Shown one piece after another: positions 1 to 64,000 of a DNA stretch of 64,000 nucleotides. The stretch spans positions 62,001 through 126,000 of the forward strand of contig NZ_JAJLJH010000012.1 in assembly GCF_023231945.1 (NCBI RefSeq), in the 5' to 3' direction. The stretch is from Scleromatobacter humisilvae (GTDB taxonomy: Bacteria > Pseudomonadota > Gammaproteobacteria > Burkholderiales > Burkholderiaceae_C). The notes beneath the pieces were generated by a model. That model worked only from the letters and a program-made list of their open reading frames with translations, was not told where the DNA came from and made no database searches. The position numbers and the translations under genes are program-made. The stretch's first letter is position 1. Each line of letters begins with the position of its first letter.

Positions 1-1
1 C

Positions 2-865
2 TCGTCGATGCAGGCCGTGCACATCGCCGCCGCGCAGATCGAGGCTGGCATAGGCGACGCGTTCCTGTGCGCCGGCGTCGAGTCGATGACGATGGTGCCG
101 CAAGGCGGCTTGAGCTTCTCGCCGAACCCGCAGTTGCAGGCCACGACCGACGCCTACATCTCGATGGGCGAGACCGCCGAGAACGTCGCGCAGCGCTGGA
201 ACGTCAGCCGCGCCGACCAGGAGGCGCTTGCCGTGGACTCGCACCGCAAGGCCGCCGAGGCGCGCGCGCAGGGCCGGCTGCGCGACGAGATCGTGCCCAT
301 CGTGACCGACGACGGCAGCGTGGTCTCCGAGGATGGCTGCATCCGGCCGACCACCTCGCTCGAGGCGCTCGCCGCGCTGCGCCCGGCGTTCCGGCCGGAC
401 GGCGTCGTGACCGCGGGCACGTCCTCGCCGCTGACCGACGGCGCCGCGGCGGTGCTGGTCACCAGCGATGCCTTCGCGCAGGCGCACGGCCTGCAGCCGC
501 TGGCGCGCATCCGCTCGTTCGCCACGGTCGGGGTCGATCCGGCGATCATGGGCATCGGGCCGATCCCGGCCACGCGCAAGGCGCTCGCGCGCGCGGGCCT
601 GGCGGTCGGCGATCTGGACGTGGTGGAGATCAACGAGGCCTTCGGATCACAGGCGCTGGCCTGCATCCGGGAGCTCGGGCTCGACATGTCGACCGTCAAC
701 CTCGACGGCGGCGGCATGGCCATCGGCCACCCGCTCGGCGCCACCGGCGCGCGCATCACCGGCAAGGCGGCCGCGCTGCTCGTGCGCGAGAAGGGACGCT
801 ACGCGCTCAGCACGCAGTGCATCGGCGGCGGGCAGGGCATCGCGACCGTCCTCGAACGGCTGTAG
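2..865 (+). CDS. Acetyl-CoA C-acyltransferase (thiolase), C-terminal part
   Basis: Thiolase that makes or cleaves a beta-ketoacyl-CoA, in fatty-acid beta-oxidation or a similar pathway. The window opens inside the gene: the first residues (SSMQAVHIAAAQIEAG) sit just after where the family's acylated active-site Cys would be, so the N-terminal ~90-100 residues are outside. Visible family signatures are MGIGPIPATRKAL, NEAFGSQA, the catalytic His in GHPLGATGAR near the end, and the second catalytic Cys in STQCIGGGQG just before the C-terminus. The last 287 residues are intact and end in TAG. The downstream neighbour is on the opposite strand, so this gene ends its unit. The exact substrate (FadA-like or PcaF-like) cannot be told from this part. 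Confidence 0.93.
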   Translation, partial: SSMQAVHIAAAQIEAGIGDAFLCAGVESMTMVPQGGLSFSPNPQLQATTDAYISMGETAENVAQRWNVSRADQEALAVDSHRKAAEARAQGRLRDEIVPIVTDDGSVVSEDGCIRPTTSLEALAALRPAFRPDGVVTAGTSSPLTDGAAAVLVTSDAFAQAHGLQPLARIRSFATVGVDPAIMGIGPIPATRKALARAGLAVGDLDVVEINEAFGSQALACIRELGLDMSTVNLDGGGMAIGHPLGATGARITGKAAALLVREKGRYALSTQCIGGGQGIATVLERL

Positions 866-916
866 CCCGCCCGCCGTCGGCGTCCGCCCGGCCGCAGCCG
901 GGCAGCCGCGGCAAGC

Positions 917-1114
917 TCAGTTGCCGCCCTTCTTGTCCGGCATCGTTTCCGGATTCGTGGCCGACGCGGCGGGGTGGCGCGCCTTGGCGGCCTTGAGCTT
1001 CTGGGACAGCTTGTGCTTGGCGGGTGCCGAGGCGCCGTCGGCGGCGGATGCCTGGGCGAACGCGGCGCCCGAGACGAGCGCCAGGGATGCCACGAGGGCG
1101 ATGGACTTGATCAT
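917..1114 (-). CDS. Small secreted basic protein, 65 aa
   Basis: Function not recognised. The start ATG at 1114 has a good ribosome-binding site (AAGGAA) seven bases upstream and gives a clear signal peptide: MIKS, a hydrophobic core, then cleavage after AAFA near residue 20. The mature peptide is about 45 residues, rich in Ala, Lys and Pro, with no Cys and a KKGGN tail. A longer reading upstream of this ATG lacks coding character. It converges on the thiolase gene. Probably a small periplasmic protein of the kind common in Burkholderiales; role unknown. Confidence 0.7.
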   Translation of the reverse strand: MIKSIALVASLALVSGAAFAQASAADGASAPAKHKLSQKLKAAKARHPAASATNPETMPDKKGGN

Positions 1115-1329
1115 GTGGATTCCTTTTCGAGAGCGGATACGAGTTGGATGGTGCGGGCGTCCATTCGCCCGGCGCGCTCGAGCATAGGCGCTTCGGGCGG
1201 CCAAATGAAGTCGGTGCCCTGCTGGACGAACGGTAGTGTGCCTATCGCGCAACGCTCAGCGCTGGCTTCCCCCGTGGATTCAGGCCGAGGCAGGTCGCCA
1301 TCGGGTGGGTCGCCGACGCAGAGAACTGG

Positions 1330-1363
1330 AAAAAGCCCCGCGGTTCCTGCGAACGGCGGGGCT
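1330..1363 (-). terminator. Intrinsic terminator of the 1383-1751 gene
   Basis: On the minus strand an 8-bp perfect stem (AGCCCCGC / GCGGGGCT, arms 1356-1363 and 1334-1341) is followed directly by five T residues (A at 1330-1334 on the plus strand). It lies about 20 bases past the stop of the 122-residue minus-strand gene. Confidence 0.75.
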
Positions 1364-1382
1364 TGGCGGCGGGGCCCGGGCG

Positions 1383-1751
1383 TCAGGCCGCGACGGTGGC
1401 GTCCTGGTCGACGTCGCCGGCGGTGGCGGGATCGACCGATGCGGCGTCGGCGTTCGACGGGCTGGCCGCGCCGCCGTCGCCATCCGACTCGGAGGCCTTC
1501 GCCAGCGAGTCCGGCGCGTTCGCGCCCAGTTGGTCCAGCGTCAGGCCGTTGGACATCCTGCCGGATGCATCGTAGGTCGACGAGCCGGGTGGCGTGCCCT
1601 TGCCCAACGTCACGACAACGTCGGGGCCGGCGGCGACCAGGCTGCTGCCAGGCGCGGCGTCGCCAGGGTCGCTGCTGGAGGAACGCAGTTGGCGGTCGAA
1701 GGCGGCGGCCGCGGCGTACGGGTCGCTCGCGCCGGCCGGTGAAATCATCAT
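1383..1751 (-). CDS. Hypothetical low-complexity protein, 122 aa
   Basis: Not recognised. The chosen start is the first of two ATGs (MMISPAGASDPYAAAAAF), preceded by AGGAG at good spacing; the longer reading to 1883 lacks a ribosome-binding site. The protein is rich in Ala, Ser, Asp and Gly with no membrane segment or Cys, and the C-terminal half is acidic (repeated DGDGG, DPATAGDVDQD), suggesting a largely disordered protein. A terminator follows it immediately, so it is a single-gene unit. The presence of RBS, biased codons and terminator supports a real gene. Confidence 0.6.
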   Translation of the reverse strand: MMISPAGASDPYAAAAAFDRQLRSSSSDPGDAAPGSSLVAAGPDVVVTLGKGTPPGSSTYDASGRMSNGLTLDQLGANAPDSLAKASESDGDGGAASPSNADAASVDPATAGDVDQDATVAA

Positions 1752-1971
1752 GGGCAACTCCTGGAGACAGAGGGTTGTCGTTGATCGACCGCTGCGGCCC
1801 GGACCTTGAAGGCCCAACGCCTCGCGAAGCTGAAGCGTTCTTGAATCCGCGCCCTTGAGCTCATCCATGTGTGCAGATGTCACGCCGCGTGCATCAACTC
1901 GTTACAGCCGCGCAGGGAGCTGACGATAACGGCTCATCGCGGTTCTGCCGCCCCCACCAGCCGTCGCCACC

Positions 1972-2202
1972 ATGAACAAGCAACTGACTTCTTCGTCCGC
2001 CCCTCGCGTCGAGTGGGAACTGCTGCCCTCGCTGCTGAACATGCTGGGCCACCGCCGCACGCGCGCCCAGCCCGCATGGCTGGAGACCATGCCGTCGGAG
2101 CTGGACGTGGTCGAGCCCTCGGGCCCGTTCCAGGAGGTGCTGCCGGGCCTGGTGATGCGCGAGGTGCGCGAACCCGACATCTTCCAGATTTTCTTCGGCT
2201 GA
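1972..2202 (+). CDS. Hypothetical protein, 76 aa
   Basis: Not recognised. A 76-residue soluble protein beginning MNKQLTSSS and ending PDIFQIFFG, with G or C in nearly all third codon positions, which is the main support that it is coding. No signal peptide or membrane segment is seen. The ribosome-binding site is weak. It is followed after about 90 bases by a GC-rich hairpin and then by the ParB-like gene, so it is probably its own transcription unit. Confidence 0.55.
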   Translation: MNKQLTSSSAPRVEWELLPSLLNMLGHRRTRAQPAWLETMPSELDVVEPSGPFQEVLPGLVMREVREPDIFQIFFG

Positions 2203-2292
2203 CCTCGCGCGGCGCGCGCGCGTGACGCGTGCGCGCCGCTTCAGTCGCATGAAAGGCGGGCGTCGGCCATTCGATGGCTCGGCCTCACAATC

Positions 2293-2316
2293 GAAGCCCC
2301 GCAACTCCGGGGCTTC
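2293..2316 (+). terminator. Hairpin, probable terminator of the 76-aa gene
   Basis: Perfect 9-bp stem GAAGCCCCG (2293-2301) and CGGGGCTTC (2308-2316) with a 6-base loop. The following bases are only moderately T-rich (GTCCTTTC), so termination strength is uncertain. Confidence 0.5.
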
Positions 2317-2346
2317 GTCCTTTCGGGGACGCGGCTCGTCGCGTCC

Positions 2347-2985
2347 ATGTCGCCCACCACGCACCACCACTTCGTCGACGCCAAGCTGCTCGATCTCCAC
2401 CCCACGCAGATGACCGCGGGCTTCGCGGAGGTGGCGCTCAAGCGGCGCGAATGGGGCGGACTGTCGAAGAAGGATCGCAAGCAGCTGCTGGCCTCGCACT
2501 GGTTTCCCGCGGTGCTCGGGCCGCGCGGGCGCAGCTACATCGTCGACCACCATCACCTGGGCCTCGCGCTGCACGAGGAAGGCGTGGAGCGCGTCAAGCT
2601 GATGGTGCTGGACGACCTGTCCTACCTCGCGCCCACGATCTTCTGGCGCGTGATGGAGCAGCGCAACTGGGTGCATCCGTTCGACGCCACCGGCAAGCGC
2701 CGCCCCTACACCGACATCCCGGCGCGCATCACCGATCTCGTCGACGACCCGCACCGTAGCCTCGCCGGCATGCTGCGCAGCGCCGGCGGCTTCGCCAAGG
2801 ACACCTCGCCGTTCGCCGAGTTCCTCTGGGCCGACTACCTGCGGCCGCACATCCCGCGCGCGCAGATTCGCAAGACCATCGACGTCGCGCTGCGCGAGGC
2901 CCAGGGCCTGGCCAAGAGCCCGCTGGCGCGCTACCTGCCGGGATGGAGCGGCGTGATGGTGGTGCCGCCCGACGCGCGCAAATGA
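2347..2985 (+). CDS. ParB-like nuclease-family protein, 212 aa
   Basis: Resembles the putative ParB-like nuclease family (the PF08857 type): a single-domain protein with the signature around YIVDHHHLGLAL (residues ~59-70), an upstream KKDRKQLLASHWFPAV segment, and a C-terminal half with alternating charged helices. Length is normal for that family. No DNA-binding helix-turn-helix like that of true chromosome-partitioning ParB is evident, so a partitioning role is not supported; the biochemical role of the family is poorly known. Its TGA overlaps the ATG of the SulP transporter (ATGA), so the two are translationally coupled. Confidence 0.75.
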   Translation: MSPTTHHHFVDAKLLDLHPTQMTAGFAEVALKRREWGGLSKKDRKQLLASHWFPAVLGPRGRSYIVDHHHLGLALHEEGVERVKLMVLDDLSYLAPTIFWRVMEQRNWVHPFDATGKRRPYTDIPARITDLVDDPHRSLAGMLRSAGGFAKDTSPFAEFLWADYLRPHIPRAQIRKTIDVALREAQGLAKSPLARYLPGWSGVMVVPPDARK

Positions 2986-4598
2986 CGGCGGCCGACGACA
3001 CGCGACGCGGGGTCGCGGCCGATCTGGTCGCCGGCGTCTCGATGGCCGGCCTGCTGCTGCCGGAAGCCGTCGCCTATTCGGGCATCGCGGGCCTGCCGCC
3101 CCAGGCGGGCGTGCTGGCCCTGTTCGCGGGGCTGCTGGTCTACGGCTTCATCGGGCGTTCGCGCTTCGCGATCGTGTCGGCGACGTCGTCGTCCGCCGCG
3201 GTGCTGGGCGCGGCGACGTTGTCGCTCGCCGGGCACGACGCGGCGCTGCGTGCCGCGCTGGCCGCGGGCCTGGTGCTGGCGACCGGCCTCGCGTTCCTCG
3301 CCGCGGGCGCGGCGCGGCTCGGCTCGATCTGCAGCTTCATCTCCAAGCCGGTGCTGCGGGGCTTCTCGTTCGGCCTCGCGTTGGTGATCATCCTCAAGCA
3401 GCTGCCCAACCTCACGAGCACGCATCCGGACGCCGGCACCGCGCCGGCCTTCGCGTGGCAGTTGCTGGCCGCGCTGCCGCAGTGGAACTGGAGCGCGATG
3501 GCGTTGGGCCTCGCGTCGCTGGTCGCCTTGAAGCTGCTGGCACGCCTGCCCAAGCTGCCGGGCGCGCTGCTGGTGATCGCCGCGGGCATCGGCGCGGCGC
3601 AGGCGCTGGGCCTGGGCGCGCGCGGCGTCGCGGTGGTCGGCAGGATCGACCTCGCGTTGTCGGCGCCGTCGTTGCCGGCCTTGTCGCAGGGCCAGTGGAT
3701 CAGCCTCGCGGAGCTGTCGCTCGCGCTGGTGCTGCTCGTCTTCGCCGAGAGCTACGGCGCCATCCGCACGATGGCGTTCAAGCATGGCGACGCCGTCGAT
3801 CCGAACCGCGACCTGTTCGCGTTCGGCGTGTCGAACCTGCTGTCCGGCCTGATCCACGGACTGCCGGTGGGCGCGGGTTTCTCGGCGACGGCGGCCAACG
3901 AGGCGGCCGGCGCGACAAGCCGCAAGTCGGCCTGGATCGCCGGCCTCGTCGTGCTCGCGCTGGTGCTGGCATGCCTGCCGTGGATCGAGCTGACGCCCCA
4001 GCCGGTGCTGGCCGCGGTGGTGATCCATGCGGTGTCGCACACGCTGTCGCTGTCCGCGTTCAGGCCGTACTTCGCGTGGCGGCGCGATCGCTTCGTGGTG
4101 GTGGCGGCGGCGGTCGCGGTGGTCGCGCTCGGCGTGTTGAACGGCTTGCTCGCGGGCATCGCGATCAGCCTGGCGATGACGCTGCGCGGGTTGTCGGAGC
4201 CGCGCATCTCGCAGCTGGGCCGCAAGGGTGGCGGGCACGACTACCTCAACCTGGCGCACGACGGCGTCGTCGCCGTGCCCGGCGTGCTGATCCTGAGGCC
4301 CGAGGCGCCGCTGTTCTTCGCCAACGTCGAGCGCATGCTCGCCGAGATGCGGCACCGCATCGCCGAGAACGCCCCGCGCGCCTTCGTGCTGAGCCTGGAG
4401 GAGACGCCCGATCTCGACGGCACCACCATCGAGGCCCTGGCCGCGTTCACGGCGGAGCAGGGCGCCGCGGGCCGCATCACGGTGCTTGCGCGGCTGAAGG
4501 ACCCGGTGCTCGAGCTGCTGCAACGCGCGATGGCCGGGCAGGCGTCCACCCGGCTCGAGGCCGGCAGCGTCGACGACGCGGTGTCGTCGCTCGTGTAG
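2982..4598 (+). CDS. SulP-family anion transporter with STAS domain, 538 aa
   Basis: Inner-membrane SulP (SLC26) transporter, expected to carry sulfate, bicarbonate or another anion. Residues ~10-410 hold a run of hydrophobic helices with the SulP N-terminal signature (GLLLPEAVAYSGIAGLPPQAGV near the start) and the SATSSSAAVLGAATLSLAG stretch; residues ~425-530 form a cytoplasmic STAS domain (VLILRPEAPLFFANVERM; DLDGTTIEAL). The start is the ATG overlapping the stop of the ParB-like gene; a longer in-frame reading from 2943 would extend further into that gene and is not needed. The substrate cannot be read from sequence. Confidence 0.9.
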   Translation: MTAADDTRRGVAADLVAGVSMAGLLLPEAVAYSGIAGLPPQAGVLALFAGLLVYGFIGRSRFAIVSATSSSAAVLGAATLSLAGHDAALRAALAAGLVLATGLAFLAAGAARLGSICSFISKPVLRGFSFGLALVIILKQLPNLTSTHPDAGTAPAFAWQLLAALPQWNWSAMALGLASLVALKLLARLPKLPGALLVIAAGIGAAQALGLGARGVAVVGRIDLALSAPSLPALSQGQWISLAELSLALVLLVFAESYGAIRTMAFKHGDAVDPNRDLFAFGVSNLLSGLIHGLPVGAGFSATAANEAAGATSRKSAWIAGLVVLALVLACLPWIELTPQPVLAAVVIHAVSHTLSLSAFRPYFAWRRDRFVVVAAAVAVVALGVLNGLLAGIAISLAMTLRGLSEPRISQLGRKGGGHDYLNLAHDGVVAVPGVLILRPEAPLFFANVERMLAEMRHRIAENAPRAFVLSLEETPDLDGTTIEALAAFTAEQGAAGRITVLARLKDPVLELLQRAMAGQASTRLEAGSVDDAVSSLV

Positions 4599-4696
4599 GC
4601 CAACGCCGCATACGGACGCTCCAAGCCCCCGGCGGCGGCCGGCGGGACCCTCGATTGCCGACAGTGGGGGTCGTTTCAATGTTTGGAGAACACCAA

Positions 4697-5101
4697 ATGA
4701 ACAAGTCTCTCGCCACCTTCCTGGCCACCGCAGCCGCCGCCACGCTCAGCATGGGCGCCTACGCCCAGACGACCGACACGCCGGCCCCCGGCACGCCCGG
4801 CACCACCACCACCACCACGGTGACGACCGAAACCACCGAGACCAAGCTCGTGCCCGCCCCGGGCCTGTCGCACTCGGAAGCCAAGGACGCGAAGATCATG
4901 TCCACGGCCGACTACAAGGCGCGCAAGAACATCGCCGAGGCCAACCACGACCTGAACAAGGCCGACTGCAAGGTCAGCACCGATGGCGCCGTCAAGCGCG
5001 CCTGCGAGGCGGATGCGCGCGCGCAGGAAAAGAAGGACAAGGCCGATGCCAAGCTGATCCACAAGCAGGAAACGCAGGACATCAACGCCGTGACCAAGTA
5101 A
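4697..5101 (+). CDS. Secreted Thr-rich protein, 134 aa
   Basis: Exported protein of unknown function. The start ATG at 4697 has GGAG upstream and gives a standard signal peptide ending MGAYAQ near residue 21. A Thr-rich linker follows (runs of TTTTTT and TTETTETK, residues ~27-50), then a charged Lys/Ala/Asp-rich helical region (residues ~60-134) with two Cys (NKADCK, KRACEAD) that could form one disulfide. A strong intrinsic terminator follows. Similar signal-peptide-plus-helical proteins in betaproteobacteria are annotated only as hypothetical. Confident that it is coding and exported; function unknown. Confidence 0.75.
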   Translation: MNKSLATFLATAAAATLSMGAYAQTTDTPAPGTPGTTTTTTVTTETTETKLVPAPGLSHSEAKDAKIMSTADYKARKNIAEANHDLNKADCKVSTDGAVKRACEADARAQEKKDKADAKLIHKQETQDINAVTK

Positions 5102-5150
5102 GACCTTGCGGCGGACGACGGCCTCGCGCCGTCGACGCCGCGAAGGCAAC

Positions 5151-5184
5151 GGCCCCGCGGATCGCGAGATCCCGGGGCCTTCTT
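5151..5184 (+). terminator. Intrinsic terminator after the Thr-rich secreted protein
   Basis: Two-part stem: outer GGCCCC (5151-5156) with GGGGCC (5174-5179), inner GGATC (5159-5163) with GATCC (5168-5172) around a GCGA tetraloop, then TTCTT (5180-5184). Confidence 0.72.
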
Positions 5185-5207
5185 GCGTGCGCTGGCGCGG
5201 CACGTGG

Positions 5208-5229
5208 AAAAGGCTCCCGCGGGAGCCTT
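5208..5229 (-). terminator. Intrinsic terminator of the ferritin-like gene
   Basis: Perfect palindrome with arms AAGGCTCCC (5210-5218) and GGGAGCCTT (5221-5229). Read on the minus strand it runs into TTTT (5211-5208), 20 bases past the stop of the ferritin-like gene. Confidence 0.75.
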
Positions 5230-5248
5230 GTCGCGGTGCGGCGCCGGC

Positions 5249-5797
5249 TTACTTGTCCAGCCAGTCGCTCAGTTCCTCGGCGTGTTCCTGCTCCTGCGAC
5301 AGGATGTGCTCGATGATGCGACGCGTCGTCGAGTCCTTGTCGCCGATCAGCCGGGCCATCTGCGTGTAGGCCTCGATCGCGACGCGTTCGGCGACGAGGT
5401 TGGCGCGGATCATCGCCTTCAGGTCCTTCGACTCGTCGTAGTCGGCATGGCTGCGCTGCAGCAGCGACGCGGGGTTGAAGTCGGGCTCGCCCCCGAGCTG
5501 CACGATGCGCTCGGCGATCATGTCGGCGTGTTCCGTCTCCTCGTTCGCGTGGACCAGGAACTCCTCGGCGATCGCCGGCGACGCCAGGCCCTTGGCGGTG
5601 AAGTGATGGCGCTTGTAGCGCATGATGCAGACGAGCTCGGTGGCCAGCGAGTCGTTGAGGAGCTTGATGATGTCCTGGCGCCATTCGCCGCCGTAGGCGG
5701 GCGTGATCGCGCCCTTCTCGAGGTTGTTCTTCGCGGCGTCGAGGGCGCCCTGATCGAGCTTCAGGGGGACGTGCTGCGCGCTTGTTTTATCGGACAT
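5249..5797 (-). CDS. Ferritin-like (bacterioferritin/Dps-type) diiron protein, 182 aa
   Basis: Cytoplasmic four-helix ferritin-like protein expected to bind iron and protect against oxidative damage. The pattern of diiron ligands is complete: Glu in LATELVCIMRY, ExxH in EETEH, Glu in VAERVAIEAY, and a second ExxH in SQEQEH. It resembles the bacterioferritin-domain group often called Dps-like. The start ATG at 5797 is chosen because AAGAAGG lies just upstream; the longer reading through 5995 has no coding character. It is divergent from the D-2-hydroxyacid dehydrogenase and closes with its own terminator, so it is monocistronic. Confidence 0.88.
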   Translation of the reverse strand: MSDKTSAQHVPLKLDQGALDAAKNNLEKGAITPAYGGEWRQDIIKLLNDSLATELVCIMRYKRHHFTAKGLASPAIAEEFLVHANEETEHADMIAERIVQLGGEPDFNPASLLQRSHADYDESKDLKAMIRANLVAERVAIEAYTQMARLIGDKDSTTRRIIEHILSQEQEHAEELSDWLDK

Positions 5798-5969
5798 GGC
5801 TGGCCTTCTTGGGTGAGGGGAGTTGATCTGCTCCGCCATGGCAAACGGGATGCCACGCGGCGCCCCGGGTACGCGACGTGCGCCCCGCAGGGCTTGCCGC
5901 AAGACCGTGGCCGCACGCGCCCCCGGGCTTGCGACTACAGTCGGCCGCATCACAGGCAGGAGAACGTCC

Positions 5970-6932
5970 ATGGGTTCCAGCAACAAGCCCGTCACCGTCG
6001 CCGTGCTCGACGACTACCAGGGCGCCGCGCTGCGCCTGGCCGACTGGTCGGCGCTCGACGGCCGCGCCGCGGTCACCGTCTTCAACGACCATCTCGCCGA
6101 CACCGACGCCGTCGTCGAACGCCTGAAGGGCTTCGAGGTGCTGTGCGTGATGCGCGAGCGCACGCCGCTTCCGCGCGCGACGCTGGAACGCCTGCCCAGG
6201 CTGAAGCTGATCGTGTCGACCGGCGCGCGCAACGCGGCCATCGACACGGCCGCGGCCGCCGAGCGCGGCGTCGCGGTCGCGTTCACCGGCTACACGTCGG
6301 CACCGACCATCGAGATGACCTGGGCGCTGATCCTCGCGGCGAGCCGCCACATCGTCGCCGAGAACCTTGCGTTCCGGCGCGGCGGCTGGCAGCAGGGCGT
6401 GGGCGTCGGCCTGGCCGGCAAGACGCTGGGCGTGCTGGGACTCGGGCGCGTCGGCGGCGCGGTCGCGGAGGTGGGCGGGCTGTTCGGCATGAAGGTGCTG
6501 ACCTGGAGTCCGAACATGACGCCCGAGCGCGCGGCCGAACGCGGGGCGACGGCGGTCAGCAAGGAAGACCTGCTGCGCAGGTCCGACGTGCTGACCATCC
6601 ACATGGTGCTCAGCCCGAAGACGCGCGGCCTGATCGGCGCCGACGAACTCGCGCTGATGAAGACCAGCAGCCTGCTCGTCAACACCTCGCGCGGGCCGCT
6701 GGTCGACGAGGCGGCGCTCGTCTCGGCGCTGACCTCGCGCAAGATCGCGATGGCCGCGCTCGACGTCTTCGACATTGAGCCGCTGCCGGCCGACCATCCG
6801 TTCCGCTCGCTGGACAACGTGCTGGGCACGCCGCACATCGGCTACGTGGCCGACGACCTGTATCGCGTCTTCTTCGGCGACACCGTCAAGGCCGTGGACG
6901 CCTGGCTCGCCGAGCGCGCGAAGGCCGGCTGA
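5970..6932 (+). CDS. D-2-hydroxyacid dehydrogenase family protein, 320 aa
   Basis: NAD(P)-dependent oxidoreductase of the D-isomer-specific 2-hydroxyacid dehydrogenase family. The NAD-binding glycine motif GLGRVG is at residues 157-162, the catalytic Arg is R241 in NTSRGPLVDE, the Glu is E270 in FDIEPLP, and the catalytic His is H289 in GTPHIGY. Length is normal. The start ATG at 5970 has AGGAG at proper spacing. Its stop overlaps the ATG of the lipoprotein hydrolase (TGATG), so the two form an operon. The substrate is not readable; close relatives are annotated as phosphoglycerate dehydrogenase-like or hydroxypyruvate reductase-like. Confidence 0.9.
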   Translation: MGSSNKPVTVAVLDDYQGAALRLADWSALDGRAAVTVFNDHLADTDAVVERLKGFEVLCVMRERTPLPRATLERLPRLKLIVSTGARNAAIDTAAAAERGVAVAFTGYTSAPTIEMTWALILAASRHIVAENLAFRRGGWQQGVGVGLAGKTLGVLGLGRVGGAVAEVGGLFGMKVLTWSPNMTPERAAERGATAVSKEDLLRRSDVLTIHMVLSPKTRGLIGADELALMKTSSLLVNTSRGPLVDEAALVSALTSRKIAMAALDVFDIEPLPADHPFRSLDNVLGTPHIGYVADDLYRVFFGDTVKAVDAWLAERAKAG

Positions 6933-8152
6933 TGGGGCGGGGACGTCGCGCCGCCGCCATCGCGCTGGGCGTGGCGGGGGCGCTGGCCGCGGCGATCGCG
7001 CTGACGCTCGCCGGTTGCCAGTCCTTCGGCGAGCACGCCAGCGGCGAGCGCCTGGCGCGCATGCGGCAGTCGCCCGAGTGGCGGGGCGACCAGTTCCAGA
7101 ACCCGCAGCCGATGTGGAGCGACATGCGCGACGCGCTGATGCGCGCCTTCACGGGCGGCCCCGACGTCGAGCCGGTCGCGCCGGTGCCGGTCGCGCGCAC
7201 CGATCCCGCGGCACTGGCCATCGCGCCCGCCAGCGGCCTGCGCGTCACGTGGTTCGGGCATTCGTCGATGCTGATCGAGATCGACGGCGTCCGCCTGCTC
7301 ACCGACCCGATCTGGAGCGAGCGCGCCTCGCCGGTCGACTGGATCGGCCCGCATCGCTGGTATCCTCCGACGATCGCGCTGGACGACCTGCCGCGGGTCG
7401 ACGCGGTGCTGATCTCGCACGACCACTACGACCATCTCGACTGGCCCACCATCGTCGCGATGCGATCGTGGAAGAACGTCTTCATCGTGCCGCTGGGCGT
7501 CGGCGCGCACCTGCAGCGCTGGGGCATCGCGCCGGAGCGCATCGTCGAACTCGACTGGTGGCAACCCGCGCGCGTGGGCGCGCTCGCGCTCACGCTGGTG
7601 CCCGCGCGTCACGCGTCCGGGCGCGTGAGCGGGCGCAGCGACCAGACGCTGTGGGGCGGCTTCGCGCTGGTGGGCGCGCGGCACCGCGTCTACTACTCGG
7701 GCGACACGGGCCTGTTCGACGCGATGGCCCAGATCGGCCAGCGCTTCGGTCCGTTCGATGTCGCGATGATCGAGGCCGGCCAGTACGACGCCGACTGGCC
7801 CGACTGGCACCTGGGGCCCGAGCAATCGGTGCTGTCGGCGCAGCGCGTGGGCGCGAAGGCGTTGATCCCGGTGCACTGGGGGCTGTTCCGGCTGGCGCAT
7901 CACGGCTGGACGGAGCCGGTCGAGCGTGTGCTCGCGGCCGCGCGCTGCAGCGACATGCCCGTCCTCACGCCGCGGCCGGGCCAGCCCATCGAGCCGACTG
8001 CGCTGAAGCCGGGCGACTCGACGCGCTGGTGGCCGGATGCGCGCTGGGCGACCGCGGCGCAGAAGCCCATCGTCGCGACCACCGATGGCGTCGACAGCCA
8101 TCGCGTCGCGCTGCCGCAGTGTCCGGCGGCGCCTCAGGTCAGCGAGCGATAG
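6932..8152 (+). CDS. Lipoprotein metallo-beta-lactamase-fold hydrolase (RomA/UlaG/NAPE-PLD-like), 406 aa
   Basis: Membrane-anchored MBL-fold hydrolase. The N-terminus is a lipoprotein signal with lipobox LAGC (Cys29). The fold is marked by TWFGHSSMLIEIDG at ~106-119, the metal-binding HDHYDH at residues 163-168, a further His in VPARHASGR, Asp in YYSGDTGLFD and a late His in IPVHWG. This order matches the RomA/UlaG/NAPE-PLD-like branch, many of whose members act on phospholipid or lactone-type substrates. It is coupled to the upstream dehydrogenase by a TGATG junction. Its last 19 bases overlap the 3' end of the convergent GNAT gene. Confidence 0.85.
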   Translation: MGRGRRAAAIALGVAGALAAAIALTLAGCQSFGEHASGERLARMRQSPEWRGDQFQNPQPMWSDMRDALMRAFTGGPDVEPVAPVPVARTDPAALAIAPASGLRVTWFGHSSMLIEIDGVRLLTDPIWSERASPVDWIGPHRWYPPTIALDDLPRVDAVLISHDHYDHLDWPTIVAMRSWKNVFIVPLGVGAHLQRWGIAPERIVELDWWQPARVGALALTLVPARHASGRVSGRSDQTLWGGFALVGARHRVYYSGDTGLFDAMAQIGQRFGPFDVAMIEAGQYDADWPDWHLGPEQSVLSAQRVGAKALIPVHWGLFRLAHHGWTEPVERVLAAARCSDMPVLTPRPGQPIEPTALKPGDSTRWWPDARWATAAQKPIVATTDGVDSHRVALPQCPAAPQVSER

Positions 8153-8670
8153 AAATACGTCGTCGCGCACTCGCCGCCCGCGGGCAACAGTGCGTAGCGC
8201 GGGATCGTGCCGGCGGCCTGCCAGCCCAGGCGCGCATAGAGACGGGCGGCGGTGTCGTCGGCCGTGTCGAGGACCAGCAGGGTCTTGCCCTCGGCGAGCG
8301 CCTCGCGCTCGGCCGCGCGCATCAACGCCGCGCCCGCGCCCTGGCGGCGCGCGCGCCGGTGCACCAGCATCTTGGCGACGTCGGCGCGATGCGGCTGGTT
8401 CTCGGGTTGGGCCAGGATCACCTGCACGGTGCCGACGATGCCTTGCGCGTCCTCGGCCAGCAGCAGCACGCGCTCGCCGCGCGCGACGCCGTCGGCGACG
8501 CTGCGCCAGAAGGCGAGCGCCTTGTCGCGCGTCATCGGCAGCATGAAGCTGACCGATGCGCCGCCGTCGACGCAGTCGATCAGCACGTCGGCCAGCGCCT
8601 CGATCTCGGCGTCGCTGACGGACGTGGCGCGACGCACGTCAAGGGTAGAGGCTGGGACGCTGCTCGCCAT
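8134..8670 (-). CDS. GNAT-family N-acetyltransferase, 178 aa
   Basis: Cytoplasmic acetyltransferase using acetyl-CoA. The acetyl-CoA pyrophosphate-binding loop is RRARRQGAGAAL (residues ~104-115), preceded by the beta-strand VAKMLVHR and followed by the LLVLDTADDTAARLYARLGW stretch typical of GNATs. The start ATG at 8670 has GGAG upstream and lies inside the 3' end of the XRE-cupin gene (32-base overlap), so the two are co-expressed. Pairing of a cupin-type XRE regulator with a GNAT is common and suggests the acetyltransferase is a regulated target; the acceptor is unknown. Confidence 0.85.
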   Translation of the reverse strand: MASSVPASTLDVRRATSVSDAEIEALADVLIDCVDGGASVSFMLPMTRDKALAFWRSVADGVARGERVLLLAEDAQGIVGTVQVILAQPENQPHRADVAKMLVHRRARRQGAGAALMRAAEREALAEGKTLLVLDTADDTAARLYARLGWQAAGTIPRYALLPAGGECATTYFYRSLT

Positions 8671-9271
8671 GGGATCTCCGGAATGGCAAGGGGTAGGGCA
8701 TGGACGCCAGCACCACGGCGTAGCGCGCGGCGGCCTTGTGCGGGTTGTGGAAGGTGATGGGCTTGTCCAGCACCATCGCCAGGCAGTCGCCGGCGCCGAG
8801 GCGATGGCGCTCGTCGCCGACAGTGATGTCGATCGCGCCCTCGATGACCCAGACCTGCTGGTGCATCACCGGCTCGCGCGGGCCGGTCTCGTACGACACG
8901 CGCGCCTTCGCCGGAAACGTCACCTCGACGATCTGGATCTGCGAGCCGACGCCGCTGGGCGAGACGTTGCGCCGGACGTAGCCGGAGTGCGGGTCGCGCC
9001 ACGACGGCTGGTCGACCGCGCGCGCCACCGGGCTGGCCGACGGCTGCGGCGCGTCGAACAGCGCGGCGAGCGGGACGCCGAGGCCGGCGGCCAGCTTCTC
9101 GAGCAGCACGGCGGTCGGGCTGCTCTCGCCGCGCTCGATCAGCGAGATCATCGAGCGGCTGATGCCGCATTGCGTGGCGAGGGCCTCGAGCGACAGGCCG
9201 CCGGCCGCGCGCAGGTCGCGCACGCGCTGGGCGATGCGGGCGTTGAGGGAGTCGGGCGGCGTCTCTTCCAT
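8639..9271 (-). CDS. XRE-family transcriptional regulator with cupin domain, 210 aa
   Basis: Two-domain regulator. Residues ~10-70 form an XRE helix-turn-helix (RIAQRVRDLRAAGGLSLEAL; CGISRSMISLIERGESSPT), and residues ~125-195 form a small-molecule-binding cupin (PVMHQQVWVIEGAIDITVGD; LGAGDCLAMV). The chosen start (MEETPPDS at 9271) gives the usual family length; the longer upstream reading would run over the operator-like inverted repeat at 9282-9301. Family members sense a ligand through the cupin and often repress their own operon, here including the GNAT gene. Confidence 0.88.
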   Translation of the reverse strand: MEETPPDSLNARIAQRVRDLRAAGGLSLEALATQCGISRSMISLIERGESSPTAVLLEKLAAGLGVPLAALFDAPQPSASPVARAVDQPSWRDPHSGYVRRNVSPSGVGSQIQIVEVTFPAKARVSYETGPREPVMHQQVWVIEGAIDITVGDERHRLGAGDCLAMVLDKPITFHNPHKAAARYAVVLASMPYPLPFRRSHGEQRPSLYP

Positions 9272-9281
9272 GATGGAGGCA

Positions 9282-9301
9282 GTGTCCAATATGCTGGACA
9301 C
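9282..9301. promoter_or_regulatory. Inverted repeat, candidate operator of the XRE-cupin regulator
   Basis: Perfect 7-bp inverted repeat GTGTCCA (9282-9288) and TGGACAC (9295-9301) with a 6-base AT-rich spacer, 10 bases upstream of the regulator's start codon. Position, symmetry and spacing suit binding of an HTH dimer and autoregulation; this is inferred. Confidence 0.55.
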
Positions 9302-9580
9302 GCCGTCAAGTCGCGGCCAGGGATCGGCCCGGCCGATACCAGGCCGGGTATGGGTGGTAGCCGGGCCGTCGAAAACCTGTGGGGATTTCTCGATCGATCG
9401 TGTGGGGAATCGTCGATACGGTGTGGTGTATCGCCTCGAACCTGTCATGTCTAGACAGGAAAGTACCTCGAAGCCACCGGTATTCGCCGCATCGAAAGCG
9501 TTGCGGACACGAACAATCCGTCCATCAACAACCCTGGCTCACGGACTTCAGCGCGCGAGCTTCTGGTCGAAAACCAGCCC
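9302..9580. other. Intergenic region upstream of the chemosensory operon
   Basis: No gene seen between the XRE regulator and the first receptor. It holds several symmetric elements: ATCGGCCCGGCCGAT at 9323-9337, and TGTCTAGACA at 9448-9457 nested in CCTGTC/GACAGG (9441-9446, 9454-9459). The operon promoter must lie here, but I could not place a convincing sigma-70 or sigma-28 pair. Confidence 0.45.
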
Positions 9581-10762
9581 ATGCCAACCACCCCGAACGT
9601 CCCGTCCCGCACGACGGCTTCCGACGCGACACCGTTCCTGCAGCGCTGGCAGGCGACGGCGTTCGCGCTCGCCGCTGGCGTCGCTGGCTTCGCGTCCGGC
9701 CGCGGCATCGCGAGCGCCGTCGTCGCGACGGCCCTGGTCGCGGCCGGGGTGTCGCTCGACCGCTTGCGGCGCGCGCGTGAAGTTCGCGCGCAACGAGCCA
9801 ATGCCGAATTCCTCGCCAGCACCGACCAGCTGGGCCGCGACGTGTTGCCCGTCTGGGCCGCGCACATCGAGAACTCGCGCCAGCAGATGGAGTCCGCGGT
9901 TGCGGCGCTGACGCAGCGCTTCGCGGCCATCGTCGATCGCCTCGACCAGACCCTGCGGGCCTCCGGCCAGGACGGCGACCTCGGTCTCGCGGCCGCCTTC
10001 GCGCACAGCAAGGACGAACTGCATGGCGTGCTGACCTCGCTCAAGGACGCGATGGCCAGCAACGAGGCGATGCATGTCGAGGTGCAGAGCCTGAGCCGCT
10101 TCGTCGCCGAGCTGCAGCAGATGGCGGCCGAGGTGGCCGACATCGCCCAGCAGACCAACCTGCTCGCGATCAACGCGGCCATCGAGGCCGCGCACGCGGG
10201 CGCCGAGGGCCGTGGCTTCGCGGTGCTGGCGCAGGAGGTGCGCAAGCTGTCCGCGCTCTCGGGCGCGACTGGCCAGCGCATGGCTGACAAGGTCGGCGTG
10301 ATCGGCGAGGCGATCCGCGTCGCGCGCGATGCCGCGCTGGCCTCGGCCAGGCGCGAGGCCGCCTCGGCCCTGGCCTCCGAAGGCGCCATCAACGGCGTGC
10401 TGGACCGATTCCGCGGCGTGACCGAGGCGATGGAGGCCTCGGCCGCCGCGCTCAAGCAGGAGAGCGCCGGCATCCAGCTCGAGATCGTCGAGTCGCTGGT
10501 GCAGCTGCAGTTCCAGGACCGCGTCAGCCAGCGCATGACGCACGTGCGCCACAACATCGAGCGCCTGCCCGACCTGCTCTCGGAGAGCCGGCGCCGCTTC
10601 GACACCTCGGGCGCGCTGGCGCCCGTGGACGCCAAGGTGCTGCTCGACGAGCTCGAGGGCAGCTACGCGATGGCCGACGAGCGCGCGACGCACGCCGGCG
10701 ATGCCACGACGGCCTCGCCGGAGTCGGCCGTCGCCGAGCTCGAGGAAGTCACCTTCTTCTGA
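9581..10762 (+). CDS. Methyl-accepting chemotaxis-type protein with CheZ-like C-terminal motif, 393 aa
   Basis: First gene of the chemosensory operon. Two short hydrophobic helices lie at residues ~26-57 with no periplasmic sensor domain between them. A receptor signalling hairpin follows with the kinase-contact tip ([21 protein letters not shown], then [15 protein letters not shown]) around residues 185-225. The C-terminal part has [14 protein letters not shown], whose Asp313 and Gln317 reproduce the DxxxQ spacing of CheZ's catalytic motif (QDLTGQ). No CheR-type tether pentapeptide is present (it ends EVTFF). The ribosome-binding site is weak; the start is the first ATG before the hydrophobic region. 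It may act as an adaptor or phosphatase as well as, or instead of, a classical receptor. Confidence 0.85.
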
Positions 10763-10796
10763 ATCCGTTCAAGTCAACACCCAGGAAAAGACCGAC

Positions 10797-11165
10797 ATGG
10801 CAAAGACCATCATGATCGTCGACGACTCGGCCTCGCTGCGCCAGGTCGTGGGCATCTCGCTGCGCAGCGCGGGCTACGACGTGCTCGAAGGCAGCGACGG
10901 CGCGGACGCGCTGAAGAAGCTCACCGGGCAGAAGGTGCACCTGATCATCAGCGACGTGAACATGCCCAACATGGACGGCATCTCGCTGGTCAAGGAGATC
11001 AAGAAGCTGCCGGCCTACAAGTTCACGCCTGTCGTGATGCTGACGACGGAATCGGCCGCCGGCAAGAAGGCCGAAGGCCAGGCGGCCGGCGCGAAGGCGT
11101 GGATGCTCAAGCCGTTCAACCCGCCGCAGCTGCTCGCGGTCGTCCAGAAGCTCGTGCTGCCCTGA
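10797..11165 (+). CDS. cheY: CheY-type single-domain response regulator, 122 aa
   Basis: Phosphoryl-transfer output protein of the operon's CheA. A lone receiver domain: acidic pair D9/D10 (IVDDSA), phosphoacceptor D53 (IISDVNMPNMDG), Thr83/84 (MLTTES) and Lys105 (WMLKPF), all intact. Length is that of CheY. The start ATG at 10797 has AGGAA upstream. It sits between the first receptor and the STAS gene. Whether it acts on the flagellar motor or another output cannot be told from sequence, since other CheY copies probably exist elsewhere in the genome. Confidence 0.93.
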   Translation: MAKTIMIVDDSASLRQVVGISLRSAGYDVLEGSDGADALKKLTGQKVHLIISDVNMPNMDGISLVKEIKKLPAYKFTPVVMLTTESAAGKKAEGQAAGAKAWMLKPFNPPQLLAVVQKLVLP

Positions 11166-11235
11166 CTCCGGTCAGCGTGAACGAGACATGCGGGCGCGCG
11201 AGTTCTCGCTAACCAACAAGTGCAACGGAAACGAG

Positions 11236-11529
11236 ATGAGCACGACTTCCACCTGCTTTCGAATCGACGGCGAGCTGACGATCTACCGCGCGGCCGAGCT
11301 GGCCGTGGCCATGAAGGCGGCGCTCGCCGACGTGCCTGGCGGCGGCGCGTTCGAGGTCGACCTGTCCGGCGTCACCGAAATGGACAGCGCCGGCGTGCAG
11401 CTGCTGATGTCCGCCCGGCGCAGCGCGCAGGAGTCCGGCCGCACGCTGCGCGTCGCGGGCGGCAGCCCCGCGGTCGCCGAGGTGTTCCAGACCTTGCAGC
11501 TCGCGTCGCATTTCGACGCCGCACATTGA
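11236..11529 (+). CDS. STAS-domain protein of the chemosensory operon, 97 aa
   Basis: Small cytoplasmic STAS (anti-sigma-factor-antagonist-like) protein. The family's conserved strand-loop is [22 protein letters not shown], with Ser51 in the DSAG motif at the place phosphorylated in SpoIIAA-type proteins. The ATG at 11236 is preferred over the upstream 11188 start for family length and the GGA upstream. It lies between cheY and cheA, with cheA starting 8 bases after its stop. STAS proteins occur in some non-flagellar-type chemosensory operons; a role as alternative phospho-acceptor or scaffold is inferred. Confidence 0.85.
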
Positions 11530-11537
11530 GGCACGCG

Positions 11538-13703
11538 ATGGCCAACGACATCAATCTGGACCAGGTCCTCCACACCTTCATCGTCGAGGCGCGCGAGCTG
11601 CTCGAGGACATGGAAGCCGCCTTGCTGCGCGTCGCCGACGAGGCCGACCCGCGCGAGAGCATCCATGCGATCTTCCGCGCGGCGCACACGATCAAGGGCT
11701 CGTCCGGACTGTTCGGCCTCGACGCCGTCGTCACGTTCACCCACGTCGTCGAAAGCGTCCTCGACCGGGTGCGCGACGGTGCCGTGAGCCTCGACGAATC
11801 GCTCGTGCCGTTGATGTTGTCCAGCGGCGACTACATCGGCCGCCTGGTCGATGCCGTCGAACGCGGCGAGCCGCAGGCCGATCCGAAGACGGAGCCCGAG
11901 GGCGCGGCCTTGCTCGAACGCCTGCAGAAATATCTTGTCGAACAGGACGCGCCAGTGGCGGCAACGGCGTCGACGGGCGCCACGACCGCGACCGCGGGCG
12001 GCGCGGCGCACTGGCACCTGTCTCTGCGGTTCGGGCCCGACGTCCTGCGCAACGGCATGGATCCGTTGTCGTTCATCCGCTACCTGGCCACGCTGGGCAC
12101 CATCGAGCACATCGTCACGCTGCCCGATGCCGTCCCCGGCCTCGACGCGCTCGACCCGGAGGGCTGCTGCCTCGGCTTCGAGATCGGCTTCCTGACGACC
12201 GTCGACAAGGCCGCGATCGAGAACGTGTTCGAATTCGTGATCGACGACTGCGCGCTGCGCATCGTGCCGCCCGGCAGCCAGGTCGAGCAATACATCGAGC
12301 TGATCCGCAGCCAGCCCGAGGGGCCGAGCCGGCTCGGCGAGATCCTGGTGCGCTGCGGCAGCGTCACGGCGCGCGAACTCGAGACGGCGCTGCGTTCGCA
12401 GGCGGACAGCACGCCCGCGCAGAAGATCGGGGCCATCCTCGCCGAGCAGGGCAAGGTCGCGCCACAGGTCGTCGAGGCGGCGCTCGCCAGGCAGAAGCAG
12501 GTCAAGGAGACGCGCGCGCCGGAGAGCCAGTCCGTGCGTGTCGACGCCGACAAGCTCGATCGCCTGATCAACCTCGTCGGCGAGCTGATCATCGCCGCCG
12601 CCGGCGCCAACCTCGTTGCGAAGCGCACGCGCAACCTCGAATTGATCGAGCGCAACTCGACGCTCTCCGACCTGGTCGAGGAAGTGCGCGACAGCGCGCT
12701 GCAGCTGCGCATGGTCAAGATCGGCGGCACGTTCGCGCGCTTCAAGCGCGTGGTGCACGATGTCGCGCGGGAACTCGGCAAGGACATCGAGCTTGCCGTC
12801 AGCGGCGAGGACACCGAGCTCGACAAGACCGTCGTCGAGAAGATCGGCGACCCGTTGATGCACCTCGTGCGCAACGCGATGGACCATGGCATCGACGCGC
12901 CCGAGCTGCGCGCCGCACGCGGCAAGCCGGCCACCGGCACCGTCTCGCTCAACGCGTTCCACGACTCGGGCAGCATCGTCATCCAGGTGGGCGACGACGG
13001 CGGCGGGCTCGACCGCGAGAAGATCCTGGCCAAGGGCATCGAGCGCGGCCTGGTCGAGCCGGGGCGCGCGATGAGCGACGCCGAGGTCTACGCGCTGATC
13101 TTCGAGCCCGGATTCTCGACGGCGGAACAGATCACCAACCTGTCGGGCCGCGGCGTCGGCATGGACGTCGTCAAGCGCAACATCGCGGCGCTGCGCGGCA
13201 ATGTCGCCATCGCGAGCGAGCCCGGTCGCGGCACCACGGTCACGGTGCGCCTGCCGCTGACGCTGGCCATCATCAACGGCTTCCAGGTCGCGGTGGGCAA
13301 GTCGGTGTTCGTCGTGCCGATGGACATGGTCGACGAGTGCGTGGAGTTCTCCGCCGAGGCGGGACACGACTACACCGACTTGCGCGGCCAGGTGCTGCCG
13401 TTCGTGCGCCTGCGCGAACTGTTCGACGTGCCGGGCACCGCCTCGACCCGCCAGAACATCGTCGTCGTCAAGCACGCCGGCCAGAAGTTCGGCCTGGTCG
13501 TCGACGGCTTGCTGGGCGAGGCGCAGACGGTCATCAAGCCGCTGTCACGCATGTTCGCGCAGGTGCGCGGCATCAGCGGCTCCAGCATCCTCGGCAGCGG
13601 CGACGTCGCGCTGATCCTCGACGTGCCGCTGCTGCTGCAGGAGGCACAGGAAGCCCGCAGCGTCGCGGCGCGCCACGCCGAGAGCCTCGCGGCCGGCCAA
13701 TGA
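11538..13703 (+). CDS. cheA: Chemotaxis histidine kinase CheA, 721 aa
   Basis: Central kinase of the system. In order: HPt/P1 domain with phosphorylated His50 ([10 protein letters not shown]); a middle region; two short tandem repeats at ~266-326 ([20 protein letters not shown] and [20 protein letters not shown]); the dimerisation segment from ~334 ([17 protein letters not shown]); the ATPase with N-box [12 protein letters not shown] near 441, GDDGGGLD and [13 protein letters not shown]; and a CheW-like P5 domain from ~580. All catalytic motifs are present. The paired repeats resemble the N-terminal helical module of GspE/PilB-type ATPases. The start ATG at 11538 is 8 bases after the STAS gene. 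The stop overlaps an ATG that reads into the next receptor. Confidence 0.95.
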
Positions 13704-13744
13704 CAAGCCTCCAGGCTCACACATCCAATCCAGGGAAGACCACC

Positions 13745-15427
13745 ATGTTCGCAAACCTCAAGCTCGGGACGAAGCTGTTCGGCTCGTTCCTCATCGTGCT
13801 GGCCCTGATGCTGGCTCTTGGCCTCTACGCCGTCACGCAGCTGGCGACCGTCAACGGGTCGACCGTCGACCTGGCCACGAACTGGCTTCCCAGCGTTCGC
13901 AACCTGATCGAGATCAAGGCCAACGTCAATCACCAGCGGGTGTACGAGTACCGCATCGCGTTGGCGAAGGATCCGGCCGAACTCGCGCCCGCGCTGAAGG
14001 ACATGGATGGCAAGGTGGCCGCGCTCAAGCAGTTTGACGACGCCTATGCGAAGCTGATCTCGTCGCCTGACGAGAAGCAGCTCTACGATGCCTACGCGTC
14101 TCGCCGCGACGAGTTCCTGCGCCTGCAGACCAAGGAGATCGAACTCGCGAGCGACCACAAGCAGGCCGACGCGGAGGCGGCGATCAATGGCGAGCTGAGG
14201 CAGCGCTACGATGACCTGCGCGTCTCCCTCAACAAGCTCTCGGAATTCAACGTCGAAGGCGGCACCAAGGCCTCGGCCGAGGCGGGCGTGGTGTACGCCA
14301 ACGCGCGTCGCTGGACGATCGGGGCGCTGGCGGGCTGCAGCCTGCTGGCGCTTGGCCTGGCGTTCCTCATCACGCGGTCGTTGATCAGGCAGCTCGGCGG
14401 CGAGCCGGCGTTCGTCGCCGAGATCGCGAATCGCGTCTCGGACGGCGACCTGACGATGTCGATCCAGACCCGTGCCAACGACGACTCCAGCGTGCTGTTC
14501 GCGATGCACAAGATGGTCGACAAGCTGTCCCTGGTCGTGACCGAGGTCAACGGTGGCGCGGAGGCGCTGGCGGGCGCGTCGGAAGAGGTGAGCGCGACGG
14601 CGCAGTCGCTTTCGCAGGCCGCCAGCGAGCAGGCCGCGGGCGTCGAGGAGACGAGCGCGTCGATGGAGCAGATGACGGCGTCGATCTCGCAGAACACCGA
14701 GAACGCCAAGGTCACCGACGGCATGGCCACCAAGGCCGCCAGCGAGGCCAGCGAAGGCGGCGAGGCGGTCAAGGCCACGGTCGTGGCGATGAAGCAGATC
14801 GCGCAGAAGATCGGCATCATCGACGACATCGCCTACCAGACCAACCTGCTGGCGCTGAACGCGGCCATCGAGGCGGCTCGCGCGGGCGAGCACGGCAAGG
14901 GCTTCGCGGTGGTGGCCGCGGAAGTGCGCAAGCTGGCCGAGCGCAGCCAGGTGGCGGCCGAGGAGATCGCCAACGTCGCGAGCTCCAGCGTCGAACTGGC
15001 CGAGAAGGCGGGCCACCTGCTCGACACGATCGTGCCCAACATCCGCAAGACGTCGGACCTGGTGCAGGAGATCACGGCGGCGTCGGAGGAGCAGTCCTCG
15101 GGCGTGGGCCAGATCAACGCGGCCATCGTGCAGCTGAGCCAGACGACGCAGCAGAACGCGTCGAGCTCGGAGGAACTTGCCGCGACGGCCGAGGAGATGA
15201 GCTCGCAGGCCGAGCAGCTGCAGCAGACGATGTCGTTCTTCAAGCTCGCGGGCGTGGCCGGCGTCGCGCACGTGCGCGCGGCCAGCGCCACGATCGCGAC
15301 GGCGCGCAAGTCCGCGGCGCGCGGCAAGCCGGCGCCGTCGCGGTTCGCCGCCGCCGCGTCTGCTCGCCCGGCCGCCGCCGCGAGCGAGGGCGCGGATGTC
15401 GACGAATCCCACTTCGCCCGCTTCTGA
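13745..15427 (+). CDS. Methyl-accepting chemotaxis protein, 560 aa
   Basis: Transmembrane chemoreceptor. TM1 is at ~10-32, followed by a periplasmic four-helix-bundle-type sensor of about 155 residues, TM2 at ~190-210, a HAMP-like linker ([15 protein letters not shown]...VSDGDLTM) and the cytoplasmic hairpin with tip [23 protein letters not shown]. It ends HFARF, which fits the relaxed CheR/CheB tether pattern (aromatic, two residues, aromatic). The start ATG at 13745 has AGGGAAG upstream; an in-frame ATG at 13700 overlaps the cheA stop and would add 15 residues. From 14519 on, its DNA is nearly identical to the other transmembrane receptor of the operon. Confidence 0.93.
14519..15350 (+). 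repeat. Long direct repeat, copy 1 (receptor signalling domain)
   Basis: About 830 bp of near-identical sequence shared with 16901-17732 at a constant offset of 2382 bases without indels. It encodes the methylation helices, kinase-contact tip and C-terminal linker of the two operon receptors. Only scattered, mostly silent differences are seen. Confidence 0.9.
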
Positions 15428-15441
15428 AGGAGCAGCCAGCC

Positions 15442-15957
15442 ATGAACGCCAACGCTTCCCGCGCGGTCGAGACCGAGCCCGCGCAATACCTGACCTTCAT
15501 GCTCGCGCAGGAGCAGTTCGCCATCGGCATCCTGGGCATCAAGGAGATCATCGAGTACCAGGGCGTCACCGAAGTCCCGATGATGCCGCCGTGCGTGCGC
15601 GGCGTGATCAACCTGCGCGGCGCCGTCGTGCCGGTCGTCGACCTGCTCGCGCGCTTCGGCCGCCCGTCCAGCGCGGTGACCAAGCGCACCTGCGTCGTCA
15701 TCGTCGAGGCCGCGTGCGGCGCGGACGAGCGCCAGGTGATGGGCCTGCTCGTCGACGCGGTCAACGAGGTGCTGGACATCGCCAGCGTCGACATCGAGCC
15801 GCCGCCGGCCTTCGGCGCGCGCCTGCGCAGCGACTTCATCCACGGCGTCGGCAAGGTGCGCGGCAAGTTCGTGCTGCTGCTCGACGTCGACCGCGCGCTG
15901 TCCATCGACGAGATCGCCGGCTTCGTCGAAGCTGCCGCGGAACCCATCGCCGCCTGA
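15442..15957 (+). CDS. cheW: Chemotaxis adaptor CheW, 171 aa
   Basis: Adaptor that links receptors to CheA. A single CheW SH3-like domain: [22 protein letters not shown] at the start, the [27 protein letters not shown] core, and the [14 protein letters not shown] and [13 protein letters not shown] strands. The start ATG at 15442 has AAGGAG at good spacing. It lies between the two transmembrane receptors. The C-terminal tail after residue ~150 is Ala/Glu-rich. It is the only CheW in this operon, apart from the CheW-like domain of CheA. Confidence 0.95.
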
Positions 15958-15994
15958 CCCCAGGTCTCCGATTTTCAAGAACCAAGGAATTCCC

Positions 15995-17812
15995 ATGTTC
16001 GGCAATCTCAAGGTCGGCACCCGGCTGGCGCTCGGCTTCGGCACGGTCGTCGTGCTGCTGCTCGTCATCTCCGTCACCAGCGTGCTGCGGCTGTCCAGCA
16101 TCAACGCGGCGACCACGGTCATCATGGAGGACCGCTATCCCAAGGTCGTGCTCGCCAACGACATCCTCCAGCACACGATCGACAACGGGCGCCAGATGCG
16201 CTCGATGGTGCTCGCAGCCGGCGATGCCGAGGCCGACCAGTACAAGCAGAAGATCACCGCCAATCGCGCCAGCAACAACGAGAGCCTGAGCAAGCTCGAG
16301 GCCGAGCTGCACAGCGACCGGGGCCGCGCGATCGTCAAGGACATCGCCGACAAGCGCGCCGCGCTCGGCCAGCTCTACGAGCCGTTCTACGCGCTCGTGA
16401 AGTCCGACAAGGCCAAGGCCGCGGAATTCCTGCGCGTGCAGGTCATTCCGGCGAACACCGCGCAGGAGCAGGCGCTGCGCGAACTCGTCAAGTTCCAGAG
16501 CGAGCAGATGGAACAGTCGCGCGTCGAGGCAACCGCGGTCTACGGCGAGACGCGAACCGTCGTGATCGCGCTGTCGGTGATCGCCACGCTGCTGGCCGCA
16601 GGCATCGGCCTGCTCATCACGCGCAACCTGATCAACGTGCTGGGCGGCGAGCCGGCCTATGCGGCGGATGTCATGCGCAAGGTCGCGACCGGCGACTTCA
16701 CCGTCGACGTCGCCGTGCGCGCCAACGACACCAGCAGCCTGCTCTACACGACGCGCCAGATGGTGCAGTCGGCCGGCGACAGCGTCAACGACGTCGTGCG
16801 CGTGATGGGCGCGATGGCCTCGGGCGACCTGACGCAGACGATCACCAAGTCCTACACCGGCTCGTTCGCCGAGATGAAGGACTACGTCAACGAGACCGTC
16901 GACAAGCTCTCGCAGGTCGTGACCGAGGTCAACGGCGGCGCGGAGGCGCTGGCGGGCGCGTCTGAAGAGGTGAGCGCGACGGCGCAGTCGCTGTCGCAGG
17001 CCGCCAGCGAGCAGGCGGCGGGCGTCGAGGAGACGAGCGCGTCGATGGAACAGATGACGGCCTCGATCTCGCAGAACACCGAGAACGCCAAGGTCACCGA
17101 CGGCATGGCCACCAAGGCCGCCAGCGAGGCCAGCGAAGGCGGCGAGGCGGTCAAGGCCACGGTGGTGGCGATGAAGCAGATCGCGCAGAAGATCGGCATC
17201 ATCGACGACATCGCCTACCAGACCAACCTGCTGGCGCTGAACGCGGCCATCGAGGCGGCGCGCGCGGGCGAGCACGGCAAGGGCTTTGCGGTGGTGGCCG
17301 CGGAAGTGCGCAAGCTGGCCGAACGCAGCCAGGTGGCGGCCGAGGAGATCGCCAACGTCGCGAGCTCCAGCGTCGAACTCGCCGAGAAGGCGGGCCACCT
17401 GCTCGACACGATCGTGCCCAACATCCGCAAGACGTCGGACCTGGTGCAGGAGATCACGGCGGCGTCGGAGGAGCAGTCCTCGGGCGTGGGCCAGATCAAC
17501 GCGGCCATCGTGCAGCTGAGCCAGACGACGCAGCAGAACGCGTCGAGCTCGGAGGAACTTGCCGCGACGGCCGAGGAGATGAGCTCGCAGGCCGAGCAGC
17601 TGCAGCAGACGATGTCCTTCTTCAAGCTCGCGGGCGTGACCGGCGTCGCGCACGTGCGCGCGGCCAGCGCCACGATCGCGACGGCGCGCAAGTCCTCGAC
17701 GCGCGGCAAGCCGGCGCCGGCGCGGTTCGCCGCATCCTCGTCCGTGCGCCTGCCCAAGGCGGTCGCGAACGACGGCGCGGACGTCGACGAAGCCGACTTC
17801 GCGCGCTTCTGA
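15995..17812 (+). CDS. Methyl-accepting chemotaxis protein, 605 aa
   Basis: Second transmembrane receptor of the operon. TM1 is at ~8-32, a periplasmic four-helix-bundle-type sensor at ~33-185, TM2 at ~187-207, then a HAMP ([26 protein letters not shown]) and a second HAMP-like unit ([21 protein letters not shown]) before the signalling hairpin. The sensor region is unlike that of the 13745 receptor, but everything after residue ~303 is almost the same. It ends DFARF, fitting the tether pentapeptide pattern. The start ATG at 15995 has AAGGAA upstream. Confidence 0.93.
16901..17732 (+). repeat. Long direct repeat, copy 2 (receptor signalling domain)
   Basis: Partner of 14519-15350. Similarity starts at the codons for [16 protein letters not shown] and fades in the linker after RGKPAP.RFAA. 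The abrupt shared block next to unrelated sensor halves suggests duplication followed by gene conversion. Confidence 0.9.
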
Positions 17813-17851
17813 CCGGACGGACGTGACTGCGCGCCTGCCGCGGCTATCCCC

Positions 17852-18658
17852 ATGAACACGATCACCGACACCGAGTTCTCCCGCTTCCAGCGCTTCATCT
17901 ACGACGCCGCCGGCATCACGCTGTCGCCGGCGAAGAAGGCGCTGGTCTGCGGGCGCCTGTCCAAGCGGCTGCAGGCGCACCGCCTCGACAGCTTTGGCGC
18001 CTACTTCGAGCTGCTCTCGAGCGGTCGCGAGGACGCCGAGGTGCAGACCGCGGTGGACCTGCTCACGACCAACGAGACCTACTTCTTTCGAGAGCCCAAG
18101 CATTTCGAGCTGCTGCGCACGCTCGCGACGCAGGCGCGCGGACGGCCGCAGCCGTTCCGCGTCTGGAGCGCCGCGAGCTCGAGCGGCGAGGAGTGCTACA
18201 GCATCGCGATGGTGCTGGCCGACTGCCTGGACGCGTCGCAGACGGCGTGGGACGTCGTCGGCTCCGACATCAGCACGCGCGTTCTGCGCCGCGCGCGAAC
18301 GGGCCACTACCCGCTCGAACGCGCTCGCAACATCCCGCCCGCGTACCTCAAGCGCTATTGCCTGCGCGGGCAGGGCGAGCAGGACGGCACGCTGCTGGTG
18401 GAGCGCCGGCTGCGCAGCCGCGTGAGCTTCGCGCAGGTCAACCTCAACACCGAGCTGCCGCGGCTCGGCACCTTCGACGTCGTCTTCCTGCGCAACGTGA
18501 TGATCTACTTCAACGGCGACACCAAGCGCCAGGTCGTCGCGCGCGTGCTGTCGCTGCTCAAGCCGGGCGGCCACCTGTTCATCGGCCACTCCGAGAGCCT
18601 GAACGACATCAGCACCGCCGTCGAGCAGCTCGCGCCGTCGATCTACTGCAAGCCGTGA
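17852..18658 (+). CDS. cheR: Chemotaxis receptor methyltransferase CheR, 268 aa
   Basis: S-adenosylmethionine-dependent enzyme that methylates receptor glutamates for adaptation. The N-terminal all-helical domain ([40 protein letters not shown]) is followed by the SAM-binding domain with [29 protein letters not shown], and [13 protein letters not shown]. Length and order match CheR. The stop TGA overlaps a possible GTG start of cheD. With cheD and cheB next, it forms the adaptation module. Confidence 0.95.
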
Positions 18659-18663
18659 CGGCG

Positions 18664-19191
18664 ATGGCGAGCGGCATCCTCACCGAGGTCTTCCTGAAGC
18701 CGGGCGAGTATGCGGTGGGCGATACGTCATGCCGTATCCGGACCGTGCTCGGATCCTGCATCTCGATCGCGCTGTGGTGCCCCGGCCTGCAGGTGGGGGC
18801 GATGTCGCACTGCTTGCTGCCCTCGCGCGGGCGCGTGGGCGTGGCCGAGGTGCGCGGCCTCGACCTGCGCGGGCTGGACGCACGCTATGCCGACGAGGCC
18901 CTGCACCTCATGCTGCACGAATTGGAGCGCCGCAACGTCCGCGCGTCGGCGTGCAACGCCAAGATCTTCGGCGGCGGCAACATGTTCCCCGCCCAACGAG
19001 GTGCCGGCGTGCCCGTCGGCCGCCGCAACGGCGAGGCCGCGCGCAGGCTGCTGAAGGCGCACGGCATCGAGGTCGTCTCCGAGAGCCTGTTCGGCGACGG
19101 CCATCGCCAGATCGCCTTCGACATCGCCACCGGCGACGTCTGGTCGCGCCAGCTGCCGCCCAACGACGCCATCACGGGGCTCATGCTGTGA
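18664..19191 (+). CDS. cheD: Chemoreceptor glutamine deamidase CheD, 175 aa
   Basis: Deamidates receptor glutamines to glutamates, making methylation sites. The catalytic triad is visible: Cys32 in [11 protein letters not shown], His49 in AMSHCLLP and Thr27. The IFGGGNMF and IGRRNGE-like ([13 protein letters not shown]) segments match the family. The start is taken as ATG 18664; a GTG at 18655 overlapping the cheR stop would add three residues. The stop overlaps the GTG start of cheB (GTGA). No CheC is encoded nearby to partner it. Confidence 0.94.
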
Positions 19192-20258
19192 GCGCCATCA
19201 AGGTGATGGTGGTCGACGACTCGGCCGTCGTGCGCCAGGTCGTCGCGGGACTGCTCGGCGCCGCCCCCGGCATCGAGGTGCTCGCGGCCGTCGCCGACCC
19301 GCTGCTGGCGATCGAACGCCTGCGCCAGGCGTGGCCCGACGTCATCGTGCTCGATGTCGAGATGCCGCGGATGGACGGCATCACCTTCCTGCGCAAGATC
19401 ATGGCCGAGCGTCCGACGCCGGTCGTGATCTGCTCCACGCTCACCGAGAAGGGCGCCAGGACGACGCTGGAGGCGCTGGCGGCCGGCGCGGTCGCCATCG
19501 TGACCAAGCCGAGGCTCGGGCTCAAGCAGTTCCTCGCCGAGGCCGGCGACGAACTGGTGGCGACCGTGCGTGCCGCGGCGCGCGCCAACGTGCGGCGCCT
19601 CGCGCCGCGCGCGGACGCCGCCGTGCAGCCCGTCGCGCCGAAGAACACGGCCGACGTCATCCTCGCGCCGGCCGGCCCGCGCGCCATGACGCAGACGACC
19701 GAGCGCGTCATCGCGCTGGGCACGTCGACGGGCGGGACGCAGGCGCTCGAGGAAGTGTTGTCCGCGCTGCCGCGCGTCTGCCCGGGCATCGTGATCGTGC
19801 AGCACATGCCCGAGAAGTTCACCGCGGCCTTCGCGACGCGGCTCGACGGGCTCTGCCGCATCGAGGTCAGGGAGGCGCGGCACAACGACCGCGTGGTGCC
19901 GGGCCGCGCGCTGATCGCGCCGGGCGGCAAGCACCTGCTGCTCAAGCGCAGCGGCGCGCAATACGTCGTCGACGTGGTCGACGGGCCGGTGGTCAACCGC
20001 CACCGCCCCTCGGTCGACGTGCTGTTCCGCTCGGTCGCCAAGAGTGCGGGCGTCAACGCGCTGGGCGTCATCATGACCGGCATGGGCGACGACGGCGCCG
20101 CCGGGCTCGCCGAGATGCGCGCCGCGGGGGCGCGCACGCTGGCGCAGGACGAGGAGAGCTGCGTCGTCTTCGGCATGCCCAAGGAGGCCATCAAGCGCGG
20201 CGGCGTCGAGCGCACGGTGCCGCTGCAGGGCATCGCCGCGGAGATCATGAAGCAGTAG
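19188..20258 (+). CDS. cheB: Chemotaxis methylesterase/response regulator CheB, 356 aa
   Basis: Removes methyl groups from receptors when phosphorylated by CheA. The N-terminal receiver domain has D10/D11 and phosphoacceptor D56 ([11 protein letters not shown]); the C-terminal esterase has the catalytic Ser180 ([12 protein letters not shown]), His206 (VQHMPEKFT) and Asp in [19 protein letters not shown]. The start is GTG at 19188, overlapping the cheD stop, which fits coupled translation; no ATG gives a complete receiver domain. It ends the chemosensory operon, 26 bases before the convergent Lnt-like gene. Confidence 0.95.
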
Positions 20259-20262
20259 TGCG

Positions 20263-20276
20263 CGGCTTCGGCCGCC
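20263..20276. terminator. UUCG-loop hairpin between convergent genes
   Basis: GCGGC (20263-20267), TTCG loop, GCCGC (20272-20276), in the 26-base gap between the convergent cheB and Lnt-like genes. No T-tract follows on either strand, so a bidirectional terminator role is plausible but weakly supported. Confidence 0.4.
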
Positions 20277-20284
20277 CCGGCGAG

Positions 20285-22762
20285 TCAGGCCGCGACCATG
20301 CGCGCCATCAGCCACGCCGGCAAGCCCACGTAGAGCGCCGCCAGCCCCAGCCGTTCCAGCGCGAGCCGCGCGCCGATCGCTCGCGCCGGCGCGAACAGCA
20401 CGCCGGCCAGCGTGCCCGCCTCGATCGCCGCGCGCACCGCCGTCGCGCACAGCACCACGGCGACCGTCCAGGCGGCCCACCACAGCACGAACGTCGTCAC
20501 GTAGGCCTGCCAGCCGAACGTGAGGTATTCGCCGAACGTGCCGCCGTAGGCGATGTTCTGGTGCAGGCGGAACGCGGGGATCGCCAGCAGCAGCGGCAGG
20601 GCGCCGAACTTGAGCAGCGGGTTGCCGAGGCGGCTGCGGTGCGAGGCCTGGGCGGCGTGCGCGTAGCGTGCAGCGGTCGACGGCGCCTCCGCGCGCGCGG
20701 ACGCGTCGCGCAAGGGCGCGAGGGCGCGGGCGAGGGCGTCCGGGCGCGCGAGCGCGAGGCCGTGGCGCCAGCGTCGGCCCGAGGTCAGTTGCACCGACAG
20801 GCCCGGCCCCGGCACGGGCAGGCGCCACGGTCGCGTGGACGCGATGTCGCCCAGCGGCAGCTCCAGGCGCCGCGCCCCGCTCGCCAGCACCAGCACGCCG
20901 TCGACGACGGACGCGCGCGCCGCGAACGCGCGCAGCACGCACCACGCCGCGGCCTCGGGCAGCAGGAACAGGCCGACGAACATCCGGATCTGCGCCAGCG
21001 TGTTCGACTGCAGCCTCGCGTCGAGCAGCAGCACCGCGGCGATCATCCACATGAGCCCCGCGCGCGCGAACGCGCGCAGCGCGCCGGCGGCCACGCGGGC
21101 CGCGCGCGGCAGCACCGAGACCTCGACCGGCCAGCTGGCGGCGTCCAGCGCTGGCGTCGTCTCGCCCGCATCGATCCCGCCCCAGCGGCGCAGCGCCGCC
21201 AGCGCCGCCAGCAGCGCGAGGAACGCGGCGGCGGCGCGTCCGACCCAGTCGCCCCAGGCCACCATCAACGTGCGCGGCGGCGCGTGCACCGGCAGGTCGC
21301 CGACCACCAGCGTGCGTTCGCCCATGCGCGCGCCCGCGACGATGTCGCCGCTCGGATCGATCGCCGCGCTGTAGCCGTTGGTGGTGACGCGGAACTGCGG
21401 CAGGCGCGTCTCGATGCTGCGGAACGCGGCCACCGCCTGGTGCAGCGCCGCGCCTTGCGGATGCTCGGTGAACCAGGCGTCGTTGGACATCGTGAGGATG
21501 GCGCGCGCACCGAGCCGCGCGCCGTCGATCGCCAGCTGCGAGTCGACATCGTCGCGGCAGATCAGCGGCAGCACCGGGATCTCGCGGCCGTCGGCCAGCC
21601 GCAGCGGGAAGACGCGCGCGCCGTTGCCCGGCTTCCACGTGCCGGCCCAGGGCAGCCAGCGCCGCAGCACCGGGCCGTCCAGCCACGCGGGCACGGCCTC
21701 GGTCAGCGGGAACAGGCGGGTCTTGCGGTAGAAGCCGAGCAGGCCCTTGCCGGGCTCGACGAAGGCGGCGGCGTTGTATTCGCCGGCGGCGTCGATGTCG
21801 TAGGTGCCGAACACGAAGGGCACGCGCGCGGCGTCGACGATGGACTGGATCGCGCGATCGAGCTCGGCGCCGGCCTCGCTCCTGGGATGGCCGAAGGTCG
21901 TCGGGTAGACGGTCTCCGACCACAGCACGGCGTCGGCATGCTGGCGCTCGACGGCGTCGTACGACATGGCGAAATGCGTGTCCAGCACCTCGCGCACGAC
22001 CTCCGCCGCACCGTGCTCCTGGCGCAGGCGTTCGTAGTCGACGATGTCGGACTGCACCAGCGCCACGCGCAGCGGCTTGTCGGTGGAGGCCGTCGTCGAC
22101 GACAGCGTCGCGGCGCCGTAGCCGGCGAGCAGCAGCGCGATCGCAGCGGTCGACGCCAGCGGCCAGGCGACGGCGCGCAGGCCGTCGCGGCGGCGTTCGA
22201 TCGCTGCCGCGACTCCCTCGTTGGCGAGCAGCAGCGCGAAGGTCAGGCCGGTGGTGCCGACGACGTCCGCGGCCTGGCGCAGGGTGCGCGAGGGGTAGAG
22301 GCCGTCGCCGAGCGTGTCGCCCAGCAGCCGCGGCACCAGCCACTCGGTGGCGACCCAGGCCGATGCGGCGACGAGCGCGCGCAGGGCCGGGCCGGCGTGG
22401 CGGCCGGCGAGCTGGCGCGTCAGCGCGAAGGCGAGGAACTGCGGCTGCAGCAGCGGCGCGGCGACGATCAGGATCGCCAGGCCGGCCGCGTCGCCGAGCT
22501 GCGTGAACGCGCCGATCGCGCTGCCGAACCAGGCGAACACGGCCAGCGTGAACGCGACCGCCATCGCCCACGCGGCCAGCAGCGTGCGCGCGAACGAGCC
22601 GCGCTCGTCCAGCGACAGCAACCACGGCACCAGTGCGACGAAGCCGAGCGACCAGGCGAGGCCGCCGCGTGCGTAAAGGAACGACAGCAGCGCGCTGGCG
22701 ACGATGCCGGCGACTTCGCGCGTGCGCGGCCGCGACGCCAGGAATGCGGCGAGTCTGTTCAT
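20285..22762 (-). CDS. Apolipoprotein N-acyltransferase-like protein with extra C-terminal membrane domain, 825 aa
   Basis: Inner-membrane protein. The first ~190 residues are multi-helix and residues ~220-500 form a nitrilase-type domain with the Lnt catalytic triad: Glu283 (LWSETVYP), Lys347 (FYRKTRLFPLTE) and Cys402 (PLICRDDVDSQL), plus SNDAWF. Triad spacing is close to that of E. coli Lnt (E267, K335, C387). It runs ~300 residues longer than Lnt: ~560-825 holds further membrane helices around a soluble loop. The start at 22762 has GAG upstream; an ATG at 22783 overlapping the previous gene is an alternative. It is likely a paralogue or an acyltransferase with another acceptor; the housekeeping lnt is normally near ybeX/corC. 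Confidence 0.75.
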   Translation of the reverse strand: MNRLAAFLASRPRTREVAGIVASALLSFLYARGGLAWSLGFVALVPWLLSLDERGSFARTLLAAWAMAVAFTLAVFAWFGSAIGAFTQLGDAAGLAILIVAAPLLQPQFLAFALTRQLAGRHAGPALRALVAASAWVATEWLVPRLLGDTLGDGLYPSRTLRQAADVVGTTGLTFALLLANEGVAAAIERRRDGLRAVAWPLASTAAIALLLAGYGAATLSSTTASTDKPLRVALVQSDIVDYERLRQEHGAAEVVREVLDTHFAMSYDAVERQHADAVLWSETVYPTTFGHPRSEAGAELDRAIQSIVDAARVPFVFGTYDIDAAGEYNAAAFVEPGKGLLGFYRKTRLFPLTEAVPAWLDGPVLRRWLPWAGTWKPGNGARVFPLRLADGREIPVLPLICRDDVDSQLAIDGARLGARAILTMSNDAWFTEHPQGAALHQAVAAFRSIETRLPQFRVTTNGYSAAIDPSGDIVAGARMGERTLVVGDLPVHAPPRTLMVAWGDWVGRAAAAFLALLAALAALRRWGGIDAGETTPALDAASWPVEVSVLPRAARVAAGALRAFARAGLMWMIAAVLLLDARLQSNTLAQIRMFVGLFLLPEAAAWCVLRAFAARASVVDGVLVLASGARRLELPLGDIASTRPWRLPVPGPGLSVQLTSGRRWRHGLALARPDALARALAPLRDASARAEAPSTAARYAHAAQASHRSRLGNPLLKFGALPLLLAIPAFRLHQNIAYGGTFGEYLTFGWQAYVTTFVLWWAAWTVAVVLCATAVRAAIEAGTLAGVLFAPARAIGARLALERLGLAALYVGLPAWLMARMVAA

Positions 22763-22769
22763 CGTGATC

Positions 22770-23444
22770 TCAAAGAGCGCCATTGGGCGGTGGCACGACG
22801 ATGCGGCGGATCGGCAACCCCGGCGGCGCCAGCTCCGGCGGCACGACGCGATCCCTGGGCATCGCCACCGGCTGGCCGTCGGGCGTCGTCGCCTGGTAGT
22901 CGGGCGCGAACATCAGGATCGGCTCGATGCGCTGGCCGTCGTCGGTGGCCTGGTAGTGGCGCACGTAGCCGGGCGGCAGCGGGAAGTCCTCGGGCACGGC
23001 CAGGCCGATCAGCGGCGGCTTGGTGCCGGGCGGGTTGAAGGCGCCGAGACCCGTGTGGACGCCGGCCTGGTGCAGTCGCTCGATGACCTCGTTCATCGTC
23101 GGCTTCTCGCCGGCGTTGATGTAGTCGGCGATGTCGGGCGTCTGGTCGCCGTCGGGGTCGCGATGGCGCGGGATCTGCGGGGACGTCGCCGCAGCGGACG
23201 ATGCGGGCGCGCTCGCGGGCGTCACGCGCGCGGGCGCGGGGACACCGGCCGCGGCGACCTGCAGCAGCGGTGCGGACGCGGACGCGGCCGGCGCGGAGGC
23301 GGCGTCGCCCTCGGTGGTCGCGGACACCAGCGACGACCACCCGCCCGCGAGCGCGCCGGCCACGAGCGCGAACGCGATTGCCAGGAACCCGACGGCCGGG
23401 CCCCAGCGATCGCGCGTCGGCTCATGGCGAGGCGGCTTGGCCAC
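22770..23444 (-). CDS. Membrane-anchored periplasmic protein with Ca-loop-like motif, 224 aa
   Basis: Not recognised. It starts with GTG at 23444. A short basic N-terminus is followed by one membrane helix (~17-38) and an Ala/Ser/Pro-rich linker to ~100. A compact domain then begins with DPDGDQTPDIADYI, an Asp-rich loop like the calcium loops of thrombospondin type-3 repeats. The rest (PPGTKPPLIGL; FPLPPGYVRHYQA; PILMFAPDYQA) is Pro- and Tyr-rich. It lies 21 bases downstream of the SGNH hydrolase gene and just upstream of the Lnt-like gene, so the three form one unit. A signal-anchored envelope role is inferred. Confidence 0.65.
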   Translation of the reverse strand: MAKPPRHEPTRDRWGPAVGFLAIAFALVAGALAGGWSSLVSATTEGDAASAPAASASAPLLQVAAAGVPAPARVTPASAPASSAAATSPQIPRHRDPDGDQTPDIADYINAGEKPTMNEVIERLHQAGVHTGLGAFNPPGTKPPLIGLAVPEDFPLPPGYVRHYQATDDGQRIEPILMFAPDYQATTPDGQPVAMPRDRVVPPELAPPGLPIRRIVVPPPNGAL

Positions 23445-23465
23445 GCGTCGGCCCCGGGCGGCGCG

Positions 23466-24554
23466 TCAGGGCGCCGTGGAGTTGGACGTCGACACGTTCC
23501 AGCCCATGCGCTCGTGGCCGTACTGGTTCCAGATCGGGCTCTTGCCGCCCGTGAACGACGTGTAGCGCGGCGCGCCGGAGCCCGTCGTGCCACCGAACAG
23601 GCCGGCCGTGACGGTGCCGCCGGTGTAGGTCGGATGCGTGTCGTCGGACTGGATGTAGTCGTAGCTCGTGCTGGCCGAGACGAAGTGCGTGTTGGCGTCG
23701 CGGATCGTCGAGCGCAGCGTGGTGGCCGTGCGCGTCACGTAGCTCGTCTCGCTCTCGCCGGACACCCAGCGCAGGCCGACGGAGTCGACGATGCCGTCGC
23801 CGTTGCTGTCGTAGTCGGCGCCCATGAACTGCGCGAAGTTGTCCGCGCACTGGAAGCCCTTCTCGCGCGCGTATTCGCACATCCAGTAGTTCATCTTGGC
23901 CAGGCGCGGCAGGAAGGTGTTCTGCAGGTTGACCGTGGCCTTGGTGGTGGCGTCCTTGCACGAGCTCTGAACGTTGTCCGCCGCATAGCCCGGATAGTGC
24001 AGGTTGGAGATCACCTTGACCTTTACGCCCGCGTACGCGTTGGCGTTGATGAAGTCCATCGCGGCGGCCACGTACTGCTTGCAGGTGTTGACCGCGTTGT
24101 CCATGCCCGAGTAGTCGCAGGTGCCGCTCTGGCCCTTGAAGGCCGTGCGCGCCTGCAGGCCGTCGTTGCCGCACATCTCGAAGGTGACGACGCGGGTGGA
24201 GCTGTCCTGCATGTAGGACTTCTCGGCCACGATCTTGTTGTTGTAGACGTCGGAGGCGACCGCGCCCGACTTGGCGCGCCGCACGCTCTCGATGTCGGCG
24301 TTCCACAGCGCGGACAGGTACTCGGCGTCGACCGTCGGCGCGGCGTACTTCGCGGCGGTGGTGATGCCCGTGTCGTAGCCGGCGTAGATCGAGTCGCCGT
24401 AGGCCACGAGGCGGTACTTGGTGGACGTGCCGGGGCGGTCGATCGTCCACGACACGTTCTGCGTGAGCGTGTTGGCGCCGGCCTGGGCGGCCATGCCCAG
24501 CAGCAGGAGGGCCGGCAGCAGCCGGCGCGCGAGGGAGGGAACGCTTGGGGTCAT
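23466..24554 (-). CDS. Secreted SGNH/GDSL hydrolase, 362 aa
   Basis: Exported esterase/lipase-type hydrolase. The signal peptide ends near residue 28 (MAAQAGAN). SGNH blocks: the nucleophile Ser in AYGDSIYAGY (~52-60), Asn in MCGNDGL (~126-132), and the Asp/His pair in SDDTHPTYTG near residue 310. Several Cys suggest disulfides. Near residue 250 it has ADYDSNGDGIVDSVG, an EF-hand or dockerin-like calcium loop inside the fold. The start ATG at 24554 has GGAG upstream. Substrate unknown (lipid, acetylated sugar or other ester). Confidence 0.85.
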   Translation of the reverse strand: MTPSVPSLARRLLPALLLLGMAAQAGANTLTQNVSWTIDRPGTSTKYRLVAYGDSIYAGYDTGITTAAKYAAPTVDAEYLSALWNADIESVRRAKSGAVASDVYNNKIVAEKSYMQDSSTRVVTFEMCGNDGLQARTAFKGQSGTCDYSGMDNAVNTCKQYVAAAMDFINANAYAGVKVKVISNLHYPGYAADNVQSSCKDATTKATVNLQNTFLPRLAKMNYWMCEYAREKGFQCADNFAQFMGADYDSNGDGIVDSVGLRWVSGESETSYVTRTATTLRSTIRDANTHFVSASTSYDYIQSDDTHPTYTGGTVTAGLFGGTTGSGAPRYTSFTGGKSPIWNQYGHERMGWNVSTSNSTAP

Positions 24555-24876
24555 CTGGTTCTCCGGTTTGTTGTGTGATTCGGCAAGAACAGAGCGCCCG
24601 AGCCCGCGTGTGGATGGGGAGCGCGGAGTCGGCGTGACGCGAGACTAGACACACGCTCCGCCCGACAAACGAGGGGGAACCCTGGACGCGCGACCCTGCC
24701 GGAACGCGGGGACAAGCAGTTGGCTCGCGCGGTCATGCGACTTGCAAATCCCCACCAGTCTGACGCTGTCACATACGGTGGTGGGTATATCCGGAAATGG
24801 CTCGCCGGGGCGCCCCGGCGCGTCGGTGCGGGCGCTGCCCCGGCGACTGTCCGGTCGACGCGCGCATGCAGACGCG
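24555..24876. other. Intergenic region upstream of the SGNH gene
   Basis: 322 bases between the SGNH start and the yeiH stop, both on the minus strand. It must hold the SGNH promoter; its ribosome-binding site (GGAG) is at the left end. The middle is less GC-rich than its surroundings (around 24720-24800). I see no further gene or RNA. Confidence 0.4.
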
Positions 24877-25932
24877 TCAGCCCAGGGCCTGGACGGCCCA
24901 GTTGATCGCGCCGCCGCCCACGACCAGCCACGCGAACAGCGTCGCGCCCAGCCCCAGCGGCGCAAGGCCGGCCGCCTTCATCGCCGACAGGCGCGTCGTC
25001 AGCCCCAGGGCCGCCATCGCGATCGCGAGCACGGCGATGTCGATCGTGTTGGCAACGGCGATGGCGGCGGCGGGCAGCACGTCCAGCGAGCGCAGTCCGG
25101 CCGCCGCGACGAAGCCGAGCGCGAACCACGGAATGGTGATCGGCGCGCGCGCGCGCGCCGCGTGACGCGCGCCCGTGCGCGCGAGCCACGCCGACAGCGC
25201 GACGAGGAACGGCGCCAGCATCATCACGCGCACCAGCTTGGCGATGACGGCGGTGTCGGCCGCGGCGTCGCCCACGGCATGGCCGGCGGCGACGACCTGC
25301 GCGACCTCGTGGATCGTCGAGCCCGCCCACAGGCCGTATTGCGCGGCGGACAGCGGGTGCACGAGCGCGATCAGGTGGAACAGGGCCGGGTAGAGAAAGA
25401 TCGCGACGGTGCCGAAGCCGACCACGGTCGCGACGGCCACGGCCACCTGCTCCGGCTTGCCGCGAACCACCGGCGCCGTGGCCATCGCCGCGGCCGCGCC
25501 GCAGATCGAGCTGCCGGCGCCGATCAGGATGGCGGTGGTGCGATCCAGGCCGAACACGCGCGTGCCCAGCACGCAGGCCAGCGCGAAGGTGCTGGACAGC
25601 ACGGCCGCGTCGATCGCGACGCCCGCGAGGCCGACATGGCCGATGTCCTGGAACGTCAGCCGCAGTCCGTACAGCGCGATGCCGCCGCGCAGCAGCCATT
25701 GCTTGGCGAGGTTCAGGCCGTCGGCGGAGGCGGCCAGCGGCGCCGCGGGCAGCAGGTTGCCGGCGACGACGCCGATCACGATGGCCAGCGTCAGCGCGGA
25801 GATGCCGTTGGCCTGCAGCCAGCCGAGGCGGGCCGCGGCGGTCGCGGCGGCGGCCACGGCGGCGGCGAGGGCGAGACCCGGCGCGAAGCGGAGTGCGGCG
25901 GGCGGGGCGAACGAGCGGGTGGCGGTGGTCAT
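24877..25932 (-). CDS. yeiH: YeiH-family putative sulfate/sulfite exporter, 351 aa
   Basis: Inner-membrane protein with about ten hydrophobic helices, of the conserved YeiH family (UPF0324). Typical segments are ISALTLAIVIGVVAGN, LRGGIALYGLRLTFQDI, IGAGSSICGAAAAMATAPVV and STIHEVAQVVAAGHAVG. In enterobacteria yeiH sits beside the LysR gene yeiE, as here (divergent). The start MTTATRSF at 25932 gives normal length; an upstream reading to 25989 runs into the regulator's operator region. Export of sulfite or sulfonate-derived anions is suggested for the family but not proven from sequence. Confidence 0.88.
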   Translation of the reverse strand: MTTATRSFAPPAALRFAPGLALAAAVAAAATAAARLGWLQANGISALTLAIVIGVVAGNLLPAAPLAASADGLNLAKQWLLRGGIALYGLRLTFQDIGHVGLAGVAIDAAVLSSTFALACVLGTRVFGLDRTTAILIGAGSSICGAAAAMATAPVVRGKPEQVAVAVATVVGFGTVAIFLYPALFHLIALVHPLSAAQYGLWAGSTIHEVAQVVAAGHAVGDAAADTAVIAKLVRVMMLAPFLVALSAWLARTGARHAARARAPITIPWFALGFVAAAGLRSLDVLPAAAIAVANTIDIAVLAIAMAALGLTTRLSAMKAAGLAPLGLGATLFAWLVVGGGAINWAVQALG

Positions 25933-26002
25933 GGCGGGCTGCTTGTGGCGAGCGTTGCGATGACCCGGACTGTGAGCTTTGGCAGTCAATCCGTAAAACG
26001 AA

Positions 26003-26020
26003 TTGATTTCGTTGAATCAA
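26003..26020. promoter_or_regulatory. LysR-type operator in the yeiH/regulator divergent promoter
   Basis: Perfect inverted repeat TTGATT (26003-26008) and AATCAA (26015-26020) with a 6-base spacer, 27 bases before the LysR gene start and 71 bases before yeiH. It contains a T-N-A type LysR core and lies in an AT-rich island unusual for this genome, so it is the likely binding site. Confidence 0.65.
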
Positions 26021-26046
26021 CCTGAAAAACAGGTAGAGTCGAAATC

Positions 26047-26955
26047 ATGCGGATCACCTTGCGCCAACTCGCCATCTTCGCGGCCGTGGCCGATGCCGGC
26101 AGCACCGCGGCGGCGGCGGACCGGGTGGCGCTGTCGCAGTCGGCCACCAGCGCCGCGCTCAACGAGCTGGAAGCAGTGCTGGCGGCGCGGCTGTTCGACC
26201 GCGTCGGCACGCGGCTGGTGCTCAACGACACCGGCCGCGGCCTGCTGCCGCAGGCGCGCGCGGTGCTCGATGGCGCGGCCGGCATCGAGCGCGACTTCGG
26301 GCTGGGCGCGACGGCCGGGGCGCACGCCGCGCCGCCGTCGCTGCTGCGCGTGGGCGCCAGCACCACCATCGGCAACTACCTGCTGCCGACGCTGGTCGCC
26401 AACTGGCAGCGGGCGCGGCCGGCGGCGCATGTCGACGTGCGGATCGCCAACACCGGCGCCGTCGCCGCGGCGGTCGCGCGCATGGAGGTCGACATCGGCC
26501 TGATCGAGGGCCCCAGCCACGAGCCCGACGTCGTCGTGCAGGCCTGGCGCGAGGAGGAGCTCGCCATCGTGTGCGCGCCGTCGCACCCGCTGCTGGGCGG
26601 CGATCCGCGCCGGCGCCTCAACGTCGCGACGCTGCGCCAGGCCGCCTGGCTGCTGCGCGAGCCGGGCTCGGGCACGCGCGAGGCCGTCGAGCAGGCGCTG
26701 CAGCCGCACCTGCACCAACTGCGCGAGGGCCTGCATTTCGGCGGCACCGAGGCGATCAAGCAGGCGGCGGTCGAGGGGCTGGGCTTCACCTGCCTGTCGC
26801 TGTTCGCGGTGCAGGACCTGGTCGCGCTCGGCCGGCTCGTGCGCGTCGACACGACGCTGCCGCGGCTCGTGCGCCGACTCTGGCTGGTCCACCATCGGCG
26901 CAAGCAGTTCTCGCGAAGCCTCGCGGCCTTCATCGACTTCTGCCAGCAGGGTTGA
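26047..26955 (+). CDS. LysR-family transcriptional regulator (YeiE-like), 302 aa
   Basis: DNA-binding activator/repressor. The N-terminal winged HTH is clear (LRQLAIFAAVADAGSTAAAADRVALSQSATSAALNELE), and the C-terminal ~90-300 region is a LysR effector-binding domain (LRVGASTTIGNYLLPTLV; VDIGLIEGPS; LREPGSGTREAVEQ). It is divergent from yeiH with a shared 114-base regulatory gap, the classical LysR arrangement, and the gene pair corresponds to yeiE/yeiH. The isomerase-like gene downstream begins 47 bases after its stop and may be separately expressed. Confidence 0.92.
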   Translation: MRITLRQLAIFAAVADAGSTAAAADRVALSQSATSAALNELEAVLAARLFDRVGTRLVLNDTGRGLLPQARAVLDGAAGIERDFGLGATAGAHAAPPSLLRVGASTTIGNYLLPTLVANWQRARPAAHVDVRIANTGAVAAAVARMEVDIGLIEGPSHEPDVVVQAWREEELAIVCAPSHPLLGGDPRRRLNVATLRQAAWLLREPGSGTREAVEQALQPHLHQLREGLHFGGTEAIKQAAVEGLGFTCLSLFAVQDLVALGRLVRVDTTLPRLVRRLWLVHHRRKQFSRSLAAFIDFCQQG

Positions 26956-27002
26956 CGCGGTCGATGTATCGTCGGCGGCGCCGCAGCACCGGGAGGCCAC
27001 GC

Positions 27003-27680
27003 ATGACCGACGACGACCGCTTCGAACTCTTTGCCTACTGGCGCACGTCGGCGACGTACCGCGTGCGCGTCGCGTTCAACCTGAAGGGCGTGCCGCGGCG
27101 CGAGACCAACGTCGACATCGACGCCGGCGAGCAGCACGCCGAGGCCTTCCGCCGCATCAATCCGCTGGGCGGCATCCCGGCGCTGATCGACCATGCCCCG
27201 GGGCAGTCCCACGTGCCGCTGACGCAGTCGCTGGCGATCCTCGAATTCATCGACGAGATGTACCCGCAGCCGCCGCTGCTGCCCGCCGACGCGCACGGCC
27301 GCGCCCGCGTGCGCTCGATCGCGCAGATGCTCGCGGCCGACACCCATCCGCTGATCACGCCGCGCGTGCGCAAGTACCTCGCCGCCAACGCCGGCTTCGA
27401 CGCCGACGCCTGGCGCGCGTGGCAGATCCAGTGGTTCGGCACCGGCCTGCGCGCCGTGGAGCAGCGGCTCGCGAGCGAGCCCGGCACCGGCCGCTTCTGC
27501 CACGGCGACCAGCCCACCATGGCCGACATCTGCCTGGCCAGCATCTTCGCGGTGATGCGCGTGTTCAAGGTGGATTTCGACGACATCCCCACGGCGAAGC
27601 GAGTCATGGTCGAATGCGAGCGGCTGGAGGCGTTCGCCGCCGCCGCGCCGGCACGCCAGGCGGGCGCACCGGCCCTTTGA
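27003..27680 (+). CDS. Maleylacetoacetate isomerase-like glutathione S-transferase, 225 aa
   Basis: Zeta-class GST-type protein, expected to isomerise maleylacetoacetate to fumarylacetoacetate in tyrosine catabolism, using glutathione. The N-terminal thioredoxin-like domain has WRTSATYRVRVAFN (residues ~13-26), which replaces the usual RSS(C/A)SxRVRIAL signature, then NPLGGIPALID and QSLAILEFIDE; the C-terminal helical domain has ADICLASIFAVMRVFKVD. The start at 27003 has GGGAGG upstream. No fumarylacetoacetase or homogentisate dioxygenase is nearby, so its pathway here is unproven; a general GST is the alternative. Confidence 0.8.
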   Translation: MTDDDRFELFAYWRTSATYRVRVAFNLKGVPRRETNVDIDAGEQHAEAFRRINPLGGIPALIDHAPGQSHVPLTQSLAILEFIDEMYPQPPLLPADAHGRARVRSIAQMLAADTHPLITPRVRKYLAANAGFDADAWRAWQIQWFGTGLRAVEQRLASEPGTGRFCHGDQPTMADICLASIFAVMRVFKVDFDDIPTAKRVMVECERLEAFAAAAPARQAGAPAL

Positions 27681-27692
27681 CGGAGCTCGACG

Positions 27693-27992
27693 ATGGACAA
27701 CGCAACCCTGAGCGGCGCCACCTACGACGCCTTCCGCGCCCACCCGCTGCTGCGCGGCGCCGACGAGGTGCTCGAGCGCCACTGGCCGCCGAACCAGGTG
27801 GTGGAGGAGCACACGCATCCGTTCGACGCCGACGCGATCGTCACCGCCGGCGAGATGTGGCTGATCCGCGCCGACGGCACGCAGCACCTCAAGGCGGGCG
27901 ACAGCTTCCAGCTGGCCGCCGGCACGCCGCACTCGGAGCGCTACGGACCGCAGGGCGCGACGTACTGGGTCGCGCGGCGCACGCCGCGCTGA
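27693..27992 (+). CDS. Small cupin-domain protein, 99 aa
   Basis: Single beta-barrel cupin. Motif 1 is EEHTHPFDADAIVTAGEMWL (metal ligands His40, His42, with Asp46 near the usual Glu place) and motif 2 is GDSFQLAAGTPHSERYG (His80). It follows the GST gene after 12 bases with GGAG as ribosome-binding site, so the two are an operon. Such small cupins can be metal-binding enzymes or sensors; no specific function can be assigned. It converges on the large TPR gene 24 bases away. Confidence 0.82.
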   Translation: MDNATLSGATYDAFRAHPLLRGADEVLERHWPPNQVVEEHTHPFDADAIVTAGEMWLIRADGTQHLKAGDSFQLAAGTPHSERYGPQGATYWVARRTPR

Positions 27993-28016
27993 ACGGGACG
28001 GGCGGGTCGCGAAGGC

Positions 28017-31000
28017 TCAGCGAGAGCCGACGACCGGTGCGGGCGCGGTGCTCGCGTCTTGCGCGGCGCCGGGGCCCGCCGCCAGCCAGGCCTGCGCGAT
28101 CTTCGCTTCGTTGAAGGTGCGCGGGCAATCGTTCGCCGCGTGGGCCAGCAATGCCTTGCCGCCGACGACGTCGCCATCCACCCAGTGCCGCATGCCGATA
28201 TAGAAGGCGGCCTCGCAGGCCTGGCCTGCGAAGTCGCCGGGGGCATCCACGGCGGCGAGCTTGCGCAGCGCGTCGTCGTCGAGGCGATGTGCGGCGTAGG
28301 CCATCAGGTGGCCTGGCCACGGCTCCACGTGTTCCGGCGTGCGGGCGACGAGTTCTTGGCGGGCAGCGGCTTCGTCGCCGGACAGGGCGCGCGCGAAGTA
28401 CAGGAACAGCTGGCCGTAAGCCTGACTCCAATGCGAGCGGGTCTGCAGCGCGCGCCGCAGGAAAGGGATCGCCTCCTTCGCGCGCCCATAGCTCATCAAC
28501 GCCTCGCCGACCTCGCCGAACCAGTAGACCTGGTTGGCCGTCTCCAGCTCCTGGCGGCGCGCCGGCAAGCTGTCCAGCGCCTTGACGGCGCGTGCATGGT
28601 CGTGCGTCTCCCATTCGACGACCGCGCAGGCCGAGCGGTTCAACGGGGTGTCGAACAGCTCGAGGCCTTTCAGGCACGATTGGACCGCCTCGCCGCCGCG
28701 ATCCACGCGCCACAGCTCGACCGCGCGCTCGACCCAGGCGCCGGCGTCGGACGCGTTGAGCGCGATCTCCTTGTCGAAGTCGTCCAGCGCGGTCTTGTGG
28801 TCGCCGAGAGCGATGTCCAGCTTGGTCCGCTCGTCCCACAGCGCTGCCTGGCCTGGTTGCAACGCGATCTGGTGATCGAGCGCGTCGCGTGCCGGCGCGG
28901 CGTGGTCGCGCGCCACCTCTGCCTTCCTCAGCGACTCCCAGTACGCGGGCTCGTTGGGCCACGCCCTGGTCAAGGCGAGCGCGTCCTGCGCGGCACCCTC
29001 GGCGTCGTCGCGGCGCAGCCGCTCCTCCGTGCGCGATTCCAGCGCGATGAAATTGCCGGGCTCGACGGTGAGCGACGTCGTCAGTTCGGCCTCGCCCTCG
29101 GCATCGCGCTTCAGGTGCACCAGGCCCACGCCGCGATACAGCGCCACGTCCTGGGCCGGCGCCCCCGCCGCCTTCATCCGATCCACGTCTTCGAGCGCCT
29201 CCTGGAACTTGCCCTGCTGAACGTGGACATGGAACATGGCCTGCCACGCCAGCGGAACCCCGGCGTCGGCGCGCACGGCCGCGCGCGCATCGTCGTCCGC
29301 GCTCGCGAGTTTCGCAGGCGCGTTGTCGTTGAGCGCCATCATCGAGCGCAGCGCCAGGCCCTTGGCGCGCGCGGCGGGCGGCGTGCGCGAATCGGCGAGC
29401 CAGTGCGCCAGCGTCGCCACGGCCTGGGCCCGATTGCCGCAGGGCGCCAGCGTCCGCGCGAATTCGACGCCGATGACCGGATCGTCCGGCCGCAGGATGG
29501 CCGCGCGGGTGAGGGGCTCGAGCGCCTCACAGTGGATCTGGTCGGTCTCGAGGCGGCCCAGCATCAACAGCGCATCCGTGTCGTCGGGCACGGCCGCGAC
29601 GGCGCGGTGCAGGATCTCGACGGCGCCGCGCCGATCGCCCGCGGCGGCCGCGCGCCGCGCCGAGTCCATGAGATCGGACGGCGCCTTCTCGCCGACCCTG
29701 CGCAGTTCGGCGCGGGCGCAGACGTCCTCGGGGACCGACGTCGAATGGGTCTTGGCCTCGAGGCGAAGCAGCGCCAGCGCGCTGCCGCGTTCACCCGTGC
29801 TGGCGACGACCTGGGAAATGAAGAACAGCGCCTGGGCCGACCGCTCGCGCGCCGCCCGGGGATCCTTCTTCATGGTCTCGACAAGCCGCTTCGCGGGCGG
29901 CCAGTCGGCCCAGTCGCTGGCGGGAACCGTGCCCTTGGCGATCGAGTCGTTGATGTCGCGGATCGCCGTCAGCAACTGCGTGGCCCACGTCGCGTCCTTG
30001 TCCTGCGTGCCCGAAAGAAACGGTGCGACCGCCGCCTCGCCCTGCTTGTCCTGCCGCTGCGCGGCCACGAACAGCCACGCCAGCGTGATCGCGCGCTCGT
30101 CGCCCGATTCGTCCTGCGCGGCCTCCTTGAAGCTGCGCACGGCGTCGGCCAGGCGGCCGTCGTAGACGGCGGCGATGCCCACCCAGCGCCGCGCCGGGCC
30201 CAGTTCGGGATCCGCCGCGTCGATGCCGGCGCGAAACGCCTTCTCGGCGTCCGCGAAGTGGCCGGACGTGAACAGCACCAGCCCGCGCGCGTACTGCGCG
30301 GCGGGCTCGGTGAGCGCGTCCGCGGCGACGCGGGCGAGGTCGGCCTGGGCAAGGTCGTCCTCGCCCAGCAGCGTGTCCTGCATCGCCCGGTCGACGAGGA
30401 TGCGGGTGCCCACCGGCGACGTGGCCCCGCTGGCCGCCAGCACCAGGTCGTCGCGCACGCGTCTCGCGTAGGCGCGCGCGATCACGTGGCTGACCTCGTC
30501 GTCGCGCAGCATGCGGGGATCCTTGTCCATCCGCTTCCCGTCTTCGGTGGTCTGGGCGACGAGGCGGTCGCCGTCGTACAGCGGCTCCTTCAGCACGATG
30601 TCGTTCTCGCTGCGCGCCTTCGTGATGCGGTCGCGAAAGCGCGCGACATCGGCCGGCAGCACGACGTCGTCGCGCCGCTGGAAGCGCCAGTCGAGGAGTC
30701 GCTCGTGGCCCGACTCCGACGACGAAAGCGCGAGCGCGAAGTGCGAGTCGGAGACCTCGCCGTGCAGCGGCGCGGCCAGGTGAGTCGGCTCGGGAACGAC
30801 GAGGCGGATGCGCTCGCGCATCGACCGCGGCGGCGCGTAGGCCCAGGGCATCGTGCGCTGCAACTGCTCGGGCGTGACCAGCGAATCCATGATCCGCAGC
30901 GGGAAGACCTCGACGGACAGCGCGCCGTCACGCAGTTCGCCCAGCAGCGGCACCTCGCCCTCGATGTGCACGCTCAGGCGGTTCTCGGCGCGATCGTCCT

Positions 31001-32624
31001 GCACCACCGGCTCGCCCAGCGCACGATAGTCCTGGAAGCGCGTGCGGTAGTGCGACGTGATGGTGTCGACCAGTTCGGCCAGGCGGCCCGACGCGATCGC
31101 GGCGCGATACCCCTCGGCCACCTCGCCGCGCGTCGTGACCGTCAGCTGCAGGTGCGCGGGCCTGGACAGGTCGCTCGTGTCCCAGACATGGTCGTAGGTG
31201 ACGAGGTCGCCGTCGATGGGCGGCGCCGTCACGGCCTCCAGCGTCTGCGTCTCGGGCGCGACGACCAGCGCCCAGTCGACCGGCGTGAGCGCGCGGGTGT
31301 CCAGGCGCGTGGACTGGCTCGTCAGCGTGCCGTCCAGCCACCAGGTGCGGCCATCGAGCTGCAGCCGGACGATCGCATGGTCGAAGGCGTCGTGGCCCGG
31401 CAGCCTGTCGCGCAGCGAGTTGCGCGCACTGGACGAGACCAGCGCCGGCTTCGCGTCGAAGCCGAGCCGTTGCAGGATCGCGACCAGCAGGGCTGTCTTG
31501 TCCTTGCAGTCGCCCGCGCGGTCCGCCCAGGTGCGCGCGGGCACCTTCGGACGGTGCGAGTTCTCGCCCAGGCTGGCGCTGAAGTAGCGCACGTCGTCCT
31601 GCACCAGGCTCAGGGCCGCCGAGACGAGCGCCTGGCCTTTCAGGCCGCTCGCGCGCCAGGCGTCGATGCGGTGCTCGAGATCGGGCCCCAGCGTCGGGTC
31701 GACCTTGAACAGCCTCGTGCCCCAGTCGGCGACCTCGTGCCAGTCGGCGTCGTCCGAGTAGTCCACGCGCGGATAGACGGCGTAGTCGGACGGCGCGCCG
31801 TCCTCCGCCTGGATCGCCGCCACGTTGGACAGCGCCAGCTGCCAGCGCTGCACGCCGCCGGCGTCCTGCACCGCGGGCAGGGCGTCGGTGCGCACGCCCT
31901 GCACGTGCAGGCGCCGGGCCGAGCGGCTGGTCACCGACGCGACCAGGCGGTCGACCGGCATGTCGAACGCGGTGGCCAGCGAGCCGTCGTGGGACGGGCC
32001 ATGCACCGGGTTCTGGCCCAGGACGGTGTACGAGATCTCCACGACGTCGCCCACGCGCACGTCGTTGAGGACGACCAGCAAGGTCTTGCGGCCGTCGATC
32101 TCGCCGCTCTCCAGGCCGGCCTCGCGGCGCAGCAGCTCGATGCGCGCGTCGCCCAGGCGGTCGAGCCGGCGCCCGTCGCGCCACACCGCGAAGGCGTGCA
32201 GCAGCACCTTCTGGTACGACGGATCGAAGGACACCTCGACGTGCCCCGCGGAGGCCAGCCCGCTCGCGTCCGTGATCAGCGTGCGGAACATCAGGTAGTC
32301 GCCGGCGTCCTCGTTGCGATCGATCGTCCGCTGCTCGTCGACCAGCAGCGCGTGCCAGCCGGTGCGTGCAGGCAGCGGCCCGGGCGCCCCCGGAGCGCCG
32401 GCCGCATGCGGCTCGACCCAGGCCGGCGGCGTCGCGATGCGCCATCCCTCGCCCGACCGCACGCCGGCGGCCGTCCGCGCGGCAGGGCGATCCGCCGCCG
32501 CGCGCTGCCCGGAGGTCGCGGTGGCGGGGCTGGACGAGGCCGGGGCCGTCGCCGCGAAAGCGGCCATCGCGAACATGGCCAGGCGGAAGTGGAGCGATCG
32601 AAGTCGGGCGGGACGAAGTTTCAT
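28017..32624 (-). CDS. DUF3857/transglutaminase-like/TPR protein, 1535 aa
   Basis: Very large exported protein. A signal peptide or signal anchor is at ~12-32. Residues ~90-280 match the DUF3857 domain often found before transglutaminase cores. The transglutaminase-like core has the full triad Cys373 (GDCKDKTALL), His416 (AFDHAIVRL) and Asp431 (WWLDGTL). From ~790 to the end there are many helix-turn-helix TPR-like repeats (for example AQYARGLVLFTSGHFADAEKAF). The start at 32624 is chosen from the signal sequence and GGCGGG upstream; the open frame further upstream crosses the antiporter gene and is spurious. Likely a periplasmic or surface peptidase/transamidase with a protein-binding tail; substrate unknown. 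Confidence 0.85.
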   Translation of the reverse strand: MKLRPARLRSLHFRLAMFAMAAFAATAPASSSPATATSGQRAAADRPAARTAAGVRSGEGWRIATPPAWVEPHAAGAPGAPGPLPARTGWHALLVDEQRTIDRNEDAGDYLMFRTLITDASGLASAGHVEVSFDPSYQKVLLHAFAVWRDGRRLDRLGDARIELLRREAGLESGEIDGRKTLLVVLNDVRVGDVVEISYTVLGQNPVHGPSHDGSLATAFDMPVDRLVASVTSRSARRLHVQGVRTDALPAVQDAGGVQRWQLALSNVAAIQAEDGAPSDYAVYPRVDYSDDADWHEVADWGTRLFKVDPTLGPDLEHRIDAWRASGLKGQALVSAALSLVQDDVRYFSASLGENSHRPKVPARTWADRAGDCKDKTALLVAILQRLGFDAKPALVSSSARNSLRDRLPGHDAFDHAIVRLQLDGRTWWLDGTLTSQSTRLDTRALTPVDWALVVAPETQTLEAVTAPPIDGDLVTYDHVWDTSDLSRPAHLQLTVTTRGEVAEGYRAAIASGRLAELVDTITSHYRTRFQDYRALGEPVVQDDRAENRLSVHIEGEVPLLGELRDGALSVEVFPLRIMDSLVTPEQLQRTMPWAYAPPRSMRERIRLVVPEPTHLAAPLHGEVSDSHFALALSSSESGHERLLDWRFQRRDDVVLPADVARFRDRITKARSENDIVLKEPLYDGDRLVAQTTEDGKRMDKDPRMLRDDEVSHVIARAYARRVRDDLVLAASGATSPVGTRILVDRAMQDTLLGEDDLAQADLARVAADALTEPAAQYARGLVLFTSGHFADAEKAFRAGIDAADPELGPARRWVGIAAVYDGRLADAVRSFKEAAQDESGDERAITLAWLFVAAQRQDKQGEAAVAPFLSGTQDKDATWATQLLTAIRDINDSIAKGTVPASDWADWPPAKRLVETMKKDPRAARERSAQALFFISQVVASTGERGSALALLRLEAKTHSTSVPEDVCARAELRRVGEKAPSDLMDSARRAAAAGDRRGAVEILHRAVAAVPDDTDALLMLGRLETDQIHCEALEPLTRAAILRPDDPVIGVEFARTLAPCGNRAQAVATLAHWLADSRTPPAARAKGLALRSMMALNDNAPAKLASADDDARAAVRADAGVPLAWQAMFHVHVQQGKFQEALEDVDRMKAAGAPAQDVALYRGVGLVHLKRDAEGEAELTTSLTVEPGNFIALESRTEERLRRDDAEGAAQDALALTRAWPNEPAYWESLRKAEVARDHAAPARDALDHQIALQPGQAALWDERTKLDIALGDHKTALDDFDKEIALNASDAGAWVERAVELWRVDRGGEAVQSCLKGLELFDTPLNRSACAVVEWETHDHARAVKALDSLPARRQELETANQVYWFGEVGEALMSYGRAKEAIPFLRRALQTRSHWSQAYGQLFLYFARALSGDEAAARQELVARTPEHVEPWPGHLMAYAAHRLDDDALRKLAAVDAPGDFAGQACEAAFYIGMRHWVDGDVVGGKALLAHAANDCPRTFNEAKIAQAWLAAGPGAAQDASTAPAPVVGSR

Positions 32625-32692
32625 CCCGCCATTGTCCAGTGACTCGGCGGCGCGCCGCGTCAGGAGTTTCCGGCCGGAACGATCGTCCGGCT

Positions 32693-33940
32693 TCAGGCCT
32701 GCGCCGGGGCCGCCGCTGTCCGCCGCAGGCGCAAGGCCAGCGAGATGAGCGGACTGGTCATCGCCGTCGTGACGAGCGCCATGACCAGCAGGATGGTGAA
32801 CATCCCGGGGCCGATGAGGCCGGTGTCGAGCCCCACCTTCATCACGATCAGCTCCATCAGCCCGCGCGCGTTCATGAGCGCGCCGACCGCGAAGCTGTCC
32901 GCGGCGTCCAGGCCAGAGGCGCGCGCGCCGATCGCGCCGCCCAGCAGCTTGCCGACCGCCGCCACCGCGATCACCAGCGCCATCGCGCCCAGCGCACCGC
33001 CCGCGAACGCGGCGCGCGTGGTCGACAACCCGGCAAGGGCGAAGAACAGCGGCATCAGCAGCACGATGGACAGGGGCTCCACGCGTTCGGTGAGCGCCCG
33101 CAGCAGGCGGTCGTCGCGCGGCAGGCAGGCGCCGAACAGGAAGGCGCCGAACACCGCGTGCAGGTGCAGCCATTCGGTGGCCCAGGCGCTCGCCAGCAGG
33201 CCCAGCATCAGCGCGGCCAGCACCGCCAGCGACGGCGTGCCCTCCGGCGCGTGCGCCGCGAGCAGGCGCGCGTAGAGCGGCCTCGCGACGAGGAACAGCG
33301 CCGCGAGCAGCAGCGCGGTGCCGGCCAGGATCCGGGCCAGCCCGCCGCGCGACGCGTCGCCCGAGCCCGCCATCGCGACCACCCCGGCCAGCAGGATCCA
33401 CGCGAAGACGTCGACGACGGCCGCCCCCGCCAGCGAGACCCGGCCGAACGACGTCTGCGTCATCCCGCGGTCCTTCAGGATGCGTGCCATCACCGGAAAG
33501 GCGGTGATGGACATGGCGGCCGAGAGAAACATCGCGAACGGCATGAAGCCGACGCCCGCAGGCGCGAGCGACGGATACAGCGCGGGCGCGACGGCCAACG
33601 CGAGGCCGGCCGGCACGGCCACGCTCAGCACGCCGACGCTGCCGGCCGCGCGCAGCTGCCGGCGCACGCCGCCGGGCGAGCGGATCTCGAGGCCGACGAC
33701 GAACATGAACAGCACCAGGCCCAGCGTCGACAGCGCGTTGAGTCCGCCCAGCAGCTCCTTCGAGAACAGCTGCGCGCTCCACGCCGGCGCGTAGAAGCCC
33801 AGCACCGCCGGCCCGAGCACGAGCCCGGCGGCCATCTCGCCGACGACCTGCGGCTGCCCCAGCCAGCGCAGCAGCCAGCCGCAGGCGCGGGCTGCGACGA
33901 GGATGACGATCAGCTGGAGGAGGAGGGTGGTCGTGGGCAT
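32693..33940 (-). CDS. CPA2-family cation/proton antiporter, 415 aa
   Basis: Inner-membrane monovalent cation:proton antiporter (CPA2, Kef-type membrane part). About 12 hydrophobic helices; signatures include GQPQVVGEMAAGLVLGPAVLG near the start, LGLVLFMFVVGLEI, and AGAAVVDVFAWILL with the functional Asp, plus NARGLMELIVMKVGLD near the end. No RCK/TrkA-N nucleotide-binding domain follows, so it is a minimal type. The ribosome-binding site is weak. It is 68 bases upstream of the TPR gene on the same strand and divergent from the 34165 gene. Confidence 0.9.
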   Translation of the reverse strand: MPTTTLLLQLIVILVAARACGWLLRWLGQPQVVGEMAAGLVLGPAVLGFYAPAWSAQLFSKELLGGLNALSTLGLVLFMFVVGLEIRSPGGVRRQLRAAGSVGVLSVAVPAGLALAVAPALYPSLAPAGVGFMPFAMFLSAAMSITAFPVMARILKDRGMTQTSFGRVSLAGAAVVDVFAWILLAGVVAMAGSGDASRGGLARILAGTALLLAALFLVARPLYARLLAAHAPEGTPSLAVLAALMLGLLASAWATEWLHLHAVFGAFLFGACLPRDDRLLRALTERVEPLSIVLLMPLFFALAGLSTTRAAFAGGALGAMALVIAVAAVGKLLGGAIGARASGLDAADSFAVGALMNARGLMELIVMKVGLDTGLIGPGMFTILLVMALVTTAMTSPLISLALRLRRTAAAPAQA

Positions 33941-34164
33941 GGAACGCGGTGGATGACGGGGCGGTGGATCTCGGGGCGGCCGGCAGCGGACGACTGATCG
34001 ACGCAGGCGATTCTCGCCTCTTGCGGATTCGTCGCCCGCACACGCAGGCTCGTCGGTCCACGCGCGACTTCGTCGGATGCACGTTCCCGCTGGACGACCC
34101 GCGTCCTAGGCTCTGGCCATGGCGTGTCTTTCACCGCCGACGAGCCGTGCAGCAAGGAGAGATC

Positions 34165-34611
34165 ATGCAAGCAATCCGTCTTCAGACCCGACGCCTGGGC
34201 GCTGCCATCTTGCTGGCGACGCCGTTGTGCGCCGCTGCCCAGGCCACCGGAAATGACCTGTCCCAGGCCGTCGAGATCGACAGACGAGCGCCTGCCCAGG
34301 AATTGCGGCGCGATGTCACCAGCGTCTGCCCGAACATCCTGGCCGACCTGCCAGACGACCTGGCCAGCGCCTGGAAGGCGGTCGGCAAGACCGGAACCGT
34401 GATCGTCAACTTCACGCTCGACGGCGATCGCGTGCGCGACATCCGGGCGCTGTCGGGCCCGCGGCTCTACGCCCGCTGGGTGCGCTCCGCCATGCAGGAC
34501 ATGGACTGCCACTCGGACCGCCCGCAAAGACAGGCCTTCCAATTCGAGATCCGCTTCGTCGACATCTACGAGAAGCCGGAACACGGCGCAGTGGCGGTGG
34601 TGACGCAGTGA
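34165..34611 (+). CDS. Secreted protein with TonB-C-like fold, 148 aa
   Basis: Exported small protein. The start ATG at 34165 has AAGGAGAG upstream and gives a signal peptide ending LCAAAQA near residue 23. The rest has CPNILADLPDDL and GTVIVNFTLDGDRVRDIRALSG...WVRSAMQDMDC, resembling the C-terminal domain of TonB-like energy transducers but with no membrane anchor. Two Cys may pair. It lies 51 bases before the LytS-type kinase gene on the same strand and could be co-transcribed with that system, perhaps as an envelope partner; this is inferred. Confidence 0.65.
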   Translation: MQAIRLQTRRLGAAILLATPLCAAAQATGNDLSQAVEIDRRAPAQELRRDVTSVCPNILADLPDDLASAWKAVGKTGTVIVNFTLDGDRVRDIRALSGPRLYARWVRSAMQDMDCHSDRPQRQAFQFEIRFVDIYEKPEHGAVAVVTQ

Positions 34612-34662
34612 CGGCGGAAGCCGGGATTGCGCCCCCTCGGGCTTGGGAAGATGATCGCCGGC

Positions 34663-35751
34663 ATGTCGCACGAGGCATCGATCATTCCGCAAAGAGCGAT
34701 GCCAACCGGCATCGCCTGGCTGCGTGTGATGGGACTGGCGGGGGTCATCACCCTGGCCGAGTTCCTCGGCCCCACGCTGGCCTGTTTCGTCGTCGGAGGT
34801 ACCGCGCTGAAGAACCAGTTGGCCGTGCTGCCGACCATGGTGCCGCAGATCTTTCTTGGCAACGCCCTGTCGTTCGCTGTTCTCGTCGTGGGCTACCGTT
34901 GGATACCGCGCGGCGGCCGCGGCCACGCCGCGGGCCTGCTGGCGCTCGTGCTCGTCCTCACCGTGGCCGGGATGGGGCGCTTCTTCGCGATGCGGATCGG
35001 CAACCAGGACGGCGCATCCGATGGATGGACACCCGCGTTCGCACTCCAGTTCAACCTGGTGTTCGCGTTGTTGTGCACTCTTGCATACGACCACATGCGA
35101 CGCATGCGCGCGGCAACGGACGCCGTCCACGCCTCCGTGCTGCAGCGCGTCGCGCTCGAACGTGAATTGGCCGGCGCGCAATTGCAGTTGCTGCAGGCAC
35201 AGGTCGAACCCCATTTCCTCTTCAACACGCTGGCCAACCTGCGGCGCCTGGTGCGCACGGATCCCGCCGCCGCGCGCGCGATGCTCGCCGACCTGATGCG
35301 CTACCTCGAGGTGGCGCTGCCGCGCCTCCGCGACGAGCACAGCACGCTCGACCGCGAGCTCGGGTTGGTGCAGGCCTACACAGCGGTACACCAGGTCCGG
35401 ATGGGCGCGCGGCTGCGCACCGAGTTCGACGTTCCCGATGAACTCGCAAGGCGCCGCGTGCCACCCCTGGTCTTGCTGACCCTGGTCGAGAACGCCATCA
35501 AGCATGGCGTGCAGCCATTGGCCGAAGGCGCTCTTGTCAGCGTCGCCGCTCGATCGGACGGCCGTCACCTCACGCTGGTCGTGGCCGACACCGGGCGCGG
35601 CATGGGCAGCAGCTGCGGCGGTGGCACCGGGCTGGCCAATCTGCGCGCCCGGCTCGGCGCGCTGCACGGCGCCGCCGCGTCGCTCAGCCTGGAAGTGAAC
35701 GAGCCGCGAGGCCTCATCGCCACCATCGTGCTGCCGGAGGCCGTGGAATGA
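34663..35751 (+). CDS. LytS/YehU-type sensor histidine kinase, 362 aa
   Basis: Membrane sensor kinase that should phosphorylate the LytTR regulator two genes downstream. Four hydrophobic helices lie before residue ~150; a coiled linker leads to the His_kinase block QAQVEPHFLFNTLANL with phosphoacceptor His184, then the ATPase with N-box LTLVENAIKHG, ADTGRGMG and GTGLANLRARL. The start is uncertain: ATG 34663 has GGGAAG 12 bases upstream; ATG 34651 abuts that purine run; a TTG at 34627 is also in frame. The stop overlaps the next gene's ATG (ATGA). Codon use is less GC-biased than in flanking operons. Confidence 0.88.
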   Translation: MSHEASIIPQRAMPTGIAWLRVMGLAGVITLAEFLGPTLACFVVGGTALKNQLAVLPTMVPQIFLGNALSFAVLVVGYRWIPRGGRGHAAGLLALVLVLTVAGMGRFFAMRIGNQDGASDGWTPAFALQFNLVFALLCTLAYDHMRRMRAATDAVHASVLQRVALERELAGAQLQLLQAQVEPHFLFNTLANLRRLVRTDPAAARAMLADLMRYLEVALPRLRDEHSTLDRELGLVQAYTAVHQVRMGARLRTEFDVPDELARRRVPPLVLLTLVENAIKHGVQPLAEGALVSVAARSDGRHLTLVVADTGRGMGSSCGGGTGLANLRARLGALHGAAASLSLEVNEPRGLIATIVLPEAVE

Positions 35752-36845
35752 CCGCTGCAATCGCGCCATCGATGCCGCCGATCCTGGAATGTATTCGAGA
35801 CATCGCGCGCCAATGGCGTTGGCGAACGAGCGCGTTGGCCGTCCTCGTCGGCGCCGCCACGCTGTTCAATGCAGGCGTGCCCATCGCCTTCCCGCCGAGC
35901 GACGCACACCAGGCTGCCGTGGCGCTTCTCTACAACGTGCTGCAATTCGGTTTCCCCTTGGTCTTCGCGGTGCTGGTGGCGGATCGCGCGGTCGACCGTG
36001 GCGTGTCCGCCCTGTGGGCCTACGCGCTGGCCGTGATCCTGACCGGCCAGGCCGGCGTCTGGATCGTCGCGCGGCTCCTGTGGCCGGTGCTCGGCAAGGC
36101 CGCCTGGTGGGGGATCGATGACGACCTGACGCAGATTGGCGCAACGCTGCTGTTGCACGGCCTGGGCGTCGGGGCCTACGCGCAGTGGCGCGGCGGACGG
36201 GTTGCGCGGGAACGCCTGCAGGCCGCGGAGCGGGATCGCGCCATTGCGCAGCGTCAGCTCATTGCTTCGCGGCTGCTTGCCCTGCAGGCCCGCGTCGACC
36301 CACAACTGCTGTTCGATGCTCTCGGGCGCATCGATGCGGCACTGATCAGCGAATCCGGCCTCGCTGATCGCCAGCTGGCCGACCTCATCAGCCTGCTGCG
36401 CGCGATGCAGCCGTCCGTCCAGCAACGCGCCTCGACCCTCCAGCGCGAGTTGGCGCTGCTCGAAGCCCAGGCCCGCGTGCGTGCCGCGCCAGGGCAGCAG
36501 CCTGAGCTCCTGCACGTCGAGGTCAGCGACGCCGCTGCGCGCGCGCGCCTGGCGCCGCTGGTGCTGTTGCCGCTTCTTCGCTGGCTCACGACGCTGCGCC
36601 CTTCGGGTTGGCGCATCAGGGCGATCGTGACGGGCCACCGTTTGATCATCGACATCGCGACGACGGACGGCAGCGCGGCAGCCCTGCGAGATGCAAGGAT
36701 GCACGCCGCCGACATCGACGAGCCGCGTCAGCGACTCATCGCCGTGCACGGTTCGAACGCGGTGTTGCGAGCCGATCCGGCGTCCCTGCGCCTGTTCATC
36801 GAGGTCGACGCCGAATATGACGAGCATCCTGATCGCCGAGGATGA
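35748..36845 (+). CDS. Degenerate LytS-type kinase (pseudo-histidine kinase), 365 aa
   Basis: Same layout as its upstream neighbour: about four membrane helices in the first ~145 residues, a basic coiled linker, then a His_kinase-like block. The key residues are lost: the aligned segment reads QARVDPQLLFDALGRI, with Gln186 in place of the phosphoacceptor His, and the N-box Asn region reads LLPLLRWLTTLRPSG instead of VENAIKHG; no glycine-rich ATP lid is seen. The reading frame is fully open with no stop or frameshift, and it is coupled at both ends (ATGA upstream, 29-base overlap downstream), so it is kept as a protein. Likely a heterodimer partner or decoy sensor. Confidence 0.82.
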   Translation: MTAAIAPSMPPILECIRDIARQWRWRTSALAVLVGAATLFNAGVPIAFPPSDAHQAAVALLYNVLQFGFPLVFAVLVADRAVDRGVSALWAYALAVILTGQAGVWIVARLLWPVLGKAAWWGIDDDLTQIGATLLLHGLGVGAYAQWRGGRVARERLQAAERDRAIAQRQLIASRLLALQARVDPQLLFDALGRIDAALISESGLADRQLADLISLLRAMQPSVQQRASTLQRELALLEAQARVRAAPGQQPELLHVEVSDAAARARLAPLVLLPLLRWLTTLRPSGWRIRAIVTGHRLIIDIATTDGSAAALRDARMHAADIDEPRQRLIAVHGSNAVLRADPASLRLFIEVDAEYDEHPDRRG

Positions 36846-37557
36846 GGCCCTTCTTGCCGCCGAGATCGGGGACGAGCTGGCCCGGATCTGGCCGGCAGCC
36901 CAGGTCCGCGAGATCGTGCACGACGGTCACGCAGCGCTGCGGGCGATCGAGCAGCACCGCCCGCAGGTCGTGTTCCTGGACGTGCAGATGCCTGGTCTTT
37001 CAGGACTCGAAGTCGCACGACTGGCGTCGCCGTGCGCCCACATCGTCTTCATCACGGCCTTCGACCAGTTCGCCGTGCAGGCATTCGACGAAGGCGCCGT
37101 CGATTACCTCCTGAAGCCGCTCGACCCCGCGCGCCTGGTGCGTGCGGTGCAGCGCGTCAAGCGGCGTCTGGGCCAGGCGCCTGCCGATCTCGGCGGGCTG
37201 ATGTCGCAGATCCAGCAGCGGCCCCAGAACGAGCCGCTGCGCTGGATCACCGTGCTGCGCGGCCGCGAGCTTCAGCTGATCACGATCGAAGATGTCTGCT
37301 ATTTCCGCGCCGACAGCAAATACGTCGAAGTGGTCACCGAGAGCGCCAATGCACTGATCAGCCTGACCCTCAAGGAGCTGTCGCAGCGGCTCGACCCCCA
37401 CATGTTCTGGCAAGTCCATCGCAGCACGATCGTCAACCTGAATGCCGTGCGCAGCGTGAACCGCGGCTTGGCTGGCAAGCTCATGATCAGCCTGAAGGAA
37501 CGCCCGGAACGCCTGGAGGTCAGCGCGGCCTACGCGCACCTCTTCAAGCAGATGTAG
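36817..37557 (+). CDS. LytTR-family response regulator, 246 aa
   Basis: DNA-binding output of the kinase pair. The receiver domain has acidic residues E9/D10 (IAEDEA), phosphoacceptor Asp55 (VVFLDVQMPG), FITAFDQFAVQAF and KPLDPARL with the conserved Lys. Residues ~140-246 form a LytTR DNA-binding domain (ITIEDVCYFRADSKYVEV; LDPHMFWQVHRSTIVNLNAVRSV). The start ATG at 36817 lies inside the end of the pseudokinase gene, indicating coupled translation. Targets are unknown; the secreted protein gene at 34165 is a candidate by proximity. A 195-base gap without recognisable genes follows, before the convergent AraC gene. Confidence 0.92.
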   Translation: MTSILIAEDEALLAAEIGDELARIWPAAQVREIVHDGHAALRAIEQHRPQVVFLDVQMPGLSGLEVARLASPCAHIVFITAFDQFAVQAFDEGAVDYLLKPLDPARLVRAVQRVKRRLGQAPADLGGLMSQIQQRPQNEPLRWITVLRGRELQLITIEDVCYFRADSKYVEVVTESANALISLTLKELSQRLDPHMFWQVHRSTIVNLNAVRSVNRGLAGKLMISLKERPERLEVSAAYAHLFKQM

Positions 37558-37752
37558 ACCGCAACTCGAATTCGCACCGTGTTTGCGGGCCGGCTGCGAT
37601 GAGATCCGGTCGGACGATCGAGCTTGGTCCTTCACAGCCATCCGCCCCAGGCCAGGCGTGGCAACTCACGCTCCCTGATTTGCCGGGCAGGACCCGACCC
37701 CGAATTGCCCGCTCTCGACACGCTTCTGCTTCGCAGGCCCCCGGACTGCGAC

Positions 37753-38625
37753 TCAAGCGCGCTGATGCAACGCGGCGTCGCCTGCAATCGACCGGCGCCA
37801 TCCCGCCGGAGGCATGCCGAGCTCTCGGGCGAAAGCCCGCGTGAAGGCCGCCTGGGAGCTGTAGCCCAGCGTCGCCGCCACGACCTTGAGTTCAGTGCCA
37901 TCCCGAATGAGATCCTTGGCCAGCTTGACGCGCCAGGCCGTGAGGTAGGCGATCGGCGCCACGTCGAGCATCTTCTGGAAGTGCTGACAGAAGGCCGAGC
38001 GCGACATGCCCGCGAGCGCGGCCAGCGCATCGACGTTCCAGTCGCGGTCGGGGTTGCTGTGGATCGCGAGAAGAGCGCAGGCAAGCCGGGGATCCACCAT
38101 CGACGCCAGCAATCCCTTCGAAACAAGCCCTTCGGCGAACGACTTGCGCACGAGCAATACCAGGAGGTATTCGAACAGCATGCTCAGGCCGCGCTGGCGC
38201 CCCGGGGCATCGGCGTGAAACTCGTTCAGGATCGCATCGATCAGAGGCGCAGCGTTCTGGACGGAACTGCGCGCGAACACCAACGCGTCCTGGACTCCGA
38301 GCGGAGACGACTGCCCCGTGCTCTGTCCGAAGTCGAATGAAGCGCAGACGATCCGCGGATAGTCGATCGACGCCGATCGAAGCTTGTAGCGGCAACTGCT
38401 GGGGCAAAGCAGCACGCTCGGCTCCCGCAGGCGGACGACCGGCGCCCCGGGCCGGACGAGATCCAGGTCTCCGCTCTCCAGGATATAGATGAATGCCATC
38501 CCTGACGGCTTGTCCAGGTCGAGCACGCCCTGGACGGTGCCCGCGTAGAAGAATTGTCCTCTCAAGCGCACGCGCTCGAAGAATTCGGACAGCAGGTCAG
38601 GATTGGTGAGTCTGTCAAAACTCAT
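37753..38625 (-). CDS. AraC-family transcriptional regulator with N-terminal cupin, 290 aa
   Basis: Regulator with an N-terminal cupin-like sensing domain (FYAGTVQGVLDLDKPSGMAFIYILESGDLDLV; PSVLLCPSSCRYKL) of the type linked to alpha/beta hydrolase or oxidoreductase operons. The C-terminal ~95 residues have the double HTH: WNVDALAALAGMSRSAFCQHFQKMLDVAPIAYL and VVAATLGYSSQAAFTRAFARELGMPPAGWRR. The start MSFDRL at 38625 is taken from the family's common N-terminus; no strong ribosome-binding site is visible. It is divergent from the hydrolase at 38811, so it probably controls that gene through the 185-base shared gap. Codon bias is weaker than in neighbouring blocks. Confidence 0.9.
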   Translation of the reverse strand: MSFDRLTNPDLLSEFFERVRLRGQFFYAGTVQGVLDLDKPSGMAFIYILESGDLDLVRPGAPVVRLREPSVLLCPSSCRYKLRSASIDYPRIVCASFDFGQSTGQSSPLGVQDALVFARSSVQNAAPLIDAILNEFHADAPGRQRGLSMLFEYLLVLLVRKSFAEGLVSKGLLASMVDPRLACALLAIHSNPDRDWNVDALAALAGMSRSAFCQHFQKMLDVAPIAYLTAWRVKLAKDLIRDGTELKVVAATLGYSSQAAFTRAFARELGMPPAGWRRSIAGDAALHQRA

Positions 38626-38810
38626 GGACGGGAGGGAAAAACAAGCGAAGCGGCCATGCCTAGTATGAACTCGTCGATCCCGGCGCTCCAGCGAAGCCAG
38701 CTTGAGCGAAACCGCAGTCACCCTCGCTGCACCCATCCAAGCGAGAGCGGCGCACCGGGAAAGGCGACGTTCCCTCCATCCACAGGTCAACCCTCTTCAG
38801 GAGAAGGCAT

Positions 38811-39506
38811 ATGTCCACGCAAACCAAGCCTACCATCGTCTTCTGCCACGGCATCTGGGCCGACGGCTCGTGCTTCAACAAGGTGATTCCCGCGCTGCAG
38901 GCCGACGGCCACCAGGTCATGGCCGTCCAGTACGGTCTCGATTCGTACGCCGAGGACGTCGCGGCGATCAAGCGCACGCTCAACCGCGTCAGCGGCCCCG
39001 TCCTGCTCGTGGGGCACTCCTACGGTGGCGCCACCATCACGGCCGCCGGCGCCGACGATCGCGTGGTCGGCCTGGTCTACATCGCCGCCGTGGCGCCGGA
39101 CGTCGGCGAGACCGTGCAGAGCCAGCTCGACAAGTACCCGTCCGACATCTTCGGCCGCGTCGAAGTCTCCGACGGCCGCGCGTGGATGATGCCGAACGGC
39201 ACGGAGTTCTTCGCGGGCGACCTGTCTCCGGAGGAGCAGAAGGTCGTCTGGGCCACCCACTACGCCCCCGCCGCCGACCTGTTCCTGCAGCAGAAGCTCA
39301 CGGGCGGCATCGCGTGGAAGACCAAGCCGAGCTGGTTCATCCTGGCCAGGAAGGACCACACGGTGCATCCGGAACTGCAGCGCTTCCTGGCGACGCGGAT
39401 GAAGGCCCGGATCACCGAGGTGGAGTCGAGCCACGTCCCGATGCTGTCGAAGCCGGAACTCGTCATCGATGTGATCCGCAAGGCTGCAGCCGAGGTGGTG
39501 CGCTGA
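38811..39506 (+). CDS. Alpha/beta-fold hydrolase, 231 aa
   Basis: Cytoplasmic serine hydrolase (esterase-type). The catalytic triad is readable: Ser70 in the nucleophile elbow VGHSYGGA, Asp182 in ARKDHTVHPE and His208 in ESSHVPMLS. The N-terminal FCHGIWADGSCF is the oxyanion-loop HG motif. Length and motifs fit the group related to salicylate esterase-like plant proteins and the bacterial hydrolases often paired with AraC regulators. The start at 38811 has AGGAGAAG upstream. No signal peptide. The substrate is unknown; expression control by the divergent AraC gene is likely. Confidence 0.88.
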   Translation: MSTQTKPTIVFCHGIWADGSCFNKVIPALQADGHQVMAVQYGLDSYAEDVAAIKRTLNRVSGPVLLVGHSYGGATITAAGADDRVVGLVYIAAVAPDVGETVQSQLDKYPSDIFGRVEVSDGRAWMMPNGTEFFAGDLSPEEQKVVWATHYAPAADLFLQQKLTGGIAWKTKPSWFILARKDHTVHPELQRFLATRMKARITEVESSHVPMLSKPELVIDVIRKAAAEVVR

Positions 39507-39596
39507 AGAAGAGGGGGTCGACGGACAGGCCCCCCGCTGCATTGGCCCGCGAAGGGGGGTGACGGGCGCTTGCGCGGTTTGGCGAACGCTCGAACC

Positions 39597-41849
39597 TCAG
39601 CGCCGCCCGCCCCTTTGCCACAACGGCTTCTTGCCCTTGAGATGGCGCTCGATCCCCTCGTTGAGCCGCTCGCGCAGATCGATCACCGCATCGATGTGGC
39701 CATAGATGCCCGGGAAGCGCAGATCCAGCCACAGCCACAGCGTGCACGAGCGCAGCGCCTTCTCCATGTTGTCCAGGCGGCTGTGTTCGTCGACCTCGTC
39801 GAGGAACCACGGCGTGCCGGCCTTGCCGACCGTCGCGTGGTGGTGCGTCCAGTCGAGGAAGGCCTGCACCTGGGTCTCGGTGCGGGTGTCGACGGGCGCC
39901 TGGGCGTAGATGAAGCGCTGCTTGAGCGACAGCTTGCCGGCGGTCTGGTCGAGCTGTGCCGCGAGTTCCAGCATCTGGTCCAGCTCCGCGACGGCGAAGT
40001 GGGCGTTGTCCAGCTTCAGCTGGTCGACGAAGACGTCCAGCACCGCGCGCAGCCGGGTCAGGTGCAGGCGCGTGGCGATGGTGTCGACGTGCCACCAGTT
40101 GGGCGCGACCGTCGCCTTGAAGTCGCGCGGGGCGCGCGGCGGCTTGGGCAGCAGTTCCTTGAGCGTGCGCAGCGCGGTCGGCTCGGCCTCGCGCAGCACG
40201 CCGGTGAAGCCTTCCTCGTGCATGCCGTAGCGGCCGGCGCGGCCCGCGATCTGGTGCACCTCGGACTCGTTCAAGATGCGGTCGCCGACGCCGTCGAACT
40301 TCTTCAGCGTCGAGAACAGCACGCGGCGGATCGGCAGGTTCAGGCCCATGCCGATCGCGTCGGTGGCCACGAGGATGTGCGCGTGCCCGTGCGCGAAGCG
40401 CTCGGCCTCGCGGCGGCGCACCTCGGGCGGCAGCGCGCCGTAGATCACCGAGACGGGATGGCCGTTGGCCGCGACCTGGTCGCGCAGCATCAGCACCTCG
40501 CGCCGGCTGAAGGCGACGACGGCGTCGCCCTTCTTCAGCGCGGAGATCGGCACCGGCCCGGGCATCAGCTCGACGTGCTGCTTGCGCTCGAACACGAGCG
40601 TCCTGCAGTTCTCGCCGCACAGCTTGAGCAGGTTCTCGATCGCCTCGGCGGCGTAGGCCGAGCAGATGATGATCACCTCGTTGGCCGGCACGCCCACGAT
40701 CGCCTGCGTCCAGGCCCAGCCGCGCGAGTTGTCGAAGATCATCTGCGCCTCGTCGATGACGGCGACGTCGATCGGCTTGGACGTGTTGACCATCTCGATG
40801 GTGCTGGAGACGACGCGCGCGTCGGGCGCCGGGTCGTTCTCCTCGCCGGTCAGCAGCGAGCAGGCGACGCCGCGGCCGACGAGGCGGTCGCGGCCTTCGA
40901 GCGCCAGCAGGCGCAGCGGCGCGAGGTAGCAGCCGTCATGCGCGCCCGCGAGCTTCTCGAACGCCGCGTAGGTCTTGCCGCTGTTGGGCGGGCCGACGTA
41001 CAGCGTGACGGTGCGCTGCATGCGGCGCGCCAGCTCGAAGGTGTCGGGGTATCCCTGGAACGCCAGTTCGTCGTTGAGGCCGGCCAGCGCGTTCAACTCG
41101 GCGACGTGGCGCTCCCAGCGATCCTGCGCGCGCACCAGCGAGGCCTTCAGGTCGGCGAACGGCTGCGGGCGCGCGGCCTCGGCCTGCAGGCGCTGCACCA
41201 GCGAGCCGACATGCTCGGAATGGCCGGACTCGGCGCGCGCGACCAGCTGCTCGACGACGTCGACCAGCTCGGCGGCGTCGGCGTAGGGCGGGGCGTCGCC
41301 GAGGGCGGCCTTGAACGCGTCGAGGTCGCCGGTGCGGTAGAAGTCCCACACCGGCGCGGCGGGCACGGGCTGGCGGTAGGCGACGCGCAGCTGCACGCCG
41401 CTGGCGGGCAGCTTGAGCGTCTGTGTGAGGAAGCGGTCGAAGTCGCCGGCCTCGCGCGTGACGCCGAGGTTCTCCAGCTCGGTCGTGCGCGCCTGCATCA
41501 GCGCGCGCACGTTGGGGCCGTTGCCGACGACGTCGAGGTGGCGCAGGGCGTCGGCGATGCGATCGGGCGCGATCCAGCGGCTGGGGCGCGCGCCGGCCAC
41601 GGCCTTCTGCAGCAGGATCATGCCCAGCCCGTCGAGGTGCTGCTCGAAGTGCGGCGCGTGCTCGTCGATGTAGTCCGCCGGCTTGACGACCTGCGGCAGC
41701 TGGTACGCCGCCTGCTGGATGCGCGCGACGTCGGCGGCGGTGATGTCGGGAGGCACCCGGCTCGCATGGCGGGCGTTGGGCAGCTTGATGGCGCGCGGCG
41801 GGGCGGCGGCGGAATCGATGGGCGGAAGGGTCGCGGGGTCGGAGCTCAT
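39597..41849 (-). CDS. SUV3-like DEAD/DEAH-type RNA helicase, 750 aa
   Basis: ATP-dependent helicase resembling the SUV3 (SUPV3L1) RNA helicases of mitochondria. Walker A is LYVGPPNSGKTYAAF (~residues 280-294); motif II is VIDEAQMI (DEAQ, ~363), with SSTIEMV before it. The second RecA domain has VVAFSRREVL, VIYGALPPEVRRREAERF, ILVATDAIGMGLNLP and HQIAGRAGRYG. An N-terminal ~270-residue helical region and a C-terminal ~200-residue region with GHIDAVIDLRERLNEGIERHL flank the core, as in SUV3. The start at 41849 is one of two ATGs, neither with a strong RBS. RNA unwinding or decay is inferred from the family. Confidence 0.85.
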   Translation of the reverse strand: MSSDPATLPPIDSAAAPPRAIKLPNARHASRVPPDITAADVARIQQAAYQLPQVVKPADYIDEHAPHFEQHLDGLGMILLQKAVAGARPSRWIAPDRIADALRHLDVVGNGPNVRALMQARTTELENLGVTREAGDFDRFLTQTLKLPASGVQLRVAYRQPVPAAPVWDFYRTGDLDAFKAALGDAPPYADAAELVDVVEQLVARAESGHSEHVGSLVQRLQAEAARPQPFADLKASLVRAQDRWERHVAELNALAGLNDELAFQGYPDTFELARRMQRTVTLYVGPPNSGKTYAAFEKLAGAHDGCYLAPLRLLALEGRDRLVGRGVACSLLTGEENDPAPDARVVSSTIEMVNTSKPIDVAVIDEAQMIFDNSRGWAWTQAIVGVPANEVIIICSAYAAEAIENLLKLCGENCRTLVFERKQHVELMPGPVPISALKKGDAVVAFSRREVLMLRDQVAANGHPVSVIYGALPPEVRRREAERFAHGHAHILVATDAIGMGLNLPIRRVLFSTLKKFDGVGDRILNESEVHQIAGRAGRYGMHEEGFTGVLREAEPTALRTLKELLPKPPRAPRDFKATVAPNWWHVDTIATRLHLTRLRAVLDVFVDQLKLDNAHFAVAELDQMLELAAQLDQTAGKLSLKQRFIYAQAPVDTRTETQVQAFLDWTHHHATVGKAGTPWFLDEVDEHSRLDNMEKALRSCTLWLWLDLRFPGIYGHIDAVIDLRERLNEGIERHLKGKKPLWQRGGRR

Positions 41850-41943
41850 GCAGCGGCACGCGCGCATCACGCGCGGGTGCGTTTTTCAGGGAAAGACCGA
41901 GAGTATGACGGGTCGCGCCTTGTTGAAGGGCACACTGCCGACG

Positions 41944-43248
41944 ATGAATCTGTCCAAAAGCGCCGCTTCGGCCGCTGTCGACCCGCGCGCCGTCGCGCTG
42001 AAACGCATGAAATGGAGCGCCGGCGGCCTGCTTGCCGCCGCGCTGGCCGGCCTGGCGCTGGCGGTGTGGCAGGGCGGCGAGGGCGCCTGGGCCTGGATCG
42101 AGGCGTTCTGCGAGGCCTCGGCCGTGGGCGCGATCGCCGACTGGTTCGCGGTCGTCGCGCTGTTCCGCCATCCGCTGGGCCTGCCCTTGCCGCACACGGC
42201 CATCATCCCGCGCAACAAGGCGCGCGTCGCCGACGGCCTGGCGCATTTCGTGCGCGACCATTTCCTCGACCCGCAGACGCTGGTCGACCGGTTGGGCGTG
42301 TTCGATCCGTCGCGCCGCCTGGCCGACTGGCTGTCGGATCCGGCGCGGGTCGACGACTGGGTCGCCGAGGCGCGCGGCTGGGCGCTGAAGGCGGTCGAGC
42401 TGTTCGACGACGGCCGCATGCGGCAGGCGACGCTGGAGCTGGTCGTCGCGCAGGCGCGCCGCTGGAACAGCGCCGCCACCGCGGCCGAGGTGCTGACCGT
42501 GCTGACGCAGGGCGGCCGCCACCACGAGCTGCTGGACGCCGGGCTCGAGAAGATCGGCGACTTCCTGGCCGAGGACGAGGTCAAGGCGCGGGTATCGGCG
42601 CTGATGGTGCGCCACGCGCGCAAGGAGTGGCCCAAGGTGGTCGGGATGGTCGAGCTGGTGACGCCGGTGGCGCGCATGGCCGACGGCCTGGCCGACAAGC
42701 TCAGCGCCTCGGTGCTGGGCGAGCTGCGCGAGGTGCTCGCCCAGCCCGACCACCCGGTGCGCCAGCGCTACGACCGCTGGCTGGCGGAGTTCACCGGGCG
42801 CCTGCGCCACGACGAGGCGCTGGTCGCCGCGTTCGAGCGCGTCAAGGAGCGCGCCATCACCGATCCGGCCATCCTCGACTACGCCGCCTCGGTCTGGAAC
42901 GACATCAAGCGCCTGCTGCAGGCCGATCTCGCCGACGAGCACTCCGCGCTGGCCGAGCACGTGGCGCAGGCGATGCGCGACGTCGGCGACCGCCTGCGCG
43001 GCGACGAGGGCCTGCGCGCCTCGCTCAACGAGCACTTGCTGTCGGCCGCTGGCCAACTGGCGGCGAACCTGCGCGGCGGCGTCACCGAGCACATCGCGCA
43101 GACGATCAAGGACTGGGACGACCGCCAGCTGGTCGACGAGCTCGAGCTGAGCGTCGGCAAGGACCTGCAGTTCATCCGCATCAACGGCGCCATCGTGGGC
43201 GGCCTCGCGGGGCTGGCGCTGCACGCGCTGCGGCTGATGCTGCATTGA
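41944..43248 (+). CDS. DUF445 family membrane protein, 434 aa
   Basis: Inner-membrane-associated protein of the DUF445 (YjiN-like) family, function unknown. A hydrophobic segment at ~25-45 precedes the family signature FCEASAVGAIADWFAVVALFRHPLG; then a long helical, charged middle with repeated helices, and a final hydrophobic segment (INGAIVGGLAGLALHALRLM) at the C-terminus. That order and length fit the family. The start at 41944 is taken with GAAGGG upstream; an ATG at 41908 is possible. It is divergent from the helicase by 94 bases. Confidence 0.85.
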   Translation: MNLSKSAASAAVDPRAVALKRMKWSAGGLLAAALAGLALAVWQGGEGAWAWIEAFCEASAVGAIADWFAVVALFRHPLGLPLPHTAIIPRNKARVADGLAHFVRDHFLDPQTLVDRLGVFDPSRRLADWLSDPARVDDWVAEARGWALKAVELFDDGRMRQATLELVVAQARRWNSAATAAEVLTVLTQGGRHHELLDAGLEKIGDFLAEDEVKARVSALMVRHARKEWPKVVGMVELVTPVARMADGLADKLSASVLGELREVLAQPDHPVRQRYDRWLAEFTGRLRHDEALVAAFERVKERAITDPAILDYAASVWNDIKRLLQADLADEHSALAEHVAQAMRDVGDRLRGDEGLRASLNEHLLSAAGQLAANLRGGVTEHIAQTIKDWDDRQLVDELELSVGKDLQFIRINGAIVGGLAGLALHALRLMLH

Positions 43249-43322
43249 GTCCGCTGCACCGGCATGTGCGCGGCGCGGCCCGGCATACACTGGCCGTCCG
43301 GAAGTGCCGAGGCGCAGCGCAC

Positions 43323-47192
<3,870 letters not shown>

Positions 47193-47251
47193 GCCGCGCC
47201 GGCGCGTGAAGCATGAAAGCGGATTCACCGCACTGAGGTTGTTTCCCGACT

Positions 47252-47278
47252 CAAGGTCTCGTTGTGGACGGCCGATAA
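47252..47278 (+). promoter_or_regulatory. Sigma-28 (FliA)-type promoter upstream of the receptor gene
   Basis: A -35 element CAAGGTCT (47252-47259), an 11-base spacer and GCCGATAA (47271-47278). The -10 matches the enterobacterial FliA consensus GCCGATAA exactly, spacing is ideal, and the -35 shares 5 of 8 bases with TAAAGTTT. It lies about 120 bases before a chemoreceptor gene, a typical FliA target. Confidence 0.8.
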
Positions 47279-47400
47279 AGGGATACGAAGGTGCGTCCAG
47301 CGTGGCTGCACGGCCTGGCGTCACCCCCTTCGCAGTCACCGTCGGCGCAACCCTCCGTGCGCCGCCTCGGTGAGCCCCGTTCCCGCCTCCCGAGCTCGCG

Positions 47401-49104
47401 ATGAAACTCAAGTTGAAACTGCCGCTGACCATCAGCGGCGTCCTGGCCGCACTGATGGCCGCCGCGCTGGTCGGCATCTCCAGCCTGAACCAGTCCGTGG
47501 CCGTCTACGAATTCGACGTCGCCGCCCAGCAGGCGCACGAGCGTGCCGTCGCCGACCTGCTGGTGAGCTTCAAGACCCAGGTGCAGGAATGGAAGGACAC
47601 GCTGCTGCGCGGCAAGGATCCGGCCAAGCTGGACAAGCACTGGAGCGCCTTCGCCAAGCAGGAGGGCGCGGTCGAGGACAAGGCCAAGGCGCTGCTCGCG
47701 ACGCTGCCGCAGGGCGACAGCCGCGCGCTGGTCGAACAGTTCAGCGCTGCCCACGTCAAGATGGGCGTCGACTATCGCAAGGGCTTCGACGCCTTCAAGG
47801 CCGCGGAATTCGATTCGACAGTCGGCGATGCGGCGGTGGCCGGCATGGATCGCGAACCGGCCCGCCTGCTGGGCGAGGCCTGCAAGAAGATCGCGGCCGA
47901 GAGCGCGTCGGTGTCCGCGAGCGCGGCCGCGCAGGCGCACCGCGCGTCGCTGGTGAGCATCGTGCTGATGCTGGTCGTCGGCGCCGCGGGCATCGTCGCT
48001 GGCGTGTGGTTCAGCCGCCGCATCACGCGTCCGGTGGACTATGCCGTGGGCGTGGCCGAGGCGATCGCCGCGGGCGACCTCACGTCCAAGGTGCGAGTCG
48101 CCGGCAACGACGAGGTCGCGCAGCTGATGAAGGCGCTGGGCGTCATGCAGGACAGCCTGGGCCACGTGGTGGGCGACGTCCGCGCCAACTCCGAGAGCGT
48201 GGCCACGGCCTCGTCGCAGATCTCGCAGGGCGCCAACGACCTGAGCGCGCGCACCGAGGAGCAGGCCGCGGCGCTGCAGCAGGCCGCCGCGTCGATGGAC
48301 CAGCTGGGTTCGACCGTGCGCCAGAACGCCGAGAACGCGATGTCCGCCAACCAGCTCGCCCTCGGCGCCAGCACCGTGGCGCGCAAGGGCGGCGACGTGG
48401 TGGGCGAGGTCGTCGAGACGATGAAGGGCATCAACGACAGCTCCAAGCGCATCGTCGACATCATCGGCGTGATCGACGGCATCGCCTTCCAGACCAACAT
48501 CCTCGCGCTGAACGCGGCCGTCGAGGCGGCGCGCGCCGGCGAGCAGGGACGCGGCTTCGCGGTCGTCGCCGGCGAGGTGCGCTCGCTGGCCCAGCGCTCG
48601 GCCGACGCGGCCAAGGAGATCAAGTCGCTCATCTCGGCCAGCGTCGAACGCGTCGAGCACGGCACGCAGCTGGTGGATCGCGCCGGCGAGACGATGACCG
48701 AGATCGTCAACTCGATCGCCCGCGTCACCGACATCATGGGCGAGATCAGCGCCGCCAGCAGCGAGCAGAGCACGGGCGTGTCGCAGATCGGCGACGCGAT
48801 CTCGCAGATGGACCAGGCCACGCAGCAGAACGCCGCGCTGGTCGAGGAGAGCGCCGCCGCCGCCGAGAGCCTGAAGGACCAGGCGCACCAGCTGGTGCAG
48901 GCGGTCGCGGTGTTCAAGCTCGAGAGCCGCGCGACGGTCGCGGACGTGCGCGCGACGCCGGCCGCCGCGCCGAAGCGGGCGCCCGTGGCGCGACCCGCGG
49001 CGCCCGTGCGCAAGCCCGTTGCGGCCGCGGCCGCCGCGGCGCCTGCGCCCAAGGCCGCGCCCGCGCTGGCCATGGCGGTCTCCGACGACTGGGAATCGTT
49101 CTGA
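47401..49104 (+). CDS. Methyl-accepting chemotaxis protein with CheR tether, 567 aa
   Basis: Transmembrane receptor of the Tar/Tsr-like class. TM1 is at ~9-29, a four-helix-bundle sensor at ~30-180, TM2 at ~183-205 (SIVLMLVVGAAGIVAGVWF), HAMP from ~206, then the signalling hairpin with tip IDGIAFQTNILALNAAVEAARAG. After a Pro/Ala-rich linker it ends DDWESF: WESF matches the xWxxF tether pentapeptide (NWETF in E. coli) that docks CheR. Its signalling domain differs from those of the 13-18 kb operon receptors, so it probably reports to the flagellar CheA elsewhere. The sigma-28-type promoter 120 bases upstream supports that. Confidence 0.94.
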   Translation: MKLKLKLPLTISGVLAALMAAALVGISSLNQSVAVYEFDVAAQQAHERAVADLLVSFKTQVQEWKDTLLRGKDPAKLDKHWSAFAKQEGAVEDKAKALLATLPQGDSRALVEQFSAAHVKMGVDYRKGFDAFKAAEFDSTVGDAAVAGMDREPARLLGEACKKIAAESASVSASAAAQAHRASLVSIVLMLVVGAAGIVAGVWFSRRITRPVDYAVGVAEAIAAGDLTSKVRVAGNDEVAQLMKALGVMQDSLGHVVGDVRANSESVATASSQISQGANDLSARTEEQAAALQQAAASMDQLGSTVRQNAENAMSANQLALGASTVARKGGDVVGEVVETMKGINDSSKRIVDIIGVIDGIAFQTNILALNAAVEAARAGEQGRGFAVVAGEVRSLAQRSADAAKEIKSLISASVERVEHGTQLVDRAGETMTEIVNSIARVTDIMGEISAASSEQSTGVSQIGDAISQMDQATQQNAALVEESAAAAESLKDQAHQLVQAVAVFKLESRATVADVRATPAAAPKRAPVARPAAPVRKPVAAAAAAAPAPKAAPALAMAVSDDWESF

Positions 49105-49119
49105 CGCCCTGCAGTTAAA

Positions 49120-49145
49120 GTGTCCGCTCGACAAGGAGCGGACAC
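49120..49145 (+). promoter_or_regulatory. Perfect hairpin covering the amidohydrolase ribosome-binding site
   Basis: Arms GTGTCCGCTC (49120-49129) and GAGCGGACAC (49136-49145) pair over 10 bp with a 6-base loop. The Shine-Dalgarno sequence AAGGAG (49133-49138... reading into the 3' arm) is thus in the loop and stem, and the ATG follows at 49147. It may block translation or, given the receptor stop 16 bases upstream, attenuate readthrough. Confidence 0.65.
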
Positions 49146-49146
49146 G

Positions 49147-50430
49147 ATGCACAAGGCGACAAGAGCATTCCTGCTGGCCACGCTGGCGGCGTTGAGCGGC
49201 GCGGCCGCGATGGCCGCCACCGCGGTCGTCACCGCCGACCGCATGCTGGACGTGCTGGCCGGCAAGATGGTGGACAAGCCGGCGATCGTCGTCGTCGACG
49301 GCCGCATCAAGGCCGTCCTCACGCAAGGCGACGCCGCGATCCCGCAGGACGCGACCCGCATCGCGCTGCCCGGCCAGACGCTGCTGCCCGGCCTGATCGA
49401 CATGCACGTGCATCTCGACAACGATCCGCGCATCGACGGCTATCACAACCTCGACTACACCGACAGCTTCTGGGTCGCCATCGGCGTGGCCAACGCCAAG
49501 GCCATGCTCGAGGCCGGCTTCACCACGGTGCGCAACGTCGGCTCCGCCAACTACGCCGACGTCGGCATCAAGCAGGCCGTCGAGGGCGGCTACGTGCCCG
49601 GGCCGCGCATCGTGCCGGCCACCTGGCTGCTGGGCGCGACCGGCGGCCACTGCGACGAGACCGAGGGCCTGCCGCCGCACTTCGCCGCCGTGCCGCTGGA
49701 AAACATCGCCGACAGCCCCGACGGCTTTCGCGCCCTGGTGCGCAAGGTGCACAAGTACGGCGCCGAGGTGATCAAGATCTGCGCCACCGGCGGCGTGCTC
49801 TCGCGCCGAGACGTGGCGGGCGCGCAGCAGATGAGCTTCGAGGAGATCAAGGCGGTCGTCGACGAGGCGCACCGCCTCGGCCTGAAGGTGGCGGCGCACG
49901 CGCACGGCCTGTCGGGCATCAACGATTGCCTGCGCGCGGGCGTCGACACGATCGAGCACGCCAGCCTCGCCAACGAGGAGTCGTTCCAGCTCGCCAAGGA
50001 TCACGGCGCCTGGTTCTCGATGGACATCTACGACGACGACTACATCCTGGCCGAGGGCCCGAAGAACGGCATGTTCGAGGAGTCGCTCGCCAAGGAGCGC
50101 GCGATCGGCCTGAAGCAGCGCCAGACCTTCCGCGCCGCCTACAACGCCGGCGTCAAGATGATCTTCGGCACCGACAACGGCGGCGTCTTCCCGGCCGGCC
50201 AGAACGCGCTGCAGTTCGCCAAGATGGTGGAGTGGGGCATGCCGCCGCTGGAGGCGATCCGCGCGGCCACGCGCAACGCGGCGCAGGCGCTCGCGCGCGA
50301 GGGCGACGTCGGCGCGATCGCGGTCGGCCGCTATGGCGACTTCGTCGCGGTGGCGGGCGATCCGTTGAAGGACATCCGCCTGCTGGAGCATCCGGCGGCG
50401 GTGATCAAGGGTGGCGAGCGGGTGAAGTGA
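49147..50430 (+). CDS. Secreted amidohydrolase (binuclear metal, Xaa-dipeptidase-like), 427 aa
   Basis: Exported metal-dependent amidohydrolase. A signal peptide ends near residue 23 (AAMA). Metal ligands are visible in the usual order: His87 and His89 (LIDMHVHLD), Lys210 (EVIKICATGG, the carbamylated-Lys place), His251/His253 (VAAHAHG), His271 (TIEHAS) and Asp343 (IFGTDNGG). This matches the imidazolonepropionase-like/Xaa-Arg dipeptidase branch of family PF01979. The start ATG at 49147 follows AAGGAG. A hairpin covers the ribosome-binding site. Its last ~60 codons are the source of the tandem copies that follow to 51153. Confidence 0.88.
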   Translation: MHKATRAFLLATLAALSGAAAMAATAVVTADRMLDVLAGKMVDKPAIVVVDGRIKAVLTQGDAAIPQDATRIALPGQTLLPGLIDMHVHLDNDPRIDGYHNLDYTDSFWVAIGVANAKAMLEAGFTTVRNVGSANYADVGIKQAVEGGYVPGPRIVPATWLLGATGGHCDETEGLPPHFAAVPLENIADSPDGFRALVRKVHKYGAEVIKICATGGVLSRRDVAGAQQMSFEEIKAVVDEAHRLGLKVAAHAHGLSGINDCLRAGVDTIEHASLANEESFQLAKDHGAWFSMDIYDDDYILAEGPKNGMFEESLAKERAIGLKQRQTFRAAYNAGVKMIFGTDNGGVFPAGQNALQFAKMVEWGMPPLEAIRAATRNAAQALAREGDVGAIAVGRYGDFVAVAGDPLKDIRLLEHPAAVIKGGERVK

Positions 50431-50479
50431 GCGTGCGGCCGGAGGATTTCGGCGAGCGCCTCGTGCCGCGTCGCCGCTG
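50251..50479 (+). repeat. Tandem array, founder unit (229 bp, overlaps amidohydrolase 3' end)
   Basis: The unit from GAGGCGATCC through the amidohydrolase stop (50428-50430) and 49 bases beyond is the ancestral copy. Later units have 8 extra bases near the start and several shared substitutions. Confidence 0.88.
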
Positions 50480-50716
50480 AAGGCGATCCGCGCGGCCACG
50501 CGCAACGCCGTCAAGGCACCGAGGCGCCCGCGCGCGAGGGCGACGTCGGCGCGATCGCGGTCGGCCGCCATGGCGACTTCGTCGCGGTGGCGGGCGATCC
50601 GGCGAAGGACATCCGCCTGCTGGAGCATCCGGCGGCGGTGATCAAGGGGGGCGAGCGAGTGAAGTGAGCGTGCGGCCGGAGGATTTCGGCGAGCGCCTCG
50701 TGCCGCGTCGCCGCTG
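50480..50716 (+). repeat. 237-bp tandem repeat, unit 1
   Basis: Near-identical to the founder except for an 8-bp net insertion in the segment after CGCAAC, which breaks the reading frame. It still carries the C-terminal codons of the amidohydrolase and its TGA, plus the 3' flank. Together with units 2 and 3 it fills the gap between the amidohydrolase and the convergent DUF1444-like gene. Confidence 0.9.
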
Positions 50717-50953
50717 AAGGCGATCCGCGCGGCCACGCGCAACGCCGTCAAGGCACCGAGGCGCTCGCGCGCGAGAGCGACGTCGGCGCGATCGCGGTCG
50801 GCCGCCATGGCGACTTCGTCGCGGTGGCGGGCGATCCGTTGAAGGACATCCGCCTGCTGGAGCATCTGGCGGCGGTGATCAAGGGTGGCGAGCGGGTGAA
50901 GTGAGCGTGCGGCCGGAGGATTTCGGCGAGCGCCTCGTGCCGCGTCGCGGCTG
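50717..50953 (+). repeat. 237-bp tandem repeat, unit 2
   Basis: Exactly 237 bases after unit 1 (79 codons), over 95% identical by eye. It shares with units 1 and 3 the same 8-bp insertion and the TAT to CAT change, so the array grew from one already altered copy. Confidence 0.9.
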
Positions 50954-51153
50954 AAGGCGATCCGCGCGGCCACGCGCAACGCCGTCAAGGCACCGAGGCG
51001 CCCGCGCGCGAGGGCGACGTCGGCGCGATCGCGGTCGGCCGCCATGGCGACTTCGTCGCGGTGGCGGGCGATCCGTTGAAGGACATCCGCCTGCTGGAGG
51101 ATCCGGCGGCGGTGATCAAGGGTGGCGAGCGGGTGAAGCGAGCGTGCGGCCGG
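50954..51153 (+). repeat. 237-bp tandem repeat, unit 3 (truncated)
   Basis: Third copy, ending after GCGTGCGGCCGG where sequence diverges, 17 bases before the stop of the convergent gene. The stop codon position reads CGA (GAAGCGAGCG), unlike the TGA of the other units. Confidence 0.88.
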
Positions 51154-51169
51154 GAGCCGGCGCGGCCCG

Positions 51170-52390
51170 TCACAGGTCGATCGCCAGTTCCTTGAGGCGC
51201 GCGAACTGCGCCTCGTCGGGAAAGCGGCGCACGCGGAAGCGCTCGGGCGCGTGGTCGGTCGCCTCCATGAGGTCGCCGACGACCTCGGTGGCGTCCTGCC
51301 ACGCCACCAGCAACGGGCGCGCGGCGTCGTAGCCGCGGGCGTTGAAGATGATGAACTCGGTGCGCGGCAGCAGCGTATCGACCTGCTCGGCCCAGACCGA
51401 GAAGCTGAGGGTGCCCAGGTCGTCGCGGGCCATCATCTGGAACGACGCCACGAACAGGTCGAGCTCACGCCGCGCGTGCAGTGCGTCGAGCAGTTCCTTC
51501 TGGCTCTCGTTGACGGCGGCCGCGTTGCGCAGGTTCAGCTGGTGCCAGGCGTCGACGGCCACGAGCGGCGCGTGCGGCTGCCACTGCGTGTTGTCCAGGC
51601 GCAGCAGCTGGAACGACAGCCAGCGCTGGGTGTCGTCCAGGTGTTCGTGGATCATCCGGGCCATCAGCGCGATGCCGGCCTCGTTGCCGGCGCTGGTCAG
51701 CATCAGCGCGTTGCGGAACGGCACGGCCACGACCGGATCGCGCACGCCGACGCGGTGGATCAGGTCGGGCAGCAGCATGCGCGAGCTGTCGTACGAGTCG
51801 CCCCATTCGCCCGACCACACGCCCTCGCCGATCTGTTGCCAGCCGCCGTGTTCGGGCAGGCCGCGCAGGTTGTCCAGCGCGTCGTCCAGCGCCTGTTCGA
51901 ACGTCACTTGCCATTTCGGCAACTCGCGTTCGTTGACATAGGCCATCGAGGCGGGCAGGTCGCAGACGAGCGCGATGACGAGTTCGCCCGCGAGCGGCTT
52001 GGTGGCCGGCAGGAAGCGCTTCGACGGATCCTCCACCGCCGCCAGAGTGGACAGCGCGACGATGCCCATGTCGTCGCGCCGCCGCACGACCGGCATCAGG
52101 CGCGGGCGCGCGTCGGCGTAGGTGGACGGAATCGCGCTGTCGGGCGCCAGCATGCCGTCCAGGAAGCGCTTGAGCACCAGCGGGCGCGCGGCGCGCCGGC
52201 TGCGGCGCAGGTCCTGCAGCAGGTTGCCGAGATACAGCTTCATCTCGCCGCCGTGCAGGCGAAACGTCATTTCGCGCAGCGCCGGGTCGACCCGCAATTC
52301 CTCCGCCCCCAGCTCGTTCAGCTCGCGCGTGACGTCGCGCGCAAGCGTATCCAGCGTCGGCGCTCCAAGCAGCCTGTCCAGGAACTCCAT
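51170..52390 (-). CDS. DUF1444 (YtpQ)-like protein, 406 aa
   Basis: Cytoplasmic protein of unknown function. The second half contains a pattern like DUF1444 proteins: PLAGELVIALVCDLPASMAYVNERELPKW followed by ALDDALDNLR, then HRVGVRDPVVAVPFRNALMLTSAGNEAGI. No signal peptide or membrane helix. The start ATG at 52390 has GGGAGG upstream. It lies 87 bases after recD on the same strand and may be the last gene of the rec operon or separate. The DUF assignment is from pattern memory and is moderate. Confidence 0.6.
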   Translation of the reverse strand: MEFLDRLLGAPTLDTLARDVTRELNELGAEELRVDPALREMTFRLHGGEMKLYLGNLLQDLRRSRRAARPLVLKRFLDGMLAPDSAIPSTYADARPRLMPVVRRRDDMGIVALSTLAAVEDPSKRFLPATKPLAGELVIALVCDLPASMAYVNERELPKWQVTFEQALDDALDNLRGLPEHGGWQQIGEGVWSGEWGDSYDSSRMLLPDLIHRVGVRDPVVAVPFRNALMLTSAGNEAGIALMARMIHEHLDDTQRWLSFQLLRLDNTQWQPHAPLVAVDAWHQLNLRNAAAVNESQKELLDALHARRELDLFVASFQMMARDDLGTLSFSVWAEQVDTLLPRTEFIIFNARGYDAARPLLVAWQDATEVVGDLMEATDHAPERFRVRRFPDEAQFARLKELAIDL

Positions 52391-52477
52391 CGTTGACCCT
52401 CCCCGATGTGTCTGGGCGATTCTCCACGAGACCCCTCGTTCTGCGCCAGCGGAAAAGGCGTTTGCCGCGGCTGCGTT

Positions 52478-54418
52478 CTAGGGCTCGCGCGCCGGCTGCG
52501 TCATGGCGCTCGCCGCCTCGGCCAGCCGCGCCAGCAGGCCGGAATGGCGCGTCGTGGCGGTGGCGATGGCCTGTTCCAGCACCGCCGCATCGGACGCCAG
52601 CGTCACGCGCCGGCGCGCGCGCGTGATGGCCGTGTACAGCAGTTCCCGCGTGAGCACGCGGCTGCGCTGCTCGGGCAGCATCACCAGCACGCCGTCGAAC
52701 TCGGAGCCTTGCGACTTGTGGACGGTCATCGCGAACGCCGTCTCGTGGCGTGGCAGCCGCACCGGCGCGATGGCGCGGAAGCCGCCCGGGGCCGTGGCGT
52801 CGGGGAAATGCACCAGCAGCTCGCCGCTGGCGTCCGGCAGCGCGATGCCGATGTCGCCGTTGAACAGCCGCAGCACGTAGTCGTTGTTGGACACCAGCAC
52901 CGGCCGGCCGGCGAACCAGGGCGACGCGCCGGCGCCTTCGGGCAGCCCGGGCAGGTCCAGCGCGGCGCGGAAGCGGCGCGTCATCTGGGCGTTGAGCGCC
53001 GTCACGCCGCGCGGGCCGTCGCGCAGCGCGCACAGCACGCGGAAGCGGCCGAAGGCCTCGGTGATCGCACCCACTTGCGACGCGTCGGCCGCGACGGCCT
53101 CCCGGTAGGCCGCGTAGCCGGCGTCCATCTGCTGCAGCGCGGCCTCGAGGCTGGCGTGTGGCGCGGTGTCCAGCCAGGTGGCGTCGGGGTCGGCGCCGCC
53201 CCGCAACCAGGCCAGCGCCTCGCGGGCGCGGCCGGTGTTGACGTCGGCCGCCAGCCGGCCGATTCCGGAATCGGCCGCGAAGCGGTAGGTCTGCGTGAAC
53301 CAGACGGCGCAGTCCTGCAGCGCGCTGCGCCTGGCCGGCACCGGCGGCACGATGGCGTCCGCCGGCGTGCCCGTCATCGCCGCCAGGTCGTGCACGCAGG
53401 CGGGCGTGAGCGTCGGGTCGAGGCTCAGCTCGGCGAACACGGCACCCGATTCGACGGCGGCCAATTGATCCTTGTCGCCCAGCAGGATGATGCGCGCCGC
53501 CGGCGGCACGGCCTCCAGCAGATGCGTGGCGAGGGACAGGTCCAGCATCGAGGCCTCGTCGACCACCAGCGCGTCGACGGCCAGCGGATTCGAGGCGTCG
53601 TGCGCGAAGCCCGCGGGCGTGACGCCCAGCAGCCGGTGCACGGTCGCCGATGCCGCCGGCATCCGCTCGCGCAGCGCCTCCGGCAGGTGTTGTGCACGCT
53701 GGCGGATCGCGTCGGTCATCCGCGCCGCGGCCTTGCCCGTGGGGGCGGCCAGCGCGATGCGGCAGTCGGGGTCGAGCGCGAGCAGGCAGGCCAGCAGGTT
53801 GACGACGGTCGTCGTCTTGCCGGTGCCGGGGCCACCGCTGATGACGGTCAGGCGTCCGCGCAACGCGAGCGCCGCGGCGAGCTGCTGCCAGTCGGCGGCG
53901 CCCCCGAGTCGCGCGGCATTGGCGGCGAACAGCGATGTCAGCCGCTCGCGGACCTCGGTCGAGGCGACGGCCTCGCGCGTGCCCGCGTGACGCGCCTGCG
54001 TGAGGCGCCGCGCGAGACGGCGCTCGTAGTCGAAGTAGCGGTGCAGGTAGAGGCGATCGTCGGCATCGAGGATCAGCGGCAGGGCGCCGGGCGCCGCGGG
54101 TGTGCCGACGATGCCCGACGCCTGCAGCGCGGCGCGCCAGCCGGCGACGTCGGACGGGAGCGTCGTCGCGTCGTCGCGTTCTGCCGCCAGCGACGCCAGC
54201 ATCAGGCAGACGTGGCCCGCGCTGACGGCCAGGCTCAGCGCCTCGGCCGCGCGCGCCGTGGCGGCGACGGCATTCGCGTCTGCGCCCGCGGACGCCGCCC
54301 AGCGCGCGGCGTGGCGGGCGAATCCCTTGGCGAGCAGTTGGTCGGTGGGATCGGCCGCGGCAAGGCTCGTGTCCTGCGATGCGCGGCTGCTGCCCCGGGT
54401 GTGTGCGGGCGAGCTCAT
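52478..54418 (-). CDS. recD: Exodeoxyribonuclease V alpha subunit RecD, 646 aa
   Basis: 5'-3' helicase subunit of RecBCD, the double-strand-break repair and foreign-DNA degradation enzyme. Walker A is ISGGPGTGKTTTV (~193-205), Walker B is LVVDEASMLDLSL, followed by ILLGDKDQLAAVESG, the FTQTYRF motif, and the C-terminal helicase motifs FAMTVHKSQGSEFDGVLV and ELLYTAITRARRRV. Slightly longer than E. coli RecD (about 608 residues). The start ATG overlaps the recB stop (ATGA). Confidence 0.96.
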   Translation of the reverse strand: MSSPAHTRGSSRASQDTSLAAADPTDQLLAKGFARHAARWAASAGADANAVAATARAAEALSLAVSAGHVCLMLASLAAERDDATTLPSDVAGWRAALQASGIVGTPAAPGALPLILDADDRLYLHRYFDYERRLARRLTQARHAGTREAVASTEVRERLTSLFAANAARLGGAADWQQLAAALALRGRLTVISGGPGTGKTTTVVNLLACLLALDPDCRIALAAPTGKAAARMTDAIRQRAQHLPEALRERMPAASATVHRLLGVTPAGFAHDASNPLAVDALVVDEASMLDLSLATHLLEAVPPAARIILLGDKDQLAAVESGAVFAELSLDPTLTPACVHDLAAMTGTPADAIVPPVPARRSALQDCAVWFTQTYRFAADSGIGRLAADVNTGRAREALAWLRGGADPDATWLDTAPHASLEAALQQMDAGYAAYREAVAADASQVGAITEAFGRFRVLCALRDGPRGVTALNAQMTRRFRAALDLPGLPEGAGASPWFAGRPVLVSNNDYVLRLFNGDIGIALPDASGELLVHFPDATAPGGFRAIAPVRLPRHETAFAMTVHKSQGSEFDGVLVMLPEQRSRVLTRELLYTAITRARRRVTLASDAAVLEQAIATATTRHSGLLARLAEAASAMTQPAREP

Positions 54419-57400
54419 GTCGCGGCCTCGGTCTCGTCGAACAGCGCGGACAGGCGTGCGATCAGCGCCGCCGCCGGCCGCTGGAAGAACACGCCGGTGG
54501 GCGCGCCCGCAGCGTCCCGCCAGTCGGGGCGCACGCCGCGCACGAACAGGTAGGCCGCACCGCCCAGATGGCGCTGCGGGTCGTAGCCGGCCAGGCGGTG
54601 GCGCAGGTAGCGATCGAGCGCCACCAGGTACAGCAGGGCCTGCAGGTGGTAGCCCTGGTCGCGCATGGCGGCCGCCATCGCGTCCTGGCCGTAGTGCGCG
54701 GGGGTGTCGCCGAGGTGGTTGGACTTCCAGTCGAGGATGAACCAGCGGCCATCGTGCTCGAAGACGAGATCAATGAAGCCCTTGAGGAAGCCCCTCAGCG
54801 TGGCGAACGACAGGCGCGGCATCGGCACGCCGTGGGCGGCGAGGGTGTCGTTGAGCGTGTTCGCGTCGAGGCGATGCGAGGGCAGGTGGAACTCGAGTTC
54901 GACCAGCCGGCGCGTGTTCGGCAGCTCGGAAAGGCGCAACGGCCGCGGCGTGCCCAGCGGCAGCGGGGTGTCCAGCGTGCCTTCGAGCATGCGCTGCAGC
55001 ATGCGCGCGCGCAGCCGCTGGCCCTCGGCACCGGGCGTGTCGGGCACGCCCATCGTGCGCAACAGCTGCAACGATTGCGTGATCGCGTGCGGCCAGGTTT
55101 CACGGTCGGTGAACGTGATGCTTTCGAACGCCTGGTGGATCGCCTCGCCGGCCGCGGGCCCGCGTGGGAAGTGCAGCGGGTCGTCCTCGCTCGGGCGGAA
55201 GGCCGGGGCGACGTCGCCGGCCGGCGCGACGGGTGACTCGACCACCCGAAGGTCGTGGTCGACGCCCGAGCGATCGTGCGCGGCGCCGTGGGCGATGGCG
55301 CTGAAACTGCCGATGCGCCAGCCGCCGGAAAGCGTCCGTGGCGCGGGCAGCGCGGCCAGCGTGTCGGGCGCGGGGCGGGGCGTCTGCAGCGTCACGAGCT
55401 CGCCGCGCGGCAGCGGCGCGACGCCGATGGCGCCATCGGACCGCTGCGCCAACGCAGCCCAGGCCGCCGCGATCGATTCCGCGCCGTTCTTGTGCTCGAA
55501 CCATTGCTCCGGCGTCAGGTCGGCGCCGGCGACCAGCCAGTTCAGCAGGCTGCGCGTGCTGCCGGTGGCACTCGGATAGCGGCCCGCCGTGCGGTAGCAG
55601 CCGGCGACGATCACGCAGCGATGCACCGCGCGCGTCAAGGCCACGTAGACCAGCCGCAGCGTCTCGGCTGACTCCTCCAGCTTCAGCCGCAGCCGGATCT
55701 CCTTTTGCCGCTCCTCGTCGCGGAACGCGTGGCCGTAGTCGATGACCGTCTGGCCGTCGTCGTCGTGATACGCAAGGCCGGTGAGGCCGTCGCCCCGACC
55801 GCCGCGCGACGCGCTCCACAGGAACGGGCAGAAAACGATCGGGTACTCGAGGCCCTTGGACTTGTGGATGGTGACGATCTGCACCAGGTTCTGGTCGGAC
55901 TCCAGCCGCAGCTGCGTCGCGTCGTCGGCGTCGGGCCAGACGCGCTGCGATTGCAGCCAGCGCAGCAAGGTGTCCGGCGCGGCATGGCGTTCGCCGGCCT
56001 CGTGCAGGCACTCGATCAGGTGCAGCAGGTTGGTCAGCCGGCGTTCGCCGTCCGGACGAGCCAGCAGACGCGCCGCCACCTGTTCGGCGGCCAGCCATTG
56101 GCGCAACATGAAGCCGACCCCGCGCTGCAGCCAGAGCTCGCGCCAGCCGGCGAAGCGCTGCACCGCGGCCAGCAGCGCGGACTCGTCGCCGGACAGGTCG
56201 GCGATGGCCGCGGCGTCGCAGCCCATCAGCTCGGTCGACAGCGCCGCCTTCAGCGTGCGCTCGCGCGCCGGCTCGAGGATGGCCGTCAGCACGCGATCGA
56301 GTTCCTCGGCGTCGCTGCTGCGAAACACGCTGGCCTGCGACAGCTCCACGCTGCCGACGGCGCGCGCCGTCAGCGCCTGGCGGATCTGCGTACCCTGCGC
56401 GTTGCTGCGCACCAGGACGGCGATGTCGCCTGCCGCCAACGGGCGCTCGTTGGGTGCGTGGCCCAGCGTGACCTCGCCCCGCTGCGCGGCCGCCAGCAGG
56501 CGCGCGATCTCGTCGGCGGTGGTGGCGACGACGGCCGTCGTCGCGTCGCGCTGGAAGATCGGCTCGCCGTCGTCGGCCGGGGGCAGCGTCCAGACCTGCA
56601 GCGGCGCGCGCGGCGCGCTGGTGTCGACCAGCGGCTGGCGCGGCTTCTGGCCGAAGCGCACCGCCTGGTAGGCCAGGGCGTCCATCATGAAGGCGCGCGG
56701 ATTGGCCGCGAACAACTGGTTGAGCGCGTGGATCAGGGCCTCGGACGAGCGCTGGTTGTCGGCCAGCGAGTAGCGCACCACCGCGTGCGTGCCGGCCTCG
56801 ATGTAGGTGTGCAGGTCGGCATTGCGGAAGCTGTAGATCGCCTGCTTCGGATCACCGACGAAGAACAGCGGCGCCGGCGACAGCGTGTCGTCGGTCGGCG
56901 TCGTGTAGATGGTGCGGAAGATGGCGAACTGCAGCGGATCGGTGTCCTGGAACTCGTCGATCAGCGCGGCCGGGAAGCGCTTCTTCAGCTCGCCGGGCAG
57001 CCACGGCGAATCGCCGCGCGTGAGGCGGTCGTGCAGGTTGAACAGCATGTCGTCGAAGGCGATGACGCGCTGGCGCCGCTTGGCCTCGCGTTGCGCGCGC
57101 GTGCCCTCGTCCAGCAAGGCCTTGAGCAGCGCGAGGCGGCCATAGGCCAGCGCCTGCGTGGCCCGGGCGCGAAGATCGAGCAGGCGTTGCGCGACGTCGA
57201 AGAACTCGTGCTGCGGCGTCACCTGCTTCTTCTTCGTGGCGGCGGCGAGCCTGGACGCGCCCAGCAGTTCGAGCTTGGGCGCGTCCACGTCCAGCGCGGC
57301 CAGGCCATCGTCGCGGCGCAGCAGGTCGTCCCAGCTGGCGAGCGCGGTGCGCACGCTGTCTTCCTTGTAGCTGACGGCGCTCAGCGCGCCCATCGAGCGT

Positions 57401-58164
57401 TGCAGCAGGTCGTCGATCTCGGCGCGCCGTTCGTGCCAGAGGCGGAAGGCGACGGCGTGCGTGGCGGCCAGGTCGTCGGCCGGGATGGCGCGCGCGGCGT
57501 CGAGGTCGTCGGGCCAGGCGGCGCGCGCGAGCGGCTTGGCGAGGTGGCGCTTGAGGAGCGCGGCGAAGCCTTCGGGCGAATCCTTGCTGGCCACGAGATG
57601 GCCGGCCAGGCCCGCGTCGAGGTCGTCGGCGGCGACGCGGCGACGCCAGAAGTCGTTGGCGGCCTCGGCCACCCAGTCGGCGTCGTCGCGCACGAGTTCC
57701 ATCGCGAGCGGCATCTGCGCGGTGAACGGCGTGTCGGCCAGCGCGCGCTGGCAGAAGCCGTGGATCGTGAAGATGGACGCCTCGTCGAAGGTGGCCAGCG
57801 CGAGGTCCAGGCGCGCGAGCATGTCGTCGGTCTGCAGGCCGTGGCGCTCGCGCGCGGCGCGCACGAGTCGTTCGACGAAATCGTCGCCGCCGGCGATGGC
57901 CTCGCCGGCCTGTTCGGCGCGCAGCCAGGCCAGCGTGTCGACGATGCGCAGCCGGATGCGCTCGCGCAGTTCCGCCGTGGCCGCGTTGGTGAAGGTGACC
58001 ACCAGGATGCGCTGCACCTCCAGCCGGCTTTCCAGCAGCAGGCGCAGGTAGAGGCCGCAGATGTTCCAGGTCTTGCCGGTGCCGGCCGAGGCCTCGATCT
58101 GGCGGATGCCTTCGAGCGGGCAGTCGAAGACGTCCAGCGGCTGGAAATCGGGCGTCGCCGTCAT
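54415..58164 (-). CDS. recB: Exodeoxyribonuclease V beta subunit RecB, 1249 aa
   Basis: 3'-5' helicase and nuclease subunit of RecBCD. Walker A is IEASAGTGKTWNI (residues ~23-35), with VVTFTNAATAELRERIR, ALIDEFQDTDPLQFAIF, FVGDPKQAIYSFRNAD and VTIHKSKGLEYPIVFCPFLW in order; the C-terminal nuclease has the catalytic ILDWKSNHLG near residue 1143 (the DxK motif). All helicase motifs and the nuclease are intact. The start ATG overlaps the recC stop and the stop overlaps the recD start. The gene order recC-recB-recD lacks the ptrA gene found between recC and recB in E. coli. Confidence 0.96.
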   Translation of the reverse strand: MTATPDFQPLDVFDCPLEGIRQIEASAGTGKTWNICGLYLRLLLESRLEVQRILVVTFTNAATAELRERIRLRIVDTLAWLRAEQAGEAIAGGDDFVERLVRAARERHGLQTDDMLARLDLALATFDEASIFTIHGFCQRALADTPFTAQMPLAMELVRDDADWVAEAANDFWRRRVAADDLDAGLAGHLVASKDSPEGFAALLKRHLAKPLARAAWPDDLDAARAIPADDLAATHAVAFRLWHERRAEIDDLLQRSMGALSAVSYKEDSVRTALASWDDLLRRDDGLAALDVDAPKLELLGASRLAAATKKKQVTPQHEFFDVAQRLLDLRARATQALAYGRLALLKALLDEGTRAQREAKRRQRVIAFDDMLFNLHDRLTRGDSPWLPGELKKRFPAALIDEFQDTDPLQFAIFRTIYTTPTDDTLSPAPLFFVGDPKQAIYSFRNADLHTYIEAGTHAVVRYSLADNQRSSEALIHALNQLFAANPRAFMMDALAYQAVRFGQKPRQPLVDTSAPRAPLQVWTLPPADDGEPIFQRDATTAVVATTADEIARLLAAAQRGEVTLGHAPNERPLAAGDIAVLVRSNAQGTQIRQALTARAVGSVELSQASVFRSSDAEELDRVLTAILEPARERTLKAALSTELMGCDAAAIADLSGDESALLAAVQRFAGWRELWLQRGVGFMLRQWLAAEQVAARLLARPDGERRLTNLLHLIECLHEAGERHAAPDTLLRWLQSQRVWPDADDATQLRLESDQNLVQIVTIHKSKGLEYPIVFCPFLWSASRGGRGDGLTGLAYHDDDGQTVIDYGHAFRDEERQKEIRLRLKLEESAETLRLVYVALTRAVHRCVIVAGCYRTAGRYPSATGSTRSLLNWLVAGADLTPEQWFEHKNGAESIAAAWAALAQRSDGAIGVAPLPRGELVTLQTPRPAPDTLAALPAPRTLSGGWRIGSFSAIAHGAAHDRSGVDHDLRVVESPVAPAGDVAPAFRPSEDDPLHFPRGPAAGEAIHQAFESITFTDRETWPHAITQSLQLLRTMGVPDTPGAEGQRLRARMLQRMLEGTLDTPLPLGTPRPLRLSELPNTRRLVELEFHLPSHRLDANTLNDTLAAHGVPMPRLSFATLRGFLKGFIDLVFEHDGRWFILDWKSNHLGDTPAHYGQDAMAAAMRDQGYHLQALLYLVALDRYLRHRLAGYDPQRHLGGAAYLFVRGVRPDWRDAAGAPTGVFFQRPAAALIARLSALFDETEAAT

Positions 58165-61100
58165 TCGATCTCCAGACACGTCAGCAGCGGCTCGAAGACG
58201 GCCGTGGCATTGGCGTAGAACGCGTCGACCACCTCGGGCGCGAACGGATCGGGCCGGCCGCGCAGCGCGAGCCGGTAGCCGGCGTCCTGGCCCTCGGCGT
58301 ACTCGTTGAAGCCGCCGGGACGGAAGGCCGCGATCGCCTTTGCCGGCCCCTGGCGGTCGCCGTTGATCCATTCCCACGCGGCGCGCGGGAAGAAGGCCAG
58401 CGGCTCGCGCAGGCCCTGGGCGTAGAGGCGGACGAGCGTCTCCAGCCGCGCCTGCGGCTCGTCGCACTCGGTGAGGAAGAAGCGGCCGTCGCGCGCGATG
58501 CCCGTCGTGACCGGCAGCACGCCGGCGGGTGCGCTGGCGCACAGCAGCAGGTGCGGAAGCCAGGCGTCGAGGTAGTCGAGCGCCGACTGCTTCGCGTAGC
58601 GATGGCGCAGCAGGCCGCGCGGGCGCAGGTCGGCGAATTCGCCGTGCAGGCGCCAGGGCTTGCCGTCGATCTCGAACGTGAGCTCGGCGGCATGCGGCGG
58701 CAGCACCGGCTGCTGGGTGTGTTCGATCACCTGGTCGGCGAACTCGCGCAGGCCGTTGAGCTCGCGCTCGAGGAAGCGCATGCCGAAGCCGCCGGCGGGA
58801 ACCGCGGTGCCCGCCAGCGCCAGCGTGCGCGCGGCCTCGGGCGACACGCCCTCGAGCAAGGCGGGCAGCAGCAGGCGCGTCAGCGGGGCGCGGCCGCCGT
58901 TGTCAGGCACGAACGGTTCGTCGTCCTGCAACTCCTCGTCGTCGCGCCGCAGGGCGATGCCCAGGCGCTGCTCCAGCAGGAAGCGGCACGGGTTGCGCAG
59001 GAAGGCCACCAGGCGCGCCAGCGGCACGTCGCGCCACGGCGCGTCCGCGGGCGGCAGCGGCCTGGCGATGAAAGGCGCGGCCGATGCGGGCGCGTCGTCG
59101 TCGTCTTCCCACTCGTCGTCGGCCCGGGTGGACGTGACGGCGGCCGGCACCGGCGCCGCGAGGCTTTGCCGCAGCGCCTGGGCGTAGTCGGCCTGGAAGC
59201 TGCGCAGGCGTTGATCGGGCGCCGCGACATCGAAGGCCTGGGCCGCGAACGGTTGCAGCGGATGCTCGACGACCAGCGCGCGCCGCGCCCGCGCGCGTGT
59301 CGCGGCGCTCGCGGGCGCGGGCGCCAGCGCGGGGATCAGCGTCTCCAGCAGCTCGGACACCAGCACCGAGGCCGGCCGCACCGAGTTGTCGCGCACGCTG
59401 CGCCCGGCGTAGCTGAGGTGCACGCGCTCGCGCGCGGCGAGCAGCAGGTCGAGGAAGACGTTGCGCTCGTCGAAGCGGCGCTGGCGGTCGCCGCGGCGGG
59501 GCGCGAGGTTCATCAGGTCGAACTCGGCCGGCCGCGCCGTGGTCGGGAACGCGCCGTCGTCGAGGCCGATCGCGCAGATGACGCGGAACGGCACGTTGCG
59601 CAGGCTGCTCATCGCCGCGAACGTGATCGTGCCGGTGGGCACGCCGCCGCGCGCCGGGTCGTCGAAGCGCTGTTCGAGCGCGGCGCGCACGACGTCGAAC
59701 GCCAGCGGCGTGGCGAGCTCGCTGCGGCGCCATTGATCCGCGAGCTGGGCCATCTCGGCGTCGACGTCGCGCAGGTCCTCGAGATCGGCGTCGGCCGCGG
59801 CGACGAAGTCGCGCAGCGCGTCGCCCAGGATGGCGGGCCAGTCGGCCGGCGCACGCGGGGCGGCGACGCGGTCGCGCAGCGCCTTCAGCGCATCGACGAA
59901 ACGCCAGAACGCGCCGAGCGTCAACGCGCCCGAGCCCTCGGCGTCGCCGGCCGGCAGCTTGCCCAGGAACGGCGTGGCCAGATGCGACGGCAGGGCATAG
60001 CCCAGGAACAGGCGGTCGAGCCCGTCGGCGAAGCTGTGGCGCTCCTGCGCCGGCACGTCGAAGCCGCCGCGGTGCTCGGCGTCGAGTGCCCAGTGGATGC
60101 CCGAGGCCACGAGCCAGTCGCGGATCTGGTCGAGGTCGTCCTCGGCCAGGCCGAAGCGCCGCGCGACGACCGGCTGCTGCAGCAGCCCGAACACGTTGTT
60201 GACGGCGAAGCGCGACGCCGCGAGCGCCAGCACGTCGAGCAGCGCGCGCGCCGGCGCGTTGACCTGCGCGCGGGCGCGGCCGCTGATCGTGAAGGGCAGG
60301 TGGCGCTCGCGCGGCGCGGTGCCGAAGACGGCGTCGATCAGCGGCGCGGCGGCGTCGAGGTCCGGCGTGACGACGAGGATGTCGCCCGGCTGCGGCGGAT
60401 CGTCGCCGGCCATCAGCGCCAGCAGGCGGTCGTGCAGCACCTCCAGCTCGCGCGTGAGCGAGTGGCAGACGTGCACCTCGACGCTGCGGTCGCCGGCCAG
60501 CGCCGCGAGCGAGCCGGGCGCGAGTTCGGCCATCTCGAGCACGGCGTTCTGCAGCGCCCCGAGCACGCTGCCGGCGTCGGCCGGTTCGAAGACGGCGTCC
60601 TCGATCACGCCTTCGCCCGCGGCGTCCACCAGCAGGCTCAGCGCCGACTTCGTCTGCTGTCCCCACGCGGCCAGCAGCCGGTTGCCGGTCTCGTGATGGC
60701 CGGCCTCGCCGCGCGCCGTCAGCCACGCGAGGCGGCGCGGCTCGACGACGTCGAACCAGAATTCGCGGCTCGGGTTGAGCACGTAGACATGCAGGTCGAT
60801 GTGCCGCCCGAGCCGCTGCAGCAGCTCCAGGTGCACCGGCGGCATCGTCGGCAGGCAGAAGACGTGGGCGCTGGCGGGAACCTGGGCCATGCCGGCGAGC
60901 TGGAGGCCCTGCGCATCGAGCAGGTCGAGCAACGCGAGGATCGGATGCCGGCCATTGCTGCCCGTCTCCATTGCGAGCCGGCGCCACAGCGCGGCCTGCC
61001 ATTGCTGGTCTTGCGCGGCGCCTTCGTCGGTGACGGGCATGCGCACCGGCTCGTCGCGGAACCACGCCTCCAGCCATTCGGGACGGTAGACGAGGTACTG

Positions 61101-61508
61101 CTCGAACAGCCCCGCCACCCGTTGTGCCAGCTCGTGGCGCATCACCGCGTCGGCCTGCGCGAGCCAGGCCGACAGCCGCGGCTGTTCGCGGCTCCATGCC
61201 TCGTCCTCGAACGCGGCCAGGATGCGCCAGGCGAACACGTCGGCATCGAAGCGGGCCGACTCGGGCCAGTCGGGCACCAGGCGCTCGGTCTGCCGCCACA
61301 GCCAGTGCGCGAGGTAGGAGAACTCGACGTTGGCGCAGACCCCGTTGCGTCGCGCGAGTTCGATGATCAGGCGCCGCGTGATGGCCGCGCTCGGCACGAC
61401 GACCTCGTCGGACTCGAACGGCGAACGGCTGGCCGCCTGCTCGCCCAGGCGCCGGACGAGCCGGTCGGCGAGGGTCTCGAAGCGGTTGGCGAAGTGGAGT
61501 TGCAGCAT
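58161..61508 (-). CDS. recC: Exodeoxyribonuclease V gamma subunit RecC, 1115 aa
   Basis: Non-catalytic scaffold of RecBCD that holds the Chi-recognition channel. It begins MLQLHFANRFETLADRLVRRL, as RecC proteins typically do, and carries LERELEVLHDRLL-like (LTRELEVLHDRLLALM), DILVVTPDLDAAAPLIDAVFG, LPFTISGRARAQVN and PFRVICAIGLDDGAFPTTARP, all characteristic. Length matches E. coli RecC (1122). The longer open frame upstream of 61508 lacks coding support. The stop overlaps the recB start (ATGA). Which Chi sequence it reads cannot be told here. Confidence 0.95.
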   Translation of the reverse strand: MLQLHFANRFETLADRLVRRLGEQAASRSPFESDEVVVPSAAITRRLIIELARRNGVCANVEFSYLAHWLWRQTERLVPDWPESARFDADVFAWRILAAFEDEAWSREQPRLSAWLAQADAVMRHELAQRVAGLFEQYLVYRPEWLEAWFRDEPVRMPVTDEGAAQDQQWQAALWRRLAMETGSNGRHPILALLDLLDAQGLQLAGMAQVPASAHVFCLPTMPPVHLELLQRLGRHIDLHVYVLNPSREFWFDVVEPRRLAWLTARGEAGHHETGNRLLAAWGQQTKSALSLLVDAAGEGVIEDAVFEPADAGSVLGALQNAVLEMAELAPGSLAALAGDRSVEVHVCHSLTRELEVLHDRLLALMAGDDPPQPGDILVVTPDLDAAAPLIDAVFGTAPRERHLPFTISGRARAQVNAPARALLDVLALAASRFAVNNVFGLLQQPVVARRFGLAEDDLDQIRDWLVASGIHWALDAEHRGGFDVPAQERHSFADGLDRLFLGYALPSHLATPFLGKLPAGDAEGSGALTLGAFWRFVDALKALRDRVAAPRAPADWPAILGDALRDFVAAADADLEDLRDVDAEMAQLADQWRRSELATPLAFDVVRAALEQRFDDPARGGVPTGTITFAAMSSLRNVPFRVICAIGLDDGAFPTTARPAEFDLMNLAPRRGDRQRRFDERNVFLDLLLAARERVHLSYAGRSVRDNSVRPASVLVSELLETLIPALAPAPASAATRARARRALVVEHPLQPFAAQAFDVAAPDQRLRSFQADYAQALRQSLAAPVPAAVTSTRADDEWEDDDDAPASAAPFIARPLPPADAPWRDVPLARLVAFLRNPCRFLLEQRLGIALRRDDEELQDDEPFVPDNGGRAPLTRLLLPALLEGVSPEAARTLALAGTAVPAGGFGMRFLERELNGLREFADQVIEHTQQPVLPPHAAELTFEIDGKPWRLHGEFADLRPRGLLRHRYAKQSALDYLDAWLPHLLLCASAPAGVLPVTTGIARDGRFFLTECDEPQARLETLVRLYAQGLREPLAFFPRAAWEWINGDRQGPAKAIAAFRPGGFNEYAEGQDAGYRLALRGRPDPFAPEVVDAFYANATAVFEPLLTCLEIE

Positions 61509-61594
61509 GCGGGCAGGAGGACGTTGACGCCGATTGTGACGGCACCGCGGAAGACCGCCCGCGGCATTCAAGTCCTTTATCCTGCCCTTTGGCT

Positions 61595-61611
61595 GGCTCA
61601 GCAGATGAGCC
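61595..61611 (-). terminator. Hairpin between the DUF2807 and recC genes
   Basis: GGCTCA (61595-61600) and TGAGCC (61606-61611) with a 5-base loop, just past the stop of the DUF2807 gene on the minus strand. There is no T-tract on that strand, so a terminator role is weak. Confidence 0.3.
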
Positions 61612-61623
61612 GGCGCACTATCA

Positions 61624-62409
61624 TCAGTTCGCGGCTTCGATCGAGCCCGAGCCCGACACGCGGCGCGAGACATCGTGCGGATGCCCGGCGTAGGTGATGT
61701 CGCCGGAGCCGGCCACCTTGGCCTCCAGCGCCTCGGTGGCGTTGACGTGCGCGTCGCCCGAGCCGCTGATGCTCACGCTGACCCGCTTGGCGGTGAAGTT
61801 GCGGGCGTTGATGTCGCCCGAGCCGGCGACGCCGAAGCGGGCCTCGTCGGCGGAGCCGGAGATCATGACGTCGCCCGAGCCCGCGACGCTCAGCGCGAAC
61901 TGGCCCAGCTGCGCGTGGTCGATCTTCAGGTCGCCGGAGCCGGCGATGCTCGATTCGAACTTCGGGGCCGTGAGCTGGTCGATCTGCAGGTCGCCGCTGC
62001 CGTGCTGCTGGGCGGCCGTCAGCGACGTGAACACGACGTCGACGAAGACCTCGTGGTGCGCGCGGAAGCTCGCGCCCTTCTTCAGGCGCACGACCAGCTT
62101 GTCGCCCTCGACCACCGTCTCGACCAGCGGCTCGATGTTGTCGTCGGCGTGCACGGTGACGCTGGGCGTCGCGCCCTGGTGGGCGTGGACGTCGACCGAG
62201 CTGTCCAGGCGCAGCACCGAGAACGCGCCGATCTGGCGCGTGACGCTCACTTCCTTGCCGGAGCCCGACACGGCGTTGCCGTCGCCGTTGGACAGCGTGA
62301 TCGTGACCGCGTGCGCCGGCAGCGGCATCGAGAACGCGGTGAGGACGGCCGCCGCGGTGACGGCCAGCGTGGCGACGAGGTGGGTGGCGTTGGCAGTGAA
62401 GCGGCGCAT
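61624..62409 (-). CDS. Secreted DUF2807 (head-GIN-type) protein, 261 aa
   Basis: Exported beta-helix-like protein, function unknown. A signal peptide ends near residue 34 (LPAHA). Residues ~60-110 have VLRLDSSVDVHAHQG and LVVRLKKG, then a regular series of seven strand-turn units, each opening with (A/S/H)GSGD or GSGS: GSGDLQID, GSGDLKID, GSGDVMIS, GSGDINAR, GSGDAHVN, GSGDITYA, GSGSIEAA. These match the DUF2807 auto-transporter-adhesin head-GIN domain. The start at 62409 has AGGAG upstream. It lies upstream of recC on the same strand. Confidence 0.85.
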   Translation of the reverse strand: MRRFTANATHLVATLAVTAAAVLTAFSMPLPAHAVTITLSNGDGNAVSGSGKEVSVTRQIGAFSVLRLDSSVDVHAHQGATPSVTVHADDNIEPLVETVVEGDKLVVRLKKGASFRAHHEVFVDVVFTSLTAAQQHGSGDLQIDQLTAPKFESSIAGSGDLKIDHAQLGQFALSVAGSGDVMISGSADEARFGVAGSGDINARNFTAKRVSVSISGSGDAHVNATEALEAKVAGSGDITYAGHPHDVSRRVSGSGSIEAAN

Positions 62410-62540
62410 GTCGGGCTCCTGGTTCGTTGTTGATGCGATGGAGCGGACTGTAGGGACGCCCGCGCGAGCCGTCGCGGGCCAGGCGACGCGTTGTGCCTCG
62501 GGCACGACCAAACGCCGGCAGGCGCGACGAATCGCGAGGC

Positions 62541-63284
62541 TCAGACGTCCTGCCCAGGCTGCCAGCGCCCCTCGACCAGCGTCTCGTACGGCCGGAACTG
62601 CACCTTGTAGGCCATCTTGGGACTCTCGGCGATCCAGTAGCCGAGGTACAGGTAGGGCAGGCGCAGCGACTTGGCCTGCTCGATCTGCCACATCACGGCG
62701 TAGGTGCCGAAGCTGCCCTTGAGATCCGGGTCGTAGAAGGTGTAGACGGCCGACAGCCCGTCGCTGAGGATGTCGGCGATCGCCACCATGCGCAGCGCGC
62801 CGGGCGTGGCACCGTCATCGGGGTCGCGGAACTCGATCAGGCGGGTGTTGACGCGGCTCTGCAGCAGGAACTGCGTGTACTGGTCGACGCTGTCGTGATC
62901 CATGCCGCCGCCGGCGTGGCGTCCGGCCTGGTAGCGCAGGTAGAGCTCGTAGTGTTCCGGCACGAACGCGAGCCGCATCACGCGAACCTTCAGCCCGGCG
63001 TGCGCGGCCCAGGCGCGGCGCTGGCTGCGCGAGGGCTCGAAGCCGGCGACGGGCACGCGCATCGGCACGCACGCGCGGCAGCGGTCGCAATAGGGGCGGT
63101 AGGTGAACACGCCGCTGCGCCGGAACCCGGTGGACACCAGCGCCGAATACGCCTCGGCATGGATCAGGTGCCCGGGCGTGGCCACCTGCGAGCGCGCCAT
63201 GCGCCCGGGCAGGTAGCTGCAGGGATAAGGCGCCGTCGCATAGAACTGCAACGAGGCGAACGGCGCTTCCTTGGGGTGCGTCAC
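62541..63284 (-). CDS. bpt: Aspartate/glutamate leucyltransferase Bpt (arginyltransferase family), 247 aa
   Basis: N-degron enzyme that adds Leu from leucyl-tRNA to proteins with N-terminal Asp or Glu, marking them for ClpAP. Family features: [19 protein letters not shown] near the start, the Cys-rich [41 protein letters not shown], and C-terminal [25 protein letters not shown] with YLYLGYWI. It starts with GTG at 63284, overlapping the aat stop (GTGA), which supports coupled translation. The distinction between Leu- and Arg-transfer is based on bacterial family membership, not on a read motif. Confidence 0.92.
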
Positions 63285-64000
63285 GGCAAGAGGTCGTGGG
63301 AATGGGCGACGGGCGGCGAATCGGCGGGCACGCCCAGGTCCAACGTGTCCCACATGCGGAAATCATAGGCCCAGACGGGCGCCGGCGCGCGCGCGGCCAG
63401 CGCGCGCACCTCCTGTTCGAAGTCCGAGCGCGGGATCGGCGACGCGCCCAGGCTGGCCAGGTGGCCGGTGGCCTGCTGGCAGTCGATGGCGGGCATGTCG
63501 TTGAAGCGGCAGAAAGCGACCAGCCCGGCCAGCGCGATCTTGGAGGCGTCGGTGCGGTGCGAGAACATCGATTCGCCGAACATCATCCGGCCGAGGTTGA
63601 CGCCGTAGAGGCCGCCGACGAGCTCGCCGTCCATCCAGGTCTCGACGCTGTGGACATCACCGGCGCGCGCCCACGCGCCGTAGGCCGCCTGCATCTCGGG
63701 CACGATCCAGGTGCCGTCCTGGCCCTCGCGCGGCGTCTGCGCGCAATGGGCCATCACCTGCGCGGTGTCGTGGTCGAACCGGAGTTCGCAGCCGGGCGCG
63801 CGCAGGAAGCGGCGCAGCGTCTTGCGCAGCGAGTGCGACAGCCTGAAGTCGCGCGTGCGCAGCAGCATGCGCGGGTCGGGTGACCACCACAGCACCGGCT
63901 GGCCCGGGCTGTACCAGGGAAACACGCCGTTCGAGTAGGCGTTGCGCAGCCGGGCGATGGACAGGCCGCCGCCGGCCGCCAACAGGCCGGGCGCCTCGGA
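63281..64000 (-). CDS. aat: Leucyl/phenylalanyl-tRNA-protein transferase Aat, N-terminus cut by window end
   Basis: N-degron enzyme that adds Leu or Phe to proteins with N-terminal Arg or Lys. The in-window part covers nearly the whole protein: [87 protein letters not shown] and [15 protein letters not shown] are diagnostic. About 20 N-terminal residues lie beyond 64000. Its stop overlaps the GTG of bpt, so both N-degron transferases are in one coupled operon. Confidence 0.95.

Follow-up and report, generated by a model that had tools for sequence, protein, structure and literature searches.

A conserved pseudo-histidine kinase between a LytS-type kinase and a LytTR response regulator in Burkholderiales

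The locus in Scleromatobacter humisilvae

The window analyzed here is a stretch of 64,000 nucleotides from Scleromatobacter humisilvae, which harbors on its forward strand an operon encoding two sensor proteins and one response regulator. The first sensor gene (34663-35751, + strand) encodes an intact LytS-type (PF06580) membrane histidine kinase of 362 amino acids, assigned by its motifs, Pfam and a structure model. The boxes VEPHFLFNTL, LVENAIKHG, ADTGRG and GGTGLAN are present, Pfam matches were obtained for PF06580 (69.2 bits) as well as for HATPase_c (28.4 bits), and the model displays four N-terminal helices, which are read as membrane helices. The second sensor gene (35748-36845, + strand) encodes a pseudo-histidine kinase of 365 amino acids and is followed by the gene of a response regulator of 246 amino acids (36817-37557, + strand), in which Pfam recognizes a receiver domain (Response_reg, 1.1e-18) and a LytTR DNA-binding domain (4.8e-23).

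The frame of the pseudokinase gene starts with ATG and runs over 365 codons with 0 internal stops, as had been stated in the initial annotation. The start-stop coupling to both neighbors proposed there holds on the kinase side, where the genes share the four nucleotides ATGA (35748-35751), but not on the regulator side, where the overlap amounts to 29 nucleotides (regulator ATG at 36817, pseudokinase TGA at 36843-36845). Within the protein, the phosphoacceptor motif reads VDPQLLFDAL in comparison to VEPHFLFNTL of the neighboring kinase, and the histidine of the PHF motif is missing, its place being taken by Gln186 (codon 36303-36305, + strand). Motif inspection revealed no N-box, DxGxG or GxGL, and the Pfam search of the protein yielded PF06580 His_kinase alone, at 22.8 bits and below the cut-off of 25.2, with no match to HATPase_c. 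The original designation as a pseudo-histidine kinase between a LytS-type kinase and a LytTR regulator is thereby borne out. The genome-wide Pfam search placed the same protein above the PF06580 cut-off (26 bits) and returned 13 matches to this family, among which the pair in the window is the only adjacent one.

The structure model of the pseudokinase (mean pLDDT 89.5, 23 sequences) displays four N-terminal helices, which are read as the membrane region (about residues 25-147; 35820-36188, + strand), then a long helix that continues as a DHp-like region and, at the C-terminus, an alpha/beta domain. The DHp-like helices (36267-36413, + strand) have a conserved core and an altered phosphoacceptor face. 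An ATP-lid had been described as absent, which is correct at the level of motifs; nevertheless, the C-terminal domain itself persists, and residues 226-356 (36423-36815, + strand), although devoid of the nucleotide-binding boxes, model as a GHKL fold. The closest match of this degenerate domain is GanS (6swk, Z 13.0, rmsd 5.5 over 170), followed by VanS (8dvq, Z 12.2, rmsd 2.9 over 122) and the phosphotransferase 4fpp (Z 11.2), whose own catalytic domain we take to be dead. GanS was also the only hit when known structures were searched with the pseudokinase sequence. The list of structural matches hardly covers the membrane part and is uninformative on that part.

Upstream of the kinase, the first gene of the cassette (34165-34608, + strand) encodes a small protein of 147 amino acids putatively related to the TonB C-terminal domain. 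It has, judged by eye, a signal-peptide-like start, together with two conserved cysteines and a TonB_C-like core, and is probably secreted. Further upstream, three putative LytTR-type half sites are present on the + strand: GATTCGTCGC (34026-34035), with two mismatches to GCTTCGTCGG, GGCTCGTCGG (34047-34056), 21 bp past the first, and ACTTCGTCGG (34067-34076), 20 bp past the second. Such sites occur three times in the window in comparison to a mean of 0.22 in shuffled sequence. Both the secreted gene and the repeats were absent from the initial annotation.

Relatives, gene order and upstream elements

Relatives were collected by similarity to the window pseudokinase or regulator, with some genomes supplying more than one locus, and the resulting 71 non-redundant loci therefore do not give prevalence. 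They comprise 54 kinase-pseudokinase-LytTR triads, two pseudokinase-regulator, two kinase-pseudokinase and 12 kinase-regulator arrangements, and one lone kinase; L063, L065, L071, L073, L074, L079 and L083 were left out as copies with identical pseudokinase proteins. For the two kinase-pseudokinase loci (L061 and L081), a search for the regulator found none. The overlap between kinase and pseudokinase measures 4 nt in 40 of 59 pseudokinase loci, 10 nt in eight and 1 nt in six; since the pseudokinase start was taken nearest to the kinase stop, these overlaps arise partly by construction.

Searching 399 genomes of the family with the pseudokinase yielded matches at an E-value of 1e-14 in 13 genomes from 11 genera, including the genome under study, and those outside it are 31-44% identical. 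At this threshold the genus provided no match in its three other genomes, although one of these genus-mates (G002) carries a distant form (L062). The close form of the triad is thus patchy within the family (13/399 genomes at 1e-14). At the level of the order, a profile search with A1 reached 116 of the 399 genomes at 1e-30, a number that includes ordinary kinases and is no prevalence figure; among 20 regions chosen from this list, one (L164) held a pseudokinase triad. Furthermore, a scan of named genomes with a single peptide pattern, which detects only copies bearing that motif, revealed 24 loci. Here, 21 are Burkholderiales loci with pseudokinases (Inhella, Roseateles, Pelomonas, Mitsuaria, Rhizobacter, Rivibacter, Rubrivivax and MAGs), and the remaining three, two from Gilvimarinus and one from a Proteobacteria MAG, contain His-bearing kinases only.

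The regulator search of the 399 genomes approached the family from the other side. Its best 39 places (E ≤9.8e-72) all adjoin a pseudokinase, with 38 triads, counting the doubled cassette L060 and the second-regulator locus L138, and one pseudokinase-regulator locus (L058, genome G223). The latter has no adjoining kinase, and the top kinase hits at other places of this genome reach only 37-45% identity. The 15 places ranked below the best 39 were examined except for the one in G341, and these 14 comprise four triads and ten plain kinase-regulator pairs. A random loss of the gene in relatives, which had been named as an argument against the original interpretation, is not seen among these closest regulator matches (39/39 beside a pseudokinase). 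In the flanks (4-6 kb) of 26 close loci, none of the 40 clusters listed is common as widely as the cassette itself, and common flanks were found within the Roseateles group (up to nine loci) and between Inhella and L077 (three loci).

Relatives of the secreted gene lie just 5' of the kinase in 17 of 56 two-sensor loci, all belonging to the close group (17/25). Within this group, none was found in L057, L059, L060, L061, L072, L080 and L081, and in L050 the end of the contig cuts the region where the gene would be sought. The TonB_C family (PF03544) is matched weakly by eight of the 17 members (best E-value 0.013) and not by the member in the window, and single members match unrelated families equally weakly (DUF2125 at 0.0064, DUF4658 at 0.011). 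Searched against the PDB, the profile of the family hits TonB (1xx3) at 2.2e-4, and its nine best chains are all TonB.

Tandem GCTTCGTCGG-like repeats with a period of 20-21 bp are present in 16 of the 17 promoters of the secreted gene, in comparison to a mean of 0.19 and a maximum of three for random stretches of the same loci; in the 17th promoter (L051) the sites are 41 bp apart. Among 37 other upstream stretches of the operon, mostly from the distant group, a repeat pair occurs in three and the word TTCGTCGC in 24, the latter in comparison to a random mean of 2.4 and a maximum of eight. For LytTR regulators, repeats of 9-11 nt with a spacer of 11-13 nt have been described (PMC4847170), and the direct repeats found here, 10 nt long and recurring every 21 bp, agree with this geometry. 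Furthermore, the core TTCGTC of the sites is shared with the AlgR consensus CCGTTCGTC (PMC4064291). Since repeats or words with LytTR geometry and an AlgR-like core precede the operon, an autoregulation of the operon by its LytTR regulator appears likely.

Candidate sites elsewhere were sought by the same kind of pattern. The genome under study contains 19 matches in comparison to four for the reversed pattern, and a stricter pattern yielded 14 matches in seven of 11 triad genomes, four of them at the cassette. At C3:312,6xx of the genome under study, four spaced repeats lie 5' of a gene for a secreted-looking protein of 173 amino acids. As a conserved second target this protein was rejected, since homologues were present in nine of 14 genomes searched and a site pair upstream in none of the nine. 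The candidate-target protein P0003 has no Pfam match, and these pattern searches of the own and the triad genomes revealed no further conserved target apart from the operon.

Catalytic residues, descent and selection

With few exceptions, the catalytic residues of the second sensor are lost in the relatives. The position of the phosphoacceptor histidine in 59 pseudokinases is occupied by Gln (24), Ala (19), Glu (6), Asp (3) and, once each, His, Leu, Val, Met, Ser, Lys and Arg. An N-box-like motif is present in none of the 59, and DxGxG- and GxGL-like motifs are present in one (L081), which is the most kinase-like member. The lone histidine-bearing pseudokinase (L050, the same record as L071) has Asp at H+4 and lacks the N-box. 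Orthologues with an intact histidine and N-box, which according to the initial annotation would point to a recent lesion, were therefore not seen (His 1/59, N-box 0/59). The conserved three-gene order together with a conserved glutamine, suggested there as a check in relatives, is confirmed for the order (54/71 loci), but glutamine itself is restricted to 24 of 59 pseudokinases, and what is conserved is the loss of the histidine (58/59). PF06580 is matched by 23 of 23 pseudokinase members at an E-value of 0.1 or better (best 8.8e-17), and HATPase_c by one of the 23 (E-value 0.079).

At H+4, the pseudokinases carry Asp (32), Glu (18), Asn (3), Gly (2), Arg (2), His (1) and Ala (1), so that an acidic residue is present in 50 of 59, in comparison to Asn in 70 of 70 kinases. 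A kinase was defined here as a sensor with the histidine and an EN N-box, and the histidine in 70/70 follows from this definition; independent of it are the Asn at H+4 in 70/70 and the observation that each tandem pair has a qualifying kinase upstream, with the histidine and the N-box in 57 of 57 pairs.

In a tree built by a quick method from 94 selected segments covering the DHp and catalytic domains, a branch with an SH-aLRT of 96 has 36 of 36 pseudokinases on the same side. The triad kinases cluster together as well (support 90), and the subgroups of the pseudokinases mirror those of the kinases. Long branches within the pseudokinases may have caused a long-branch effect; nevertheless, the common gene position argues for a single origin. 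On sequence grounds, the pseudokinase belongs to the PF06580 family by descent. The distances of kinases and pseudokinases are highly correlated (r 0.943 for 300 pairs, r 0.965 for 351 pairs), which reflects joint inheritance and not contact.

In 13 loci of the Roseateles group, the pseudokinase has a dN/dS (NG86) of 0.40 and the kinase one of 0.51, where NG86 at high G+C probably underrates dS. In the close group, dN of the membrane region is 0.27 for the pseudokinase versus 0.63 for the kinase. The dN/dS value of 0.40 and the 39 best regulator places, all beside a pseudokinase, support the earlier view that the gene is maintained rather than decaying.

Mean pairwise identities of the domains were determined without loci lacking a pair and without L081, L062, L137, L139 and L152. 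In the close group (25 pairs), the pseudokinase reaches 0.40 for the membrane part, 0.55 for the DHp and 0.42 for the catalytic domain, and the kinase 0.28, 0.69 and 0.61, respectively. The corresponding values of the distant group (27 pairs) are 0.35, 0.57 and 0.42 for the pseudokinase as well as 0.39, 0.76 and 0.64 for the kinase. Therefore, the catalytic domain of the pseudokinase has dropped almost to the identity of its membrane part, leaving the DHp as the most conserved portion; only in the close group does its membrane part exceed the kinase counterpart in conservation.

Within the DHp, 28 positions are fixed (≥90%) in the kinases, of which the pseudokinase keeps nine and loses 19. This comparison is based on 57 rows each (57 of the 59 pseudokinases) in ungapped windows, which may slip beyond about +20. 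The positions kept are L-7, A-5, P-1, L+2, L+6, L+27, L+31, P+36 and E+48, mostly Leu, Ala and Pro, and look like the helical core. Those lost include H0, N+4 and the positions A+7, R+11, L+12, T+15 and Y+30, which are retained in 11-26% of the pseudokinases. In EnvZ-type kinases, several positions on and after the histidine turn contact the regulator, and by analogy the lost positions may be read as regulator contacts.

Role of the pseudokinase and known systems

The second sensor is an ancient and selected pseudokinase within a conserved LytTR three-protein signalling operon, and its retention suggests that the inactive copy functions within the sensor rather than being an evolutionary remnant. 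In the textbook view, a histidine kinase is a homodimer and thus carries two histidines. Starting from the observed conservation, gene order, loss of catalytic residues, ancestry from PF06580 kinases, modelled folds and repeats, we infer heterodimerisation, sensing by the pseudokinase, the phosphate flow, DNA binding, autoregulation and any role of the secreted protein. The reading we favor, with a probability of about 0.6, is that kinase and pseudokinase form a heterodimer in which the latter is the non-catalytic sensing subunit. Here, the DHp helices of the pseudokinase would pair with the intact kinase, and each sensor unit would consist of one catalytic subunit bearing the histidine and one non-catalytic subunit contributing a separate membrane region for sensing. 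Following autophosphorylation, the kinase would feed the LytTR regulator, which would bind the tandem GCTTCGTCGG-like sites and control its own operon, and in most close loci the probably secreted TonB_C-like protein would be a fourth component. A narrower version, namely an obligate asymmetric sensor with one histidine per dimer, membrane input through the pseudokinase and the secreted TonB_C-like protein as ligand or feedback element of a self-regulated operon, is proposed tentatively and is somewhat doubtful.

A heterodimeric subunit fits better than a decoy of the regulator because the DHp core is kept and many kinase-fixed positions are relaxed. The same relaxation around and after the histidine weakens the signal-titrating decoy, so that the sensor heterodimer is the better of the two ideas of the initial annotation. 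The better conserved membrane region of the pseudokinase in the close group favors the heterodimer as well, and the pairing of FasC with FasB in Streptococcus sets a precedent (PMC12675982). On the other hand, the co-inheritance and correlated distances of the two sensors follow from common ancestry alone, and the kept DHp core is equally compatible with a homodimer of the pseudokinase. Further points against the heterodimer are L058 with no kinase alongside, L061 and L081 with no regulator found, the patchy occurrence of the close form, the membrane region of the distant group, which is no better conserved than in the kinase, and the histidine of L050.

It has been considered that the DHp face of the pseudokinase binds the LytTR regulator and sequesters it or accelerates its dephosphorylation, with the acidic H+4 residue replacing Asn. 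This would be in line with the constraint of H+4 to a new kind of residue (Asp or Glu in 50/59, Asn in 70/70 kinases) and with the two loci in which pseudokinase and regulator occur without an adjoining kinase (L058 and L076), although L076 starts at the end of a contig. However, A+7, R+11, L+12, T+15 and Y+30, several of which would be regulator contacts by analogy with EnvZ, are relaxed, and we regard such a decoy or phosphatase as unlikely. To a similarly small extent we expect an accessory membrane modulator, which would alter the kinase via contacts in the membrane, while its DHp core would serve a homodimer of the pseudokinase instead of a DHp heterodimer. A homodimer would retain core positions just as a heterodimer would, the close group shows a conserved membrane region, and RocA, whose histidine is dispensable, sets a precedent (PMC7028121). 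No direct evidence speaks against this modulator, which is mainly less specific than DHp pairing, and the two cannot be told apart from the sequences. A decaying, functionless duplicate or recently lesioned kinase, which the loss of the histidine, N-box and G-boxes and the PF06580 score below the cut-off might suggest, has next to no probability and is excluded for the family as a whole by the single branch, the single gene position in dozens of loci, the dN/dS of 0.40, the pseudokinase retained at the best 39 of 39 regulator loci and the open frames with invariant columns.

FasA, as a ComE-like regulator, belongs to the LytTR class, and the Fas sensors belong to a different kinase family, the HPK10 type. 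The initial annotation regarded the layout as undescribed, which does not hold, since FasBCA of group A Streptococcus, reported in 2025 as a three-component system, has the order kinase (FasB), proposed pseudokinase (FasC) and ComE-like regulator (FasA), with two sensor-like membrane proteins and one regulator (PMC12675982). FasB and FasC are reported to interact in two-hybrid assays, and FasC is proposed to be a pseudokinase and sensing partner whose kinase domain is dispensable (PMC12675982). In contrast to the family described here, in which the histidine is gone in 58 of 59 members, FasC retains a required His246; the Fas sensors have six predicted TM helices, in comparison to four modelled helices and PF06580 here, and Fas drives a small RNA, whereas here the conserved repeats precede the operon itself (PMC12675982). 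Two sensors with one LytTR-class regulator and a dead second sensor, as proposed for FasBCA, are found in the 54 triads of the 71 loci. The layout is therefore already known from FasBCA, and the PF06580 family represents a novel, more degenerate version of this layout; searches of open-licence literature found no paper on a PF06580 kinase-pseudokinase-LytTR family.

With an inactive copy fixed long ago next to an active kinase, in a kinase family other than that of the Fas sensors and in a phylum distant from that of Streptococcus, kinase-pseudokinase sensing would be a recurrent design rather than an oddity. The natural variants offer access to the questions whether one histidine per dimer suffices, why H+4 is acidic and which half reads the signal.

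To our knowledge, DivL and RetS belong to other DHp families and do not share an operon with their partner and a regulator; the regulator CovR falls outside the LytTR class, and rocA is not located in an operon of the kinase-pseudokinase-regulator type. DivL of Caulobacter is a catalytically inactive pseudo-histidine kinase acting on CckA, and RetS of Pseudomonas is a sensor kinase that forms heterodimers with GacS and acts as its inhibitor, with the difference that RetS also dephosphorylates the D1 site of GacS (PMC12189002). RocA of group A Streptococcus is a membrane pseudokinase, which interacts with and modulates the separate kinase CovS through contact in the membrane, and its putative histidine is dispensable (PMC7028121). 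AlgZ/AlgR and YpdAB share the LytS-type kinase and the LytTR regulator; they are described with a single kinase and no pseudokinase, in contrast to two sensors per regulator here (PMC4064291, PMC4847170). AlgZ, as described there, lacks identifiable G-boxes and keeps the H-box and the N-box Asn, whereas in the present family the kinase retains every box and the pseudokinase none of them (PMC4064291, PMC4847170). New in the family described here are the secreted TonB_C-like gene directly upstream (17/25 close loci) and the tandem repeats 5' of this gene (16/17).

An acidic residue in the pseudokinases

In 50 of the 59 pseudokinases, which were taken from 71 non-redundant loci chosen by similarity, the position four residues after the phosphoacceptor His position (H+4) is occupied by Asp or Glu in place of the Asn of the HFLFN motif. 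This acidic H+4 is a new constraint on the pseudokinases.

Among them, the pseudokinase of locus L081 is the nearest to a kinase in character and possibly represents an intermediate. It carries Lys at the His position and the N-box is gone, while D- and G-box-like motifs are retained. The single kinases of L084, L085 (Gilvimarinus) and L086 retain the His and the N-box Asn without DxGxG and GxGL motifs, as does AlgZ.

The TonB_C-like gene and LytTR-type repeats

Immediately 5' of the kinase lies a gene for a small, secreted-looking TonB_C-like protein (34165-34608), which is present at this place in 17 of the 25 close triad loci. It is preceded by three tandem LytTR-type repeats (34026-34076), and such repeats are found in 16 of the 17 promoters of this gene. 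The protein might be a ligand, a feedback element or an output.

Elsewhere in the window, a spaced TTCGTC/CTCGTC pair is present at 2314-2341, being one of 19 matches from a genome-wide pattern search. At a further place in this genome (C3:312,6xx; L196:2605-2680), a second run of four LytTR-type repeats lies 5' of the gene of P0003, a secreted-looking protein of 173 amino acids without a Pfam match; a site pair precedes none of its homologues in other genomes (0/9).

Unusual gene layouts

L058 (G223) displays a pseudokinase and regulator pair without an adjoining kinase, and no close kinase orthologue was found elsewhere in that genome. At L060 (G135), the cassette is doubled to kinase-pseudokinase-kinase-pseudokinase-regulator, and both pseudokinases lack the His, with V and M at that position.
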